62,075 nucleotides of DNA from the NCBI GenBank assembly GCA_017552715.1, contig JAFZOW010000028.1, positions 1 through 62,075 of the forward strand, given 5' to 3'. Position numbers and translations under genes: made by a program. Source of the stretch: Lachnospiraceae bacterium. GTDB lineage: Bacteria; Bacillota; Clostridia; Lachnospirales; Lachnospiraceae. Shown piece by piece: positions 1 to 62,075 of the stretch (position 1 is the stretch's first letter; every line of letters starts with the position of its first letter). Below the pieces are notes generated by a model. It did no database searches and was not told the DNA's origin. It saw nothing but the letters and a program-made list of their open reading frames with translations.

Positions 1-60
1 ATGAATACGTTTTTTGAGGCAGATTATAGGGTCTGCCTACTTGACGTGTTCCAAACACGC

Positions 61-101
61 AAAAAAGGAAGCCATATACCAGCGTATAGGCTTCCTTTTT
101 T
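61..101. terminator. Bidirectional intrinsic terminator
   Basis: An A-run precedes a stem (GGAAGCC / GGCTTCC, extended by ATA/TAT pairs) and a T-run follows it, so it can work in both directions. On the minus strand it lies about 75 bases past the ferredoxin stop and probably ends that transcript. Bases 1-60 hold only a small imperfect hairpin (GGCAGA/TCTGCC) and no supportable gene. Confidence 0.8.
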
Positions 102-176
102 AGGGTCGAGCGTTATCACAATGTTAACTTAATGACATTGGGTCAAAACCCTGTCCTTTCAAAGCTTTCGTTTTTC

Positions 177-347
177 TCAGCCTTCCTTGATCACGCCTAC
201 CGGGCAAACCCCTGCGCATGCACCACAGCTGATGCAGGTATCGGGATCGATCTCGTACTTGCCGTCGCCTTCGCTGATAGCGCCAACGGGGCAGCCACCC
301 GCACAGGTACCGCAGGAAACGCAGCCTTCTTCGATCACATATGCCAT
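177..347 (-). CDS. Two-[4Fe-4S] ferredoxin, 56 residues
   Basis: This short gene encodes a clostridial-type ferredoxin, a small cytoplasmic electron carrier. The protein has two CxxCxxCxxxCP-type clusters (CVSCGTCAGGCP near residues 9-20 and CISCGACAGVCP near 38-49), the arrangement expected for two [4Fe-4S] centres, and its length of 56 matches the family. The start ATG at 345-347 follows a strong AGGAGG seven bases upstream. It is monocistronic: a bidirectional terminator lies downstream and the repeat element lies upstream. Likely partners are pyruvate:ferredoxin oxidoreductase, hydrogenase or Rnf, none of which is in the window. The identification is secure; the specific partner is unknown. 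Confidence 0.95.
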   Translation of the reverse strand: MAYVIEEGCVSCGTCAGGCPVGAISEGDGKYEIDPDTCISCGACAGVCPVGVIKEG

Positions 348-489
348 GTCAATTTACCTCCTGTCATTTACTGTTATCACCGCCTTGCGGCGGACTCTTA
401 CACTCAACGGGTATTTTACCATGAGCCGCACAGTTAGTGATATATAATCATGGTTAGCACGACCTATTATTGTATACTCTGTTCCACGC

Positions 490-825
490 CCTCCGCACAT
501 GCCATTCATGCTCGGACTCAGCTTGCGCCACAGGAACTTCCCGCTGACTGAGCGATCGCACGCCTCCCCATATACATGGAGCCCCTTCCGTGCTCCAGTC
601 AGCGGGCCCCTCCTCGTGGCCTGCACGGATCTCGCCACAGGATCTTCCCGCTGCCTAAGCGGTCGCACATCTCCCCACATGCGTGGGGCCCCTCATGTGC
701 TCCAGGCATCGGGCCCCTCCTTGTGGCCTGCTCGTAGCGGACGCTAAGCTCGCAGAACAGCCGCAAGCGGCTTGCTCGCTAAGCGCCGACGGCTCGATAC
801 GGTCCTCGCATTGAATGCACGCTGC
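490..825. repeat. Structured interspersed repeat, copy 1
   Basis: A block of about 330 bases fills the gap between pflA and the ferredoxin and recurs at 7270-7605. The core holds two tandem 107-base units beginning with CGCCACAGG at 526 and 633. Each unit contains a long inverted repeat (CCCGCTGACT at 540-549 with AGTCAGCGGG at 597-606; CCCGCTGCCT at 647-656 with AGGCATCGGG at 704-713) and a smaller inner hairpin (CCCCAC ATGC GTGGGG in the second unit). A distal hairpin GCCG CAAG CGGC lies near 756-767 and the conserved right edge is GGTCCTCG at 801-808. No transposase or persuasive protein is present. It is probably a non-autonomous repeat or a structured RNA; class unknown. Confidence 0.85.
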
Positions 826-843
826 GTCGGGCTATGTACATTA

Positions 844-1599
844 TCATGCACTCAGCTCCGCGCGGCGCTTCTTTACCCCGTCGAGGATAACCTTCTTCTT
901 CTCGATGGCCTCGCTCTGTGTCATGGCAGGCACATCCTTCAGACGGTAGTCCAGTCCCAGCTTCTCGTACTTCACGATGCCCATGGTATGGTAGGGCAGC
1001 ACATCCAGCGCCTTCAGATTGCTCAGTCCCCCGATAAAGTAGCCCAGATCAAAGAGATACTTGTCATCATCGGTGATGCCGGGGACTACCACATGGCGGA
1101 TCCACACGTCCACATGCTTCTCATCCAGATATTTTGCGAAGGCCAGGATGCCGTCGTTGGGCTGTTCCGTAAGCCATTTATGCTTCTCCGGATCGATGTG
1201 CTTGATATCCAGCATCACCAGATCCGTCACCTCCATCAGCTTATCCAGGGTCTTATTGTACTCGCTCTCTCCGGGATGATACATGATGCTCGAAGAATCG
1301 ATGCAGGTATGGATACCCTTCTCCTTTGCCAGCGTAAAGAGCTCCAGAACAAAATCCACCTGCATCAGGGGCTCGCCTCCCGTGACCGTGATACCGCCGC
1401 CGGCATAAAAGCCCTTGTTCCGCTCATACTGCTCTATCAGTTCGGAAGCCTCCGTGGGCGTTCCTCCTTTTGGGTCCCAGGTATCAGGATTATGACAATA
1501 GGCGCAGCGCATGGGACAGCCCTGCAGGAATATCACAAAACGTACGCCCGGTCCGTCTACGGTTCCAAAGCTTTCGGTTGAATGGATACGACCTTTCAT
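844..1599 (-). CDS. pflA: Pyruvate formate-lyase activating enzyme (glycyl radical activase)
   Basis: This 251-residue protein is a radical SAM enzyme that installs the glycyl radical on pyruvate formate-lyase. The iron-sulfur motif CxxxCxxC is seen as CPMRCAYC near residue 28, preceded by the typical [12 protein letters not shown] segment and followed by a [11 protein letters not shown] motif near 87-97 that binds SAM. Length and N-terminus match short PflA proteins without an extra ferredoxin insert. Its ATG overlaps the stop of the GH130 gene by four bases (ATGA), so it is translationally coupled to a mannoside-degradation operon. The lyase itself is not in the window, which makes the context unusual. 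Family assignment is strong; PFL as the target is inferred from the N-terminal sequence. Confidence 0.93.
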
Positions 1600-2780
1600 T
1601 TATCTGCCTCCAGTAATGCTTTATTCCGGTTGATGAATTCCAGTCGCTGGCTTACACAGCTGCGGCTGCGCATTTTATCTTCCGGCGTATTGAAAACATA
1701 GTCGGTAGGCTTCTCTATGGTGGTGGAAGCCACATGCAGTCTTGTATCGGAAGAGGCGTAATAGATATACACTTCGCCTTTCTCATTCACCGCCGCACCG
1801 TTGGTAAACACCACATTGGATACGTCACCGATGCGCTCGCCGCCCATAGGTCCCATGAACAATCCGCCCGGTTCGGCGATCACCCTGGAAGGATCCTTAA
1901 GATCCGTTGCATAACAATAGAGAACATAGCGCAGACCGGCTGCCGTATTCCGCACACCGTGGGCAATGTGGATCCAGCCGCGCTCCGTCCGGATGGGAAC
2001 GATGCCCTCTCCGTTTTTGCTTTCGGTGATGGTATGGTAATTCCGCTTATTTATGATCTTCTCCTCACCGATCACCGCATGCGTGATATCGGAACAGATC
2101 CCGAAGCCTATACCGTCGCCGCTGCCCGCCCCGATAAAATCTTCCATAGGCCGGGTATAAAACGCATATTTGTGATCCCCCACAAAGGCGGGATGCAGTA
2201 CCACATTACGCTGCTGCGGAGAATTCTTCGTTTCCAGATCATCCAGGCGCTCCCATTCCCGCAGGTCCCTGGTCCGCACTATCCCTGCCTTTGCCACTGC
2301 GGCAGACAGGTCCTTCGAAGAAGGATCCTTACGCTCGGAGCAGAATACCCCGTAGATCCAGCCGTCTTCATGCTGTGTCAGGCGCATGTCATATACATTG
2401 GTCTCCTCCGGCACCGTATCGGGCAAAAGCACCGGCTCATCCCAGAAGCGGAAACCTTCGGTGGGAGATTCGCTTTCCGCCACCGCAAAGAAGGATTTCC
2501 GGTCGCTGCCCTCCACCCGGGCCACGAGGTAATACTTCCCTTCCATATACAGCGCACCGGAATTGAATACACTGTTTACTCCGAGCCTTTCCATAAAGTA
2601 CGGATTGGTCGCCGGATCCAGATCGTATTTCCAGATCGGCGGGATATGCCTGGCTGTCAGTACCGGATGCATCCAGCGGTCATAGATCCCGTTGTAGAAA
2701 CGCTCATCCACTTTATTCTTCCGGGCGATAAGACTTTCATACTTCCGCTCGATCTCCTGATACCTGTGATGAATCGCCAT
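1596..2780 (-). CDS. GH130 phosphorylase, probable 4-O-beta-D-mannosyl-D-glucose phosphorylase
   Basis: The 394-residue protein resembles GH130 subfamily 1 enzymes, which split beta-1,4-mannosyl-glucose with phosphate to give mannose 1-phosphate and glucose. Supporting features are the N-terminal helix-rich [11 protein letters not shown] region, the five-bladed-propeller-type repeats (for example [17 protein letters not shown], and the C-terminal [15 protein letters not shown]), and the length of about 390. There is no signal peptide, so it acts in the cytoplasm. The cellobiose 2-epimerase gene lies 32 bases upstream; together they form the known route in which mannobiose is epimerised to mannosyl-glucose and then phosphorolysed. 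A mannooligosaccharide phosphorylase (GH130_2) is the alternative, but the epimerase neighbour favours subfamily 1. Confidence 0.88.
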
Positions 2781-2812
2781 TTTTTATTTATTCTCCTTAA
2801 TTCAGAATCTCT

Positions 2813-3985
2813 TTATTCAACTCCGCGCCGCAGCACTTCGATGCACATACGGCCGTTGTGGTAAGGGCATTTCCAGGGTTCCACGATGGGACGCTTTAAG
2901 GGATCCGGCTGACCCGCCGCCGTTACGGCATTGTACCATTCACTGCCGGGTCGGCTGTCCACCACATGCTCCCGGATGAACTCCCACTCCGCTCTGGCTC
3001 CCTCCAGGAACCCGACCTGCTCCGTATCCTTCTGATACGCATTGATAAAGCCTACTACGGTCTCGGCCTGTACCCACCAGATACGGTCGGCATTAACAAT
3101 TCCCCGCTCACATTCATTGGCCATGGAATGTCCGTCAAATGCTTCTTTCTTAACATTCTGTGCCAGGATGCGGGTGATGCCGTACAGGCGGTTATCTTCC
3201 TTTTCTCCCAGCACCTCCAGCCCCCGGTCAATAAGCCAGCTGGTCTCGATGTCGTGGCCATAGGAGTAAAGATCGATCAGTGTATTGTATTCGTGATCGA
3301 AGAAGACCTCCTGCCGCCGCAGTGCGGGATTATAGATCTTATCCGCAAAGCAGTCCAGGATCCAATACAGGCGCTCCGCCACCCGAGGGTCCTTATCCAC
3401 GCGGTACAGCTCGGTATAGGCCTCAAACACATGCAGCAGCGTGTTCATGGTACGGGTCGCCATAACACCGTTCTCGGAGAGCTTTTCATTGGAAGCCGGC
3501 TCAAACTTACGGTCGTACGCTTCCAGATAGCCTCCCTCATCGCGGCACTTCCCCTCGATGACTTCGAAGAGTTTATAGGCTTCCTCAAGCGCCTCCTTAT
3601 CCCCTGAAGCCTCGTAATAGGCCGAAAGGGCATAGATGCAGAAAGCCTGGTTATAGGTATGCTTGGTGGTATCCAGCGGCTTGCCGTCATAGCTCATGGA
3701 CCAGTACACGCCGCCGTATTCACGGTCCAGGCAGTATTTCCGCAGAAAATCATAAGCATGCCGCGCCGCGGAAAGCAGCTCCGGGTCCTTTAAGAGCACG
3801 TAAGCCGCGGAAAAGAACCAGATGATGCGGTTGTTCAGTATGCATCCCTTTTCCGCCTTTGTATCCAGCTTCAGGTCAAAATCCAGCAGCCCGTAATAGC
3901 CGCCGTACTCCTCATCCTTAAGCTTCAGCCAGAAAGGGATGATATGCCCCGTCAGCTCCTGCCTGACTTCCTCCAACATCGCCAT
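2813..3985 (-). CDS. Cellobiose 2-epimerase (AGE superfamily)
   Basis: This 390-residue protein belongs to the N-acylglucosamine 2-epimerase fold, cellobiose 2-epimerase branch, which converts the reducing-end sugar of beta-1,4 disaccharides (glucose to mannose and back). Visible features are HTYNQAFCIYALSAYY near residue 108, the SYGHDIETSWL motif with a histidine near 243, NADRIWWVQAE near 305, and a C-terminal PYHNGRMCIE with a histidine near 376; the two histidines fall where the catalytic pair of Ruminococcus-type enzymes lies. No signal peptide, so cytoplasmic. It sits between the zinc-ribbon gene (13 bases upstream) and the GH130 phosphorylase, and should feed mannobiose-derived mannosyl-glucose to that enzyme. 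Confidence 0.9.
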   Translation of the reverse strand: MAMLEEVRQELTGHIIPFWLKLKDEEYGGYYGLLDFDLKLDTKAEKGCILNNRIIWFFSAAYVLLKDPELLSAARHAYDFLRKYCLDREYGGVYWSMSYDGKPLDTTKHTYNQAFCIYALSAYYEASGDKEALEEAYKLFEVIEGKCRDEGGYLEAYDRKFEPASNEKLSENGVMATRTMNTLLHVFEAYTELYRVDKDPRVAERLYWILDCFADKIYNPALRRQEVFFDHEYNTLIDLYSYGHDIETSWLIDRGLEVLGEKEDNRLYGITRILAQNVKKEAFDGHSMANECERGIVNADRIWWVQAETVVGFINAYQKDTEQVGFLEGARAEWEFIREHVVDSRPGSEWYNAVTAAGQPDPLKRPIVEPWKCPYHNGRMCIEVLRRGVE

Positions 3986-3998
3986 GCTTATATCTCTC

Positions 3999-5273
3999 CT
4001 ATCCCTTAACCTGTCTGGTTCCGATATGCCTGTCGTTCTGGCTGATCAGCTTAAACGAGCCCTGCACCACATAATGCTTGGCTTCGGTCTTGTTGTGGGC
4101 CACCATGGAAGACTTGGCAGAAGAAACGGAGATAAAAGCAATGATCAGCGAGATCACCGCAGCAACTCCCAGCCACAAACCTTCCCCGCCCAGCAGGAAA
4201 AAGGCGATAAGCTCGCTTATCACGAGGGAGATGATCAGAGTCAGCATGAAGAGCTTTGTGCTCTTTCCGCTGTCGATGGGCAGGTCACCGGTCACCTTTC
4301 CGGTCTGACCGTTCATGGCAAAAGTATACTGGCCGCCGTTCCACTGGGTCGTGAGCATCCATACCGGCAGCATGCAGTAGTTGATCTTTCCGTTGTTCAT
4401 GTGGATATTCGCGGATTCGGTACTGACACTGTCATAGCCGGTAACCGTATCGCGAATGGCTTCCTGGGTGGTATTGCGGATGCGCTTATCCACTCTTTCC
4501 TTCACTTCCTCCGCACTCTCATCATATTTGCTGGCAAGATAGCCGGAAAAATAAGCCGAATTATAAGCAATGATCTTGGAGTAATCGAAGGGCTCGATGG
4601 AATCCATGTATTCGTCCTTCATCTCCTTGGATCCGTCGGCAGGCACTTTTTCATAACGCATGGTAGCACGGCGACTTACGGCGTAATCCAGCTCCTCATG
4701 CCAGTTCTCCGTTTCTTCACCGTTCTTCTTCGTATAACTGCGGCCCCTCTTCACTGCCTTGTAAAAGACGCTGCCGTCCGCCTCGCAGTCAAAAAGCCAG
4801 AAGGGTACATACACGCCCTGGATCTTTTCCACACGGTTATTGGAGATAAAGCTGTCGGGAATAAGCTTCTTTCCGCTGTAGTATCCTTTCAGCGCATCCT
4901 GAGCCTGCTGCTTGGTTACCGTAAAAGGTATGATACCGTCGGGAAGGTTCATTCCCTCAAAGGTGGACTGTACGATGGCCGGATTACCGCAGTACGGACA
5001 CTCCGTAGCACCCACCTGGCCGTCACTGACCATTACGGCTCCGCAGGCGTTGCATTCCCACTCGGCCATGCCCTGGGCACCGGCTTCCAGTGTCTGTCCC
5101 TGCGACTGGGACCAGTCTGTCTTCTCCTCGTGTTTCACATCATTGGCGGTAAACTGCGACATATCGAACTCGCTCTCGCAGTACACACACACCATCTTCT
5201 GCACGTCTCCGCGGAATTCCAACGGCCCTCCGCAGTTAGGACAAATGTACTCCTGCAACTTGTTATCAGCCAT
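3999..5273 (-). CDS. Membrane-anchored zinc-ribbon (TFIIB-type) protein, function unknown
   Basis: The 424-residue protein starts with two zinc ribbons: CPNCGG/CVYCE near residues 12-33 and CNACGA/CPYCGN near 74-97. A long mixed region (about 110-320) follows, with a motif IQGVYVPFWLFDCEADG, and two hydrophobic helices near 340-385 precede a basic C-terminus. Such proteins are widespread in Clostridia and often annotated as TFIIB-type zinc-ribbon or PriA-like, but nothing here supports helicase activity. It is the first gene of the unit with its own promoter and lies 13 bases ahead of the epimerase gene, so it is probably cotranscribed with the mannoside genes; whether it has a role in that pathway is unknown. 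Confidence 0.8.
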   Translation of the reverse strand: MADNKLQEYICPNCGGPLEFRGDVQKMVCVYCESEFDMSQFTANDVKHEEKTDWSQSQGQTLEAGAQGMAEWECNACGAVMVSDGQVGATECPYCGNPAIVQSTFEGMNLPDGIIPFTVTKQQAQDALKGYYSGKKLIPDSFISNNRVEKIQGVYVPFWLFDCEADGSVFYKAVKRGRSYTKKNGEETENWHEELDYAVSRRATMRYEKVPADGSKEMKDEYMDSIEPFDYSKIIAYNSAYFSGYLASKYDESAEEVKERVDKRIRNTTQEAIRDTVTGYDSVSTESANIHMNNGKINYCMLPVWMLTTQWNGGQYTFAMNGQTGKVTGDLPIDSGKSTKLFMLTLIISLVISELIAFFLLGGEGLWLGVAAVISLIIAFISVSSAKSSMVAHNKTEAKHYVVQGSFKLISQNDRHIGTRQVKG

Positions 5274-5319
5274 AGCAATCCTCCACCTTTCTTAATTGCG
5301 TTTCCGCATATATGTCATA

Positions 5320-5348
5320 ATCATAACATAGCTTTCCCTCTACGTAAA
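5320..5348 (-). promoter_or_regulatory. Sigma-A-type promoter for the zinc-ribbon/epimerase/phosphorylase/pflA unit
   Basis: On the minus strand a -35 TTTACG (5343-5348), a 17-base spacer and a -10 TATGAT (5320-5325) match the vegetative consensus well. It lies about 45 bases upstream of the zinc-ribbon start. The divergent DUF4250/gpmI promoter starts only 11 bases away, so the two units share a regulatory gap. Confidence 0.7.
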
Positions 5349-5358
5349 TAAAAAACAA

Positions 5359-5387
5359 TTGCATTTCACGGAGATAAGATATAGAAT
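5359..5387 (+). promoter_or_regulatory. Sigma-A-type promoter for DUF4250-gpmI
   Basis: A -35 TTGCAT (5359-5364), a 17-base spacer and a -10 TAGAAT (5382-5387) lie about 30 bases upstream of the DUF4250 ATG. The spacing is optimal and both boxes are close to consensus. Confidence 0.72.
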
Positions 5388-5417
5388 GTTAGAGATAACA
5401 AACCCGGAGGATAAGCC

Positions 5418-5594
5418 ATGCCTAAAGATCCGAACATGCTTTTAAGCTATGTGAATACGCAGCTGCGGGACTATTACGAGTCCCTGGAGGATCTTGCCTC
5501 TGCTGCCGGAGTACCGGAGGAAGAGATCATCACCCGGCTGGCAGCCATCGGTTATGTATATGACGAAACGCTTAAGCGCTTCATCACCAAATAA
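5418..5594 (+). CDS. DUF4250 small protein, 58 residues
   Basis: A 58-residue protein beginning MPKDPNMLLSYVNTQLRDYY, typical of the DUF4250 family common in Clostridia. It is short, charged and probably helical, with a pattern (SLEDLAS, EEEIITRLAAIGY) resembling a small helix-turn-helix-like fold, but no function is established. A CCCGGAGG ribosome site precedes the ATG, and the gene ends 17 bases before gpmI, so the two are cotranscribed from the promoter at 5359. The link to glycolysis is positional only. Confidence 0.85.
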   Translation: MPKDPNMLLSYVNTQLRDYYESLEDLASAAGVPEEEIITRLAAIGYVYDETLKRFITK

Positions 5595-5611
5595 ACGAAG
5601 GAGAAAGAAAA

Positions 5612-7204
5612 ATGAAACAAAGACCTGTTGTACTCATGGTGCTCGACGGCTATGGACTTTCCGATAATCCGGAAGCCAACTCCATCGCCATCGCCAAAAC
5701 CCCCGTTATGGATAAGCTGGAGGCTGAATGCCCCTTTGTAAAGGGCTTCGCATCCGGTCTGGCCGTGGGACTGCCCGACGGACAGATGGGCAATTCCGAG
5801 GTAGGTCATATGAACATCGGCTCCGGCCGCATCATCTACCAGGATCTGACCCTGATCACCAAATACATCGAGGACGGTGTCTTCTTTAAGAATGAGGAGC
5901 TGCTCCGTGCCATCGATAACTGCAAGAAGAACAATTCCGACCTGCATGTCTGGGGACTGCTCTCCGACGGCGGTGTTCACAGCCACAACACGCATCTTTA
6001 TGCCATCCTGGAGCTGTGCAAGCGCGAAGGCTTTGAGCGTGTATATCTGCATCCCTTCTTTGACGGCCGCGACACCCCGCCTGCATCCGGTAAGGATTAC
6101 CTGCAGGCACTGGTGGACAAGGCAGCCGAGATCGGCGTGGGCAAGGTAGCTTCCCTCTCGGGCCGCTACTACGCCATGGACCGCGACAACAACTGGGACC
6201 GCATCCAGAAGGCATACGACAGCCTGGTACTGGGCGAGGGCGTAAAAGCCACGGATCCCGTTGCCGCCATGCAGGCGTCCTCCGATGAAGGCGTGACCGA
6301 CGAGTTCGTGCTGCCCACCGTCATCACCGACGAGGCCGGCAAGCCCCTTTCCCTGGTGAAGCCCAATGACTCCGTGATCTTCTTCAACTTCCGTCCGGAC
6401 CGTGCAAGAGAGATCACCAAGGCCTTCTGCTTCAGCGACGACGACATCGCTGCCCAGAGCGGTGATGCATCCGACAGCAAGTGCATCAAATTCCTTAAGC
6501 GCACCAACGGCTTCATGCCTCTTACCTATGTATGCTTCAAGGATTATGACGAGACCATCCCCAACAAGTTCGTGGCCTTCAAGAAAGAAGAGATCGTGAA
6601 CACCTTCGGCGAATATCTGGCTAACAACGGCCTGAAGCAGCTGCGTATCGCCGAGACCGAGAAATATGCCCATGTCACCTTCTTCTTCAATGGCGGTCTG
6701 GAAGAGCCCAACAAGGACGAGGACCGCATCCTGGTGAACTCCCCGGCAGTCGCCACCTACGACTTAAAGCCCGAGATGAGCGCACCCGAAGTGAGCGAAA
6801 AGCTGGATGAGCAGATCACCTCCGGAAAGTACGACGTGATCATCATCAACTTCGCCAATCCCGACATGGTGGGCCACACCGGCGTGCTGGAAGCGGCCGT
6901 GAAGGCTGTGGAGCGCATCGACGAGTGCGTCGGCGCCGCTGTGGAAGCCGTAAAGAAGATGGACGGCGTGCTCTTCATCTGTGCCGACCACGGCAACTGC
7001 GAGCAGATGGTCAATTACGAGACCGGCGAGCCTCACACGGCCCACACCACCAATCCGGTGCCTTTCATCCTTTACAACTATGATCCGGCATACACCCTGC
7101 GTGAGGGCGGCCGCCTCTGCGACATCGCCCCCACCCTGCTGCAGATCATGGATCTGCCCCAGCCCGCCGAGATGACCGGCCAGTCGCTGCTAATAAAGAA
7201 GTAA
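5612..7204 (+). CDS. gpmI: 2,3-bisphosphoglycerate-independent phosphoglycerate mutase
   Basis: The 530-residue enzyme interconverts 3- and 2-phosphoglycerate in glycolysis, using two Mn ions and a catalytic serine. The N-terminus VLMVLDGYGLSDNPEANSIA gives the first metal-binding Asp, and GQMGNSEVGHMNIGSGR (near 55-71) contains the serine that carries the phosphate. HPFFDGRDTPP (near 149) and ICADHGNCEQM near 452, then PHTAHTTNPVPF near 473, are further conserved metal and substrate segments. Length is slightly above the usual 510. The ribosome site AAGGAGAAAG precedes the ATG. Codon use is strongly GC-ended, as expected of a highly expressed gene. A terminator follows immediately. Confidence 0.97.
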   Translation: MKQRPVVLMVLDGYGLSDNPEANSIAIAKTPVMDKLEAECPFVKGFASGLAVGLPDGQMGNSEVGHMNIGSGRIIYQDLTLITKYIEDGVFFKNEELLRAIDNCKKNNSDLHVWGLLSDGGVHSHNTHLYAILELCKREGFERVYLHPFFDGRDTPPASGKDYLQALVDKAAEIGVGKVASLSGRYYAMDRDNNWDRIQKAYDSLVLGEGVKATDPVAAMQASSDEGVTDEFVLPTVITDEAGKPLSLVKPNDSVIFFNFRPDRAREITKAFCFSDDDIAAQSGDASDSKCIKFLKRTNGFMPLTYVCFKDYDETIPNKFVAFKKEEIVNTFGEYLANNGLKQLRIAETEKYAHVTFFFNGGLEEPNKDEDRILVNSPAVATYDLKPEMSAPEVSEKLDEQITSGKYDVIIINFANPDMVGHTGVLEAAVKAVERIDECVGAAVEAVKKMDGVLFICADHGNCEQMVNYETGEPHTAHTTNPVPFILYNYDPAYTLREGGRLCDIAPTLLQIMDLPQPAEMTGQSLLIKK

Positions 7205-7218
7205 AACATCTTACTATA

Positions 7219-7250
7219 GAAAAAAGCGTCGCTCCGGCGGCGCTTTTTTT
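7219..7250 (+). terminator. Intrinsic terminator of gpmI
   Basis: AAAAAAGCG-T-CGC, loop TCCG, GCG-G-CGC and then a seven-T run, starting about 15 bases after the gpmI stop. A-runs on the left side mean it may also act weakly on the other strand. Confidence 0.88.
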
Positions 7251-7269
7251 ATGCCAGTTTCTCTGAACG

Positions 7270-7605
7270 GCTCCGGCACATGTGTTCGCACTCGGACTCA
7301 GCTCGCGCCACAGGGACTTCCCACTGACTGAACGGTCGCACGCCTCCCCATATCCATGGGGCCCCTTCCGTGCTCCAGTCAGCGGGCCCCTCCTCGTGGC
7401 CGGCACGGATCTCGCCACAGGATCTTCCCGCTGCCTAAGCGGTCGCACATCTCCCCACATGCGTGGGGCCCCTTATGTGCTCCAGGCATCGGGCCCCTCC
7501 TTGTGGCCTGCTCGTAGCGGACGCTAAGCTCGCAGAACGGCCTAAAGGCCTGCTCGCTAAGCGCCGACGGCTCGATACGGTCCTCGTTGCGAATCACATG
7601 CTGCC
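7270..7605. repeat. Structured interspersed repeat, copy 2
   Basis: This is the second copy of the element at 490-825, in the same orientation. It again has two 107-base units (CGCCACAGG at 7306 and 7413). The first unit differs from copy 1 at about seven positions, while the second unit and right part differ at only one plus a hairpin segment: copy 1 has GCCG CAAG CGGC where copy 2 has GGCC TAAA GGCC, so both arms changed and pairing was kept. Similarity ends after GGTCCTCG near 7586, with scattered matches beyond. It lies between two convergent terminated units, so neither neighbouring operon needs to transcribe it. Confidence 0.85.
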
Positions 7606-7955
7606 TCCGCCTTTGCACATTTGACTTGTCAACGCATGAAATGCGGGAGCAGAAATAAGCAAGAGACCGAAGCATTGCCGGAGCACTTAGCAAGTGCGAG
7701 TGTCCGATCTCGCCCGAGGTACTGTTCGAGCGATGCTCGCGCCCCGATCTGATAGGCGCGAGCAAGCGAGTTGCCGAGAGGGAGGCGCTATTGCGCGAAG
7801 CGCAATTATAAATGCGCCGACCGATGTGCCGCCGACCGTAGGGAGAAGGCGATACCGAAAACGAGTCGGTTTCAGGACACGAAGCACGAGCTTATGTGCG
7901 GAGGCGACAAGCGAGGGCTCTGCTTTTTCTGCTCACACTAAGAGCATACAAAGTA
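7606..7955. other. GC-rich structured intergenic block of unknown class
   Basis: About 350 bases between the repeat copy 2 and the ftsH terminator contain no convincing gene but many short inverted repeats: GCACTT AGC AAGTGC near 7684-7698, CGAGC GAT GCTCG near 7728-7740, and ATTGCGC GAA GCGCAAT near 7791-7807. Short words such as GCGAG and GGCGA recur. ORFs exist on both strands but have no ribosome sites and no recognisable protein features. It may be a structured RNA gene or decayed repeat DNA; I cannot tell which strand, if any, is transcribed. Confidence 0.5.
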
Positions 7956-7981
7956 AAAATGACAGTGTAAACTGTCATTTT
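7956..7981 (-). terminator. Terminator downstream of ftsH
   Basis: AAAATGACAG and CTGTCATTTT pair perfectly around a six-base loop; on the minus strand the stem is followed by a T-run (TTTTTACTTT). It lies about 175 bases past the ftsH stop. Bases 7982-8156 between it and ftsH hold nothing recognisable. Confidence 0.72.
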
Positions 7982-8156
7982 CAGAGAAGGTATTTCTTTC
8001 TAATGGGGTTATAGCAAAAAACTATAAAATGTATTGGGGGTTACACCTTGGATTATAGCAGATGCCCCTCTAAAGTCTATTCTCATTTATCACAAAATTT
8101 ACAATGAAACGCACCTTTCTTTGTGCAAATTTACAAATCCGGCAAAAAGCCCGTAT

Positions 8157-9959
8157 TTACGCCTCAAACAGGGCCTCAAACTCGTCGCGTCCGATGCGTT
8201 CCTTCTCGATCAGCAGCTGTGCGCAGCGGTCCAGAACCGCCAGATTCTCTTCAAGGATGCGCTTGGCTTCGTCATGGCACTCATCGATGATGCGCTTCAC
8301 TTCCGCATCGATCTCCGCCGCCTTGGACTCGCTGGTGGTCCGGGCATGAGCCAGATCCCTGCCCAGGAAGACCTCGTTATCATCATCCTCGTAGCAGACC
8401 AGCCCCAGAGGAGACATGCCGAAACGGGTCACCATGCTGCGGGCAGTCTTCGTGGCATTCTTGATATCCGCGGAAGCACCGGTGCTCACATCCCCAAAGA
8501 TCAGCTCCTCGGCCACACGGCCACCCAGGCTCACCATCAGACGCTGGCGCAGCTGTTCCTTCGTCTGATGCCAGTCATCGTTATCGGGTACGGGCATCAT
8601 ATAGCCTGCGGCGCCTTCTCCCGTAGGAATAACGGATACGGTATAGACAGCCCCCGTAAGAGGCAGGAGGTGCATGAGGATCGCGTGGCCCGACTCATGA
8701 TAGGCCGTGATCTTCTTATCACGATCCGTGATCAGGTGGCTGCGCTTCTCGGTTCCGATCCCCACCTTGATGAAGCTCTTGCGGATATCCTCTTCATCCA
8801 GGAAGGAACGGTTGTCACGGGCCGCCTTGATGGCCGCCTCATTCAGCAGGTTCTCCAGATCCGCGCCTGTAAAGCCTGCAGTGGTACGGGCCAGTGACTT
8901 TAAGTCTACATCCTCTGCCATGGGCTTGTTTTTGGAATGGATCTTCAGGATCTCCTCGCGGCCCTGTACATCGGGCACGCTCACGGTGATCTTCCGGTCA
9001 AATCGGCCGGGACGCAGTATGGCGGGATCCAGGATATCCACCCGGTTGGTAGCCGCCATCACGATGATGCCTTCGTTGGCCTCAAAGCCGTCCATCTCCA
9101 CCAGGAGCTGGTTCAGGGTCTGCTCACGTTCGTCGTGACCGCCGCCCATGCCTGCTCCGCGGCGTCTTGCCACCGCATCGATCTCGTCGATAAATACGAT
9201 GCAGGGAGAGTTCTTCTTGGCCTCTTCGAAAAGGTCGCGTACACGACTGGCGCCCACACCTACGAACATCTCCACAAAATCCGAACCGGAGATAAAGAAG
9301 AAGGGCACCTTTGCTTCCCCGGCTATAGCCTTGGCCAGCAGCGTCTTACCGGTACCCGGGCGTCCCTCCAGCAGGATGCCCTTGGGGATACGTGCTCCCA
9401 TCTTCGTATACTTGCCCGGATCCTTCAGAAAGTCCACCACTTCATCCAGGTCGTCTTTCTCCTCCTTAAGGCCTGCCACATCGGCAAAGCTGACCTTGGG
9501 ATCCTCCACCATCTGTGCCCGGCTGCGCCCGAAGTTCATCATCCGGGCACTCATCCCGCCGCCGGCCTGATTGTTCATCATGGTGCTGTAGAAAAAAACA
9601 AACACCACCAGTACCAGAAGACTGGGCAGCACATACATGAGGAACCAGTTATCCTGGGGCACATCTTCTATGCGCACCGGGATATCCTTCTGGATGGCAT
9701 ATTTCTCGATCTCGCGCACGTCCGTCACATTGAAGTGGCGCTCGTTGTAATCCTTTGTCGTAACATAGACCGTACCGGTGGGCACTTCCTTATTCTGCTC
9801 GATGCGGATGCTCACCACGACTCCATCCTGTACACTCTTCTCAAAATCATCACGGGTATAGGTATTCTCCCGCCTGGTGGCAAAGCTGACCCAGATCGCC
9901 GCTGCCAGGAGCAGGATGATCAGAAGAAAAACAAAACTGAAATTAGACTGTCTTCTCAT
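8157..9959 (-). CDS. ftsH: ATP-dependent zinc metalloprotease FtsH
   Basis: A 600-residue membrane AAA+ protease that degrades misfolded or regulatory membrane and cytosolic proteins. A first membrane segment lies near residues 7-25, an extracytoplasmic domain to about 105, and a second segment ([17 protein letters not shown]) near 108-124. The AAA module shows Walker A GRPGTGKT near 201, Walker [11 protein letters not shown] near 252, and the second region of homology ILRPGRFDR. The zinc site is HESGH near 419. Walker A carries Arg where most FtsH have Pro (GPPGTGKT), which is tolerated by the motif. It is last in the hup-rqcP-divIC-tilS-ftsH order that is standard in Firmicutes, with 34 bases between tilS and ftsH. 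Confidence 0.97.
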
Positions 9960-9993
9960 TACTAAACCTCCGGGAGGGTATTATATACTGATT

Positions 9994-10974
9994 TCAGGAT
10001 TTGCGCAAGAGTTCCACGGCCGTCCGGCTGCGTGTCGCATGAAGCCCTCCGGGCAGATCCAGCATCTTCCCGGTAGGGAGAGAAAAAAGGCCGCAGAAAA
10101 GCAGCACATGATCTGCGGAAAAGTCTCCTTCTCTTCCGCTTACCTTTTGCATGGCTGTCAGGGCCAGACGCCTCTGCATATAGGGATGCAGGGCCAGAAA
10201 TGCCTTTCTGTCGATATGCACACCGTCCGGCAGATCCTCCGTGCAGGAAGCAAAGCAGGCCTCCGCCTGATCCTCCAGGTAATCCTCTGCCAGCTTCAGC
10301 TGTTCCGCTGCCCCATGGATATGCTCTGCCGCCCTGGGATTTACGCTTTCTGCCGCCGTGCGCAGGATGTGATGACGGATACGGTTACGCGCATAGCTGT
10401 CACCCGCATTCGTTTCGTCACTGCACCAGCGAAAACCCTTTTCGTTCAGATATTCCTCGATCTGAAGCCGGGATACGGAAAGCAGGGGACGGAAGATGGT
10501 ATAATCCTCCATGGGCTGCAGGGCGCGTATGCCTCCCAGTCCCTTCAGCCCGCTGCCGCGGAACAGACGGAAGAGTACCGTTTCGGCATCATCGTCCATG
10601 GTATGCGCCACCGCCAGCTTCCGGTGGGCGGGATCCGGCTGCAGCTCACGCAGCTTATCCCGGAAAGCCGCATAACGGGCCTTCCTGGCCGCTTCCTCGG
10701 ATGCCCCGGGCTCCAGATATACATCCGCCCGGTAATATGTCACAGCGCAGCGCTTACAAAGCTCCCGCACAAAAGCCTCATCCCCGTCCGCAGAGTCCCG
10801 CAGATGATGGTGCACATGCATGACGGCAAAGCTGTGCTCTCCCTTGTATGCGCTGAGCAAATGAAAAAGACACAGGGAATCGGCTCCTCCGGAGACGCCG
10901 CATAAAACGGTATCTCCCGGCCGGATCCAACCCTGCGCCCGGATCTGCTCTTCCACGAGTTGCTTTAAGTCCAT
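9994..10974 (-). CDS. tilS: tRNA(Ile)-lysidine synthase
   Basis: TilS attaches lysine to C34 of the minor tRNA(Ile) with ATP so that it reads AUA and not AUG. The N-terminal PP-loop GVSGGADSLCLFHLL near residue 27-41 and the AHTMDDDAETVLFRLFRGSG segment near 118 are diagnostic. At 326 residues it is short: the C-terminal tRNA-recognition domain of the Bacillus and E. coli enzymes appears to be missing, as in the compact Aquifex form. It starts three bases after the divIC stop and precedes ftsH; the usual hpt gene between tilS and ftsH is absent. Confidence 0.93.
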   Translation of the reverse strand: MDLKQLVEEQIRAQGWIRPGDTVLCGVSGGADSLCLFHLLSAYKGEHSFAVMHVHHHLRDSADGDEAFVRELCKRCAVTYYRADVYLEPGASEEAARKARYAAFRDKLRELQPDPAHRKLAVAHTMDDDAETVLFRLFRGSGLKGLGGIRALQPMEDYTIFRPLLSVSRLQIEEYLNEKGFRWCSDETNAGDSYARNRIRHHILRTAAESVNPRAAEHIHGAAEQLKLAEDYLEDQAEACFASCTEDLPDGVHIDRKAFLALHPYMQRRLALTAMQKVSGREGDFSADHVLLFCGLFSLPTGKMLDLPGGLHATRSRTAVELLRKS

Positions 10975-10977
10975 TTC

Positions 10978-11289
10978 CTACTGATCCTTCTGGAAAATGA
11001 TCTCGCCCTCGTAGACATATCCCAGCTTCTCCTTTGCCACCTCTTCCGCATAGCGTTTCGTATGCGTATAGGTTTCAAAGGATTTCAGTTCCTCGCTGCG
11101 TTCCTTCTCGGCTTCCAGCTCCTTCTCCAGTTCCTGCGTTTCTTCCGTCAGCTCTTCCTTCTGTCTGCGAAGCTCTCTGCCGTTATATACAAACATGGAA
11201 ACAAAGACCCCCAGTGTCAGGAGCACCATGAACAGCCCCAGGCGGCCTTTCTTCTTCACTTTTCGAAATGCTACGACTTTTTTCGCCAT
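10978..11289 (-). CDS. divIC: Septum formation initiator family protein (DivIC/FtsB-like)
   Basis: A 103-residue bitopic membrane protein of the divisome. A basic cytoplasmic N-terminus (MAKKVVAFRKVKKKGR) is followed by one membrane helix near residues 17-35 and then a strongly charged coiled coil rich in Glu and Lys (about 38-75), ending in the conserved KEKLGYVYEGEIIF segment. This is the FtsB/DivIC layout, and the position between rqcP and tilS matches divIC of Firmicutes. Its role, by family, is to bridge FtsL and FtsQ/DivIB in septal wall synthesis. Confidence 0.9.
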   Translation of the reverse strand: MAKKVVAFRKVKKKGRLGLFMVLLTLGVFVSMFVYNGRELRRQKEELTEETQELEKELEAEKERSEELKSFETYTHTKRYAEEVAKEKLGYVYEGEIIFQKDQ

Positions 11290-11334
11290 ACACGTCTACT
11301 ATAAGACAAATCCTATGTTATGTCAACTATACAA

Positions 11335-11574
11335 CTATAACAGTTCGTACATTCCTTCAGCTTCTTCCTTACGTACGGTCTCGCTCACATTCAGCACCCT
11401 GAACTTCATTTCCCGGTTACCGAAGGAGACCGTGATCACATCCCCTGCCTTTACCTCCGCCGAAGCCCTTGCTACTTTGTCATTGATCATGACCCGTCCC
11501 GCATCGCAGGCCTCGTTGGCCACAGTCCTTCTCTTTATCACTCTGGAAACCTTAAGGTATTTATCCAATCGCAT
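11335..11574 (-). CDS. rqcP: RqcP (YabO-type) S4-domain RNA-binding protein
   Basis: A 79-residue S4 RNA-binding domain protein starting MRLDKYLKVSRVIKRRT, with the conserved AGRVMINDKVARASAEVKAGD segment. By family it binds the 50S subunit and the P-site tRNA during C-terminal alanine tailing of stalled nascent chains by RqcH. The location directly after hup is typical of the Bacillus yabO position. The next genes in Bacillus (yabP, yabQ, both spore genes) are not present; divIC follows after 45 bases. Confidence 0.92.
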   Translation of the reverse strand: MRLDKYLKVSRVIKRRTVANEACDAGRVMINDKVARASAEVKAGDVITVSFGNREMKFRVLNVSETVRKEEAEGMYELL

Positions 11575-11635
11575 GATCCTTCTCCTATCATACAGGAAAT
11601 GCTCTTTGCCCGTTCACTTGCGGGCTTTGTGTAAT

Positions 11636-11664
11636 AAAAAGGGGTGTGCCGCGCACACCCCTTA
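11636..11664 (-). terminator. Intrinsic terminator of hup
   Basis: GGGGTGTG and CACACCCC form a strong GC-rich stem around a short loop, followed on the minus strand by a T-run (CCCTTTTTATTAC). It lies 20 bases past the hup stop and separates hup from rqcP. Confidence 0.85.
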
Positions 11665-11685
11665 TATCAACAGTTTCAGCTGTTC

Positions 11686-11958
11686 TTAGCCGATCGCATC
11701 CTTGAAAGCCTTACCTGCCTTGAACTTGGGTGCCTTGGAAGCGGCGATCTTCATGGTAGCGCCGGTCTGAGGGTTACGGCCCGTACGAGCACTTCTCTTG
11801 GTAACCTCAAAAGTTCCGAAACCTACCAGCTGAACCTTGCCGCCCTTCTTGAGCTCCTTGGTAACGGTGTCGGTGAAAGCCGAGATCACTGCTTCAGCAT
11901 CCTTCTTGGAAAGGCCGGCCTTATCTGCGATCGCTGCAACTAATTCTGTCTTGTTCAT
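11686..11958 (-). CDS. hup: HU family DNA-binding protein
   Basis: A 90-residue histone-like protein that bends and compacts DNA as a dimer. It begins MNKTELVAAIADKAGLSKKDAEAV (start of the helical domain), contains the VQLVGFGTFEVTKRSARTGRNP beta-arm region near 43-64 with the conserved arm-tip RNPQTG, and ends KAGKAFKDAIG. The gene has its own strong promoter and its own terminator. A hairpin of A/T runs (GCTTTTTT CAG AAAAAAAGC) lies in its 5' leader. Confidence 0.97.
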   Translation of the reverse strand: MNKTELVAAIADKAGLSKKDAEAVISAFTDTVTKELKKGGKVQLVGFGTFEVTKRSARTGRNPQTGATMKIAASKAPKFKAGKAFKDAIG

Positions 11959-12017
11959 CTTTCAAAATCCTCCTACAATGTGTTTTTGCTTTTTTTCTGA
12001 AAAAAGCTACATGCATA

Positions 12018-12046
12018 TTTATAGCCGTTTTTCGCACTTTTGTCAA
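12018..12046 (-). promoter_or_regulatory. Strong sigma-A promoter of hup
   Basis: On the minus strand TTGACA (12041-12046), a 17-base spacer and TATAAA (12018-12023) form a near-consensus promoter, about 60 bases ahead of the hup ATG. It lies just past the stop of the transglutaminase-like gene. Confidence 0.88.
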
Positions 12047-12056
12047 TACCCGAAGA

Positions 12057-14087
12057 CTAATTCACTTTCAGTGTGAGCTTCGCCGTTTTGCCTCCGAATT
12101 TGACTTTCACGGTGGTCTTTCCCTTCTTCAGAGCTCTCACATTAAGCCGTATCTGATCGCCCTCCACCGTAGCGCTCACACTCACGATATTCTTCTTGCT
12201 GAATGTGATCTTCGGCTCCGCAACACCCGCTCGCATCAGCTCGGAAGCGCTAAATACCTCGCCGTTCTGGTTTACCAGGATGCTGTAGCTGCCGGTGTCG
12301 GAGACCGACAGACTGTCGGAAAGGCTCTTCTTCCCGTTGTTCTCAAAGTTCAGCTTCGATATCTGATAAACCACCACGGTTCCTGCGATACTGAGCCCGC
12401 CCAGGCGGCAGCTGATGGTGGAAACGCCGGTCTTTCTGGCACTCAGCTTTCCGTTCTTATTGACCTTCGCTACATAGCTGTCGCTGCTGGCCCAGTCCGT
12501 GGTGATCATTTTGGCATGGGTGCCGGAAAGCTCCAGCTGTTTCTTCTTCCCTTTCTGTACCGCCACCAGGGGGAGGCTGATCTGCTCGGCCGTACGGTAA
12601 TAGCGGCTGCCCGCGGTGCTGGGGAAGCTGAATTTTTTGCAGCCCTTGAACAGGTTTCCGACGGGGTCATGGCTGCTGTCGTCGGGGATCAGGAAATAAA
12701 TCTGATCCGAACTGGCTCCCGCATCATCCCAGGTGCTGTCCAGCATGTAAAACTGCCCGTCCGGCATCTGTATGTAATTCCAGGCATGTCCGCCTCCCGG
12801 TGTATCTCCGGTGACATAGATATTGGGGATCCCCGCCTTATCGCAGAGGCAGGCCATGGCCAGTGCATAACTCTCACACACACCATATCCCATCAGGAGT
12901 ATGCCGTACTGCCTGTGACAGTAATAGTATACTTTTGTCTTTTTATCCTTCGCAGACTCGGCAACGCCCGCGTATTCATAATAGTTGTTCTCACAGATCC
13001 AACGGTCAAAATAGCTCACGATACCGTAGGCAGGAGCATCGGGATACAGCTCTGACGCATAGCTGTATGCATTCTTTACCAGCTCGTCTACCTTCTTATT
13101 TGCCTTTTTATTCAGGCTGCTGCTGTAATACTTTGACTTGGGCAGGGTGATCTGATAGGTATAGGAACGGGAACCGTAATCATATCTGCCGTGAGCATGC
13201 AGGCTGCCCGCATATGAGAACCAGCCGAATTTACCGGGATAGGTGTCCCACACTGCCGAGATCGCATTACAATGATCCGTCCAGTTGAAAGCATAGGTCT
13301 TTGTGCTGTAGGAATAACCGGTAGAACCTCCCTTAACCATGCTGTTATAGGCCTTATCGTAGTACTTACGGGCCGTGCTACCCAGCTGATCATAAAACCA
13401 GTTCTTTGTATCACTCAAAAACAGTCCGTCTGCCTCGATCAGATCACCGTATTCCTCCGTAAGCTCCGCCTGAAGATCCGTATCCTCATATCCCTCGATC
13501 TCCTCTATTTCCGCAGGTTCTACCAGGTCCATATTATAGGCTGCCGGAACTTCCGGGTCCCCTCCGGCGGCATCCGGATCTTCCGCATCAAAGATCTCAA
13601 AATCCTCCGTAACCGGCTCCGTCTCCGGATCGGAAAGAGGCATAAGGCCGGGCTCTGTCCTCAGCCCTCCGTCAATGACTTTCGCGGACACATCAAAGCT
13701 GAAACACAGTCTTCCCTTTTCATCCGTATAGATAACGTAATTCTCTATCTCCGGGTCCTGCATCAGCACAGCAGCATCATCGCAGAAAGACACATAGGCT
13801 TCCAGCTCCTCTTCATGAAATGAGGAAAGGACACTTGCCGGAAGATAGCTTACCCCCTCTACAGGCTCGGCACTGCTGCCGTAGGCCAGGCTTTCCACAT
13901 CACTGTAATCGATGGAACTGTCCTCCGTAGGCGCCTCGGCATCCGGAGCAGCTTCCTCTTCGGTTTCCGCCTCTTCCTCCACAAGGACTTCCTCATCCTC
14001 CGGTGCGGCAAGCACATACTCCGGAGCAAGATATCCGAAGCAAAGGATGAAGGAAAGGATCAGTGACAAAAGTTTTCTTTTCTTCAT
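12057..14087 (-). CDS. Exported transglutaminase-like protein with Ig-like C-terminus
   Basis: A 676-residue exported protein. A signal peptide occupies residues 1-28 (basic start, hydrophobic core, cleavage near VLAAPE), then comes a very acidic segment (about 30-70). The core near 300-460 has the transglutaminase-like triad: Cys in GVCESYALA near 401, His in GGHAWNYI near 433, Asp in MLDSTWDDA near 447. The C-terminal 150 residues are beta-rich with bacterial Ig-like (BIG2) features (SYVAKVNKNGKLSARKTG). There is no sortase motif. In bacteria this fold is usually a protease or cross-linker of surface proteins; which one cannot be told. It lies 14 bases after the gene at 14102-16225, so they are cotranscribed. 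Confidence 0.85.
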   Translation of the reverse strand: MKKRKLLSLILSFILCFGYLAPEYVLAAPEDEEVLVEEEAETEEEAAPDAEAPTEDSSIDYSDVESLAYGSSAEPVEGVSYLPASVLSSFHEEELEAYVSFCDDAAVLMQDPEIENYVIYTDEKGRLCFSFDVSAKVIDGGLRTEPGLMPLSDPETEPVTEDFEIFDAEDPDAAGGDPEVPAAYNMDLVEPAEIEEIEGYEDTDLQAELTEEYGDLIEADGLFLSDTKNWFYDQLGSTARKYYDKAYNSMVKGGSTGYSYSTKTYAFNWTDHCNAISAVWDTYPGKFGWFSYAGSLHAHGRYDYGSRSYTYQITLPKSKYYSSSLNKKANKKVDELVKNAYSYASELYPDAPAYGIVSYFDRWICENNYYEYAGVAESAKDKKTKVYYYCHRQYGILLMGYGVCESYALAMACLCDKAGIPNIYVTGDTPGGGHAWNYIQMPDGQFYMLDSTWDDAGASSDQIYFLIPDDSSHDPVGNLFKGCKKFSFPSTAGSRYYRTAEQISLPLVAVQKGKKKQLELSGTHAKMITTDWASSDSYVAKVNKNGKLSARKTGVSTISCRLGGLSIAGTVVVYQISKLNFENNGKKSLSDSLSVSDTGSYSILVNQNGEVFSASELMRAGVAEPKITFSKKNIVSVSATVEGDQIRLNVRALKKGKTTVKVKFGGKTAKLTLKVN

Positions 14088-14101
14088 TTAATACTCCTTT
14101 C

Positions 14102-16225
14102 TCAGTTGATCTCCGGACCGACGTAGGTATATTTTCCGCGAATGATCTTTCCGGCTGCCGGATTGCCCTTTTTATCTACCTTACGGAGGACCGCATTTTC
14201 GATCAGCGTGTCTCCGGTAAGCTTTATATTTCCGGTAAATGTCACCGTATGGCCGTTTCCGCCGATACGGATGCTCTCATAACCTTTGGAAGGCATCTTG
14301 AAGGCTCCCATGATACGCACATCTCCGTACAGATCCACGATAAACTGCGTCATCCCTGCCTTCCTGTCCAGATTCATCTGGGCTACCGCATCCTTCCACA
14401 GACCGTACAGCTGTCCGTTATAGCCGATGGCCTCTCCGAAGACCGCTGCCTTCCCGCCGCTGTAATAGTACAGACTGCTGGGTATGGTATTGGATGTGAT
14501 CCCCTCGACCCGGAAGGAGCCCTTCAAAAGCTCAGGACTGAGTTTTTTGGTCTTGGCCGAAAGGATCTGCTTTCCGTCCGGCTGGGACTCACCCACCAGA
14601 TTAACACTTCCCGTCACCGTTCCGCCCAGGCTGACGGGCTTGTTAAAGCCTTCCATCAGGCGGATGTTTCCCCCCGCCCCGTTCAGGAGGTTCTTTACCG
14701 TAAGTTTATGGTTCGCCCCAAGCCAGATGCTTCCCATGGGATTCAGGTTAAGATCCTGTGCCGTGATCGTCTCGGCAGCAAATGTCGAATTGACATCAAA
14801 CGCCCCTTTTACTTTTACATTCGTGCTTTTAGTCTCAAAATTGACAATGTTTACACCCAGTCCGCATTTTGCATTGATCGTAAGCTTCGTCAGTGCACCT
14901 TTTTTATTCTCCGTCCGGATCCGGACATTTTCCAGGATCAGCCGGGTATTGGCTGTGATGCTTCCGCCTTTGATCAGGATCATATGTCCGTTCCCGAGTA
15001 TCGTTACGGATCTTGCGCTCTTGGGTATCTTCAGGTTCTTTTCCCCGAGCATATCCGTCTGAAGGCTGATCACGTAGTCATGATCCTTATCCTTCATCAT
15101 GGCAAAGGCTTTCTTCAGGGAGGAAACGGCAGTCGTCCCGTCCATCACCGCCTTTCCGGTGGAACCGGTATCCCCGGCGATCTGGAACTTGAACTTATAC
15201 ACCACCTTTTTCAGTTTTGTATAGGTCAGACCTCTGATCCCTATATAATATCTTCCGGGCTCCAGGCTCACTTTATCACAGACCTCTTTCCGTTCCGTCC
15301 CGGTATACTTAAATACCGCCACTTCATTTTCCGCATGGTATCCGTGTTCATTATAGATCTTCAGTTCCCACAGCTTACTGCTGCCTTCCGTTACATCATG
15401 TGAAAAGTATATGCTTACTTTTCCCGCCTCTTCAACATCAAAATAATAATAATCCGTATCATACAAGGTAGTGACACCATAATAATACTTACCGCTGCTG
15501 ATACTCTTTGCTCTTATCGCACTGTCCGGCTCTTCCTCCCAGTCATCCGTTGCGGTATAAGAAAAGCTGAAACGATAATCCACATCATTCAGCTTGATGG
15601 TGGATGCGGTTATGCTCATCCCATAAGTGCCGGCAGGCAGTCCTACCTTACCTTCCGTGACTTCCTCCAGATCAACTCCTCTGTACGAATATTCCGCGAT
15701 CGTGTCATCTGAATTGTTATAGCCCCTGTCCCTGTAAAGCTTTACTTCCCATTTATTTGTCGTTTCCGCATATTCATGGCCGAAAGTCATGTATACACAT
15801 CCCGCGGCAGTCAGGGAAAAGCTGTAATATCTGGTGTTTTCACCGCTTGAAAGATGATCCGTTATGGTCTGGTTCACGCCGATCGGTGTAGGAGACGAAG
15901 GATCGGTACTGCCGGCCCCGACTGCTGCTTCCTCCGGGCTGTCCACATCCGGATCCTCTTCAGGATCGATCACGGACTCCTCCGATACATCGGGGTTTTC
16001 CTCATCCGCGCCTTCATTTTCCTCATCGTAGGCCGCAAGCTCCGTTCCGGGAGCATCCTCATCGGAAGCCGCATCAATGACCGCCTCTTCATTCTCCGTT
16101 TCGTAAACGGAAACGCTTTCTTCACTCTCCGCATCCCCGGCGCGTACCGGCACAGCATGATTAAAGATCGTCGTAAAAGCCAGAAGCAGAGCCAATACAG
16201 CGGTCAGTGATCCTTTTCTTTTCAT
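14102..16225 (-). CDS. Large exported beta-rich protein with two PPC-like domains
   Basis: A 707-residue exported protein, start chosen at 16225 because GGAGGAAAGG lies just upstream of that ATG (an in-frame ATG 39 bases earlier has no such site). A signal peptide (to about residue 30) and an acidic linker precede two similar modules near 115-225 and 225-350, each resembling pre-peptidase C-terminal (PPC) beta-sandwiches: SSGENTRYYSFSL and SSGKYYYGVTTLYDTDYY, with LPAGTYGMSI and LEPGRYYIGI matching. The rest (about 360-707) looks like a right-handed beta-helix-type repeat region (SVTILGNGHMILIKGG, IRIGGNGHTVTFTGNIK). No catalytic motif is recognised. Probably a surface-associated or adhesin-like protein, in one operon with the lipoprotein 35 bases upstream and the transglutaminase-like gene downstream. 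Confidence 0.75.
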   Translation of the reverse strand: MKRKGSLTAVLALLLAFTTIFNHAVPVRAGDAESEESVSVYETENEEAVIDAASDEDAPGTELAAYDEENEGADEENPDVSEESVIDPEEDPDVDSPEEAAVGAGSTDPSSPTPIGVNQTITDHLSSGENTRYYSFSLTAAGCVYMTFGHEYAETTNKWEVKLYRDRGYNNSDDTIAEYSYRGVDLEEVTEGKVGLPAGTYGMSITASTIKLNDVDYRFSFSYTATDDWEEEPDSAIRAKSISSGKYYYGVTTLYDTDYYYFDVEEAGKVSIYFSHDVTEGSSKLWELKIYNEHGYHAENEVAVFKYTGTERKEVCDKVSLEPGRYYIGIRGLTYTKLKKVVYKFKFQIAGDTGSTGKAVMDGTTAVSSLKKAFAMMKDKDHDYVISLQTDMLGEKNLKIPKSARSVTILGNGHMILIKGGSITANTRLILENVRIRTENKKGALTKLTINAKCGLGVNIVNFETKSTNVKVKGAFDVNSTFAAETITAQDLNLNPMGSIWLGANHKLTVKNLLNGAGGNIRLMEGFNKPVSLGGTVTGSVNLVGESQPDGKQILSAKTKKLSPELLKGSFRVEGITSNTIPSSLYYYSGGKAAVFGEAIGYNGQLYGLWKDAVAQMNLDRKAGMTQFIVDLYGDVRIMGAFKMPSKGYESIRIGGNGHTVTFTGNIKLTGDTLIENAVLRKVDKKGNPAAGKIIRGKYTYVGPEIN

Positions 16226-16260
16226 GATATCCTTTCCTCCTTCATCAACAATACATAAAC

Positions 16261-16623
16261 TCACTCGATCAGCTCATGGGTCGTGTTCAGATACAGCTTC
16301 GGCAGGTCATTTTCTTCTCCGCGTTTTATGACCTCCTGGGGGTCTTCCTCGGTATGGAAGGTTGCAACCCCCTGCGCGTAGACCACCAGTGTGATCCCGT
16401 ACTGATCCGCAATGAGCTGTGCCTCTTCCTCCGAATCGGTCAGGGCTATCAGTTCCCTGCCCTCCACCGCACCGGAGTTCAGCTTTCCTCCCCCGTCTAT
16501 CGCCACGGACAACTCCGCCGTATCCCTTTTATTCACTGCAGGATCCTCCTCTCCGTTTCCGCAGGCTGCCAAAGTCAGGCTCAGCAATAAAACTGCACCG
16601 CCGCGGGATAATACTTTTTTCAT
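16261..16623 (-). CDS. Small lipoprotein resembling a subtilisin propeptide (I9-like)
   Basis: A 120-residue protein, start at 16623 supported by CGGAGGGT upstream; a longer frame to 16716 lacks one. Residues 1-20 form a lipoprotein signal ending in a lipobox LAAC, so it should be anchored to the outer face of the membrane. The remaining about 75 residues look like the propeptide of the neighbouring subtilase: both carry DSEEEA, a following IA.xY and the identical word YAQGVA with matching spacing. This suggests a stand-alone inhibitor or chaperone of the I9 type. It begins an operon with the two exported proteins downstream and lies 132 bases after the subtilase gene. No such lipoprotein is familiar to me; the role is inferred. 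Confidence 0.7.
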   Translation of the reverse strand: MKKVLSRGGAVLLLSLTLAACGNGEEDPAVNKRDTAELSVAIDGGGKLNSGAVEGRELIALTDSEEEAQLIADQYGITLVVYAQGVATFHTEEDPQEVIKRGEENDLPKLYLNTTHELIE

Positions 16624-16702
16624 GACATACCCTCCGATATCATCTCCGGTTTTCGTCCCGGGAAGATTTTTACAGAATAAACTCCTGTTTATCATTATAA
16701 CA

Positions 16703-16730
16703 GAAACCGGCGGCATATGCCACCGGTTTC
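16703..16730 (-). terminator. Hairpin between subtilase and lipoprotein genes
   Basis: GAAACCGG and CCGGTTTC enclose a loop containing the palindrome GGCATATGCC. It lies about 25 bases past the subtilase stop. There is no long T-run; the following TGTTATAATG on the minus strand contains a good -10 box (16694-16699), so the hairpin may serve as attenuator or operator for the lipoprotein operon as well as an end of the subtilase transcript. Confidence 0.5.
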
Positions 16731-16755
16731 CACAAGGTGATTCACATATATTGCT

Positions 16756-19623
16756 TTACTTTATCTTAACCGTAAACGAAACCTTCTTATTGCTTCCGTC
16801 CTTAAGCTTGACCGTAACTTTGGCACTTCCGGTCTGGCCCGGCTCGGCGTTTCCCGGGACGATATTGATTGCGTAGACGTATACATTCTGACCTTTTACC
16901 GGAATAATATATGGACCACTTGCATCGCCAGCAATACCTACAGGTATAACCCCGACCAGATCCGGATTGCTGTTGGTGATCTCCACATCTATCTTTCTGC
17001 GAGTGTAACTATCAATGGCAATGTATACGTATCCATCCTGTCCTTCACCGTCCTTGTTGAACCAGTAAAGCTTAGATCCTTCATAGATCTTAATTCCCGT
17101 TCTGTCTTTAGACGGATCATATGTGGTAAAGATCGACGGAGCCCTGTGCACACCCAAAGTGGTATAAGCGACCAGTTCCGTACCGTCCGTAGTCATGGCG
17201 TATACATACATCACAGAAACGTCTTCCAGTCCATAGTTCCCCATGACAGCCGCCCATTTCTTCTTATTGATGCTCACTTTACCCTTGCTGCTGATCTTAA
17301 CAGCTTTTGCAGCCTGTAATTTAGACGTGATCTCCGGGCTTTCATCAACAATATAATCCCACTCCAGCTTCTTTACGGTCGGCTTTCCGTAAGTCGCACC
17401 TAACACAACATCGATCTTTTTACTCTTGCCGATGGCAATGTATCCGCAGTCTCTATCCCCTCCGATCTGCAGACTGGAGGCAGGAACGATGACCTTCAGC
17501 TTGATCACGGTCTTGGCACCGTCGGGGGTCTTGCAGGTGATATTGGTGCTTCCGGTCTTCAGGGCACGGATCACGGTGGTCTCACCGCTGGCGGTCAGTA
17601 CCTCGGCCACCTTGGACTTGGAGCTGGTCCAGTTGGCGCTCACCGGTGCCTGCAGGGTGATGATCGTGTCATCGTAAGACGTGGAAGGAACATTCACGGT
17701 ATAGATCTGAACCTTCCCGTTAACAAGGCGACCATTGGTGTCAACTTCGCTCACCGAAACACTGCCTTTGCCCTTCTTCGCTGCTTTATCCTCTGTCTTT
17801 GTCCCGGGAAGCTTCAGGGTGGTCATTTCCACTTCACCAACACCACCGGCTGCCGTAACAACCAGAGACTTCACGATGACATAGCCTTCAGCATCCTTAA
17901 GGTCTACACTACCTTCGTAGATCTGACCTCTTACGATCTGACCGTCTACCAGCGCAGGATCCGTTCCGTCAGTAGTATATACGATATAAGCACCTTCGTC
18001 CGCACCCTGAAGGGTGAAGCTGAAGCTCATCTTATCCTCGCTCTGAACCGCCTTGGCTTTAGCACCGCCTGCGCTGAACATCTTTCCGACATTTACGATC
18101 TTGCCGATCTGCTTGGAAGAAGTCTTGGTAGCATTGTTCTGCAGCAGCTTACGCATCTCCTCGGGTTTCTTTACGCCAAACTGGCTCATGTACAGGGCAG
18201 CCACACCGGCAACAACAGGGCAGGCCATGGAAGTACCGTCATAGAGGGCATAATAGCCGCTCTCATCCGCAATGTCTTTATCTTCCTCTTCATACATTGC
18301 AGCCTTGGGGTTTACACAGCTCATGATCAGGGTTCCGGGAGCCGCGATGTCGCACCATTTCCCCATATTGGAGAAGTTGGAACGCTTTCCGGCAGGATTA
18401 ATGGCCGCCACGGCGATCGTAGCCTTGTACGCAGCAGGATATGCCTTTGCGATGGCGTTTTCATTTCCCATAGCTACGATGATCGAGCAGCCGGCCGCTG
18501 CAGCTTTCTGCGTCGCTTCATCCATTAAGGAACTGTATCCGAATCCGCCGATGCTCATGTTTGCAACGGGAACATTCCTTTCGATACAGATGTTCATAGC
18601 ACGGACTTCATCTTCCGTATAGCAATATTCCCCTTTGAAAATATTGAGCGAAAGGATCTTTACCTTCGGAGCAATACCGGCCACGCCGATCCCGTTATCC
18701 GCGGTCGCACCGATGATGCCTGCCACATGGGTACCGTGACTCATCACATAGCTGTCAGGCCGGATATCGTTTACCTGGACCTGCTCGACTCTCCCCTGAA
18801 GATCGGGATGAGTTGCCAGAACACCGGAATCGATAACGGCCACAGTGATATCCTCTTTGCCCATGGTGCTGGACCAGGCACTCCAGGTGCCGATCATATC
18901 ATGCATCCACTGATAGGATTCCGATGCGGGATCCTGGATATAGGTATCCGGATTGCTTAAGAGGGCCGGGACACCGTTCTTTCCCTGTACCCAGTCTTCC
19001 CAGCCGATGGAAGAACCCTCAGAGCTCTTCTTCGCGGCTATGGCAGCTTCAATACCTTCGTCCGGTATAAGGCTTTCTTCCATATTCTGATCATCTATCC
19101 GGACAATATAGTTAGGTTCTACCACAGGTACACGATAAGCCGGGTCCTGGGCAACACTCAGTGCCTGTGCCACGGTAAGGGTTGCGGGCAGTTTCAGTTT
19201 GGCAACACCCTGGGCATAGTTGATCAGTTCGGAATCATAAGCTTCTGCGATCGTCAGAGCCTCTTCCTCGCTGTCCGCCAGGCAGATAACGGTGCCTTCT
19301 TCATAATCAACGCCTTCGGTCATTTTTACCAGTTCGGCCAGGGAATCATGTACACGAAGTCCCGCCTTCATCTCCAGATCCGTGGCATCCAGGCTGAAGC
19401 TCTCCGGCATGCCATTCAGACCGTAAGGCAACTCCTTCTCCGGTACAGCTTCAAGCTCTTCTGCAGGGATCTCATCTTCTGCCTCATCGGCAGCTTCCTC
19501 GTCTTCACTCACGGCCTCGAGCACATAGTCATCTTCATCCGCCGCAACTACCGTCTGGGGCAGAACGGTGGAAAAAGTGAGTACCGCTGTCATGAGCATG
19601 GATAATACTCTTCTGCGTTTCAT
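16756..19623 (-). CDS. Exported subtilase (S8 family serine protease) with Ig-like tail
   Basis: A 955-residue secreted protease; the start at 19623 follows AAGGAGGGTC, whereas a longer frame to 19722 has none. Order: signal peptide (1-27), acidic segment, I9-like propeptide near 95-165 (words DSEEEA and YAQGVA), S8 catalytic domain near 240-500 with Asp in AVIDSGV (about 264), His in SHGTHVAG (about 298) and Ser in GTSMACPV (about 464). Next come a chitobiase-type module with YTTDGTDP (about 550), a BIG2-like domain (about 625-715) and further beta-rich repeats. No LPxTG or transmembrane tail is seen, so attachment may be non-covalent. It has its own promoter at 19672. The identity as an active subtilase is secure; substrates are unknown, though the adjacent exported proteins are candidates. 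Confidence 0.93.
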   Translation of the reverse strand: MKRRRVLSMLMTAVLTFSTVLPQTVVAADEDDYVLEAVSEDEEAADEAEDEIPAEELEAVPEKELPYGLNGMPESFSLDATDLEMKAGLRVHDSLAELVKMTEGVDYEEGTVICLADSEEEALTIAEAYDSELINYAQGVAKLKLPATLTVAQALSVAQDPAYRVPVVEPNYIVRIDDQNMEESLIPDEGIEAAIAAKKSSEGSSIGWEDWVQGKNGVPALLSNPDTYIQDPASESYQWMHDMIGTWSAWSSTMGKEDITVAVIDSGVLATHPDLQGRVEQVQVNDIRPDSYVMSHGTHVAGIIGATADNGIGVAGIAPKVKILSLNIFKGEYCYTEDEVRAMNICIERNVPVANMSIGGFGYSSLMDEATQKAAAAGCSIIVAMGNENAIAKAYPAAYKATIAVAAINPAGKRSNFSNMGKWCDIAAPGTLIMSCVNPKAAMYEEEDKDIADESGYYALYDGTSMACPVVAGVAALYMSQFGVKKPEEMRKLLQNNATKTSSKQIGKIVNVGKMFSAGGAKAKAVQSEDKMSFSFTLQGADEGAYIVYTTDGTDPALVDGQIVRGQIYEGSVDLKDAEGYVIVKSLVVTAAGGVGEVEMTTLKLPGTKTEDKAAKKGKGSVSVSEVDTNGRLVNGKVQIYTVNVPSTSYDDTIITLQAPVSANWTSSKSKVAEVLTASGETTVIRALKTGSTNITCKTPDGAKTVIKLKVIVPASSLQIGGDRDCGYIAIGKSKKIDVVLGATYGKPTVKKLEWDYIVDESPEITSKLQAAKAVKISSKGKVSINKKKWAAVMGNYGLEDVSVMYVYAMTTDGTELVAYTTLGVHRAPSIFTTYDPSKDRTGIKIYEGSKLYWFNKDGEGQDGYVYIAIDSYTRRKIDVEITNSNPDLVGVIPVGIAGDASGPYIIPVKGQNVYVYAINIVPGNAEPGQTGSAKVTVKLKDGSNKKVSFTVKIK

Positions 19624-19671
19624 TTGACCCTCCTTGAAATGTATTAAGTTAAAAAAATGGGTATCGGTGAA

Positions 19672-19700
19672 ATTATAGAACAAAGCCGCCCTCTTTTCAA
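19672..19700 (-). promoter_or_regulatory. Sigma-A promoter of the subtilase gene
   Basis: On the minus strand TTGAAA (19695-19700), a 17-base spacer and TATAAT (19672-19677) give a near-consensus promoter about 50 bases ahead of the ATG. It overlaps the hairpin at 19682-19716. Confidence 0.78.
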
Positions 19701-19716
19701 GAAAAAAGGCGACTTT
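19682..19716 (-). terminator. Hairpin after the PEGA lipoprotein gene
   Basis: AAAGTCGCC pairs with GGCGGCTTT (nine pairs, one wobble) around an A/T-rich loop. It lies about 50 bases past the PEGA gene stop and overlaps the -35 box of the subtilase promoter, so it may end one transcript and modulate the next. The following T-run is weak. Confidence 0.5.
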
Positions 19717-19763
19717 TATCATTTCTTCGGGTATGGACCTATAATCCGTGCAGTTTGATATAC

Positions 19764-21245
19764 TTATTCTATCGCAAGTAATTCCGGGAAGCTGTAAGAA
19801 GAATCCGCACCGTCATCTTCCATTAATATGGTATAGCTGCGGGTGTGATACCCCTCCTTGCGCAGGGTGATGGTGGCCGTTCCCGGAGTCTTTTTAAAGC
19901 TTAAGGGGCTTATCCCCAGATAGGTCCCGTCTTTGTAGACCTCCACCCCCTCCGGGGAAAGGATCTCCACCTTATAGCCCTCATCTGCTCCCGCCGTAGG
20001 CGTAGGAGTCGCTGTGGGCGTAGTCTCCGGCGTCGGCGTGGGAGTAGCCGACGGCGTTTCGGCAGCTGTAGGCGTAACGGTAGGTGTAGGCGTTTCCCCT
20101 GCATTCTCCGAGGCCGTATTCCGGGAAGCGCTGTCCTGGGAGGCCGAATTTCCGGAGGGACTGTTCTGCGAAGCCGTAGGTGTGGGGGTATTTGTCGCGG
20201 CCCCATTCCCCGAAGCTGAATTTTCCGAAGCGCTGAGCGGAGTCAGTGTCACGGACAGCTTGGCCAGGGTGGAACTCACCCGTATATAGCGGCTTAAGGA
20301 TTCGTAGCCTGCAGCTTTCGCCACCATCTGATGTATACCGTAAGGCAGCGTCACTTCCTTACTTATATCCACGGCCTCCCCGTCGATAAAGATACTCAGT
20401 TCGGCAGGCTGTGTGATGAAGAGTATGCCGCCGTACTGCGGAGCCGATACCCATTTTGAGGCATCCACCGCCACTTCCTCTCCCCGGGCGACCGTGATGA
20501 CTTCCGTTCCCACACTGCCCTTATTGGACACGGTTATCTCGAATACTCCCTCCGGGACCGCCAGCAGCGCACCCTCACTGATCTGGTACACCAGCTTTTC
20601 CCCGATCTGGATAAAACCTCCCGCAAAATGCTCCGCGTTTTCCAGCCTCAGATAGCCGTGGCCTCTCTCCACCGTCAGGCCGTATATCGTGTGTCCCACG
20701 CCGACCACTGCCAGCTCGTCCACGGCATTGATATCTTCCAGTTCACCGGGCCCTTCCGGGGTCAGCACCAGTGCCTTCTGTGCAATGGTATAATTCTCTC
20801 CCATCAGGAATACCGCAGGCAGACTTTCGGAAATCAGCAGATCCTTTACCCCGGTAAAACGGAAGGCCTCACCGGAAAGCTGCAGGCTGTTCAGCCGCTT
20901 GCGCTCCCGCATAAAGCTGATGTCCACCAGGGTCCCCAGCTCTACCTGGGCCAGGGAAAGCGCCTGGGCATACTTATCTTCCAGTACCGTAGCCCCGTCA
21001 TACTCCAGGGTATAGAATTTCCCCACCTCCAGATTATAAAAGCGCAGCTTATGGCCGGCTTCATCCTTGCTCACCAGAAGCGCCGTGTCCCGGGAATCAT
21101 AGTTACCGGGAATAGCCGGTACAAAGCCCGTATCCAGATGATTCACGGAACTGCTCTTCTGACCGGAGGGCGTACAGCCCGCCAGCAGCAGAAGGATCAG
21201 CACCAGCGCCGTGATATTCTTATGCTTCCTTACGCTCATAAACAT
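19764..21245 (-). CDS. Lipoprotein with PEGA domains and Thr/Pro-rich linker
   Basis: A 493-residue protein with a lipoprotein signal (lipobox LLAGC, Cys at residue 24). The N-terminal 250 residues are beta-rich and unassigned. A first PEGA-like domain lies near 268-335 (AELSIFIDGEAVDISKEVTLPYG) and a second at the C-terminus near 425-485 (VEVYKDGTYLGISPLSF, GYHTRSYTI). Between them is a low-complexity linker of about 85 residues with S/N/A repeats and then TPTPT/TATP repeats, probably a wall-spanning spacer. The frame overlaps the end of cca by 26 bases; ATG at 21245 or 21239 could be the start. PEGA domains are surface beta modules of unclear binding role. Confidence 0.82.
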   Translation of the reverse strand: MFMSVRKHKNITALVLILLLLAGCTPSGQKSSSVNHLDTGFVPAIPGNYDSRDTALLVSKDEAGHKLRFYNLEVGKFYTLEYDGATVLEDKYAQALSLAQVELGTLVDISFMRERKRLNSLQLSGEAFRFTGVKDLLISESLPAVFLMGENYTIAQKALVLTPEGPGELEDINAVDELAVVGVGHTIYGLTVERGHGYLRLENAEHFAGGFIQIGEKLVYQISEGALLAVPEGVFEITVSNKGSVGTEVITVARGEEVAVDASKWVSAPQYGGILFITQPAELSIFIDGEAVDISKEVTLPYGIHQMVAKAAGYESLSRYIRVSSTLAKLSVTLTPLSASENSASGNGAATNTPTPTASQNSPSGNSASQDSASRNTASENAGETPTPTVTPTAAETPSATPTPTPETTPTATPTPTAGADEGYKVEILSPEGVEVYKDGTYLGISPLSFKKTPGTATITLRKEGYHTRSYTILMEDDGADSSYSFPELLAIE

Positions 21246-22620
21246 AATGCTTCAGCAGATACTCCCTGGTATTATGCTCCGGTTCATCGATCACATCCTC
21301 CAGCATCTCCTTAAGGATAGCTCCCATACCCGGTCCCGGTTTTACCCCGGCTTCCCGGAGATCCGCACCGCCAAGAGCCAGATCCTTTACGGAAAGAGGC
21401 TGCTTTTCCTTCTTTATCTTATCACACAGTATCCGAAGCTTGCGGAGGCGTTCCAGTTTTTCCTCCCGCATGTAGCTGCTCTGGGCCAGACAGTCCGCTT
21501 CCTGCATACGGAAATAAACAGGGAAATACTCCTCCCCTATGCGGCTCATGGCCCGGCGCAAAGCCCGCTCTTCCGCGGGAAAGCGTTCCTCATGGTGCAG
21601 CACCAGCTGTTTTACGCTGTGCACCGTATCATTATCGTACTTAAGGCGCTTAAGTATCTCTTCCGCCATCTGCGCTCCGGCTTCCGGATGACCGTGGAAA
21701 TGGGCGATGCCCGCCTCATCGATCTTCTTGAAACGGGGCTTCGCAATATCATGGAGCAGCATGGTAAGCCGCAGGATGCGCAGGGAACGAAGATAACCTT
21801 CCTCTCCGCACTCCATCCGCAGGGCTTCCGTATCGATACTTTCCAGCGAATGCAGTATGTGTTCCCCTACATTATAACAATGATGAGGGTTCTCCTGACT
21901 CGTATCCATACAGGGATCCCATTCCGGCAGAAAGACCTTCGTCAGTCCGCTTTCGTAAAACTGCCGGAAGCGTCCGGGATGATCGCTGAGCAGGAGCTTT
22001 TCCAGCTCCACGCGTATACGTTCGGCGCTGACCTTTTCCAATGTGGGCGCCAGCTTAAGGATAGCCGCTCCCGTCTGCCCCTCCACCTCCGCATCCAGCT
22101 GTGCGGAAAAGCGTATGGCCCGCATCATGCGCAGGGCATCTTCGGAAAAACGTTCCTCCGGATCCCCGACTGCCCGGATCCGCCGCTTTTCAAGGTCTTC
22201 CCGGCCTCCGAAAAGATCGGTCAGTCCCTCTCCGGGGGCATAAGCCATGGCATTGATGGTAAAATCCCTGCGGCGCAGATCCTCGGAAAGACTGGCCGTA
22301 AACTCTACCTGCTTCGGATGCCTCCCGTCCTCATAGATCCCGTCGATACGGTAGGTCGTTATCTCATAGGTCACGGGCTTTCCCTGTTCGTATTCCAGCA
22401 CACTCACAGTACCGTGCTGTATTCCCGTATCCAAAGTACGTTTAAAGCAGGCTTTCACCTGCTCCGGGCGGGCGCTTGTGGTGATATCCCAGTCTGCCGG
22501 ATCCCTGCCCAGCAAAAGGTCGCGCACACAGCCGCCTACGATATACGCCTCATAGCCCGCATCCTTCAGGCGCTTAAGTATGCGCCTTACCTGCGCGGGG
22601 ATCTTCTCATCAAAATTCAT
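21220..22620 (-). CDS. cca: CCA tRNA nucleotidyltransferase with HD domain
   Basis: The 466-residue enzyme adds or repairs the 3' CCA end of tRNAs. The class II nucleotidyltransferase head shows VGGCVRDLLLGRDPADWDITTSA near 26-48, followed by the RRDFTINAMAY segment near 115 and ERFSEDALRMMRAIRFSAQL near 157. An HD domain follows (LHDIAKPRF near 290, HFHGHPEAGA near 310), which in such proteins can act on 2',3'-cyclic phosphate ends. Length and order are normal for Clostridia. It starts inside the end of the DegT gene by 11 bases and ends inside the PEGA gene, so three genes are coupled. Confidence 0.95.
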   Translation of the reverse strand: MNFDEKIPAQVRRILKRLKDAGYEAYIVGGCVRDLLLGRDPADWDITTSARPEQVKACFKRTLDTGIQHGTVSVLEYEQGKPVTYEITTYRIDGIYEDGRHPKQVEFTASLSEDLRRRDFTINAMAYAPGEGLTDLFGGREDLEKRRIRAVGDPEERFSEDALRMMRAIRFSAQLDAEVEGQTGAAILKLAPTLEKVSAERIRVELEKLLLSDHPGRFRQFYESGLTKVFLPEWDPCMDTSQENPHHCYNVGEHILHSLESIDTEALRMECGEEGYLRSLRILRLTMLLHDIAKPRFKKIDEAGIAHFHGHPEAGAQMAEEILKRLKYDNDTVHSVKQLVLHHEERFPAEERALRRAMSRIGEEYFPVYFRMQEADCLAQSSYMREEKLERLRKLRILCDKIKKEKQPLSVKDLALGGADLREAGVKPGPGMGAILKEMLEDVIDEPEHNTREYLLKHYVYERKEA

Positions 22621-23713
22621 TCAGGGCCTCAATGACTCTTTGCTGCTCTGTTTTTTTCAGACCGTTATACATCGGTATGGAAAGCACCGTTGCGGCATAC
22701 TTCTCCGTTACGGGCAGACTTCCTGGCTTGTACCCCAGGGACGCGTAAGCATCCGTAAGATGGCAGGGCACCGGATAATGGATGATGGTATCGATGCCCC
22801 GTATCTTTAAATGTCCTATGAGCCGGTCCCTTTCCTGGGTCCTCAGTACATACTGGTGATACACGTGTTCCGCCCCCAGACATACCGCCGGCTTGATGAT
22901 CTTCTCATTCTGGATGCCTTTATCATAGGCTGCCGCAGAAGCCTTGCGCTCACGGTTCAGTTCACCCATATGCTTAAGTCTTACACTGAGCAAAGCCGCC
23001 TGCAATTCATCCAGCCGGGAATTGATACCGCATTCATCATAATAATAGCGTTTGCTGCTGCCGTAATTACGCAGGCATCTGATCCGTGCCGCCAGATCGT
23101 CATCATTTGTTACCACCGCTCCCCCGTCGCCGAAGGCTCCCAGGTTTTTGGAAGGATAAAAGGAAAAACAGCCCAGATCGCCGATGCTGCCGCTGACGCG
23201 GCCCATGTAATTCGCACCGTGGGACTGGGCACAGTCCTCGATGATGCGCAGTCCCTTCCTTTTACATATCTCCGAAATGGCATCCATCCGGGCGGTCTGA
23301 CCGTACAGATGCACCACCATCACGGCTTTTGTATGCTCCGTGCAGCGTTTTTCGATCTCTTCCGGATCCAGGCAGTAATACTCGTCCGGCTCGGCAAAGA
23401 CCGGTGTCCCGCCTGCCTGTGTCACGGCCAGGGCACTGGCAAAAAAAGTATTGGCCGGCACGATCACCTCATCTCCGGGCCCTATATCCAGAGCCATACA
23501 GGCCAGGCGCAGGGCATCCAGGCCGTTTCCCACTCCCAGGCAGTGACGCACACCGATATAACGGGCAAAGCTTTCCTCAAACTGCTCCAGTTCTTCCCCC
23601 AGTATATAGTAGCCGCTGCGCAGCACGCGCAGTGCGGCCTCTTCAAATTCCCCCTGAAAGCGCTGATATCCTCGATCCAGGCGGTTTGTCATTATGCGTT
23701 CCGGATTATACAT
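22610..23713 (-). CDS. DegT/DnrJ/EryC1/StrS-family PLP aminotransferase
   Basis: A 367-residue fold-type I PLP enzyme of the sugar aminotransferase family, which transaminates nucleotide-linked keto-sugars. Visible are GVGNGLDALRLAC (about 60-72), GDEVIVPANTFFASALA (about 79-95), IIEDCAQSHGA (about 155) and the Schiff-base lysine in SFYPSKNLGAFGDGGAV (about 183). NYGSSKRYYYDECGINSRLDELQAA is typical of the QdtB/FdtB branch acting on dTDP-3-keto-deoxyhexoses. No sugar-nucleotide genes are adjacent; it overlaps cca by 11 bases. The acyl carrier protein gene upstream is separated by a terminator. Exact substrate unknown. Confidence 0.88.
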   Translation of the reverse strand: MYNPERIMTNRLDRGYQRFQGEFEEAALRVLRSGYYILGEELEQFEESFARYIGVRHCLGVGNGLDALRLACMALDIGPGDEVIVPANTFFASALAVTQAGGTPVFAEPDEYYCLDPEEIEKRCTEHTKAVMVVHLYGQTARMDAISEICKRKGLRIIEDCAQSHGANYMGRVSGSIGDLGCFSFYPSKNLGAFGDGGAVVTNDDDLAARIRCLRNYGSSKRYYYDECGINSRLDELQAALLSVRLKHMGELNRERKASAAAYDKGIQNEKIIKPAVCLGAEHVYHQYVLRTQERDRLIGHLKIRGIDTIIHYPVPCHLTDAYASLGYKPGSLPVTEKYAATVLSIPMYNGLKKTEQQRVIEALNEF

Positions 23714-23768
23714 ATTCCCCCCATATGATACTGCACGGAAAAATCGGAGCAGATCCCCATACAGTGAA

Positions 23769-23794
23769 AAATCTCCCTGATAACAGGGAGATTT
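23769..23794 (-). terminator. Terminator of the acyl carrier protein gene
   Basis: AAATCTCCCTG and CAGGGAGATTT pair perfectly around ATAA, and on the minus strand a T-run follows (GATTTTTCAC). It lies 26 bases past the acyl carrier protein stop and upstream of the DegT gene. Confidence 0.88.
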
Positions 23795-23819
23795 CAGGTA
23801 CTACGCCCAAAAAATACGC

Positions 23820-24059
23820 TTACTCAATATCGATACCCTGACCCCTGATGTATTCCATCACGTCTCCCACGGTCTGCAGGTTTTCCAGATCGTCGTCCTC
23901 GATCTTGATACCGTACTCCTCTTCCACAGCCATGATCAGCTCCATCAGTTCAAAGGAATCGGCCCGCAGATCCTGCTGAAAAGATGTTTCTTCCGTAATG
24001 GGCACATTTTCCGAGATATGCAACTGTTCCCGGATCAGTTCGATGATCTTGTCTAACAT
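23820..24059 (-). CDS. acpP: Acyl carrier protein
   Basis: A 79-residue acidic helical protein with the phosphopantetheine serine in LRADSFELMELIMAVEEEY (Ser near 36). The motif reads DSFELM and not the usual DSL of the fatty-acid synthase carrier, so it may be the main ACP or a specialised one; length and acidity fit both. It is monocistronic, with a consensus promoter at 24098-24126 and its own terminator. GGAGGATATC precedes the ATG. Confidence 0.9.
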   Translation of the reverse strand: MLDKIIELIREQLHISENVPITEETSFQQDLRADSFELMELIMAVEEEYGIKIEDDDLENLQTVGDVMEYIRGQGIDIE

Positions 24060-24097
24060 GATATCCTCCTTGGCAATGTCGCTGTAAAGCTAAACAA

Positions 24098-24126
24098 AGT
24101 ATAGGCATGACTTCCGTATTTGTCAA
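24098..24126 (-). promoter_or_regulatory. Strong sigma-A promoter of the acyl carrier protein gene
   Basis: TTGACA (24121-24126), a 17-base spacer and TATACT (24098-24103) on the minus strand, about 40 bases before the ATG and immediately after the end of the upstream binding-protein gene. Confidence 0.87.
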
Positions 24127-24130
24127 GAAC

Positions 24131-26281
24131 TTATCTTGTAAGCCTCGCCGCCTGTCTGCGGTCTACCGGGAGCACCACCGCTTCGTCCATGAGAACATCC
24201 AGAACCTGACGGTACAGGCTGTCTTTTTTCCCGGGATCCTTCTCAGCCGCCTCGGCGCGGATCAGTTCGTCCAGCTCGTCATCAAAGATCCTGTGCATAT
24301 TGGCATTGCGGCACTCGGAATAATAGTACTTCATCAGCTCGGGGATGGTCCCTTCTTCCCAGCTGCCGCACCAGATCTCGGCATGACCTCCCTCCAGGGC
24401 ATACGCCAGAGCCGCCGGGTCACTGATATCCCTTATGGTGAGTTCCAGACCTATGCCTGCCAGCGCCTCTGCCGCATCCGCCACGATCTGGAAGGACACT
24501 TCATCTCCCACACCTCCGCCGATGAGCATTACTTCATAGGAAAGCTTCGCACCCTTGGGTGCCCCGGTGATGACACCTTCTTCAAAAGTAAAACCGGCTG
24601 CTTCCAGGAAGCCCGCAGCCGCCTTCAGCGCCGCTGCTTCTTTTTGCTGCTGTGTCATCCCTTCATTATAAATGGGTGTACCTTTCACATCACGATCAAA
24701 AGCTGTCTCATATGCGGGATCATCCGCAGGAATACGATCCCGTCCGTCCGCAGCCACGGGATAATCTATGAGCACCGCCGCCTCTCCGTAATAGGCCTCC
24801 ACAGCCTCTTCCCGGTATACACTCATCACAGTGGCAATGGCTTTTCGGAGCGCTCTGGATTCCTCACTGGCGGAGTTTCCGCTGATAGCAAAACGCTCTG
24901 CGGAAAAGCCTATGTAATCATATGCATCCATATCCTCCAGACTGAGCGTTGCGCCTTCGGGAGGATTCTCCAGCAATTCCTTGGTTGCAGGCATAAGTGC
25001 CTCATCCACCACTCCCGCCGAGATGGCTGCTGCCCGCTGCTCCGTGGGTACAGCTTTATACACCAGCACTTCTTTTTCCGGCGTTTCCCCGTAGTATTCG
25101 GGATTCCCTTCCAGACGAACGCTTTCTTCATCCGAGGAAGCCAGTACATATGCTCCGGCTCCGAGAGGAGCGGAAGTCAAAGCCTCTACGGCTCCCAGTT
25201 CTCCCTTATGTATGCCGAAATGATTCTTCGCGGGATCAAAGTAGTCCGGATCACCGTAATAATGCAGGGGAAGCACCGGCACGTTCATAAGCTCTTCCGC
25301 CCGATCGTCCGCAGACGCCAGGGTCAGCTTCACGCTCCCGCTCTCACTCAGTTCCACGCCCGCGATCTTTGCAGCCGAGATCCCGGCACCCACGGTACGC
25401 TTATATTCTTCGGGTATGAAATCCGTCAGCTCCTTATCCGCCTTCTCTTTCTCGGCCATCTTTTCCACATCGCCCTTATAGGCTGCCAGCATTTCTTCGT
25501 AAAAATCCCGGGCGGAAGGCACGGCGCTGCCCTGCATGGTCCACACGGAACCGCTCTGCTGCCCTGTCACCGATCCGTCCGCGGAAAGCAGGCCATAGCC
25601 CCAGTTCACCATGGCATTGGCTATGGGGCAGGAATCGATACTGTCGATCTCGGTGATGATATCGTTTGCGATACAGTAATCCGCGATACTCTGTGCAAAG
25701 TCCGCACCTGCCTTCGGCAGATCCGTCTCGAAAAATCTCGTCTGCTGTTCCTCGGTGAAATAACCGAACTGTGTGTTCTCGGCCCCGGCAGCCAGAAGCA
25801 GTTCCAGAAGGCTGCGGGAATCCACCCGGTACTCATCCATACCCTTGACGGGAAGACTGCAGAATGCGTTGCTGCCGCGATAAGCGGGATCACTGAGCAG
25901 ATAGAAGGTAAAGATCACATCTTCAGGGCTTACGCTTTCCCCATCCGAAAACTTCACTCCCTCATGAAGGGTAAACTCATAAGAGACAGTGCCGTCGGCA
26001 GCTGTGCTCTCCGTTCTGTCCGAAATGTCATATAATGAGGCATTGAGCAGGGAAGCGATCTCCCTCTCCGAAGAAGTCCCGGCATACAGCGGATCGAAAT
26101 TACCGCCGAATTCATCACAGGCGATCACATAAGGCTCCGGTGCCGCAGTAGGTGCGGGCGTGACCGTCGCCTGGGGCTTTGTCTGCACTACAGGAGTATC
26201 ATTGCCGGAAACAGCGGGTTTGGAGCCGCAGCCACAGAGAATAAGTGCACATATAAAACTCACTTGCAGCAGTTTCTTCAT
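24131..26281 (-). CDS. ABC transporter substrate-binding lipoprotein (peptide type), second of two
   Basis: A 716-residue extracellular binding protein of the SBP_bac_5 (oligopeptide/dipeptide/nickel) family. Signal peptide with lipobox ILCGC (Cys at 18), a short Thr/Pro linker, then the family's N-terminal EFTLHEGVKFSDGESVSPEDVIFTF near 120. It is clearly paralogous to the 766-residue protein at 31680-33980: both share KFSDGE..(T/P)xDVIFT, the insert with LPVKGMDEYR / LPIEGMQEYR, YFTEEQQ / YFTEDEQ, and QSIxDxCIAN. Both are longer than the usual 530-560 because of this insert. It overlaps the preceding membrane-protein gene by four bases. Likely delivers a ligand to the OppBCDF-type complex encoded upstream. 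Confidence 0.9.
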   Translation of the reverse strand: MKKLLQVSFICALILCGCGSKPAVSGNDTPVVQTKPQATVTPAPTAAPEPYVIACDEFGGNFDPLYAGTSSEREIASLLNASLYDISDRTESTAADGTVSYEFTLHEGVKFSDGESVSPEDVIFTFYLLSDPAYRGSNAFCSLPVKGMDEYRVDSRSLLELLLAAGAENTQFGYFTEEQQTRFFETDLPKAGADFAQSIADYCIANDIITEIDSIDSCPIANAMVNWGYGLLSADGSVTGQQSGSVWTMQGSAVPSARDFYEEMLAAYKGDVEKMAEKEKADKELTDFIPEEYKRTVGAGISAAKIAGVELSESGSVKLTLASADDRAEELMNVPVLPLHYYGDPDYFDPAKNHFGIHKGELGAVEALTSAPLGAGAYVLASSDEESVRLEGNPEYYGETPEKEVLVYKAVPTEQRAAAISAGVVDEALMPATKELLENPPEGATLSLEDMDAYDYIGFSAERFAISGNSASEESRALRKAIATVMSVYREEAVEAYYGEAAVLIDYPVAADGRDRIPADDPAYETAFDRDVKGTPIYNEGMTQQQKEAAALKAAAGFLEAAGFTFEEGVITGAPKGAKLSYEVMLIGGGVGDEVSFQIVADAAEALAGIGLELTIRDISDPAALAYALEGGHAEIWCGSWEEGTIPELMKYYYSECRNANMHRIFDDELDELIRAEAAEKDPGKKDSLYRQVLDVLMDEAVVLPVDRRQAARLTR

Positions 26282-26781
26282 TCTTTTCTCCGCAGAAAAC
26301 AGATTCCCGTCACAGGGATAAAGGAAGCTATATATAATAATTCCGTCACATCAAAGTGTAAAACCGTATATACAGCAGCCAGTATCATGTTCAGCACGCC
26401 CAGGATCAGCAGTCCCACGGTGGAACGATGCATTCTTTTTACGCTATGATCGTACTCCCTGCGACTCAGGGCCAGCCCGTTCGAAGCATATTCCACGGCT
26501 CCCATCAGAAAGAACCCTGCGGGAAGAAAGCAGATGACCCAGGGCAGTGTCACCCACAGCACTCTGGAAGCGGGATGCTCCGGCAGTCCCGGCAGGACCG
26601 TGGCGGCCAGCAGAACAACTGCCGTAAGGAGCTTCCTTCGCGAAGCCTTCTTCTTCTGCGCTTCATCCAGTCCCAGCTCCGTCCGCTCGCCCGTATAATA
26701 GAACTCATCCTTAAACCGCCCCTTCTCATCTTTCACGGGGCGGTGGTCGTAGTCATTTTTATATGGATCGTTGTAAATCAT
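26278..26781 (-). CDS. Four-helix membrane protein, unknown
   Basis: A 167-residue protein with a charged Tyr/Asp-rich N-terminus (about 1-48) and four hydrophobic stretches near 50-64, 74-98, 117-135 and 140-160, ending in a basic tail. I do not recognise the family. The stop overlaps the start of the downstream binding-protein gene (ATGA), so they are coupled. The ATG is unusual: no Shine-Dalgarno is visible and the sequence TATAAT abuts the start codon, so either translation starts elsewhere or initiation is atypical. It could be an accessory subunit of the transporter or unrelated. Confidence 0.65.
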   Translation of the reverse strand: MIYNDPYKNDYDHRPVKDEKGRFKDEFYYTGERTELGLDEAQKKKASRRKLLTAVVLLAATVLPGLPEHPASRVLWVTLPWVICFLPAGFFLMGAVEYASNGLALSRREYDHSVKRMHRSTVGLLILGVLNMILAAVYTVLHFDVTELLYIASFIPVTGICFLRRKE

Positions 26782-26928
26782 ATTATAATATGTGTCCGCC
26801 GCCGGCGTACAACTGTATGATCGATCCTGTCGATCTTACAAATGTATTATGTCAGCAAACAGAAAACGGCCATATCGCGAGGGTGAGCTTGCGAATCCCG
26901 AGTTTTACGGCCATCTGTATGATAGTTT

Positions 26929-27897
26929 TTAACGATCGTACAGATGGCAGCAGACGCAGTGGCCGTTCCCCATATCCTTCATCTCCGGCGCCTTCTCCTT
27001 ACAGCAGGCCATACAGTACTTGCAGCGGGTATGGAACTTGCATCCCTCAGGCGGATTGGCCGGCGAAGGGATATCTCCCTCCAGTATGATGCGCTCCCTT
27101 TTGATCTCGGGATCCGGCATGGGTATAGCCGAAAACAGTGCCTTTGTATAAGGATGCAGCGGCTCGGCAAAGATATCGTTGGTCTTTCCCGTCTCCACCA
27201 TATTCCCGAGGTACATGACTCCCAGGCTGTCGGATATATGCTCCACCACCGACAGATCATGGGAGATGAACAGATAAGTCAGCTTACGATCCTCCTGCAG
27301 CTTCCACAGCAGGTTGATGATCTGCGCCTGGATCGACACATCCAGCGCACTGACCGGCTCGTCACAGACCACAAAATCCGGATTCAAGGCCAGTGCCCTT
27401 GCGATACAGATCCTCTGTCTCTGACCGCCGGAAAACTCGTGGGGATAACGATCCTTATGATAGGACTGCAGGCCGCAGTCCTTCATGATCTGCGTGATAT
27501 AATCCTGATACTCTTCTTTGCTCACCAGTCCGTGCTCCCGCACAGCCTCGCCTATGATCTCGCCCACCGGCAGACGGGGGGAAAGGGAGGAGTAGGGATC
27601 CTGGAAGATGATCTGCATCTTCGTACGCAGCTCCCGGAGCTTTTTCTTATCCATGGCGGACACATCCTCCCCCTTAAAGAGGATGCTGCCGTCGGTTTTC
27701 TCGATCAGACGCAGTATGGTACGGCCTGTGGTGGACTTACCGCAGCCGCTCTCTCCCACAAGGCCCATGGTGGTACCGGCAGGGATCGAAAAGCTCACGC
27801 CGTCCACCGCCTTCACATAGCCGGTGACGCCGCCGAAGAATCCGCCCTTGATGGGAAAATACTTTTTCAGATCTTTTACTTCTACAACGTTTTCCAT
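26929..27897 (-). CDS. oppF: Oligopeptide-type ABC transporter ATP-binding protein (OppF-like)
   Basis: A 322-residue ABC ATPase of the OppF/DppF class. Walker A GESGCGKSTTGR near 48-59, signature FSGGQRQRICIARAL near 155, Walker B DFVVCDEPVSALD near 174-186, and the C-terminal oligo_HPY zone with CKFHTRCKYCMACC near 282, whose cysteines bind an iron-sulfur cluster in related proteins. The partner OppD gene lies upstream, separated by a 91-base gap holding a remnant of the structured repeat. GGAG lies nine bases before the ATG. Bases 26782-26928 downstream contain direct repeats of ACGGCCAT and no clear terminator. Confidence 0.94.
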   Translation of the reverse strand: MENVVEVKDLKKYFPIKGGFFGGVTGYVKAVDGVSFSIPAGTTMGLVGESGCGKSTTGRTILRLIEKTDGSILFKGEDVSAMDKKKLRELRTKMQIIFQDPYSSLSPRLPVGEIIGEAVREHGLVSKEEYQDYITQIMKDCGLQSYHKDRYPHEFSGGQRQRICIARALALNPDFVVCDEPVSALDVSIQAQIINLLWKLQEDRKLTYLFISHDLSVVEHISDSLGVMYLGNMVETGKTNDIFAEPLHPYTKALFSAIPMPDPEIKRERIILEGDIPSPANPPEGCKFHTRCKYCMACCKEKAPEMKDMGNGHCVCCHLYDR

Positions 27898-27910
27898 AAT
27901 ATTTTACTCC

Positions 27911-27984
27911 GGTTTGCGCATCTGACATTCATGCCCGGACTCAGCTCGCGCAGGGATCTCGCATTGAATATTAATACGCAAACC
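27911..27984. repeat. Deleted remnant of the structured repeat between oppD and oppF
   Basis: CATTCATGCCCGGACTCAGC and the following TCGCGC (27926-27951) match the left part of repeat copy 1 (503-528) almost exactly, and CTCGCATTGAAT (27958-27969) matches its right part (805-816); the approximately 280-base core is missing. The remnant is enclosed by an inverted repeat GGTTTGCG (27911-27918) / CGCAAACC (27977-27984), which would form a stem just ahead of the oppF ribosome site. It is either a deletion product or a short form of the element. Confidence 0.6.
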
Positions 27985-27988
27985 TCAT

Positions 27989-29107
27989 TTAGATATCATA
28001 ACAGCTCACATAGTGAGTGTCAGTTAATTTCACCATCGGAGGATACGCCCCCTTGCACTCCTCGGTGCAGCGTTCGCAGCGGTCACGGAAGTAGCAGTAG
28101 TTCGGCATGTCTACGGGATTGGGTACATTGCCGGGGATGGAATAGAGCTGCTTCACGTGCTTGCCTACCACGGGCTTGCTCTTCATCAGGCCTACGGTAT
28201 AGGGATGACGGGGATCCTTGAAGATCTCCGTGGCGGTCCCTTTTTCCACCACACGGCCGGCATACATGACCACCACCAGATCCGCCATCTCGGCCACCAC
28301 ACCCAGGTCATGGGTGATGAGCATGATGGAGGAGCCGATGCGGCTCTTCAGTTCTCTCAGCAGGTCCAGGATCTGGGCCTGTATGGTAACGTCGAGAGCT
28401 GTAGTGGGCTCGTCGGCGATGATGAGCTTGGGATCGCAGGACAGAGCCATGGCGATCATGACACGCTGCCGCATACCGCCGGAAAGTTCGTGGGGATACA
28501 TCTTATACACGCCTTCCTTATTGGCGATACCCACCATGCCCAGCATCTCGATGGAGCGCGCCTTCACCTGCTCCTTCGTCCACTTGGGGAAGTGCAGTGC
28601 GATCTCTTCATCCACCTGGTCTCCGATACGGAACACGGGATTTAAGCTGGTCATGGGTTCCTGGAAGATCATGGCCATCTGATTTCCGCGCAGCTCCCGC
28701 ATCACTTTTTCCGGTGCGTTTACTACATTGATGACCTTTTCACCGCTGTCAAAACGGATCTCGCCACCCACGGTCTGGCCGGAGGGGCGCTGTACCAGCT
28801 GCATCAGGGACAGACTGGTCACGGATTTCCCGCAGCCGCTCTCTCCCACGATGCCCACGGTCTTTCCCTTGGGCACGGAAAAGCTGACTCCGTCCACCGC
28901 CTTCACGGTACCGATATCCGTGAAGTAGTGGGTCTGCACATTATCAAACTCCACGCAGTTGTCGGGATCCTTCATCTGCGTGACATATTCGCTCTCGGGT
29001 ATATGTTTTCTTTTCCGCTTCTTTTCGATCTCCGAGGTGATCTTCCGGTTCTCCCGGGAGATGCGTCTCGATTCTTTTGCGGAGATATAATTCCCGTCCT
29101 TAGCCAT
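27989..29107 (-). CDS. oppD: Oligopeptide-type ABC transporter ATP-binding protein (OppD-like)
   Basis: A 372-residue ABC ATPase. The start at 29107 (MAKDGNYI) follows AAGGTAGG; a longer open frame to 29215 runs antisense-free into the permease gene and has no site. After a charged 50-residue N-terminal extension come Walker A GESGCGKSVTSL near 95, signature LSGGMRQRVMIAMAL near 209, Walker B PKLIIADEPTTALD near 227 and the C-terminal oligo_HPY cysteines CYFRDRCERCTEEC near 344. It pairs with OppF to power the permease. The lysine/arginine-rich N-terminal extension is longer than usual for OppD. Confidence 0.94.
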   Translation of the reverse strand: MAKDGNYISAKESRRISRENRKITSEIEKKRKRKHIPESEYVTQMKDPDNCVEFDNVQTHYFTDIGTVKAVDGVSFSVPKGKTVGIVGESGCGKSVTSLSLMQLVQRPSGQTVGGEIRFDSGEKVINVVNAPEKVMRELRGNQMAMIFQEPMTSLNPVFRIGDQVDEEIALHFPKWTKEQVKARSIEMLGMVGIANKEGVYKMYPHELSGGMRQRVMIAMALSCDPKLIIADEPTTALDVTIQAQILDLLRELKSRIGSSIMLITHDLGVVAEMADLVVVMYAGRVVEKGTATEIFKDPRHPYTVGLMKSKPVVGKHVKQLYSIPGNVPNPVDMPNYCYFRDRCERCTEECKGAYPPMVKLTDTHYVSCYDI

Positions 29108-29115
29108 ATTACAGC

Positions 29116-30690
29116 CTACCTTTTCATCTTGGGATCGAAGGCGTCCCGCAGGCCGTCGCCGATGAAGTTGAAGGCCAGCACCGTGAGCAGGATGAACATA
29201 CCCGCGGGCAGCCATACGAAGACATAGTTTGTCATCACGTTCACATCATTTACTGCGTTGATGATGCTTCCCCAGGAAGCCGCAGGATACTTGATGCCCA
29301 GACCCAGGAAGCTTAAGGTTGCCTCGGTCAGGATAACATCGCCCAGACCCATGCTGGCGAAAACGATGAGCTGCGGGATCACGTTGGGAACGAGATGTTT
29401 AAAGATACGCCGGCGCACGCTGATACCCGTGGCTTCCGTGGCGATCATGAATTCCTGCTCCCTCAGGGACAGGATCTGTCCGCGCACGATACGGGCAATG
29501 CCCACCCAGCCGATGACAGCCATGACCACGCACAGCAGATAGATACGGGCCGTAGGCGGCGCCTGATAGTAATCCATGATGGAACCCAGGATCAGGAAAA
29601 GCGGCAGGGACGGGATACAGTAGATCACGTCCACCAGACGCATCAGCAGATTATCCGTTGCTCCGCCGAAGAAACCGGCGATACCTCCGACGATGGTACC
29701 GATCACCACCTCGATGGCAATGACCACAAAACCGATGAGCAGCGAGATACGTCCGCCGTACATCAGTCTTGCCAGCAGATCCATGCCGTTACCGTCGGTA
29801 CCAAAGACATGCTCCTTCGAAGGGAAGGCATAATCATCGATGACCTTGGTCTCCTGATTTTTGCGGATCAGGTACTGGCCATTCTTATTCTGAATGATAT
29901 AGGTAACTTCACTTCCGTCGGCATCGGGATAGGTAAAGCTCTCCGCACCGGCATCAAAAGCCTCAAGGGCCGCCAGCTTATATGCCGTACTCAGCTTTGT
30001 CCCGGAATTCACCGCATTAAAGTTCATATCCGACACGAAGGCATAAGAGGAAGCGTCCTTTTTGATCATGGCCCCGTGTCCGGCAAACTCCGAAGTATAT
30101 TCGACTCCGTCACAGCTGAAGCTCTCCGCTTCTTCCGCCACGGCTGTCAGAGCCGCTTTACAGAATTCATAGGAAAGGGTCTCGCCCGCCGCATCCGCAG
30201 TGATACTCTTAAGGGAAGCGACCGCGATCTCGCGCTCAGCGATATCCTTGGGCTTAGGCCCGGTCTTTTCCAGGATATAGATCAGATAGGTTTCCTCGCC
30301 CAGGGGCTCCAGACGGTAATCCGCTCCGTCACGGGAAGTAAAGTCGTACTTGCCTGTGGAGGCCGCGATCATGGTCTTGGAGTAGATATCCTTGGGCAGG
30401 CTCTCTCCTTCTGCCGTCACAAAATTGTACTGATCGATCTCGGCAGCACCCGCATAATCCTTGAGCATCACTTCCGTGGTGTAAAATACCTGACTCTGGG
30501 AATAGGGATTCAGAGCTCCCCCCAGGAAGGAGAATAAAAACATACAGATGATGATCACCATGCCCACGATAGCCAGACGGTTCCGGAAAAAGCGCTTCGC
30601 CACCATCATGCCGGGGCTCAGCACTTTCACTCTGGCCGCATCGTCCAGGTGCATCTCTTCCCTGTTCAGTTCTTCTTTTTCCGCACCCAT
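29116..30690 (-). CDS. oppC: Oligopeptide-type ABC permease (OppC-like) with large inserted domain
   Basis: A 524-residue permease, far longer than the usual about 300. The first membrane helix (about 39-58) is followed by an insert of about 230 residues (about 65-300) rich in Ala, Glu, Asp and Tyr, then the normal BPD_transp_1 core: DGNGMDLLARLMYGGRISLLIG near 302, further helices, and the EAA loop REQEFMIATEATGISVRRRIFKHLVPN near 420. By topology the insert faces outside and may contact the binding proteins. It sits three bases after oppB and eight before oppD. The core assignment is secure; the insert is unassigned. Confidence 0.92.
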   Translation of the reverse strand: MGAEKEELNREEMHLDDAARVKVLSPGMMVAKRFFRNRLAIVGMVIIICMFLFSFLGGALNPYSQSQVFYTTEVMLKDYAGAAEIDQYNFVTAEGESLPKDIYSKTMIAASTGKYDFTSRDGADYRLEPLGEETYLIYILEKTGPKPKDIAEREIAVASLKSITADAAGETLSYEFCKAALTAVAEEAESFSCDGVEYTSEFAGHGAMIKKDASSYAFVSDMNFNAVNSGTKLSTAYKLAALEAFDAGAESFTYPDADGSEVTYIIQNKNGQYLIRKNQETKVIDDYAFPSKEHVFGTDGNGMDLLARLMYGGRISLLIGFVVIAIEVVIGTIVGGIAGFFGGATDNLLMRLVDVIYCIPSLPLFLILGSIMDYYQAPPTARIYLLCVVMAVIGWVGIARIVRGQILSLREQEFMIATEATGISVRRRIFKHLVPNVIPQLIVFASMGLGDVILTEATLSFLGLGIKYPAASWGSIINAVNDVNVMTNYVFVWLPAGMFILLTVLAFNFIGDGLRDAFDPKMKR

Positions 30691-30693
30691 GGC

Positions 30694-31680
30694 CTAGCTC
30701 ACCCTCACACGCGGATCCACCGCGGCATATAAAATATCCGCGATCAGGTTGCCCAGCAGGGTCAGGACCGCGAGAAATACCATATAGAACATAACGAAAG
30801 GAATGTCTCCCTGCATGATGGAGACATAAGAAGTATAACCGATCCCCGGGATCTGGAAGAGCTGCTCGGTGATCATCGCACCGGAGAAAAGAGCCGGCAG
30901 TGAACCGCCAAGCAGGGTCACGATGGGGATCAGGGTATTGCGGAAGGCATGATGATTGATGACCCGGCTCTCCGGCAGGCCCTTGGCCCGTGCCGTGCGG
31001 ATATAATCGGAATTCAGCACTTCCAGCATATTGGTGCGTACATAACGCATCATTCCGCCGATGCTCACCACGGTAATGGTAATGACCGGCAGGATCATGT
31101 GTTTTGCGATATCCATCAGCTGCTGAAACTCAGTCATGGATTGATGCATACGGCTTACGGTTCCGCTTAAATCAAACCAGCCCAGCTTGATGGAAAACAC
31201 ATATTTCAGAATGGTGGCGAAGAAGAAGCTGGGCAGCGAGATACCGATCAGCGCGATCACCGTCACCGTATAGTCCGTCATGGAATACTGCTTCCTGGCA
31301 GCCGCGATCCCCAGGGGGATGGCGATCACCATTTCCAGGATAAAAGAGGCGAGTCCCAGGAAGAAGGAATACCAGATCACATCTCTGAACTTGTCCAGGA
31401 TGGGCTGATTCCAGAACCAGGAATCGCCGAAATCAAGGCGAACGGCCCGGGAGAGCCAGCGGAAATAACCCCGCAGCACTCCCACGTCCATTCCGTATTG
31501 CGCATTAAGCTGCGCCACCCACTCCTGGTAGCTCTTGGCACCGGGCCTTGTTGCCAGGGCCCGGGCCTGATTTTCCACATAAGAAGTGGGCATGCAGCGC
31601 ATGATTGTGTAGATGATCAGCGATACAAAGAAGAGCAGTACCACCGATATCAGTAATCTTTTAAGGATAAATTTCTTCAT
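30694..31680 (-). CDS. oppB: Oligopeptide-type ABC permease (OppB-like)
   Basis: A 328-residue inner-membrane permease. N-terminal helix (about 9-30), FGDSWFWNQPILDKFRDV near 80, four to five further helices, the EAA loop NSDYIRTARAKGLPESRVINHHAFRN near 225, and the C-terminal PRVRVS. Its ATG overlaps the stop codon of the binding-protein gene (TAATG), showing tight coupling. Together with OppC it forms the channel for the ligand delivered by either of the two binding proteins. Confidence 0.94.
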   Translation of the reverse strand: MKKFILKRLLISVVLLFFVSLIIYTIMRCMPTSYVENQARALATRPGAKSYQEWVAQLNAQYGMDVGVLRGYFRWLSRAVRLDFGDSWFWNQPILDKFRDVIWYSFFLGLASFILEMVIAIPLGIAAARKQYSMTDYTVTVIALIGISLPSFFFATILKYVFSIKLGWFDLSGTVSRMHQSMTEFQQLMDIAKHMILPVITITVVSIGGMMRYVRTNMLEVLNSDYIRTARAKGLPESRVINHHAFRNTLIPIVTLLGGSLPALFSGAMITEQLFQIPGIGYTSYVSIMQGDIPFVMFYMVFLAVLTLLGNLIADILYAAVDPRVRVS

Positions 31681-33980
31681 TATCTCATCTTCAGCTTTTC
31701 GATCTCACGAGCCCAGCCGTAGAAGGTGGTCATATCCTTTGCGATGGTGTCTGTGTTGACACGCTCGCTGGAGAAGAGCACGCAATCCTGACGCTGGTAG
31801 ATGGGGATCTCCACTGCGTAGTCCACGATAAAGTCAAGGCACTCCTTGTAGATCGCCTTACGTACCTTCTGGTCCGTGGTGCTGCGGGCTTCCATGATCA
31901 TCTCATCCAGTTCGGGCTTGTTGATGCGGTACATATAAGCACTGCCGCCTTCGCTGTGATAAACCTGGAACATATCCGGATCGATGGTTGCCTGCCAGGC
32001 TGCACACCAGATCTCGGCGGTACCGCCCTCGGTGCTGCTCCACAGGATGGAGGTATCGGACAGGTCGTTGATCTTCAGCTCAAAGCCGATGGTCTTCAGT
32101 GCTTCGGAAGCCTGGGTCAGGATACCGAAGGAAGGATGGTCGCCCTGGCCTGCGCCGCCGATCATCACCTCGTAGGTGAGCTTGGCACCTGCAGGTGCAG
32201 CCGTAAGCTTGCCGTCGGTAACGGTGAAACCAGCTGCCTCAAAGAAGCCCAGAGCTGCGTTCAGAGCTGCCTTATACTTGTCATCATCGCTCATACCGTC
32301 GGTGTAGATGGGATTGCCGTCCACATCGGTAGAGAAAGCAATGGCATAATCCGGATCGGAGGGCTGAGGTGCTGCCCAGCTGGTGTTGGAGATGGGATAG
32401 TTGATAACGGAAGCTGCATCACCGTAGTAGGAATCGATGTTCACATCACGGTAAACAGCCAGCACCGTAGCGATGGCCTTACGCAGGTTCTTGGAAGCAT
32501 CGCTGCCGGGATCTCCCGCCACGCATACGTTCTCGCAGTTCATGCCGATATAACCGTAACCCAGAACGTCCACCAGGCTGGTGGTGATCTTGTCACCGCT
32601 AAGCTCGCCGTTGCTGTTCTCGCTCCTCACCACATCCAGACGCTCCTTGGAAGCGGAAGGATCGGAGATATCCAGAGTACCCTGTGCCACACCGGGCTCC
32701 TTATCGGGATCCAGGGTCACACGGAACTGCAGCTCCTTGATGTTGGGCTCGCCCAGCCAGTAGTTGGGATTGGACTTCATGTAAACGGTCTTGGCTTCAT
32801 ATTTGTCAAAGACATAGGGACCTGCACCAAGAGGCTTCGTCATCTTTGCACGTACGGAAGAAAGATCACCCTTGGGGAAACCGAACTTGTTGTTATCATA
32901 ATCATACTGGGCCTTGTCGCCGTAGTAGTGCAGAGGCAGCACATAACCGCCCAGCTGGTAGATAGCGGTAGCATCCACCTCGGTAAGCTTTACACTGAAG
33001 CTGTAATCGCCGGTCTTCTTAATACCCGTGATGTTTTCGGCACTTACTCCGGTCTCGATGGCCTTCTTGTATTTGTCATCCAGATAATCCGTGATGGGAG
33101 ATTCAGCCTTCTCGGTATCGGAAAGGGTCATCACATCCCCTTCGTAAGCAGCCATCAGGTCTGCCCAGAAATCTGCTGCCGTAGGATCTTCCTTATCCGT
33201 GGCAAAGCCCCAGGCTTCCATACTGCCCTTAGCATCTTCGGCATAACCGTTGGCAATGCAGAAATCAATGATGCTCTGAGCGAACTGCTCGCCGGCTGCA
33301 GGCAGATCCTTCTCCCAGAAAGTCTTCTGCTCGTCTTCGGTAAAGTAAGTGAAATCCGTGTTCGCCTCACCGCCGTTCAGCAGCAGGGCCAGCAGGGTCT
33401 CGCTTCCGTCACGGTATTCCTGCATGCCTTCGATGGGCAGGGAATAAAGCGAAATGCCGCCGTCATAGGACGGATCGCAGATCGCATAATAAGTAAAGAT
33501 CACGTCATCAGCCGTAAGAGGCTCGCCGTCGGAGAACTTCACATCCTCACGCAGCTTGAACTCATACAGCACACCGTCGGCTCCTTCGGTCACATCGCAG
33601 TCCGCGATGCCGTAGTAGGTGTAATCGGTGCCGTTATAATTAATGGTCTCGCCCTCGATCCCGTGATAGATGATACCGCCCGCACGGTCGTTGTTAAGCA
33701 GCGAAACGACTGTCATATCTGCCACCTGCTGATCGGGCACGCTGGCAGAAAAGATGGAACAGAACTTCTCGGAAAACTCGTCGCTGGCAACTACCAGGGG
33801 CACATCAGAACCCGTATCGGTATCCGCGGGCTCCGTCGTCCCCGGATCCGCAGGTGCCTCCGTAGGTGTTGCATCCCCGTCTGCAGGGGTAGGCTGTGCG
33901 GCATCGGGCTGCGTCTTACCGCAGGCGCCCAGAGCCAGCGTTGCCGTTAACAGTAATGCTGTGATCTGTCTTTTTTTCAT
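31680..33980 (-). CDS. ABC transporter substrate-binding lipoprotein (peptide type), first of two
   Basis: A 766-residue lipoprotein: signal with lipobox ALGAC (Cys at 20), an about 40-residue acidic Thr/Pro linker, then an SBP_bac_5 domain with YEFKLREDVKFSDGEPLTADDVIFTYY near 150. It is longer than standard OppA proteins because of an insert (about 180-290) also present in the paralogue at 24131-26281. It begins the transporter operon, with a promoter at 34085-34113 and a long (about 90-base) leader holding two ribosome-site-like stretches; AAAAGGAGGAG is next to the ATG. Substrate unknown; peptides are typical. Confidence 0.92.
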   Translation of the reverse strand: MKKRQITALLLTATLALGACGKTQPDAAQPTPADGDATPTEAPADPGTTEPADTDTGSDVPLVVASDEFSEKFCSIFSASVPDQQVADMTVVSLLNNDRAGGIIYHGIEGETINYNGTDYTYYGIADCDVTEGADGVLYEFKLREDVKFSDGEPLTADDVIFTYYAICDPSYDGGISLYSLPIEGMQEYRDGSETLLALLLNGGEANTDFTYFTEDEQKTFWEKDLPAAGEQFAQSIIDFCIANGYAEDAKGSMEAWGFATDKEDPTAADFWADLMAAYEGDVMTLSDTEKAESPITDYLDDKYKKAIETGVSAENITGIKKTGDYSFSVKLTEVDATAIYQLGGYVLPLHYYGDKAQYDYDNNKFGFPKGDLSSVRAKMTKPLGAGPYVFDKYEAKTVYMKSNPNYWLGEPNIKELQFRVTLDPDKEPGVAQGTLDISDPSASKERLDVVRSENSNGELSGDKITTSLVDVLGYGYIGMNCENVCVAGDPGSDASKNLRKAIATVLAVYRDVNIDSYYGDAASVINYPISNTSWAAPQPSDPDYAIAFSTDVDGNPIYTDGMSDDDKYKAALNAALGFFEAAGFTVTDGKLTAAPAGAKLTYEVMIGGAGQGDHPSFGILTQASEALKTIGFELKINDLSDTSILWSSTEGGTAEIWCAAWQATIDPDMFQVYHSEGGSAYMYRINKPELDEMIMEARSTTDQKVRKAIYKECLDFIVDYAVEIPIYQRQDCVLFSSERVNTDTIAKDMTTFYGWAREIEKLKMR

Positions 33981-34084
33981 GATCTACTCCTCCTTTTCAA
34001 TTTTCCTCCCTGACCTGCAACGAAAAAGAGGGTACAGAGCATCCTTCCGGACCGCTGAACCCTTTTGTTCACGCAAGTCATATT

Positions 34085-34113
34085 ATCTTAGCATGAACAG
34101 ATAAACTTTACAA
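34085..34113 (-). promoter_or_regulatory. Promoter of the oligopeptide transporter operon
   Basis: Minus strand TTGTAA (34108-34113), 17-base spacer, TAAGAT (34085-34090), about 105 bases upstream of the binding-protein ATG. The leader between contains a small inverted repeat (GTTCA...TGAAC) near 34055-34078. Confidence 0.6.
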
Positions 34114-34167
34114 GTGGTAATTTGCGGTTGCAAAGCATATTTAAATATGAGATGATGAGTTCGCACG

Positions 34168-34196
34168 GTGCCCGGACCGATATGGACCACGGGCAC
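34168..34196 (+). promoter_or_regulatory. Hairpin in the guaA leader
   Basis: GTGCCCG and CGGGCAC pair perfectly around a 15-base loop, 37 bases upstream of the guaA start. A purine riboswitch was looked for and its core motifs are not present. It may be a simple attenuator-like structure or mean nothing. A promoter for guaA was not clear; TTGCAA at 34128 with GATGAT 17 bases later is a weak candidate. Confidence 0.3.
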
Positions 34197-34232
34197 ATCG
34201 GAAAAGCAAAAAACAAGACGGAGGACTATTTT

Positions 34233-35216
34233 ATGGCAAATGACAGAAGACCGGATGAAATGGTACGTATCACAACACCCGAGCTGGCTGAAGCTTTCAT
34301 TGAAGAGCAGCTTACGGCACTGCGGGAACAGATCGGCGACAAAAAAGTACTGCTTGCCCTTTCGGGAGGCGTTGATTCTTCCGTAGTGGCAGCCCTGCTG
34401 ATCAAGGCCGTGGGGCAGCAGCTGGTCTGTGTACATGTCAATCACGGACTGCTCCGTAAAGGAGAGCCGGAACAGGTCATCGAAGTCTTCCGTAACCAGA
34501 TGAAGGCGAACCTGATCTATGTGGATGCCTCTGACCGCTTCCTGGATAAACTGGCAGGCGTTACCGATCCCGAGACCAAGCGCAAGATCATCGGCGGCGA
34601 ATTTATTGAAGTATTTGCCGAGGAGGCCCGCAAGCTGGATGGCATCGAATTCCTGGCACAGGGCACCATCTGGCCCGATATCCTGGAGAGCGAAGCCGGG
34701 ATCAAGGCCCATCACAATGCCGGCGGTCTCCCTGAAGATATGAAGTTTGAGCTGGTGGAGCCGGTGAAGATCCTCTTTAAGGATGAAGTGCGTGTGGTCG
34801 GAAAGGCCCTGGGCCTGCCCGATAACATGGTCTACCGTCAGCCTTTCCCCGGACCGGGACTGGGAGTTCGCTGCCCCGGCGCCATTACCCGGGATCGTCT
34901 GGAAGCAGTCCGCGAATCGGATGCCATCTTAAGAGAAGAATTTGCGAAGAACGGCCTGGAAGGCAAGGTATGGCAGTACTTCACCGTTGTGCCTGACTTC
35001 AAGTCCACCGGCGTTAAAGACGGAAAGCGGACCTTTGACTGGCCCTGCATCATCCGCGCGATCAATACCACCGATGTTATGGAAGTTACGGTAGAGCACC
35101 TTTCGGATGAGCTGATCGATCATCTGGTAGACCGTATCATCAAAGAGGTCCCCGGCATCAACCGCGTACTCTTCGATTATACGCCGAAGCCCCCCGCAAC
35201 GGTGGAATACGAGTAA
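34233..35216 (+). CDS. guaA: GMP synthase, ATP-pyrophosphatase subunit (no amidotransferase domain)
   Basis: A 327-residue protein equal to the C-terminal two thirds of GuaA, which adenylates XMP and aminates it to GMP. The start at 34233 follows GGAGG. The PP-loop LALSGGVDSSV is near 46-56, QGTIWPDILES near 150, the FPGPGLGVRCPGAITRDRL segment near 208, and the C-terminus TPKPPATVEYE is the family signature. The N-terminal glutamine amidotransferase domain (about 190 residues) of normal bacterial GuaA is absent, and the 250 bases upstream do not encode it. As in the archaeal GuaAa/GuaAb pair it would need a separate amidotransferase or free ammonia. Confidence 0.93.
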   Translation: MANDRRPDEMVRITTPELAEAFIEEQLTALREQIGDKKVLLALSGGVDSSVVAALLIKAVGQQLVCVHVNHGLLRKGEPEQVIEVFRNQMKANLIYVDASDRFLDKLAGVTDPETKRKIIGGEFIEVFAEEARKLDGIEFLAQGTIWPDILESEAGIKAHHNAGGLPEDMKFELVEPVKILFKDEVRVVGKALGLPDNMVYRQPFPGPGLGVRCPGAITRDRLEAVRESDAILREEFAKNGLEGKVWQYFTVVPDFKSTGVKDGKRTFDWPCIIRAINTTDVMEVTVEHLSDELIDHLVDRIIKEVPGINRVLFDYTPKPPATVEYE

Positions 35217-35356
35217 CGGTCTGCATCTCTTGATGCCCGGGATGCACAGATCTGTAGCAGTCAGCATCCTTTAGTTCATACTGCTGTTTTGAAAGAATAC
35301 AAGTATGTTTCCTCTGTAATAAGAAGCAGATTTACAGAACAATTCTCTTAGATCAC

Positions 35357-35388
35357 TACCCGGTGCCCTTTTCTCAGGGTGCCGGGTA
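35357..35388 (+). terminator. Hairpin downstream of guaA
   Basis: TACCCGGTGCCC and GGGTGCCGGGTA pair over twelve positions (two wobbles) around TTTTCTCA, 140 bases after guaA. The T-run is in the loop and not after the stem, so termination is uncertain. Bases 35217-35356 and 35389-35507 show nothing else except a partial, diverged repeat unit near 35465-35507. Confidence 0.45.
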
Positions 35389-35507
35389 TCTGAAGATCAG
35401 TTTATCGGTGCTTTTGAAAGATCGGAACGCCGAACCCCCTTTAGTTTAGTTATATTGTGATCATTTTGATCTTTTCAAGCCGCTGTCTTCCCTTCCATTC
35501 ACTCGGA

Positions 35508-36020
35508 CTTTGACAGCGAAATCGTAAAAAAGCCTCAAAATCGCTGTCTTTCTGCTTCCTTCTCCGGGGTTTTGACAACGAAATCGTAAAAAAGCCTCAA
35601 AATCGCTGTCTTTTCACTTCCTTCCGCCGGGTTTTGACAGCGAAATCGAGAAAAAAAGTCAAAATCGCTGTCTTTTCACTTCCTTCCGCCGGGTTTTGAC
35701 AGCGAGATCGAGGAAAAAAGTCAAAATCGCTGTCTTTTCACTTCCTTCCGCCGGGCTTTGACAGCGAGATCGAGGAAATAAGTCAAAATCGCTGTCTTTT
35801 CACTTCCTTCCGCCGGGTTTTGACAGCGAGATCGAGGAAAAAAGTCAAAATCGCTGTCGTTCCTCATCCTTCGCCCCGGCTTTGACAGCGAGATCGAGGA
35901 AATAAGTCAAAATCGCTGTCGTTCCTCTTCCTTCGCCCGGGTTTTGACAGCGAGATCGAGAAAAAAAGTCAAAATCGCTGTCCTTCCACTTCCTTCTCCG
36001 GGGTTTTGACAGCGGAAACA
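35508..36020. repeat. Tandem array, 62-bp unit, eight full copies, each a hairpin
   Basis: Units start at 35508, 35570, 35632, 35694, 35756, 35818, 35880 and 35942, and a partial ninth at 36004; the period is exactly 62 with no indel. Each unit has TTTTGACAGCG, a short A-rich middle, and AAAATCGCTGTC, so GACAGCGA/TCGCTGTC can pair (with TTTTGAC/GTCAAAA alternatives), then a pyrimidine-rich segment of about 21 bases ending in CCGGG or CGGGG. The hairpin part is most conserved; the pyrimidine part differs between early and late units. A degenerate half-unit precedes. It ends about 60 bases before the nuclease-like gene. Confidence 0.93.
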
Positions 36021-36082
36021 GAAGAATCAGTAATTTTCGTTGCTAACAGAATAAAACAAAAAAAGAATTGGAGGAAATGTAA

Positions 36083-36910
36083 ATGAAAAAACAAAAACTT
36101 ATGCAGCAAACAGATCTCTATTCCGAAGCACTAAGAAGATATGAGGAATTGCTTCAGATCAAAGCAGCAAAGGAAGACGCCCTTGCCGTCAGCCCGCCCG
36201 GCAAGATCCACATCGTGTACTCCCGTAAGCGGCCGCAGTATTATCTGCGGAAGAATCCCCGGGAAAAAACCGGGGAATACATACCCAAAGCGGATGTTTC
36301 AAAGCTGAAAATCTATCTTCAGAAATCTTATGATGAGAAGCTTCTGTCACTCATCGATCGGGAGATCAGAACACTTGAAGCGTTTTTAAGAAGATCGGAT
36401 GATATTCAGGATAAGATCCGGCATATATACTCAGGCAGACCGGATGAGATAAAAGCGTTTACAGCACCCGTCGATGTTTCGGACGATGATTACAGGAAGG
36501 CATGGGAAAGCATTCCGTATACCGGAAAGGAAATTTCAGATTATACGACGTTTTATGAAACAGACCGAAAAGAACAGGTCCGTTCCAAATCCGAACTGAA
36601 CATTGCCAATGCATTAGCGGCAAACGGGATTCCGTATAAATACGAGTGTCCTCTTCTTCTGAAAAGCGGGGTAAAGCTCTATCCGGATTTTACCGTTCTT
36701 AATGTAAAAGAACGCAAGCAGATATACTGGGAGCACAGAGGAATGATGGACGATAAGGAATATGCAAAAGAATCCGTAATGCGGATCAAGACATATATGA
36801 AAAACGGTATCTTTATCGGTCGGGATCTGATCATCAGTGAAGAGACAGCCGCAAACCCGTTGGGCACAAACGAGATCAACGCAATAATTCAGGAATATTT
36901 CCAAACATGA
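36083..36910 (+). CDS. Predicted PD-(D/E)XK-superfamily nuclease-like protein
   Basis: A 275-residue protein I do not recognise by name. The N-terminal half (1-125) is charged and helical with a KRPQYYLRKN segment near 50. The C-terminal part has the layout of a PD-(D/E)XK nuclease: a helix with Glu in RSKSELNIANAL (about 171), LYPDFTVLN with Asp near 200, then IYWEHRG near 217 where the last catalytic position is His in place of Lys, a known variation. A helix and strand with GIFIGRDLIISEE follow. No DNA-modification partner is adjacent. GGAGG precedes the ATG. It lies between two tandem repeat arrays. Codon use is more AT-rich than its neighbours, hinting at horizontal transfer. Confidence 0.7.
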   Translation: MKKQKLMQQTDLYSEALRRYEELLQIKAAKEDALAVSPPGKIHIVYSRKRPQYYLRKNPREKTGEYIPKADVSKLKIYLQKSYDEKLLSLIDREIRTLEAFLRRSDDIQDKIRHIYSGRPDEIKAFTAPVDVSDDDYRKAWESIPYTGKEISDYTTFYETDRKEQVRSKSELNIANALAANGIPYKYECPLLLKSGVKLYPDFTVLNVKERKQIYWEHRGMMDDKEYAKESVMRIKTYMKNGIFIGRDLIISEETAANPLGTNEINAIIQEYFQT

Positions 36911-36947
36911 GACCGTGACGATCCAGAAGCATACCCTATAGCAACCA

Positions 36948-37205
36948 CGAAACGATAGCGATCCCGCACCATGCCCCATCACAAACGCGAAACGATAGCG
37001 ATCCTGCACCATGCCCCATCACAAACGCGAAACGATAGCGATCCCGCACCATGCCCATCACAAACTCGAAACGATAGCGATCCCGCACCATGCCCCATCA
37101 CGAACGCGAAACGATAGCGATCCTGCACCATGCCCATCACAAACACGAAACGATAGCGATCCTGCACCATGCCCAATGCAAACACGAGACAGCACTGACC
37201 CTGCC
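36948..37205. repeat. Tandem array, 39-40-bp unit, six copies plus a partial
   Basis: Units start near 36948, 36988, 37028, 37067, 37107 and 37146, with a decayed seventh at 37185. The core reads CGAAACGATAGCGATCC, then (C/T)GCACCATGCCC, then (C)ATCACAAAC. Variation is limited to C/T at one site, an optional C in CCCC, and the last few bases. The array begins 37 bases after the nuclease-like gene stop. Bases 37206-37362, between it and the VOC gene, are AT-rich and show no other feature. Confidence 0.92.
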
Positions 37206-37362
37206 GAAAAAGAGTTGTATCAGAACAGACTATTTGATAGAATTTATTTCGGATCAATTCTGTCTGTTATATTAGTAAGACTGTTTTACTACGAAAGCAT
37301 ATGAACAGGTGCCGCTCGTGCTGCTGCCTTTCATGTAAAAAAAAAGTCTGGGGGAACAGCCC

Positions 37363-37740
37363 ATGATCAAAGGAATTCATCATATCTCAATGAAATGCGG
37401 AACGAAAGAAGAACTTGCGAAAGTTAAAGAGTTTTATATTGATCTGCTGGGCTTGAATATATGCCGTGAATGGCCGGATGGCATAATGCTCGATACAGGT
37501 AACGGTCTGATCGAGATATTTACCAACGCAGAAGGAGAACACCGGCTTGGCGCCATCCGTCATGTGGCGCTGCTTACGGATAATGTTGATGAGATCGCTG
37601 ATAAAGTGAAGGCGGCGGGATATGAAATGATCGTGGAACCCAATGACAGGGTCATCCCCGCCGAACCCGAATATCCCATCCGGATGGCTTTCTGCTTCGG
37701 GCCGCTGGGAGAACAGATCGAGTTCTTTTGTGAACGATAA
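37363..37740 (+). CDS. VOC superfamily (glyoxalase/bleomycin-resistance-type) protein
   Basis: A 125-residue vicinal-oxygen-chelate fold protein: IKGIHHISMKCG at the start (first metal His), a second half beginning IRHVALLTDNVDEI near 65 (second His), and the C-terminal IRMAFCFGPLGEQIEFFCE with the metal Glu. Members include lactoylglutathione lyase and fosfomycin or bleomycin resistance proteins; nothing here decides among them. GGGGG lies ahead of the ATG. The GNAT gene follows after 30 bases. Confidence 0.88.
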   Translation: MIKGIHHISMKCGTKEELAKVKEFYIDLLGLNICREWPDGIMLDTGNGLIEIFTNAEGEHRLGAIRHVALLTDNVDEIADKVKAAGYEMIVEPNDRVIPAEPEYPIRMAFCFGPLGEQIEFFCER

Positions 37741-37770
37741 AGCGATACAGGATAAAGGAGGACGGCCCAT

Positions 37771-38538
37771 ATGAACCTGAGGGACGGATATCTGGAAGAA
37801 GATCTGTTTCCCAAACTGTTCACGGATTTCGAGGAAAGACCCTACGGTATTCTGTTTTTTAACACAGAGAACCGGGATTCCTATGATTCCAACCATGCCG
37901 TGATCTACAGGGAACGGATCGATGATCTTAAGGCTATACTCGATGACATCAGATATTTTTACACTTCAAAAGGACTCCGGCCCATCATCTATCAGTCCAT
38001 GCTGGATGACGGATGGTTCGAAGAGATAAGCAGCGAACTTACGCTGGCCGGTTTTAAAAACTGGACGGAATTGCAGGAATACATGCTTCCCACCGGAGAA
38101 AACAGGATCGTCCCGAATCCGGAGCTGGAGATCGTAAAGATCGAAAAGTGGGATGACGAACTGAAGACGGTTTTTCTGGAGGCCGAAGAGCCCTGGGAGA
38201 TCGAGGTGGCAAGAACCTCCCTGGATAATCCCCGCAGCTGGATGTTTGCGGCCCGGAAAGACGGAAAGACCATAGGCCTTTTGTATGGCCACGTTTCCGA
38301 TACAGCCTGCAGAGGCGATTATCTTCTTGTATCAAAAAAACACAGAAGGATCGGTGCAGGGCGTGCTTTGTTTCATGCCTATGTTGAATGGTGCCGGCAG
38401 AGCGGGATTGACAATGCCTATCTCTGGCCGGACGGTGAAACACCCAAACGGATCTATGAAGAAGGCGGATATGAATTGGTTGAGATACGGAAAGCCGGTC
38501 GTGCCGTTTTTGAAGCAGCTGATCAGAGCGGGGGTTAA
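37771..38538 (+). CDS. GNAT-family N-acetyltransferase
   Basis: A 255-residue protein with a C-terminal GNAT domain (about 115-250). The acetyl-CoA-binding stretch is VSKKHRRIGAGRALFHAYVEW near 188-208 (variant of QxxGxG/A), followed by AYLWPDGETPKRIYEEGGYELVE, the usual final strands. The N-terminal 110 residues are an additional mixed domain and look diverged. GGAGG precedes the ATG. It lies between the VOC and Nudix genes with short gaps, so they are probably cotranscribed; substrate unknown. Confidence 0.85.
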   Translation: MNLRDGYLEEDLFPKLFTDFEERPYGILFFNTENRDSYDSNHAVIYRERIDDLKAILDDIRYFYTSKGLRPIIYQSMLDDGWFEEISSELTLAGFKNWTELQEYMLPTGENRIVPNPELEIVKIEKWDDELKTVFLEAEEPWEIEVARTSLDNPRSWMFAARKDGKTIGLLYGHVSDTACRGDYLLVSKKHRRIGAGRALFHAYVEWCRQSGIDNAYLWPDGETPKRIYEEGGYELVEIRKAGRAVFEAADQSGG

Positions 38539-38558
38539 GCAGACAGAGGAGGATACTT

Positions 38559-38993
38559 ATGGCAAACGAAAAATCGTGCGGTGCCATCGTTTTTACTTAT
38601 GAAAACAATGTCCGGAAATATGTGATCCTGCGGGGAACAGGCATCTATAAAGCTTACTGCGGTTTCCCCGGAGGGCATATGGAAGAAGGCGAAAGCGAAA
38701 GGGAAACAGCCATCCGGGAAGTGAAGGAGGAAACCGGTCTGGATGTGGTGCTCTATGATGATTTCCGAACGACGGATGAACATGCACTGGCCCGGGAAGG
38801 GCGCCCGAACAACAGAAAAGAGAATGTCTACTTTCTTGCGGAATATCATGATCAGAAACCGAAGGCACAGGAATCCGAAGTTTCGGAGATCGTTCTTATG
38901 GATTATCACGAAGCACTGGAGAGTTTTCAATACGAAGCATCCAGAAGAGAGCTGACGGAAGCCGAAGAATTTCTGAATGGAAGAGGGGACTGA
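38559..38993 (+). CDS. Nudix hydrolase
   Basis: A 144-residue hydrolase of nucleoside diphosphate-linked compounds. The Nudix box G(x5)E(x7)REVKEETGL is complete near 35-57, and the protein begins with the typical KSCGAIVFTYENN strand. Length resembles bis(5'-nucleosyl)-tetraphosphatase-type or MutT-like proteins. It starts 20 bases after the GNAT gene with an AGGAGG-like site and is the last gene before the 190-base gap ahead of the MutS pair. Confidence 0.92.
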   Translation: MANEKSCGAIVFTYENNVRKYVILRGTGIYKAYCGFPGGHMEEGESERETAIREVKEETGLDVVLYDDFRTTDEHALAREGRPNNRKENVYFLAEYHDQKPKAQESEVSEIVLMDYHEALESFQYEASRRELTEAEEFLNGRGD

Positions 38994-39130
38994 CGGGAGA
39001 CGAAGTATTTCCTGAAGAGATAAAGAACAGACGGAAGCTGATGAATTAAAATATAAAGGAACTGAGCGCCGAGGGATTTCTGAACAAAAACTGAAACAGT
39101 GATATGAAAAAACTACCATAACATTGTGGC

Positions 39131-39160
39131 ATTCAAGCTTTGAACGGGAACAGCTTGAAT
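39131..39160 (+). promoter_or_regulatory. Hairpin ahead of the MutS-family gene pair
   Basis: ATTCAAGCT and AGCTTGAAT form a perfect nine-base stem around a 12-base loop, about 25 bases before the first MutS-like ATG. It could be an operator or an mRNA structure controlling the pair. No T-run follows. The rest of 38994-39185 holds no gene. Confidence 0.45.
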
Positions 39161-39185
39161 ACATTATGCAAGAAAGGAAACCGAA

Positions 39186-40715
39186 ATGGAATTCATTCCG
39201 GGACAGGACAAAGCAAACGGATTCAGCATCCTGGATCCGGGGCCGAGGGTGAGCGACCCTACGGAAACATCCTCCTTTTATCAGGATCTGAACCTGTATC
39301 AGCTGATCGATAAGCTGGCAGCAAAATGGGGAAAGAACGTCAAACAGTATTATCATTACCTGCCGGAGACTCCCGGGGCTGAGGCCTATCGCAGAGCCAT
39401 CTACGGAGATGTAAAGAAAGACGACGTCTATCAGGCCCTTACGAAGTATACCGCTGCTCTGGAAGACGTGGCTGTGCTTTGCAGTGAAAAAGAAAAAGTT
39501 CACTTTCCCATGCAGAAGGTGGTGTGGCAGCTTCGGGAGATCGGAGCCTACTGCAGGGCCACGGAAGCACTGGAAAAGGAACTGGAGCAGGCAGAGCTTT
39601 CATCGGAAGGTATGCTTTCCTTTCTGCAGATCCTGAAAGAGATCCTGGACAGCGGAGGATACCGGCAGCTCGTGGAGCGGACGGAAACACTGCTTGCGCA
39701 GATCAAAGAACTCCGTTTTATCATCCGTTATGATAAGGACCGGATCAGCGTGGAACCCGGGGAACTGGCGGGTGACGGCGCCTACGCGGAAATGATAAAG
39801 AGCGCGGGCGGTAAAGAAGTAAGACATCTTCAAAATCCTTTTCTGGCGGATCCCTCCATTACCGAGATCGAAAATTCCTGTCTGGAGATCCTTGCGAAGA
39901 AAAAGCCGGAACTTTTCCGGGCACTGCAGAGCACCGCGGAACTCAACGAGGAATATGAACAGCCCGTACTGAAGCGTTTTTCGGAGGAAGTGATCTTCTA
40001 TCTTTCCTTCTGCTCGCTGCAGCGCGAACTGGAGAAAAAGGGATACCCTTTTGCAACTCCGGATTGTTCCGAAAACAGGCGTATGGAAGCAAAGGGCTTG
40101 TATGATGTTGCGCTGGCGCTTTCGGCTCTTTCTACGGGAAAAGAAGTCGTCCCCAACGATCTGTATTACGAAGAAGGCGAATGCTTCTTTGTACTTACAG
40201 GCCCCAATCAGGGAGGAAAGACCACCTTTGCAAGAAGTCTGGGGCAGCTTGTCTACTTTAGCCGTATGGGGCTGGATGTACCGGCCGTATCCGCAAACGT
40301 TCCTTTCTTTCCCGATATACAGACACATTTTTCCGTGGAAGAAAGTGTGGAAACAGGCCGGGGTAAGCTTAAGGAAGAACTGACAAGACTGGCTCCCATG
40401 ATGGAAGATCGGAAATGCGGCAGCTTTGTCGTCATCAACGAGCTTTTTACCACCGCCGCAAGCTACGATGCGCAGATCATGGGAAGGAAGGTCCTGGAGC
40501 ATTTTATCGGCCTGGGCTGCATGGGGATCTATGTCACGCATCTTCAGGAGCTTTCCAAAGGGACCGATGGCGTGGTCAGTCTGCGGGCCATGCTCAACGA
40601 TCAGAGGATACAGACCTTTAAGATCCGGAGAGGAGAGGCGGATGATACCGCCTGTGCCGAAAACCTGGTGAACAGATACCGGCTGACATACGATCAGCTG
40701 AAGGAGCGCCTATGA
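39186..40715 (+). CDS. Short MutS-family ATPase, first of an adjacent pair
   Basis: A 509-residue protein with helical N-terminal part (no mismatch-recognition domain I and no Phe-x-Glu motif) and a MutS-type ATPase domain at the C-terminus: Walker A TGPNQGGKTTFARSLG near 338-353, a Walker B region FVVINELFTTAAS near 411-423 (Glu present, the usual DE pair replaced by NE), and YVTHLQEL near 455. MutS core and lever helices seem to lie at 100-330. Its stop overlaps the start of the second MutS-like gene by four bases, so both are made together and probably form a heterodimer. It is not MutS1 or MutS2; the function is likely DNA or RNA junction handling but is unknown. Confidence 0.85.
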   Translation: MEFIPGQDKANGFSILDPGPRVSDPTETSSFYQDLNLYQLIDKLAAKWGKNVKQYYHYLPETPGAEAYRRAIYGDVKKDDVYQALTKYTAALEDVAVLCSEKEKVHFPMQKVVWQLREIGAYCRATEALEKELEQAELSSEGMLSFLQILKEILDSGGYRQLVERTETLLAQIKELRFIIRYDKDRISVEPGELAGDGAYAEMIKSAGGKEVRHLQNPFLADPSITEIENSCLEILAKKKPELFRALQSTAELNEEYEQPVLKRFSEEVIFYLSFCSLQRELEKKGYPFATPDCSENRRMEAKGLYDVALALSALSTGKEVVPNDLYYEEGECFFVLTGPNQGGKTTFARSLGQLVYFSRMGLDVPAVSANVPFFPDIQTHFSVEESVETGRGKLKEELTRLAPMMEDRKCGSFVVINELFTTAASYDAQIMGRKVLEHFIGLGCMGIYVTHLQELSKGTDGVVSLRAMLNDQRIQTFKIRRGEADDTACAENLVNRYRLTYDQLKERL

Positions 40716-42352
40716 AAGTATGCCTCTTATATAAAGACAGGGAAAGGACCAACGAAGAGACCTATTACGATACCGCCAGCATCATCAAGGATCTGGGGCT
40801 TAAGACCCTGATCCTTACGGTTGCAAAAAAGCCCATATACGAAGACGGAAAGGTGATCAGCGTAGAGAAGGAAGATCCCTACCTGATGGAATGCCTGCGC
40901 AACGTGATGATGACTCCCCTGCACACGGCGGAGGAGATACGCTTCCGGCAGGAGATCATAAAGGACAGCATAAAGCATGAAGAACTCATACGCGGGCTTT
41001 ACCGTATCTGCAGCGAAGTGATCCTTAAATGGAACGAACTGGGCCGGGGCGGACGGGAGAAGACACAGCTGAGCAATCCGGTGATGAAGCTGATCACGGA
41101 TATCCGGGTGCAGCATCTTTTCAGCGATGCCCTTTCCGGTATCAGGAAGCTGCTTACGGAACAGGAAGCGGAATTATCCTCCCCCGGGCTTAAAGCATTC
41201 CGGGAAGATTTTATAAATGCATTTACACCGGAACGCGAGGAATTCATAAAAAGAGTTCTTGAAGATATTTCCTTTTACACGGACGGATCCGATGCGGAGG
41301 ATGAAGGACGGGATCAGCTGATACGGCCGCGCATCGTGATGGAAAGCGGGCTGGAGGACGGACTGAAGTTCAGTTCCCTGAAGCTGGAAGAGCTTTCTTC
41401 CCAGAGTGATAAATTCCTGAAGCCCGGAAGCACGAGGTACAAGTTCCGTGAATTCATGAACTCACGTATACCCGATTCTTTTTCCACGGTAAAAGACCCG
41501 CGGATCAATGAACAGTCCCGGACTCTGGAATACGGGATCGTCAGCTATGTGGTGGAGGAACTCAAGAGCCTGACGGAAGAATTCCAGACTCTCTTTGACC
41601 GGCTGCGCTTCCAGACGGCGTTTTATCTATCGGCGCTGCAGCTGAAGCAGCATATGGAGCGCCTCAGTACGGACTGGTGCTTCCCCGAAGTATGCGACAG
41701 AAGGGATCTGGAATTTGAAGAGCTGAAAGAGCTTGTGATGGGGCTGGAGCGGCATGTGGATGTGATCGGAAACAGCTGTTTGCTGAAACAGAAGGATCTG
41801 CTGATCGTGACCGGAGCCAATCAGGGCGGAAAATCCACTTTCCTCCGCAGCATAGGGATCGCGCAGGTAATGATGCAGTGCGGCCTGATGGTGATGGCCC
41901 GCTCTTATCGGAGCGGCATCTTCCCTCATGTTTTTGTACACTTTACCCGCAGGGAGGACAGCGAGATGAACAGCGGCAGGCTGGACGAAGAGCTCCGCCG
42001 CATGAACGGTATCGTGGAGCAGATCCGTGAAGGCTCGCTGCTGCTATTAAACGAATCTTTTGCAACGACCACGGAAAAAGAAGGTTCCGTGATCGCATAC
42101 GATATCATACGTGCATTGAGAGAAGCGGGGGTCCGGATACTTACGGTCACCCATCTTCTCTCCTTTGCAAGACGTGTTCATGAGGAAACGAAGGACGATC
42201 CCGATGCAGGTGTCGAATTCCTTTCCGCAGAAAGGAAACAGGACGGACAGCGTACCTTCCGCATGATACGTCACGAGCCCGAGCTCACCAGCTTCGGATT
42301 GGATCTCTATGAAGAACTGGTCGGCAGTAAAGTAAAACTCAGTTCACTTTAA
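40712..42352 (+). CDS. Short MutS-family ATPase, second of an adjacent pair
   Basis: A 546-residue paralogue of the preceding protein. N-terminal helical region with no domain I; ATPase domain with Walker A TGANQGGKSTFLRSIG near 368-383, Walker B LLLNESFATTTEKEG near 442-456 and TVTHLLSF near 475. As in its partner, Asn replaces the Asp of canonical DExx while Glu remains. The C-terminal FRMIRHEPELTSFGLDLY resembles the end of MutS-type ATPase domains. No endonuclease (Smr) domain is attached. The overlapping start codon (ATGA) fixes the translation start. It converges with lacZ, only 16 bases away, without a clear terminator. Confidence 0.86.
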   Translation: MKVCLLYKDRERTNEETYYDTASIIKDLGLKTLILTVAKKPIYEDGKVISVEKEDPYLMECLRNVMMTPLHTAEEIRFRQEIIKDSIKHEELIRGLYRICSEVILKWNELGRGGREKTQLSNPVMKLITDIRVQHLFSDALSGIRKLLTEQEAELSSPGLKAFREDFINAFTPEREEFIKRVLEDISFYTDGSDAEDEGRDQLIRPRIVMESGLEDGLKFSSLKLEELSSQSDKFLKPGSTRYKFREFMNSRIPDSFSTVKDPRINEQSRTLEYGIVSYVVEELKSLTEEFQTLFDRLRFQTAFYLSALQLKQHMERLSTDWCFPEVCDRRDLEFEELKELVMGLERHVDVIGNSCLLKQKDLLIVTGANQGGKSTFLRSIGIAQVMMQCGLMVMARSYRSGIFPHVFVHFTRREDSEMNSGRLDEELRRMNGIVEQIREGSLLLLNESFATTTEKEGSVIAYDIIRALREAGVRILTVTHLLSFARRVHEETKDDPDAGVEFLSAERKQDGQRTFRMIRHEPELTSFGLDLYEELVGSKVKLSSL

Positions 42353-42368
42353 AAGGATCCGCAAGGAT

Positions 42369-45413
<3,045 letters not shown>

Positions 45414-45423
45414 CTACGAAGAG

Positions 45424-45453
45424 ATTATAACTTATTTCTGTCTTTATTTGCAA
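45424..45453 (-). promoter_or_regulatory. Promoter of lacZ
   Basis: Minus strand TTGCAA (45448-45453), 18-base spacer, TATAAT (45424-45429), about 55 bases before the lacZ ATG. No clear operator or catabolite-response element was seen around it. Confidence 0.75.
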
Positions 45454-45478
45454 TTATATCAGGCTCACAAATATCTGA

Positions 45479-45508
45479 TTGTCCGACTTGTACCGTATAT
45501 GATATACT
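45479..45508 (+). promoter_or_regulatory. Promoter of the HD-GYP gene
   Basis: TTGTCC (45479-45484), 18-base spacer, TATACT (45503-45508). The leader to the ATG is about 110 bases and holds short inverted repeats (GATCTCCGG/CCGGA-type), but it lacks the core motifs of the known cyclic-di-GMP riboswitches. Confidence 0.6.
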
Positions 45509-45622
45509 TAAAAACGTACTTTGCGGATCTCCGGACAGACGGTCCCGTGATCATCTCAATAAACAGGCGACATCTGCGATCCGGAAAACAAAGATCACAG
45601 CATCCCGAAAAGGAGTGTGGAA

Positions 45623-46990
45623 ATGAGACTGGCAATCTCTGTGTTTGCAGGCATTCTGGGTGTCGTCGAAATGGTCGGCATCATTGTCCTGTTCTATCTG
45701 TCCATCAAAAAGTGCTTTGGGAAAAGTGAAAAAAGGAAGCTGCGCCTGTTCCTGGCAACATTCTTCACGAATCCGCTGATCTGTTATCTTATCTTATTCG
45801 CTATCCTGTTCGTTTTGGGCATGCTTCTCCTTAGTGTACTGGGAATCTGGAGTGCGGCACAATTCCAGGATATTTATACGCATGATATAACATTTAACAT
45901 AGTCACCTTTTTCTTTTTAGCGGCTCTGTTTTTAGCCCTGCAGATCCTGATCGCCTTAAAAATGGCAAAATGGCTGCATGCAAGATATCCTTCTCTTGTG
46001 GTTTTCCTGTATCTTATGTTCAGCGTTTTCATGGTCCTGTCCATGAGAATGAGCATAAATGCCGATAAGTCGGCTCATCCGGTCTTTGAATTGCTCCTAT
46101 CCCTCGCAACAGACATCATATTAGCCTTCGGGATCGTACTGTTTTATTTCCTGGTAGTTAAACCCCTGGCGGAGCTGACGGAATGGCCTTTCGACACGAA
46201 CTGGCGGATCTTTGTGATCCCCCCCGCCGCCTTCTGCTTCCTGTATGCGGGTCTTGCCATGGGCACGGCACAGTTTCTGGACAATTCCACCATCCAGCTC
46301 ATCAGTTTTTTCTCGAATATCGTCATGTTCCTGTTCATCTGGGCCTTCTGCATCATCATCAAAAACATCAACGCTACCGGTGATGCACTTGAGGCAAGAG
46401 ACGAAGTCAAAACCCTGTCCGTCGAGGTAATGGAAGCCCTGGCCCATACCATTGATGCCAAGGATGAGTATACAAGAGGACATTCCGTAAGGGTGGCAAA
46501 GTATTCACGTATGCTGGCAGAGCGTATGGGACTGTCCCCCAAGGAATGCGAAGATGTGTATTATATGGGTCTTCTGCACGATATAGGCAAGATCGGGGTC
46601 CCGAACGAGATCATCAACAGTCCCAATAAGCTTACGGATGAGGAATATGCCGTCATCAAGACTCATCCCGGTGTAGGTTACGATATCCTGGCCGAGATCA
46701 AAAGCCGTCCCGACCTGTCCGTGGGCGCCAGATGGCACCACGAACGTTTTGATGGGGAGGGTTATCCCGACAGAAAAACGGGAGAAGATACGCCTCTGCC
46801 GGCCCGGATCATATCGGTGGCGGACAGCTATGATGCCATGACCTCCAACCGCAGCTACAGAGATTATCTGCCACAGGATAAGGTACGCGATGAGCTGAAG
46901 CGCTGTGCCGGCACCCAGTTTGATCCCCGGGTGGTGGAAGCCATGCTCTCACTCATGGATGAAGATCCGGAGTACAAAATGCATGAATGA
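45623..46990 (+). CDS. Membrane HD-GYP domain protein, predicted cyclic-di-GMP phosphodiesterase
   Basis: A 455-residue protein; ATG at 45623 follows AAGGAGTG, whereas the GTG two codons earlier overlaps the site. The first 240 residues hold six to seven hydrophobic helices, then an HD-GYP domain: RGHSVRVAKYSRMLA near 290, LLHDIGKIGVP near 318 (HD), HPGVGYDIL near 350, ARWHHERFDGEGYPD near 370 with an HHExxDGxGYP motif, and ISVADSYDAMTSNRSYR near 395. All metal-binding residues of active enzymes appear to be present. By family it degrades cyclic-di-GMP (or cGAMP); the membrane part may sense a signal. Confidence 0.92.
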   Translation: MRLAISVFAGILGVVEMVGIIVLFYLSIKKCFGKSEKRKLRLFLATFFTNPLICYLILFAILFVLGMLLLSVLGIWSAAQFQDIYTHDITFNIVTFFFLAALFLALQILIALKMAKWLHARYPSLVVFLYLMFSVFMVLSMRMSINADKSAHPVFELLLSLATDIILAFGIVLFYFLVVKPLAELTEWPFDTNWRIFVIPPAAFCFLYAGLAMGTAQFLDNSTIQLISFFSNIVMFLFIWAFCIIIKNINATGDALEARDEVKTLSVEVMEALAHTIDAKDEYTRGHSVRVAKYSRMLAERMGLSPKECEDVYYMGLLHDIGKIGVPNEIINSPNKLTDEEYAVIKTHPGVGYDILAEIKSRPDLSVGARWHHERFDGEGYPDRKTGEDTPLPARIISVADSYDAMTSNRSYRDYLPQDKVRDELKRCAGTQFDPRVVEAMLSLMDEDPEYKMHE

Positions 46991-46994
46991 ATAA

Positions 46995-47021
46995 AGCCGG
47001 ATCATCATCCCTGATCCGGCT
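46995..47021. terminator. Shared terminator between the HD-GYP and aldo/keto reductase genes
   Basis: AGCCGGATCA and TGATCCGGCT pair perfectly around TCATCCC, with a T-rich tail TTTCCCTTTT on the plus strand and AAA on the left side. It lies between convergent genes and can serve both. Confidence 0.85.
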
Positions 47022-47028
47022 TTCCCTT

Positions 47029-47958
47029 TTAAGGCAGATACTTTCCGGCCGCCAGATAAAGCGCATACCAGTCATGGTGTGAGAGCTTAACATCGGACGC
47101 GGCGCAGATATCTTCTAAATGTTTCGGATTCATGGTTCCGATGATGGCCTGCATCTTTGCGGGATGCCGCAGTATCCAGGCAATGGCGATGGCCGCCCTG
47201 GATACTTTTTCTCTTTCCGCAAGCTCTCCGAGAGCTTTGTTGAGCCCCGGAAATTCCGGATCATCGATAAAAGTCCCGCCGAACATCCCCTTCTGCAGCG
47301 GAGACCAGGCCTGGATCGTGATATCCTTAAGCCTGCAGTAATCCAGCGCATTGCCGTCACGGTTGACGGAAAAGTCCGTGGTCTTATTGTTCATATACAG
47401 GGCCTGGTCGATGAGCTGGGACTGCTCCAGGGAAAGCTGCACCTGGTTGATCACCAGAGGCTGCTTCACATACTTCTTCAGCAGTTCGATCTGCATAGGG
47501 ACCAGATTGCTCACTCCGAAGAAGCGAACCTTACCGGCCTCTTCCAGGCGGTCAAAAGCCTCCGCCACTTCCTCCGGATCGTAGAGCACATCCGGCCGGT
47601 GAAGCAGCAGGGTATCCAGATATTCCGTATTCAGCCTGCGAAGACTGTCATCCACGCTGGAAAGGATATTTTCCTTTGTCCAGTCAAATTCGTTGCGGTC
47701 AAAGCATAAGCCGCATTTGCTCTGAAGGATCACGTCCTCACGACTGAGCCCGGTCAGGGGAAACGCCTCACCGAAACGGGTCTCGGCGGCGCCGTTCTCT
47801 CCGTAACAGGTGGCATGATCAAAGAAATTCACACCACAGTCATAAGCGGTACGGATCACCTTTGCCGCCGCTTCCTTTGTAAGGCCGGGCATCCTCATGC
47901 AGCCCTGTATGATGGCCGATGCATTCTGCGGTCCGTTAACGATATTGATATTCTTCAT
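47029..47958 (-). CDS. Aldo/keto reductase
   Basis: A 309-residue NADPH-dependent TIM-barrel oxidoreductase. Visible are GVNFFDHATCYGENGAAETRFGEA near 50-73 (catalytic Asp and Tyr), LQSKCGLCFD with the Lys near 95, DTLLLHRPD near 133 with the His, and the C-terminal IIGTMNPKHLEDICAAS, which binds cofactor phosphate. The subfamily resembles YdhF/oxidoreductases of sugar catabolism. It is the last gene of the 47029-52137 cluster and starts 18 bases after the sugar isomerase-like gene. Confidence 0.93.
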   Translation of the reverse strand: MKNINIVNGPQNASAIIQGCMRMPGLTKEAAAKVIRTAYDCGVNFFDHATCYGENGAAETRFGEAFPLTGLSREDVILQSKCGLCFDRNEFDWTKENILSSVDDSLRRLNTEYLDTLLLHRPDVLYDPEEVAEAFDRLEEAGKVRFFGVSNLVPMQIELLKKYVKQPLVINQVQLSLEQSQLIDQALYMNNKTTDFSVNRDGNALDYCRLKDITIQAWSPLQKGMFGGTFIDDPEFPGLNKALGELAEREKVSRAAIAIAWILRHPAKMQAIIGTMNPKHLEDICAASDVKLSHHDWYALYLAAGKYLP

Positions 47959-47976
47959 AGCTTTTTCCTCCGTGGA

Positions 47977-48801
47977 TCAATACAGCCCCTTCAGTTCTTC
48001 CTTCAGATATCCCATGTACTTAATATATGCCTCATCTCCGTCAAGATGTTCAAGGATCACCGGCATCTCCGGATCCAGGCGGTTCATGGCCGCAACATAA
48101 TACCTCAGCGGAAATTCCCCGTCTCCCGGGCCGCATTCCTCCAGCCGCAGGGTATAGCGCCGGTCCAGATGCACATCCTTGATGTGACAGCTCCGTATCC
48201 TCTTTCCCAGGACTTCCGCACATTCATCGACAAACTCTTCCGGATGAAAATATCTGTCGGTGGAATTGATCATATTGATGATATCCATATGTACGGCAAA
48301 ACGGTCCCTGTCCACTTCTTCCAGCAGCCTGTCATAATCCCGGGGAGACGTGGGTATCATCCAGGGCATGGGTTCCAGAGTAAAGTATGTATTCTTTACA
48401 TCTGCCCTGTCGATGATCTCGCGGACCATGGCCACCGTAGCTTTTCTTGCTTCCTCCGTAAAATTCTCTTTATAGCCTCCGTCCCATATGGGTCCGAAAG
48501 CACCGGCCACATTCACCGCACAGCGGGCGTTCAGGTAATCGGCCAGCTTAAGCTGTTCCACACAGTAGTCCGTATTGGCCCTGCGTTCCTCCGGATCCGC
48601 CGCCAGCGCATTCCTCCATATCCCGACCTCGGCTATGCTCAGTCCCGCTTTGTCTGCAGCTTCCTTATATGCGATGATCTTCTTTTCCGGCTCATTGCTC
48701 TGTACCGGGAACACAACGCTGCGGCAGCCAAGCTTCAGCTGCTTCTCGGCCCATTCCTCCGCAGAACCGTGTTCAAGTGGGGATGAAGTGCCCAGTCTCA
48801 T
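47977..48801 (-). CDS. Sugar phosphate isomerase/epimerase-like TIM barrel
   Basis: A 274-residue protein of the AP_endonuc_2/xylose isomerase-like family. The metal ligands are suggested by FTLEPMPWMIPTS near 142 (Glu), HMDIINMINS near 178 (Asp/His), SCHIKDVHLD near 214 (His) and the final VILEHLDGDEAY near 250 (Glu). Members isomerise or epimerise hexoses, hexuloses or inositols. It overlaps the epimerase gene upstream by four bases. The substrate cannot be named. Confidence 0.85.
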   Translation of the reverse strand: MRLGTSSPLEHGSAEEWAEKQLKLGCRSVVFPVQSNEPEKKIIAYKEAADKAGLSIAEVGIWRNALAADPEERRANTDYCVEQLKLADYLNARCAVNVAGAFGPIWDGGYKENFTEEARKATVAMVREIIDRADVKNTYFTLEPMPWMIPTSPRDYDRLLEEVDRDRFAVHMDIINMINSTDRYFHPEEFVDECAEVLGKRIRSCHIKDVHLDRRYTLRLEECGPGDGEFPLRYYVAAMNRLDPEMPVILEHLDGDEAYIKYMGYLKEELKGLY

Positions 48802-49841
48802 GATGCGCTGCCTCCCCGGATGACTTCCTCCCCGGCCTTTTCCATGGCAGCGATCACTCTGTCACAGAACTGATCAAACTCGGGGTCTTCCTCATACTCG
48901 CCGGGATGGGTCAGTACATGATCCAGGGCTATACGCACTCCTTTATGGAAAGGAACGTTTGTGGTCATCTGCGGGACCAGCTTTTTGAGCTTGCTGTTAT
49001 CAAAGACCACCGATACCGACTTATCTCCCGTAAGACTTCCGGTAAAATCATATCCGTATGCCTCTCCGACCCTGCTCAGGAATTCCGAAGATACATGATA
49101 TGCATTAAGCTTAACGCCCAGAGCATCGGCTATGGTCTGATAGATCTGATCCCAGCTGAGGGTCTCATCCCCGGTGATCTGGAAGGCCTCGCCTATGGCA
49201 TGGCGGTTCCCCATCAGCCCCGTAAAACCTATGGCAAAATCACTGTTAAAGGTGAGGGTCCACAGGGAAGAACCGTCACCCTGAATGAGCACCGGCCGTC
49301 CCTCCTTCATCCGTTTGATCACCTGATAGAAGCCTTTGTTACCGTGAACACCCAGGGGCACATTTCTCTCATCATAGGTGTGCGAAGGTCTTACGATGGT
49401 CACCGGGAAGCCTTCGTTACGGTACTTCTCCATCAGGAACTCTTCGCAGGCGATCTTATTCCTGGAATACTCCCAGTAAGGATTGGCCAGGCCGGTGCCT
49501 TCCGTTATGACGTAAGAGGCAGCCGGCTTGTTATAGGCGGACGCAGAACTGATGAAGATATACTGTCCGGTCTTTCCCCTGAACAGACGGTAATCCCTGC
49601 TGACAGCATTCACATCAAAGGCTATGAAATCACTTACCACATCGAAGCTCATGCCTTCCAGTTTTGCGGAAACATCTGCTTCGTTATTGATATCCGCCGT
49701 GATCTGATGAACATAATCCGGAACCTCGGATCTGCGGTTCCCCCGGTTTAAAAGATACACATCCCATGCAGGATCTTCCGCCAGGCGGCGTACGATGGCC
49801 ATGCTGATGGTTCCCGTTCCTCCGATAAAAAGTGCCTTCAT
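48798..49841 (-). CDS. NAD-dependent epimerase/dehydratase (SDR superfamily)
   Basis: A 347-residue protein. The start at 49841 follows GGGAGGTAAAG; an ATG 15 bases earlier is part of that site. The Rossmann motif GGTGTISMAIVRRL is at residue 6-19, NRGNRR near 33, the catalytic region SSASAYNKPA near 98 and the YSRNKIACEEFLMEKYR segment (Tyr-xxx-Lys) near 129, and RPSHTYDERNVPLG near 155. These mark an extended SDR of the NAD-dependent epimerase class. It is preceded by the FMN enzyme with an 18-base gap. Confidence 0.88.
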   Translation of the reverse strand: MKALFIGGTGTISMAIVRRLAEDPAWDVYLLNRGNRRSEVPDYVHQITADINNEADVSAKLEGMSFDVVSDFIAFDVNAVSRDYRLFRGKTGQYIFISSASAYNKPAASYVITEGTGLANPYWEYSRNKIACEEFLMEKYRNEGFPVTIVRPSHTYDERNVPLGVHGNKGFYQVIKRMKEGRPVLIQGDGSSLWTLTFNSDFAIGFTGLMGNRHAIGEAFQITGDETLSWDQIYQTIADALGVKLNAYHVSSEFLSRVGEAYGYDFTGSLTGDKSVSVVFDNSKLKKLVPQMTTNVPFHKGVRIALDHVLTHPGEYEEDPEFDQFCDRVIAAMEKAGEEVIRGGSAS

Positions 49842-49859
49842 CCCTTTACCTCCCATACA

Positions 49860-50756
49860 TCATAAAAAATGCAACACTGTATCATCAATATCTTCGGGCT
49901 TTGCAAAGCCCGTAAAGCTCATGATATAACGCAGTTCATTCCCTACTTTACGTATAAACTCCGCCGCACCGGCCGCTCCGCCCTTTTCCAGGGAAGGGAG
50001 CATGGATCTGCCTACCGCACAGGCATCCGCGCCCAGGGCCAGAGCTTTGAAAACATCGGCACCGGAGGCGATCCCGCAATCCACGATGATCTTTACATCC
50101 CGTCCTTTTAAGCTGTCCCGGATCTTCGGCAATATCATAAGGGGCGGTACCGCATAAGGCAGCCGGCCGTGATGATGACTGACGATGATGGCCTTAGCCC
50201 CCGCGTCCGCACTCTTCACCGCATCGGATACGCTCAGTACCCCCTTTACCACAAAGGGCAGCTTCGTAAGCTCCACATAGGAACGCAGCATTTCCGAAGT
50301 CTGCACGGCCATCTTCTCGCCGACCACCACATCCTCTCCCTTTTCCCCGAAGATATGGTCGATATCCATTCCTATACCGAAAGCCCCCACGCTCTCCGCA
50401 TACTGCATCTGATCGATAACCTTGGCATGATCGGCATAGGGCTTGACGATGCGGACGGTCTTCGCCCCGGTATCCGTAAGCTTCTTAAACTGATCGTTTT
50501 CCATCATTCCGCAGAAGTTCAGGATATTGCACTCCTTTGCCGCCATGGAGTATTCCTCCAGGCCGTTATGCTCCCTGCCGTCATAGTTTCCCAGATGAGA
50601 AAATGCCGGCGTCATCACCGGCATGGAAAAACGTTCACCCAAAAAATCCATGGAAGTATCCGCCACGACCGAATCAATAAGTCTTTCTTCGATCAGGATG
50701 GAATCCATATATTTTTCCGTGATCACATTAGCGTCCGAAAGTCTGAAATGATCCAT
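49860..50756 (-). CDS. FMN-dependent alpha-hydroxyacid dehydrogenase-like protein
   Basis: A 298-residue TIM-barrel flavoprotein related to lactate oxidase/glycolate oxidase and lactate monooxygenase. Start at 50756 follows AAGGAGG; the frame runs 84 bases further without a site. Visible: GERFSMPVMTPAFSHLG near 45, LPFVVKGVLSVSDAVKSADAGAKAIIVSHHHGRLP near 165-200 (Lys and the His-His-Gly replacing the usual SNHGGR), IIVDCGIASGADVFKALALGADACAVGR near 224 (FMN phosphate). At about 300 residues it is shorter than oxidases of about 360 and lacks their N-terminal region. The substitution at HHHGR suggests a substrate other than a simple hydroxyacid. Confidence 0.85.
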   Translation of the reverse strand: MDHFRLSDANVITEKYMDSILIEERLIDSVVADTSMDFLGERFSMPVMTPAFSHLGNYDGREHNGLEEYSMAAKECNILNFCGMMENDQFKKLTDTGAKTVRIVKPYADHAKVIDQMQYAESVGAFGIGMDIDHIFGEKGEDVVVGEKMAVQTSEMLRSYVELTKLPFVVKGVLSVSDAVKSADAGAKAIIVSHHHGRLPYAVPPLMILPKIRDSLKGRDVKIIVDCGIASGADVFKALALGADACAVGRSMLPSLEKGGAAGAAEFIRKVGNELRYIMSFTGFAKPEDIDDTVLHFL

Positions 50757-50919
50757 GAAAGCCTCCTTAAAGTGAAAGGGGTAAAGAAATTCCTCTTGTC
50801 TATAAAAGGATACCTTCTTCCGGCTGCCCTTTCTTCTCATATTTGGTTCTTTGACAGTTCATTTTTTGATGGAAGGACCGTTTGGCTCCGAAAGAAACCG
50901 GGATATGGGACAAGCCCGC

Positions 50920-52137
50920 TCAGATATCGTGTCTTACATGATGCGGAAGCGAGAACATGGCAAAGAAGCCGATGACCACACCCAATGCGCACACGGCGCT
51001 TCCGCTGATGAGCATGGTCTTAATACCCGAATGATCGAGGATCACCCCGCTGATCAGATTGGAGAAAACTCCGCCTATGGTGATGGCACTGGTGATATAG
51101 GCCTGCCCTTTCACCTGATCCAGTTCCTCCATGGTCTTACTCACATAGTAAGCTCCCGCAGGAATGAACACTGCGTAGGCAAAAAGCTGGAAAGACTGGC
51201 TGATATACATATGGGGCAGACTCTTCGCCCCGACAAGTATCAGTGTTTTTACAAGGAATGCAGCACCGGAAAAGACCAGAAGCTTTTCCGCCGGTATCTT
51301 CTTCAGAACGATACCGATCAGGGCCATGACGGGGAGCTCCAGGATCGCCTGAAGGAAATTGGCATATCCCAGTTCCGTTTCGTTTCCCCCAAGCCCCCGA
51401 ATGATCTGGATCATGAAGTCATTGATCATGTTGTGGGCAAAAAAGAAACATACGGTCCCGATCAGGAATACGAAAAAAGCCGGATAGGTCCGGGCAAAAG
51501 CAAAGATGCTGTTATGAGCCGTACCGGAAGCTTTTTCTTCTTTTTCCTCTCCCCCGGAACGCTCATTCTTATTGAATGTAAGCATGATAAGGGCCGAGAC
51601 GAGCATCGCAAAGACATTCACCCACAAAAGAACGGAAACCCCGATATTTTCAACGATGCGTCCGATAAACATGGAGGTAAAGGCAAAGCTTGCAGAGCCC
51701 AGCCCCCGGGCCAGTCCGTAAAAGATATTGTATCCGGCTTTCCGGTATTCAAAGCACAGAGCCGTCATCACAGGCTGGTAAGCGAACTGTATCATGTAGA
51801 TCAGGGCATATACGGCAAAGATAAGAAGCTTTTTCCCAGGGCAGAGCATAAGGATGACAGAACCGCCAAAGATAATGCCCACCGAGATAAGGATAAAGCG
51901 TTTGTTCGTTAAAAAACCCGGCTTATCGATGAGTCCCGCGATCAACGGCTGGAAAAGGGCAGATACGATATTGGCCGCAGCCAGAAGTATTCCTACCTCC
52001 GTATTACTGAAACCGTTGGCCAGCAGAAACACTGCCGCATACGCATGGATCGTGCAGAACGCAACAAAATAAGCAGCATTGAGAAGAGTATACTTTATGG
52101 TCCAGATATGTGGGATGGGATCTTTCTTTTTTTCCAT
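50920..52137 (-). CDS. MFS transporter (oligosaccharide/nucleoside:H+ symporter-like)
   Basis: A 405-residue protein with 12 predicted membrane helices. The N-terminal half has the NTEVGILLAAANIVSALFQPLIAGLIDKP segment between helices 2 and 3, as in MFS_1-like sugar symporters, and a cytoplasmic charged loop (NKNERSGGEEKEEKA) near 195-210 splits the two bundles. No substrate can be inferred, but it heads the group of sugar-type enzymes, so a sugar or sugar acid is likely. The gap of 163 bases to the FMN gene holds no clear terminator. Confidence 0.88.
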   Translation of the reverse strand: MEKKKDPIPHIWTIKYTLLNAAYFVAFCTIHAYAAVFLLANGFSNTEVGILLAAANIVSALFQPLIAGLIDKPGFLTNKRFILISVGIIFGGSVILMLCPGKKLLIFAVYALIYMIQFAYQPVMTALCFEYRKAGYNIFYGLARGLGSASFAFTSMFIGRIVENIGVSVLLWVNVFAMLVSALIMLTFNKNERSGGEEKEEKASGTAHNSIFAFARTYPAFFVFLIGTVCFFFAHNMINDFMIQIIRGLGGNETELGYANFLQAILELPVMALIGIVLKKIPAEKLLVFSGAAFLVKTLILVGAKSLPHMYISQSFQLFAYAVFIPAGAYYVSKTMEELDQVKGQAYITSAITIGGVFSNLISGVILDHSGIKTMLISGSAVCALGVVIGFFAMFSLPHHVRHDI

Positions 52138-52190
52138 CTCTCCTCTTCTCCGGAAGGCCTCCGGGAATGATCAAACAAACGGGCGAGCCT

Positions 52191-52970
52191 TTAGCCGAGC
52201 TTCTTCTTCAGATACTCAAGGATCTCTGTCCGGGGTGTTGTCTTCAAAAGATATCCGTCCGGCTTTAAGCTCATGACCCGGGAAACCGCTTCCTTTGTTC
52301 CCACGCCGGTCAGAAAGATCACGGGGATGTGTGCCGTAGCTTCTTCCTGGCGAAGCATCTGCAGGACCTGGGGACCGTCCACCACGGGCATTTCATAATC
52401 CAGCAGGATCAGATCCACCTGCTCATCTTCCGCAGCTTTCACCAGGAATGTAATAGCCTGCATGCCGGCTGTCACTATGTCAACACGGTACAGATCCTTG
52501 ATCCATTCCCGTACCATCTTTGCAAAAGAAGGATCGTCGTCCACGATCAGTATACGGCTTTTTTTCCGCACTTCTTCTTTCCTGAGGATCTCCGCTTCCA
52601 CTTTAAGAGTGAGCACGTTCATGTCCAGCGGACGGTTCAGCCAGGTGTACTGACGCAGTGCAGGGATCTCTCCCAGCAGATCGTCATAATACTTCGGTTC
52701 ACCCACAAGGATCATCTTCTGATGCGTTTCGGCAATGAACTCCGTCAGATGCTGCAGCTTCTTCCTCTTGATCGTATCATCATAGATATCTCCCGGAAGA
52801 TAGAAAAGGAAGAGCTCTACTTTTCCCGCAAAGCGCTTCACCTGCTCGTCCAGATCTTCAGCAACCGTAGTAACCGCATATTCACTATCCTGAAGTTTCC
52901 TTTCAATACCCTTTACGACCACACTGTACTGGTACATCAGGATAACGATCTCTTTTACGGCTTCACTCAT
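52191..52970 (-). CDS. Two-receiver response regulator
   Basis: A 259-residue protein of two parts. The N-terminal 130 residues look like a degenerate receiver (no acceptor Asp recognised; LFLFYLPGDIYDD replaces the usual). The C-terminal receiver (about 138-258) is complete: DDD near 146-148, phospho-acceptor Asp in LILLDYEMPVVDG near 191, Thr in VIFLTGVG near 221, Lys in LLKTTP near 241. There is no output domain, so it works by protein contact or as a phosphate sink. It is the last gene of the signalling locus, 48 bases after the symporter. Confidence 0.87.
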   Translation of the reverse strand: MSEAVKEIVILMYQYSVVVKGIERKLQDSEYAVTTVAEDLDEQVKRFAGKVELFLFYLPGDIYDDTIKRKKLQHLTEFIAETHQKMILVGEPKYYDDLLGEIPALRQYTWLNRPLDMNVLTLKVEAEILRKEEVRKKSRILIVDDDPSFAKMVREWIKDLYRVDIVTAGMQAITFLVKAAEDEQVDLILLDYEMPVVDGPQVLQMLRQEEATAHIPVIFLTGVGTKEAVSRVMSLKPDGYLLKTTPRTEILEYLKKKLG

Positions 52971-53018
52971 TTAGCTTTCCTCCTAAAACTCCTGTTCCGT
53001 ATTATACAATATAATAGC

Positions 53019-54542
53019 TTAATCTGCACCCTTTTGTACAGCCTTCCACGCATCTTTCTGAATATCCGGGTCATAAGACAGCATCGCTTCCACATCCTTT
53101 CCCTTGATCCGGCGGGCGATATAGTTTTTCGTAAGCTTCACGATCGTGGGTGAGAGTACCAGTATCCCTATAAGGTTCGGGAGCATCATCAGTCCGTTGA
53201 AGGTATCCGATATATCCCAGGCCAGGTTCGACTCCATCACGGCCCCGAATACGATCAGGCCGATAAATACCAGCCGGTAGATCCTGGCCGCTGTCACCCC
53301 GAAAAGATATTCCGTAACCTTGGCTCCGTAAAAGGACCAGCCCATGACCGTAGTAAAGGCAAAGAGCGTGATCGTGAGTACGACAAACCATTCACCGATC
53401 TTATCGAAGCAGGAACCGAAGGCCTGTGCTACCAGAGTCGCATCGTTGACTCCTTCCACCATCAGCCCGGTGGAAAGATCGATGGCTCCCGAGCTCAGCA
53501 CAACAACAGCAGTCATAGTACAGATCACCATGGTATCCAGGAACACTTCTGCGATCCCCCACATTCCCTGACGGACCGGTTCTCTGGCGCAGCTGGTGCT
53601 GTGTACCATCACGGAGGATCCCAGGCCGGCTTCGTTGGAGAAGACCCCTCGTTTGCAGCCGTTCTGTATGGTGTTCAGTGCCAGCTGTAGAGATGATCCC
53701 GCTATACCGCCCTTAACCGCCGCGGGTCCGAGAGCAAAGCGGAAGATGGAAGAAAAGACATCCGGTATGGTACGGAAGTGCATGAGGATCACCAGCAGGC
53801 AGCCTATGATATATGCGATGCACATAAACGGAACCAGTACTTCCGAAACCGCTGCCAGTCTGCGAAAGCCCCCCAGGATGATGATGGCGGCGGCGATCAT
53901 CAGTATGAAACCTATGGTCCAGTTGACTTTGGACACTCCCATAAATGTTCCGCTGTCAATGTCGGAAAGAAAAGCCGACTCCACATTAATGGTGATCTTG
54001 TTGATCTGTCCCATGTTGCCTATACCGAAGGAGGCAAGCACCGTAAAGACGCAGAACAGCACACCCAGTACTTTCCCCAGACCTTTGCAGTGCTTAATGG
54101 AGCCGAGACCGTCCTGCAGATAATACATGGGACCGCCCGACCAGGCTCCCTGTGAGTTTCGGCGACGATAATACAAACCCAGAAGATTCTCGGAATACTT
54201 CACCATCATGCCGAAAAAAGCAGCCACCCACATCCAGAAGACAGCACCGGGACCGCCCATGCAGATCGCCGTGGCCACCCCGGCAATATTGCCGGTCCCG
54301 ATGGTGGCACAAAGGGCGGTACAGATGGCGCGCATCTGGGATAAGGCTCCGGCATCATTGATGATACGTCCGGAACTCCGGGCAATGCTGAAGGTACTCT
54401 TCCACCAGTGCCGGATATGGCAGATCTGAAACAGCCCCGTGATCAGGGTACAGATCAGACCGGTGCCCAGCAGAAGAACAAGGCCAAAGGTCCCCCACGC
54501 AAAACTGTTTACGCTGTCGTTGATACGAATGACTGTTTCCAT
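53019..54542 (-). CDS. Alanine/glycine:cation symporter (AGCS family)
   Basis: A 507-residue sodium/alanine symporter-like protein. Characteristic segments are GTGNIAGVATAICMGGPGAVFWMWVAAFFGM near 79-110, GGPMYYLQDGLG near 133, and SNEAGLGSSVMVHSTSCAREPVRQG near 300-325. About 11 membrane helices can be counted. It transports alanine and/or glycine with Na+ or H+ by family knowledge. The gene is one base downstream of the FIST-like gene, so they are coupled, linking amino-acid uptake to the signalling genes. Confidence 0.93.
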   Translation of the reverse strand: METVIRINDSVNSFAWGTFGLVLLLGTGLICTLITGLFQICHIRHWWKSTFSIARSSGRIINDAGALSQMRAICTALCATIGTGNIAGVATAICMGGPGAVFWMWVAAFFGMMVKYSENLLGLYYRRRNSQGAWSGGPMYYLQDGLGSIKHCKGLGKVLGVLFCVFTVLASFGIGNMGQINKITINVESAFLSDIDSGTFMGVSKVNWTIGFILMIAAAIIILGGFRRLAAVSEVLVPFMCIAYIIGCLLVILMHFRTIPDVFSSIFRFALGPAAVKGGIAGSSLQLALNTIQNGCKRGVFSNEAGLGSSVMVHSTSCAREPVRQGMWGIAEVFLDTMVICTMTAVVVLSSGAIDLSTGLMVEGVNDATLVAQAFGSCFDKIGEWFVVLTITLFAFTTVMGWSFYGAKVTEYLFGVTAARIYRLVFIGLIVFGAVMESNLAWDISDTFNGLMMLPNLIGILVLSPTIVKLTKNYIARRIKGKDVEAMLSYDPDIQKDAWKAVQKGAD

Positions 54543-54543
54543 G

Positions 54544-55509
54544 TTATCCTACGATCTCACAATAAACCAGTGTCTGGTTCAGCATCTGATAAGCCACCTC
54601 ACCAAAGGTAACAGGCCCGGTATAGGGCGGTATCTTTTTGCCGTTTAAATTCCCGTGCAGATAATTCAGGATACAGTTGCAGGAAAAGACGGGATTGCGC
54701 GCAGCGGCAGCGTCGATCCGGTTCTTGAATTCCGTTGCATAATCTTCCACCGGCACGGCAAAACGGTATTCGATATTCTTAAATACCGGAGCATATAAAG
54801 CTACCATCCCGTCTGTCACTGCTTTAATGGAAGTATTGATATAGGAACCGTTATAATCCGCAACCAGCGGCATACTGGGATCGATCCCCTTCTTGGCGAT
54901 ATATTCCGCAAAATTGACCTCCTGCCCGTTCACGGTGCATTTGGTCACGTTCAGTTCATTTTCGTTGAAACGGATAACGGGATCGGTCTTATCATCCGTA
55001 AAGATGTTGATCATATTGATCATGGCCGCTTTCCCCTGGGGAAGGCGGATATACATGACCACAGCCTTATCGTCATAACTCTCTCCGCTGCTGCCGTCAT
55101 ATACCCTCATCTCACCGCCGGCTTCCAGATCCGCGCCGGAGATCCAGCCTATGGTGGGATGCATGAGCAGCTCCTCCACATCGGGTGCTTCCTTAGCATA
55201 CTTGGTGGCCACGTCGGAGCCGAAAGGCATGATGAGCAGAGTGAGACCGTTATCATAGCACTCCTCTACGATCTGAAAGATATTATACTTTCCGTATACG
55301 GCGATCCGGATCTCCTCCGCATAATCGATCTCACTGACAAAGAGTTTATCCTTTGTCTGGATGCCGCCTTCCTCCCCGATAAAATAGGGCGTGGTCCCTC
55401 CGATCCATTTCCCCTTGGGAAGCTGCCTGAGCAGAGTATCGTCCGCAGCGATATGCAGTATCTTGCCTTCATTGATCAATGCAACGGTTTCTTCCAATGT
55501 GATGAGCAT
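54544..55509 (-). CDS. FIST-like signalling protein, function unknown
   Basis: A 321-residue soluble protein. I recall no confident family name, but the C-terminal part (NPVFSCNCILNY...PVTFGEVAYQMLNQTLVYCEI) has the layout of the FIST_C domain (a Cys-rich stretch, then F-x-GE and NQT). The N-terminal half with WIGGTTPYFIGEEGG and a Pro-Gly-rich core is consistent with a ligand-binding sensory module. FIST proteins are often found next to amino-acid transport genes and kinases; here it lies one base from an alanine/glycine symporter and 35 bases from a small gene of the kinase group. That supports amino-acid sensing, but it is an inference. Confidence 0.6.
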   Translation of the reverse strand: MLITLEETVALINEGKILHIAADDTLLRQLPKGKWIGGTTPYFIGEEGGIQTKDKLFVSEIDYAEEIRIAVYGKYNIFQIVEECYDNGLTLLIMPFGSDVATKYAKEAPDVEELLMHPTIGWISGADLEAGGEMRVYDGSSGESYDDKAVVMYIRLPQGKAAMINMINIFTDDKTDPVIRFNENELNVTKCTVNGQEVNFAEYIAKKGIDPSMPLVADYNGSYINTSIKAVTDGMVALYAPVFKNIEYRFAVPVEDYATEFKNRIDAAAARNPVFSCNCILNYLHGNLNGKKIPPYTGPVTFGEVAYQMLNQTLVYCEIVG

Positions 55510-55544
55510 TCCTCTACCTCCTTATGCGTCTGTAAGCTGCATCC

Positions 55545-55763
55545 TCAGAGAGCAGCAATGTTTGCCAGATCCACTTTTGCCACGATGGTGTATTTCGCCA
55601 GAAATTCTTCCATCTCCTTCATGCACGCTTCCATGTTATCCGGATTCGCCTGCACCTTCTTCTGCATCTTGGAGATCAGCATATTGAATGCCAGATTGGC
55701 CGAAGTATACTTCAGCTCCCCTTTAAGGATCTTCTCTACTTTTTCCCGTACACCTGCCTCCAT
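55545..55763 (-). CDS. Small helical protein, 72 residues, unknown
   Basis: A 72-residue charged protein, no signal peptide, likely two or three helices: MEAGVREKVEKILKG, then ALNMLISK-like and the MEEFLAKYTIVAK segment. I do not recognise it. An AAAGGAGGTG ribosome site precedes the ATG, and it lies 18 bases after the kinase-DegV gene and 35 before the FIST-like gene, so it belongs to this operon. It may be an accessory or adaptor of the phosphorelay. Confidence 0.7.
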   Translation of the reverse strand: MEAGVREKVEKILKGELKYTSANLAFNMLISKMQKKVQANPDNMEACMKEMEEFLAKYTIVAKVDLANIAAL

Positions 55764-55781
55764 GTATTCACCTCCTTTTAT

Positions 55782-58700
55782 TTATCCCAACGCTTCTTTT
55801 AATCCGTCGTAATCCAGAGCTTCCGCTTTCTCACGGACTTTCGAAAACCTTTCCGCTTCGGGATCGGGTATGGCGTAGCCTTCGATCTCCTTAAGGATGG
55901 CTTCCACCATATCACAGTCCATCGCATCTGCCGCCTCTTTAAGGCCTTCGTAAATACTTTCCATAAGGTATTCATCCGCCAAAGGCTTCTCATCCCCGGC
56001 TTCCTTCCCGGCTTCCGCCTCAGCAAAGACGGGCGCAAGCACTTCCCGGAAGGTAAGATAATCATCCAGCACAAAGGAATGGTTTTCCTGAATGAAAGAG
56101 ATATCCCCTGCTTTCCCGGCGGTCTCCAGAAGCTGGGCGGCATCCCCCAGCTCCAGTGCTCCCACCAGTCTGGCCGAGCTCTTCAGGGCATGGATCTTTA
56201 TCGTATAGTTTTCCCAGTCTTCGGTATTATAGAAGTTCTGAAGCTCGTCATACTTTTCCTGAATGGAATCATAAAAGATCTTCAGCACCGCTTTGAATGC
56301 TTCCGCAGAACCGCTGTTGTTAATGGCTGCTCTGGTATCGATACAGCTTAAGGACTTATACCACTGCGCTTCGGGATCGTCATCCTCAGGCATGGGAACG
56401 TCAGGCACTTCGGCCGGGGTCATCACTTCTTCGGAAGCTTCTTCCGCCGAAGACTCCTCCACTTCCGCAAGGAGCTCTTCCTCCTGATCCTCAGCGTCGC
56501 TTTCGTCTTCCTGCGCCTTCACCTCTGCCGTCATATCCTCAAAATAGGATGCGAGATTGTACGATTTATTGGACTTCAGGAAATACAGGATCCCGAAGGT
56601 ACCCGGCCCGCAGTTGGACGAAATGGCCGCCGAGGCCTGCTGGAAGACCACACGTTCGAAATATGCCGTCTTTTTGATCTCTTCTTCGATCCACAGCAGG
56701 GTTTCCTCCGGTATATCCACATAGGTCACGAATACCACATCCGCATCCGGGATCGTATCCACCGGAAGGGCTTTGTGTATATATTTCCGGTGAGCTCTTT
56801 TGGTGCTGCCCAGCCACAGTCCCCCTATCCCCGTTTTATCATTCCTTATCCGCAGGGAAAGATGAAGGTTCAGGCTTCTTGCGAGCTTGTTCAGCCGCTG
56901 ACTGATCAGGCCTCTCTTTGCCATGTATTCCGTCGTATCGATCACAAAGCTGCATCTCAGACGGTGCTTGATCTGTTCGAGCTCTTCAATGATATCCCTG
57001 GCCGGGAGTCCCTGCTGCATCAGCTTATATGCTATGAGCACCAGAAGACCCGTGGAACTGGAAAGCCCCTCCGAATTGATCACCGTCACATTATCGAAAG
57101 ACTTGGCCGCCTCCGAAGCGATCTGATATTCCTTACTCATACTCGTCGTAAGGGAGATATGGATCAGGTGATGTGCCTTTTTCAGCGCATCGGCAAAGAA
57201 TTCAGTGTAAGCCGCTTCATCCTGCGGTAAGGATGTGGCTTCTTTTCCGGAGTTTACATGCCGTATCAGCTCATGGGCATCCATATGGACGCCGTCCTTG
57301 AATATACCCTCTTCCGTACGGATGCGGAAAGGTATGATGGGTATGTGCAGTTTTCGGACCACGGTATCCGGCAGATCGCACATATTGGAAGCGGTAACGA
57401 TCACGGGAGCCTTCTCCGCATATCTGTCCGAGGTGTGGATCGCTTCATCATCTCCCGTCATGGCATTGCGGAGTATGACCTTTTCGGAAGGTATATGCCG
57501 TATCAGCATCTCCTCCATGGCCTGACCCGAAACGGGTTTCACCAGATAGCCGTCAAAGCCGGCGCGGTTATAAAGATCCCGGTTCTCACTTCCCGCATTG
57601 GCCGTAAGTACGATCACCGGTGTATTCCGGTTCAGTCCTCCGGCCTGATCGCGGATCAGGGACAGGCACTCGATACCGTCCATCTCCGGCATAAGGTGAT
57701 CCATGAATATGGTATCATAATGAACCTTCTGACACATATTCAGGGCTTCCTTCCCGCTCAGGGCCTTGTCGATGGCCATATCGGTATCTTCCAGGAGGCG
57801 GCGCTCCACCTCCAGGTTCATCTCGTTATCGTCCACGATCAGGATACGGGCTTCCGGTGCCAGGAAGCTGCTCTCGTAAGCTCCCCTGCGTGACACCTGC
57901 TGGTTATGGATATTGAGCTCGCCCACCTGTTTGTGATCGGAAACCTTCTGCTTCAGCTGGACGGTAAAGGTCGAACCCTCACCGTAGACACTGCTCACGG
58001 TAACGCTCCCGCCCATGAGCTCCACCAGCTGTTTTACGATGCTCAGTCCCAGGCCGGTACCTTCGATATGCCGGTTCTTTCCCTCGTCCACCCGCTTGAA
58101 GGCATCGAAAAGATAGGGCAGGTCTTCCTTTTTGATCCCCATTCCCGTATCCGAAATGGATATCATCAGCTCTACCGTATCTTCATCCGCATCCCGGCTT
58201 TCCACATGCAGCCCCACATGACCGCTTTTCGTATACTTCACCGCATTGTTCAGAAGATTGATGATCACCTGTTTGATGCGCACCTCATCCCCGTACAGAA
58301 CCATGGGAACTTCGGGGTCCACGCTGATATCAAAGCCCAGGCCTTTTTCATGTGCCTTGAGCCAGAGCATGTTCACGATCTCGGAAAGCATATCCCCGAT
58401 GCGGTAATCCACCGGAACGATATCCATGCTCCCGGCTTCCATCTTGGAGAAATCCAGGATATCGTTGATCAGGGCCAGCAGCATCTTACCGGAACCCTGT
58501 ATCCCCGAAGCATCCTTGATGATCTCATCGGATGCTTCCTGATCCCTTAGGATCAGCTCGTTGAGACCCAGTATGGAATTGATAGGCGTACGGATCTCAT
58601 GGCTCATGCTGGAGAAGAAACGGTTCTGTGCACGGGTAAGTTCCTCCGCCCTTTCCGTTTCCTTTTTCGCACGCGCGTTTTCCTCCGAAAAGATCAGCCC

Positions 58701-59246
58701 CTGGGACCAGTTCATGACAAAACAGAGAATGCCCACGAGTATCAAAGAGATAAAGGAATCTACAAAAAACATTTCCCGGGAATGCTGATACACCAGCTCC
58801 GGAAGGTAGTAAGCCGCAAGGTAACAGCCGAGGGTCAGCAGAGTGAGCAGCGTAAACATCACGTTACGCCACTTCCCTTTAAGCGTGATACCTATATAAG
58901 TAAAAGCAAAGATGATCCAGATGACTCCTCCGCCCTCCAGGCCTCCGCCGAAGAAAAACAGCGCAGGCAGGATGAAAAACACCAGGCTCAATACGATAAA
59001 GTGCATGGCGAACTTAAGCTTTTCATAATAGAGACACAGAAGCACGATAAGAGGCACGGCGATGAGGACTGCCACAAGGGTAATGAGCTCGTAGGTATTC
59101 TCGCCCGTGATCAGATCCCCCACAAAGGCGATGGTTACCGTGATCTCGCTCACCAATGTCAGGATCAGGAAAACTCTTTCGGAAAAATCCCTGTTGGGAT
59201 CCTTAGCGGCAGCAAAGGCGGATTTAATGAATTTGATCAGATTCAT
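55782..59246 (-). CDS. Hybrid histidine kinase with receiver, DegV and HPt domains
   Basis: A 1154-residue membrane protein. Order: five to six membrane helices (about 25-190); HisKA with His in SSMSHEIRTPINS near 216; HATPase with GMGIKKEDLPYLFDAF and HIEGTGLGLSIVKQL (about 330-445); a receiver (about 470-590) with Asp in FMDHLMPEMDG near 513; a DegV-type domain (about 610-890) with APVIVTASNMCDLP, IPIIPFRIRTEEG, KDGV, ATSLPQ, HISLTTSMS, VINSEGLSS and TTEYMAKRG; an acidic linker; an HPt domain with IHALKSSARLVG near 1020; and an acidic helical tail. DegV proteins bind fatty acids. The fusion suggests a lipid-responsive phosphorelay. It overlaps the next kinase gene by four bases. Confidence 0.88.
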   Translation of the reverse strand: MNLIKFIKSAFAAAKDPNRDFSERVFLILTLVSEITVTIAFVGDLITGENTYELITLVAVLIAVPLIVLLCLYYEKLKFAMHFIVLSLVFFILPALFFFGGGLEGGGVIWIIFAFTYIGITLKGKWRNVMFTLLTLLTLGCYLAAYYLPELVYQHSREMFFVDSFISLILVGILCFVMNWSQGLIFSEENARAKKETERAEELTRAQNRFFSSMSHEIRTPINSILGLNELILRDQEASDEIIKDASGIQGSGKMLLALINDILDFSKMEAGSMDIVPVDYRIGDMLSEIVNMLWLKAHEKGLGFDISVDPEVPMVLYGDEVRIKQVIINLLNNAVKYTKSGHVGLHVESRDADEDTVELMISISDTGMGIKKEDLPYLFDAFKRVDEGKNRHIEGTGLGLSIVKQLVELMGGSVTVSSVYGEGSTFTVQLKQKVSDHKQVGELNIHNQQVSRRGAYESSFLAPEARILIVDDNEMNLEVERRLLEDTDMAIDKALSGKEALNMCQKVHYDTIFMDHLMPEMDGIECLSLIRDQAGGLNRNTPVIVLTANAGSENRDLYNRAGFDGYLVKPVSGQAMEEMLIRHIPSEKVILRNAMTGDDEAIHTSDRYAEKAPVIVTASNMCDLPDTVVRKLHIPIIPFRIRTEEGIFKDGVHMDAHELIRHVNSGKEATSLPQDEAAYTEFFADALKKAHHLIHISLTTSMSKEYQIASEAAKSFDNVTVINSEGLSSSTGLLVLIAYKLMQQGLPARDIIEELEQIKHRLRCSFVIDTTEYMAKRGLISQRLNKLARSLNLHLSLRIRNDKTGIGGLWLGSTKRAHRKYIHKALPVDTIPDADVVFVTYVDIPEETLLWIEEEIKKTAYFERVVFQQASAAISSNCGPGTFGILYFLKSNKSYNLASYFEDMTAEVKAQEDESDAEDQEEELLAEVEESSAEEASEEVMTPAEVPDVPMPEDDDPEAQWYKSLSCIDTRAAINNSGSAEAFKAVLKIFYDSIQEKYDELQNFYNTEDWENYTIKIHALKSSARLVGALELGDAAQLLETAGKAGDISFIQENHSFVLDDYLTFREVLAPVFAEAEAGKEAGDEKPLADEYLMESIYEGLKEAADAMDCDMVEAILKEIEGYAIPDPEAERFSKVREKAEALDYDGLKEALG

Positions 59247-61294
59247 TTCTTTTCACCTCCTCTTCCTGCTGCTGCTCCGGACAGTACACGCTGCACCACT
59301 CTTTCAAAATCTGCCGTATTGATGGGTTTGGCGATAAATCCGTCAAAGCCTTCCTGAATGAACATCTCCCGGGCTCCCGACACGGCATTGGCCGTAAGGG
59401 CGATCACACGTGCCTTCTTACCCAGCTCATCGGCTGCGGCCCGTATGCGTTTCATAGCTTCCACACCATCCATTTCCGGCATCATATGATCCATGAAGAT
59501 CAGATCGTAGCTGAAGTCACGGAATTTCTGTATGGCTTCCTTCCCGCTCCCTGCGGTCTCTACGCTCATCTCGTAATTACGGAACAGCGAGGTCGCCACC
59601 ACCAGGTTCATGGGTTCATCGTCCACCACCAGGGCCTTCACATTCCTGAACACAGGCTTCTCCGTAGTCACCTGCCCGTCCATATCCTTCGCATTCCGTC
59701 CGTCATTCAGCACCTTGATGACCGGATATGCGTACAGGGGCTTGGGCATCAGAAGCACCCGGCTGCCTGCTCCGGTCTTCACTCCGGGACCGGCGGAAAC
59801 AGCCACCACGATATCTTCCTGGGAAAGGGCATCAAAATAGCCCCTGTTCTCTTCGTATTCTTCCTGCCCCATAAACACATGGGTGACATTCATTTTTTCC
59901 TTCAGGCGCTCCACTTCATAAACCGTATCTGCGGGATAGAGGGGAACATGGATCCCCGTCGCCAGCCGGGCTGCCATATTGCGGTAGAAATCCCGCAGCC
60001 TGGGAGTCTTGTATTTATCCGGCTTAACATGGAAGAGCACCGCTCCGTCAAAGCTTTCCTCCAGTGACAGGCAGGGCTTTCCGTCCACCAGCTTCTGGGG
60101 GATCGTAACACGGATGGTGGTACCGACCCTTCTCTCGCTTTCGATCTTTACAAAACCACCCATACGGTGGGCAAATCCGTATACGATGAAGAGGCCCAGA
60201 CCTATACCTCCGGAACTGCGGTTCCGCTTTTTATTCTCCTGATACATACCTTCGGTCACGGAACGGATTGCGCTCCGGTTCATTCCGATGCCGGTGTCGG
60301 TCATCTCTATGGTCAGGTTTACACCGTAGTCCGTATTTTCCGAATACATCTTCACCAAGATACCGCCCTGCCGGGTGAATTTCACGGCATTCTCCAGCAG
60401 ATGCCGGAAGATCTTGTGCAGCTTTTTGATGTCTCCCCGCATCATCGCGGGAGTTGCGGGATCCAGATCCACCACCAGTTCCAGATCCCCGGCCTTTTCG
60501 CTCACCCGGAAACTGGTGACCACATCATTGATCAGGGAGGTGCTCATGTAATTGTCTTCCTCCAGGAAGACCTTTCCACGCTTACACTCCGTATAATCCT
60601 GGATATCCTCGATCTGATAGGCCAGTCTCACCCCGGCCTGTTTGATGGATTCCGCTTCCTTCCCCGCCCCTTTCCGGATGAGCAGATCCGACATGCCGTT
60701 AACGACATTTACCGGTGTACGCAGCTCATGGGAGATATTGGAAAGGAAATCCTCCATACTCGCATCGTTTGCCTCGATGCGCCCTTCCTTAAGCCGGCTT
60801 TCTTCTTCCTCTTCGAGCCGCTCATTGATGCTCCGTACATTGATAAAATAAACGAGCAGAACAATGGATACATGAAGGAGCATACGGGATACGGAAAGCC
60901 TGTCATATACCAGGGGATCCCCTCCCGGAAGGTTTATGATATGAATGAACCATATGACAAAGAACTCCAGCAGGAGGACATTCATCATATAGGCACTGTT
61001 CAGGATCGAGTAGGTTATCATCACCAGGACCACTGCGATGGCAACATCAAAAAAGCTTGCTTTGTGGATCCCGTGATAAAACAGCAGTAACACGGCGAAC
61101 ATAAAGTAGAACAGCCTGCGAATGCGGAAATCCATTACATCCGAAAGATTTACTGCCCAGAGGGAGACCGCACCCACAAAAACAACCGGCGGAACCCAGA
61201 ATTCCCAGCCCATCAGGATATTCTCTATGATCAGCCCCACCGAGGCCAGTGTGGCTACCAGAACAATGATCTTCTCGTTACTTTTCCCGTTCAT
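59243..61294 (-). CDS. Membrane hybrid histidine kinase with receiver
   Basis: A 683-residue protein: six membrane helices (about 8-150), a short linker, HisKA with His in SNISHELRTPVNV near 188, HATPase with MTDTGIGMNRSAI near 335 and GGIGLGLFIVYGFAHRMGG near 365, a degenerate middle domain (about 415-550, receiver-like but no obvious acceptor), and a C-terminal receiver (about 560-675) with Asp in LIFMDHMMPEMDG near 600. No HPt domain, so phosphate may pass to the HPt of the adjacent kinase. AAAGGAG precedes the ATG, and the last bases of the GGDEF gene overlap it by 17. Confidence 0.9.
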   Translation of the reverse strand: MNGKSNEKIIVLVATLASVGLIIENILMGWEFWVPPVVFVGAVSLWAVNLSDVMDFRIRRLFYFMFAVLLLFYHGIHKASFFDVAIAVVLVMITYSILNSAYMMNVLLLEFFVIWFIHIINLPGGDPLVYDRLSVSRMLLHVSIVLLVYFINVRSINERLEEEEESRLKEGRIEANDASMEDFLSNISHELRTPVNVVNGMSDLLIRKGAGKEAESIKQAGVRLAYQIEDIQDYTECKRGKVFLEEDNYMSTSLINDVVTSFRVSEKAGDLELVVDLDPATPAMMRGDIKKLHKIFRHLLENAVKFTRQGGILVKMYSENTDYGVNLTIEMTDTGIGMNRSAIRSVTEGMYQENKKRNRSSGGIGLGLFIVYGFAHRMGGFVKIESERRVGTTIRVTIPQKLVDGKPCLSLEESFDGAVLFHVKPDKYKTPRLRDFYRNMAARLATGIHVPLYPADTVYEVERLKEKMNVTHVFMGQEEYEENRGYFDALSQEDIVVAVSAGPGVKTGAGSRVLLMPKPLYAYPVIKVLNDGRNAKDMDGQVTTEKPVFRNVKALVVDDEPMNLVVATSLFRNYEMSVETAGSGKEAIQKFRDFSYDLIFMDHMMPEMDGVEAMKRIRAAADELGKKARVIALTANAVSGAREMFIQEGFDGFIAKPINTADFERVVQRVLSGAAAGRGGEKK

Positions 61295-62075
61295 GGCGCT
61301 CCTTTCTGAGCATGGAAGTTACATAACTGACCTTAAGCCGCTCACCGTAAGGGGTACGGGACCAGGCCTTCATAACTCGTCCCACCAGACGGGAGATATC
61401 ATTTTCCGCCAGCAGCGGCAGCACCGCAAAATACCGGTTCTGTCTCCACTGAAGGATGATATCCGTCTTTCGGAGGTTGTCCTTTAAGACATTGCCGAAT
61501 TCCGATACCATTTCCGTATAGATCACGCCCTTTTCATCCGAGGAAAGGGAAAACAGCACCCTGGCCGCCTCCCCGTCAAAACGGGTCATAAATCTCTGGA
61601 TAAAGCGGTAGTTCCAGGAAAAAGCCTCCTGCCCCAGGAGCATCCCTCCCCGGATCTCCCCCCGTTCCGAAATGATCTGAATGATATTATGAAGCTCCTT
61701 CTCCGGATCGTCTTCGACGTTTTCAACGGATATTTCCGGATCATAGATCCTGTATCCGTGCTTCCCGTTCCGTTTTACTTCATACAGCGCACTGTCCGCA
61801 TATTGAAAGAGGATACGGAAATTATCGGTACCGGACGGAACAAAGCTTACTCCGACGGATATTCCCAGAGGGATCCCGTGTCCTTTTCCCATAAGCTGTT
61901 CCGCTTTTTCCGTAAGCTGTTCGTTCAGCCTGTGGGTAAAGGCTGCAACTTCTTCCCTATGGGTCATCTGGGGAAAAAAGGCCAAGAACTCATCGCCGCC
62001 GATCCTGGAGATAACATCTTCCTTTCGTACATTATATCTGAAAATAGATGCGAACTCAACCAGCACACGATCTCC
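61278..62075 (-). CDS. C-terminal part of a tandem GGDEF protein (runs off window end)
   Basis: The frame is open to the window edge, so only the last 265 residues are seen. The first domain has an intact GGDEF in SRIGGDEFLAFF and the preceding GDRVLVEFASIF helix, i.e. an apparently active diguanylate cyclase signature. The second half (about 125-255) has the fold spacing of a GGDEF domain with the motif replaced by QNRYF (LQWRQNRYFAVLPL), so it is probably a degenerate regulatory copy. It is the first gene seen of the signalling locus and overlaps the next kinase gene. Confidence 0.88.
   Translation of the reverse strand, partial: GDRVLVEFASIFRYNVRKEDVISRIGGDEFLAFFPQMTHREEVAAFTHRLNEQLTEKAEQLMGKGHGIPLGISVGVSFVPSGTDNFRILFQYADSALYEVKRNGKHGYRIYDPEISVENVEDDPEKELHNIIQIISERGEIRGGMLLGQEAFSWNYRFIQRFMTRFDGEAARVLFSLSSDEKGVIYTEMVSEFGNVLKDNLRKTDIILQWRQNRYFAVLPLLAENDISRLVGRVMKAWSRTPYGERLKVSYVTSMLRKERHEREK

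Follow-up and report, generated by a model that had tools for sequence, protein, structure and literature searches.

DegV/FakB proteins have a known role as carriers serving fatty acid kinase, and the DegV domain described here shares its family with FakB1 and FakB2 (PF02645; 5UTO, 4X9X), the fatty-acid-binding subunits of that enzyme. Excerpts of a FakB1 study describe a Ser171-His270-Thr62-carboxylate-Ser95 network, an Arg205 that is key to FakA binding and also binds the membrane, and an Arg173 that is required in catalysis (PMC8892158). A fatty acid can also be read by a membrane histidine kinase, as in RpfC-RpfG (DSF) quorum sensing, where it reportedly binds a 22-residue N-terminal sensor of RpfC (PMC5391125). 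Hybrid kinases of the BarA/TorS/LuxQ type offer a likeness in their HisKA-HATPase-REC core, and Dak2-FakA_M-DegV fusions of about 600 aa (loci L185 and L187) offer one in having DegV fused to an enzyme. We also considered DhaQ (2IU4), a DhaK paralogue and co-activator from Lactococcus, which presumably works with a transcription factor and not inside a kinase. The protein reported here differs from FakB1 and FakB2 in that its DegV domain is part of a kinase chain, from BarA/TorS/LuxQ-type kinases in adding DegV and in having its HPt in common with a partner kinase, from RpfC in that a folded DegV domain is its candidate lipid sensor, and from the Dak2 fusions in that those attach DegV to a fatty acid kinase domain.

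The window—i.e., the whole stretch of DNA analyzed, 62,075 nucleotides long—encodes this DegV kinase with the following parts:

55782..59246, minus strand, DegV hybrid histidine kinase, 1154 aa (single uninterrupted open reading frame, Pfam and hydropathy)
58716..59174, minus strand, N-terminal membrane region, residues 25-177 (hydropathy)
58431..58631, minus strand, HisKA, residues 206-272, with phospho-accepting His216 (Pfam, 1.8e-16)
57948..58292, minus strand, HATPase_c, residues 319-433 (Pfam, 3.8e-29)
57507..57845, minus strand, receiver domain (Response_reg), residues 468-580, with Asp516 (Pfam, 9e-24)
56580..57401, minus strand, DegV/FakB-fold domain, residues 616-889 (Pfam, 1.9e-31)
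56097..56288, minus strand, HPt, residues 987-1050, with phospho-accepting His1019 (Pfam, 1.3e-7; 32.2 bits against a cut-off of 24.6)

Read on the plus strand, 55782-59246 contains 5 stops; the open frame lies on the minus strand, from 59246 to 55782, and is uninterrupted, which bears out the single 1154-residue frame read in an earlier note on this DNA. The order HK-REC-DegV-HPt given there was likewise recovered, with five Pfam domains above their cut-offs. The chain begins with about six hydrophobic segments, a region for which the Pfam search returned no family, and ends behind the HPt in a C-terminal tail without an assigned family; all three relay residues (H216, D516 and H1019) are present. 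The earlier note had also named the results that would overturn its DegV assignment, namely failure of the profile or of the predicted fold. The Pfam DegV profile matched residues 616-889 with 109.9 bits against a cut-off of 27, covering positions 4-278 of 280, NCBIfam TIGR00762 (DegV) was also above its cut-off (128 versus 99.7 bits), and the predicted three-dimensional fold of residues 605-897 is that of DegV/FakB. The nearest solved structures to this domain are, by their titles, mostly fatty-acid or lipid binders. Among NCBIfam kinase models the best scores went to the BarA/TorS/LuxQ type; among the 25 of 153 matches listed, the protein reached the cut-off of no kinase model.

A misread or chance frame is ruled out by the occurrence of the same architecture, in full-length frames, in many other genomes, and a one-off fusion is ruled out by its recurrence at about a hundred loci. 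The window genome itself holds seven DegV matches, consisting of five stand-alone proteins, the DegV kinase and a paralogue of 1174 residues, built alike and 49% identical to it over the part compared; the same genome has a separate, FakA-sized frame of 557 aa with a Dak2 domain and 16 HPt matches. At the genus level, 20 of the 34 same-genus genomes among the 60 genomes searched had DegV matched within a frame of at least about 600 aa, and one genome, G023, carries the unfused form. Wider HK-DegV searches were aimed within the phylum. Among the matches listed, the order search (295 genomes) gave fused frames in at least nine same-family genomes and in one genome of another family (G279), with the domain layout confirmed in all ten, and the phylum search (398 genomes) gave them only in the window genome, G076 and G063. 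In named genomes, at least 494 stretches encode relatives of the DegV domain, not all of which need be fused. The best 80 of these all have the DegV frame, and 77 show a kinase domain in that frame, the other three being cut at the locus edge; their record titles name Lachnospiraceae and Butyrivibrio, with a few Eubacterium, Clostridiaceae and uncultured bacterium, and many mention rumen or other ruminant gut samples. We assembled a comparison set of 118 distinct fused proteins, 73 from named loci and 45 from other genomes. The open-licence literature, as far as its excerpts extend (including PMC12688256, PMC3146951 and PMC9912610), yielded no DegV-histidine kinase fusion, and neither the domain combination nor the residue switch and shared-HPt pattern described below was found there. 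The parts are known ones, and the DegV kinase is a variant of the hybrid kinase.

We then examined the genes around the DegV kinase, which in the window are arranged as follows:

61278..62075, minus strand, GGDEF (diguanylate cyclase) gene upstream of the partner kinase, cut by the contig end at 62075 (Pfam)
59243..61294, minus strand, partner hybrid histidine kinase, 683 aa, with membrane segments, HisKA, HATPase_c and REC (Pfam and hydropathy)
54544..55509, minus strand, DUF6976 protein, 321 aa, downstream (Pfam)
53019..54542, minus strand, Na+:alanine symporter family protein, downstream (Pfam)
52191..52970, minus strand, REC-only response regulator, downstream (Pfam)

The partner kinase lies directly upstream of the DegV kinase, its reading frame overlapping the latter by 4 bp, and the Pfam search gave no HPt match in its 683 residues. 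This pairing recurs: among the 108 of 118 fused proteins whose 5' end is complete, 100 have a kinase directly upstream, the same 4-base overlap being found in 63 of the 100 pairs, while the eight loci without a called upstream kinase include contig-end loci and split upstream frames. The pairs fall into two classes. In class I, an HK-REC partner of about 683 aa precedes an HK-REC-DegV-HPt kinase, and in class II, an HK-REC-HPt partner of about 850-930 aa precedes an HK-REC-DegV kinase with DegV at the C terminus. The HPt is confined to the DegV kinase in 78 pairs and to the partner in 19, while 3 pairs lack it on either kinase and 0 carry it on both, giving one HPt per pair in 97/100. The phospho-accepting residues are largely kept, with the HisKA His in 111 of the 118 fused proteins (7 gaps), the REC Asp in 116 (2 gaps) and the HPt His in 91 (26 gaps, one Lys); the 100 partners have the His in 98 and the Asp in 98 (2 gaps). 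The earlier note placed DegV between receiver and HPt, an arrangement that holds in class I and is not a requirement of the system, since class II has DegV at the C terminus and the HPt on the neighboring kinase. Membership of the two-kinase set is probably what matters, rather than the place of DegV between the receiver and the HPt. The pattern of one HPt per pair amounts to a natural experiment in which two hybrid kinases have one phosphorelay in common.

Downstream, the genes for the DUF6976 protein, the symporter and the REC-only regulator recur in 27, 48 and 50, respectively, of 67 class I loci that each have at least 4.5 kb of downstream DNA. DUF6976 has what we take to be a FIST-like look, and the N-terminal half of the REC-only regulator had no Pfam match. 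Among loci whose DegV-kinase frame is 1000 aa or less, a pool of class II plus some cut class I frames, the symporter gene was present in 4/23, and it is probably still rarer in true class II. On the upstream side, GGDEF or HD genes, with REC in view or not, occur within 5.5 kb in 44/108 loci, probably an undercount because the flanks are limited. GGDEF, HD or EAL genes are seen alongside DegV-kinase loci; as for the truncated GGDEF gene of the window, a relative (locus L057) is REC-GGDEF.

To characterize the DegV binding site, we compared five positions between 118 fused and 33 stand-alone domains, with identical domains entered a single time; close relatives are over-represented in the stand-alone set, which includes G023 and three of the five stand-alone DegV proteins of the window genome (coverage filter). 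In FakB2 we take these positions to be Thr61, Ser93 and His266 of the carboxylate network, Arg170, which acts in catalysis with FakA, and Arg202, which serves FakA and membrane docking. Their places in 4x9x come from the chain numbering minus an inferred 20-residue tag, and FakB2 residues were matched to those of FakB1 by order, which pairs Arg170 with FakB1 Arg173 and Arg202 with FakB1 Arg205. The window residues are:

57231..57233, minus strand, Ser672, Thr61 place (profile alignment to 4x9x)
57135..57137, minus strand, Ser704, Ser93 place (alignment to 4x9x)
56907..56909, minus strand, Leu780, Arg170 place (alignment to 4x9x)
56811..56813, minus strand, Leu812, Arg202 place (alignment with stand-alone relatives)
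56613..56615, minus strand, Asn878, His266 place (profile alignment to 4x9x)

The window domain thus has both hydroxyls, the one at the Thr61 place through substitution by Ser, and has none of His266, Arg170 and Arg202. A loss of Thr61, indicated by pairwise alignment, was dropped, as the profile alignment places Ser672 there. The Thr61 place holds S in 107, A in 6, T in 3 and V in 2 fused domains, versus T in 32 and S in 1 stand-alone domains; the Ser93 place holds S in 107, A in 3, G in 3, E in 2 and T, R and V in 1 each, versus S in 32 and T in 1. Loss of the hydroxyl (8/118 and 10/118, respectively) is mostly a class II feature, and Ser672, Ser704 and Asn878 are invariant in 71 class I domains. 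At the His266 place, fused domains have N in 111, K in 4 and S, H and T in 1 each, compared with H in 32 stand-alone domains and N in 1, that of G023. The Arg170 place is R in 32 and K in 1 of the stand-alone domains and is varied in the fused ones (L 66, R 17, F 10, H 8, Y 7, Q 5, I 3, K 2), with R in 6/92 class I domains; of the 26 class II/other domains, which count among them three class I-type frames that are cut or broken, 11 have R and 2 have K. Two residues before it, position 778 is Arg in the window and K/R in 89/118 fused domains, and Arg778 might stand in for Arg170.

How the Arg202 place compares with FakB1 and FakB2 depends on the register. In the 812 column, fused domains have mostly M, F, L, I or V and R in 1/118, versus R in 29/33 stand-alone domains, the remaining rows being G023 and three with an Arg one column away. 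In the other register (a 2-residue gap, from the profile alignment to FakB2), the Arg202 place is residue 814, which is Ser in the window and R in 39 and K in 7 of the 118 fused domains; the absence of Arg202 therefore appears less certain for the family as a whole than for the window. Excerpts of PMC9136124 mention none of the FakB residues in question. Judged by alignment, the carboxylate hydroxyls are kept, the His has become Asn, and the client-protein arginines are moved or gone. With Leu780, Leu812 and Asn878 in place of Arg170, Arg202 and His266, the window domain probably does not serve FakA as a carrier, a verdict weakened by the basic residues that many relatives have near the Arg170 and Arg202 places. 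The Dak2-FakA_M-DegV fusions keep Arg170 and have F at the Arg202 place and G or N at the His266 place; since they, too, change the His and the docking Arg, the switch may follow covalent fusion and not sensing.

The unfused form in G023 (locus L050) consists of an HK-REC-HPt kinase followed, after 3 bases, by a lone 296-residue DegV protein and then by a REC + GGDEF gene. At the five positions the lone DegV protein has Ser, Ser, Lys, Ile and Asn, a signature of the fused type, and it groups with the fused domains with support of 100/100. The fused domains form one well-supported clade on a long stem (0.82 changes per column). The unfused G023 protein may be ancestral or a later split, and the tree fits either. 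Incorporation of DegV into the kinase chain, as the earlier note described it, is therefore true of the window but not of G023, where such a DegV stands next to the kinase as a protein of its own.

Our best explanation, in which our confidence falls just short of even, is that the DegV kinase is the second kinase of a two-kinase phosphorelay in which a DegV carrier has been turned into a lipid sensor. In the cytosol, the DegV domain would bind a fatty acid or a similar lipid and keep it as a ligand without handing it on, and the loaded and empty forms would differ in their effect on phosphate movement through the kinase pair. Phosphate would pass from H216 to D516 to H1019, with the REC of the partner presumably feeding the same HPt by cross-talk. 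This single HPt would be the common exit to a GGDEF or HD-type enzyme and to the REC-only regulator encoded alongside, so the most likely output would be the c-di-GMP level. That lipid binding gates phosphotransfer is a plausible idea, and the headgroup site, conserved though altered, speaks for it. Also in favor of the relay model are the G023 DegV, unfused yet with the fused-type signature, and the separate FakA-sized Dak2 frame and five stand-alone DegV genes of the window genome. Through the DegV domain the cell may thus sense a fatty-acid-like molecule as a signal, and many carriers of the fusion come from the rumen. Some free fatty acids are toxic to rumen Butyrivibrio-type bacteria, and the system offers a possible route by which such bacteria might sense them. 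A further reading, which we hold more tentatively, is that the relay, with its exactly one HPt, works as a coincidence detector, in which two membrane kinases together with a single cytosolic lipid pocket would set c-di-GMP in rumen Lachnospiraceae, e.g., in response to fatty acids released from feed. With an altered binding site that is kept and kinase-client residues that are changed, the lineage would be a testable case of a carrier converted into a sensor. Some observations run against a sensor: 13/26 class II/other domains retain R or K at the Arg170 place, the basic residues at 778 and 814 lie close to the FakA-client places, the Dak2 fusions show similar changes of the His and the docking Arg, some members have lost a hydroxyl at the Thr61 or Ser93 place, GGDEF or HD genes were seen upstream in 44 of the 108 loci, and the downstream Na+:alanine symporter suggests amino acids in addition to lipids.

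The DegV domain might instead act without any ligand, as a scaffold or dimer contact holding both kinases and the HPt, and we regard this as rather unlikely. The long stem to the fused clade would suit such a role, as would the members, mostly class II, in which the hydroxyl at the Thr61 or Ser93 place is missing; however, three carboxylate-site positions are invariant in the 71 class I domains, and Asn878 is kept in 111/118 while the Arg170 and Arg202 places drift. That the pocket holds another small molecule, or that an amino-acid signal arrives via the symporter or DUF6976 with DegV secondary, is in our view unlikely. The change of His to Asn in the headgroup site and the frequency of both genes at class I loci are in keeping with this alternative, but the symporter is found in 4 of the 23 loci with short frames, and the titles of the nearest solved structures point mostly to fatty acids or lipids.

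Continued service as a FakB, with the fatty acid delivered to FakA and the fusion reporting lipid flux by FakA contact, is improbable. In its favor are the DegV fold, the FakA-sized Dak2 protein of the window genome and the basic residues that many relatives have close to the places of Arg170 and Arg202. It is disfavored by the alignments, in which R at the Arg202 and Arg170 places falls from 29/33 and 32/33 in stand-alone domains to 1/118 and 17/118 in fused ones, the window having Leu at both and, in the 814 register, Ser. A neutral fusion of domains, without any special role, would fit a genome with many multi-domain kinases, as the 16 HPt matches attest; it is hardly credible against one well-supported clade at about a hundred loci with invariant site residues and a fixed gene pair.

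Returning to the preferred two-kinase relay, the three pairs with an HPt on neither kinase were inspected individually. At L053 the HPt is encoded in a separate 167-residue downstream frame, and L075 reaches the contig end. At L064, where the partner kinase is short (548 aa), the HPt place holds a stretch matching the REC-only regulator in its N-terminal half (43% identity over 121 residues), a fusion that ties this regulator to the system. Derivation of the class I HPt from the class II partner was unsupported, the HPt tree placing class I nearer other HPt kinases from the same genomes, in a low-resolution tree of 109 columns with 45/86 inner branches open. At one class II locus (L042), an HK-REC-HPt gene is accompanied by a REC-HD gene, a pair whose domain make-up we take to be like that of RpfC/RpfG.

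Within the fused DegV domains, one sub-branch departs from Asn at the position that corresponds to His266 in the carboxylate network of FakB2 (Asn878 in the window). Lys takes the place of Asn in four of its loci (L065, L066, L068 and L069), while Thr is found there in a fifth, L067. Judging from these residues, the ligand of this sub-branch is perhaps a different one.

In locus L064 (6222-9545, genome G006), the DegV kinase carries, instead of its HPt, a segment related to the REC-only regulator encoded at window 52191..52970 (reverse strand), namely to the N-terminal half of that protein; the partner kinase is short, at 548 aa. In locus L050 (7977-11633, genome G023), an HK-REC-HPt kinase is directly followed by an unfused DegV whose signature is of the fused type. 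A simple REC gene and HK gene adjoin stand-alone DegV genes in L184 and L167, where the DegV residues are canonical. Additionally, Dak2, the FakA middle domain and DegV form one natural chain of ~600 residues in L185 (5065-6858) and L187 (2589-4376).

In the window, the partner kinase (59243..61294, reverse strand) gave a sub-threshold Pfam match to ADPrib_exo_Tox at residues 155-274 (19.7 bits vs. a cut-off of 23.4), which overlaps the HisKA region and most likely arose by chance. Between its HATPase and REC domains, residues ~400-555, which are not assigned to any domain, resemble, by eye only, a degenerate receiver. The genes at 53019-55509, for a Na+:alanine symporter and a DUF6976 protein, both recur as flanking genes within class I loci (HK-REC partner with HK-REC-DegV-HPt).
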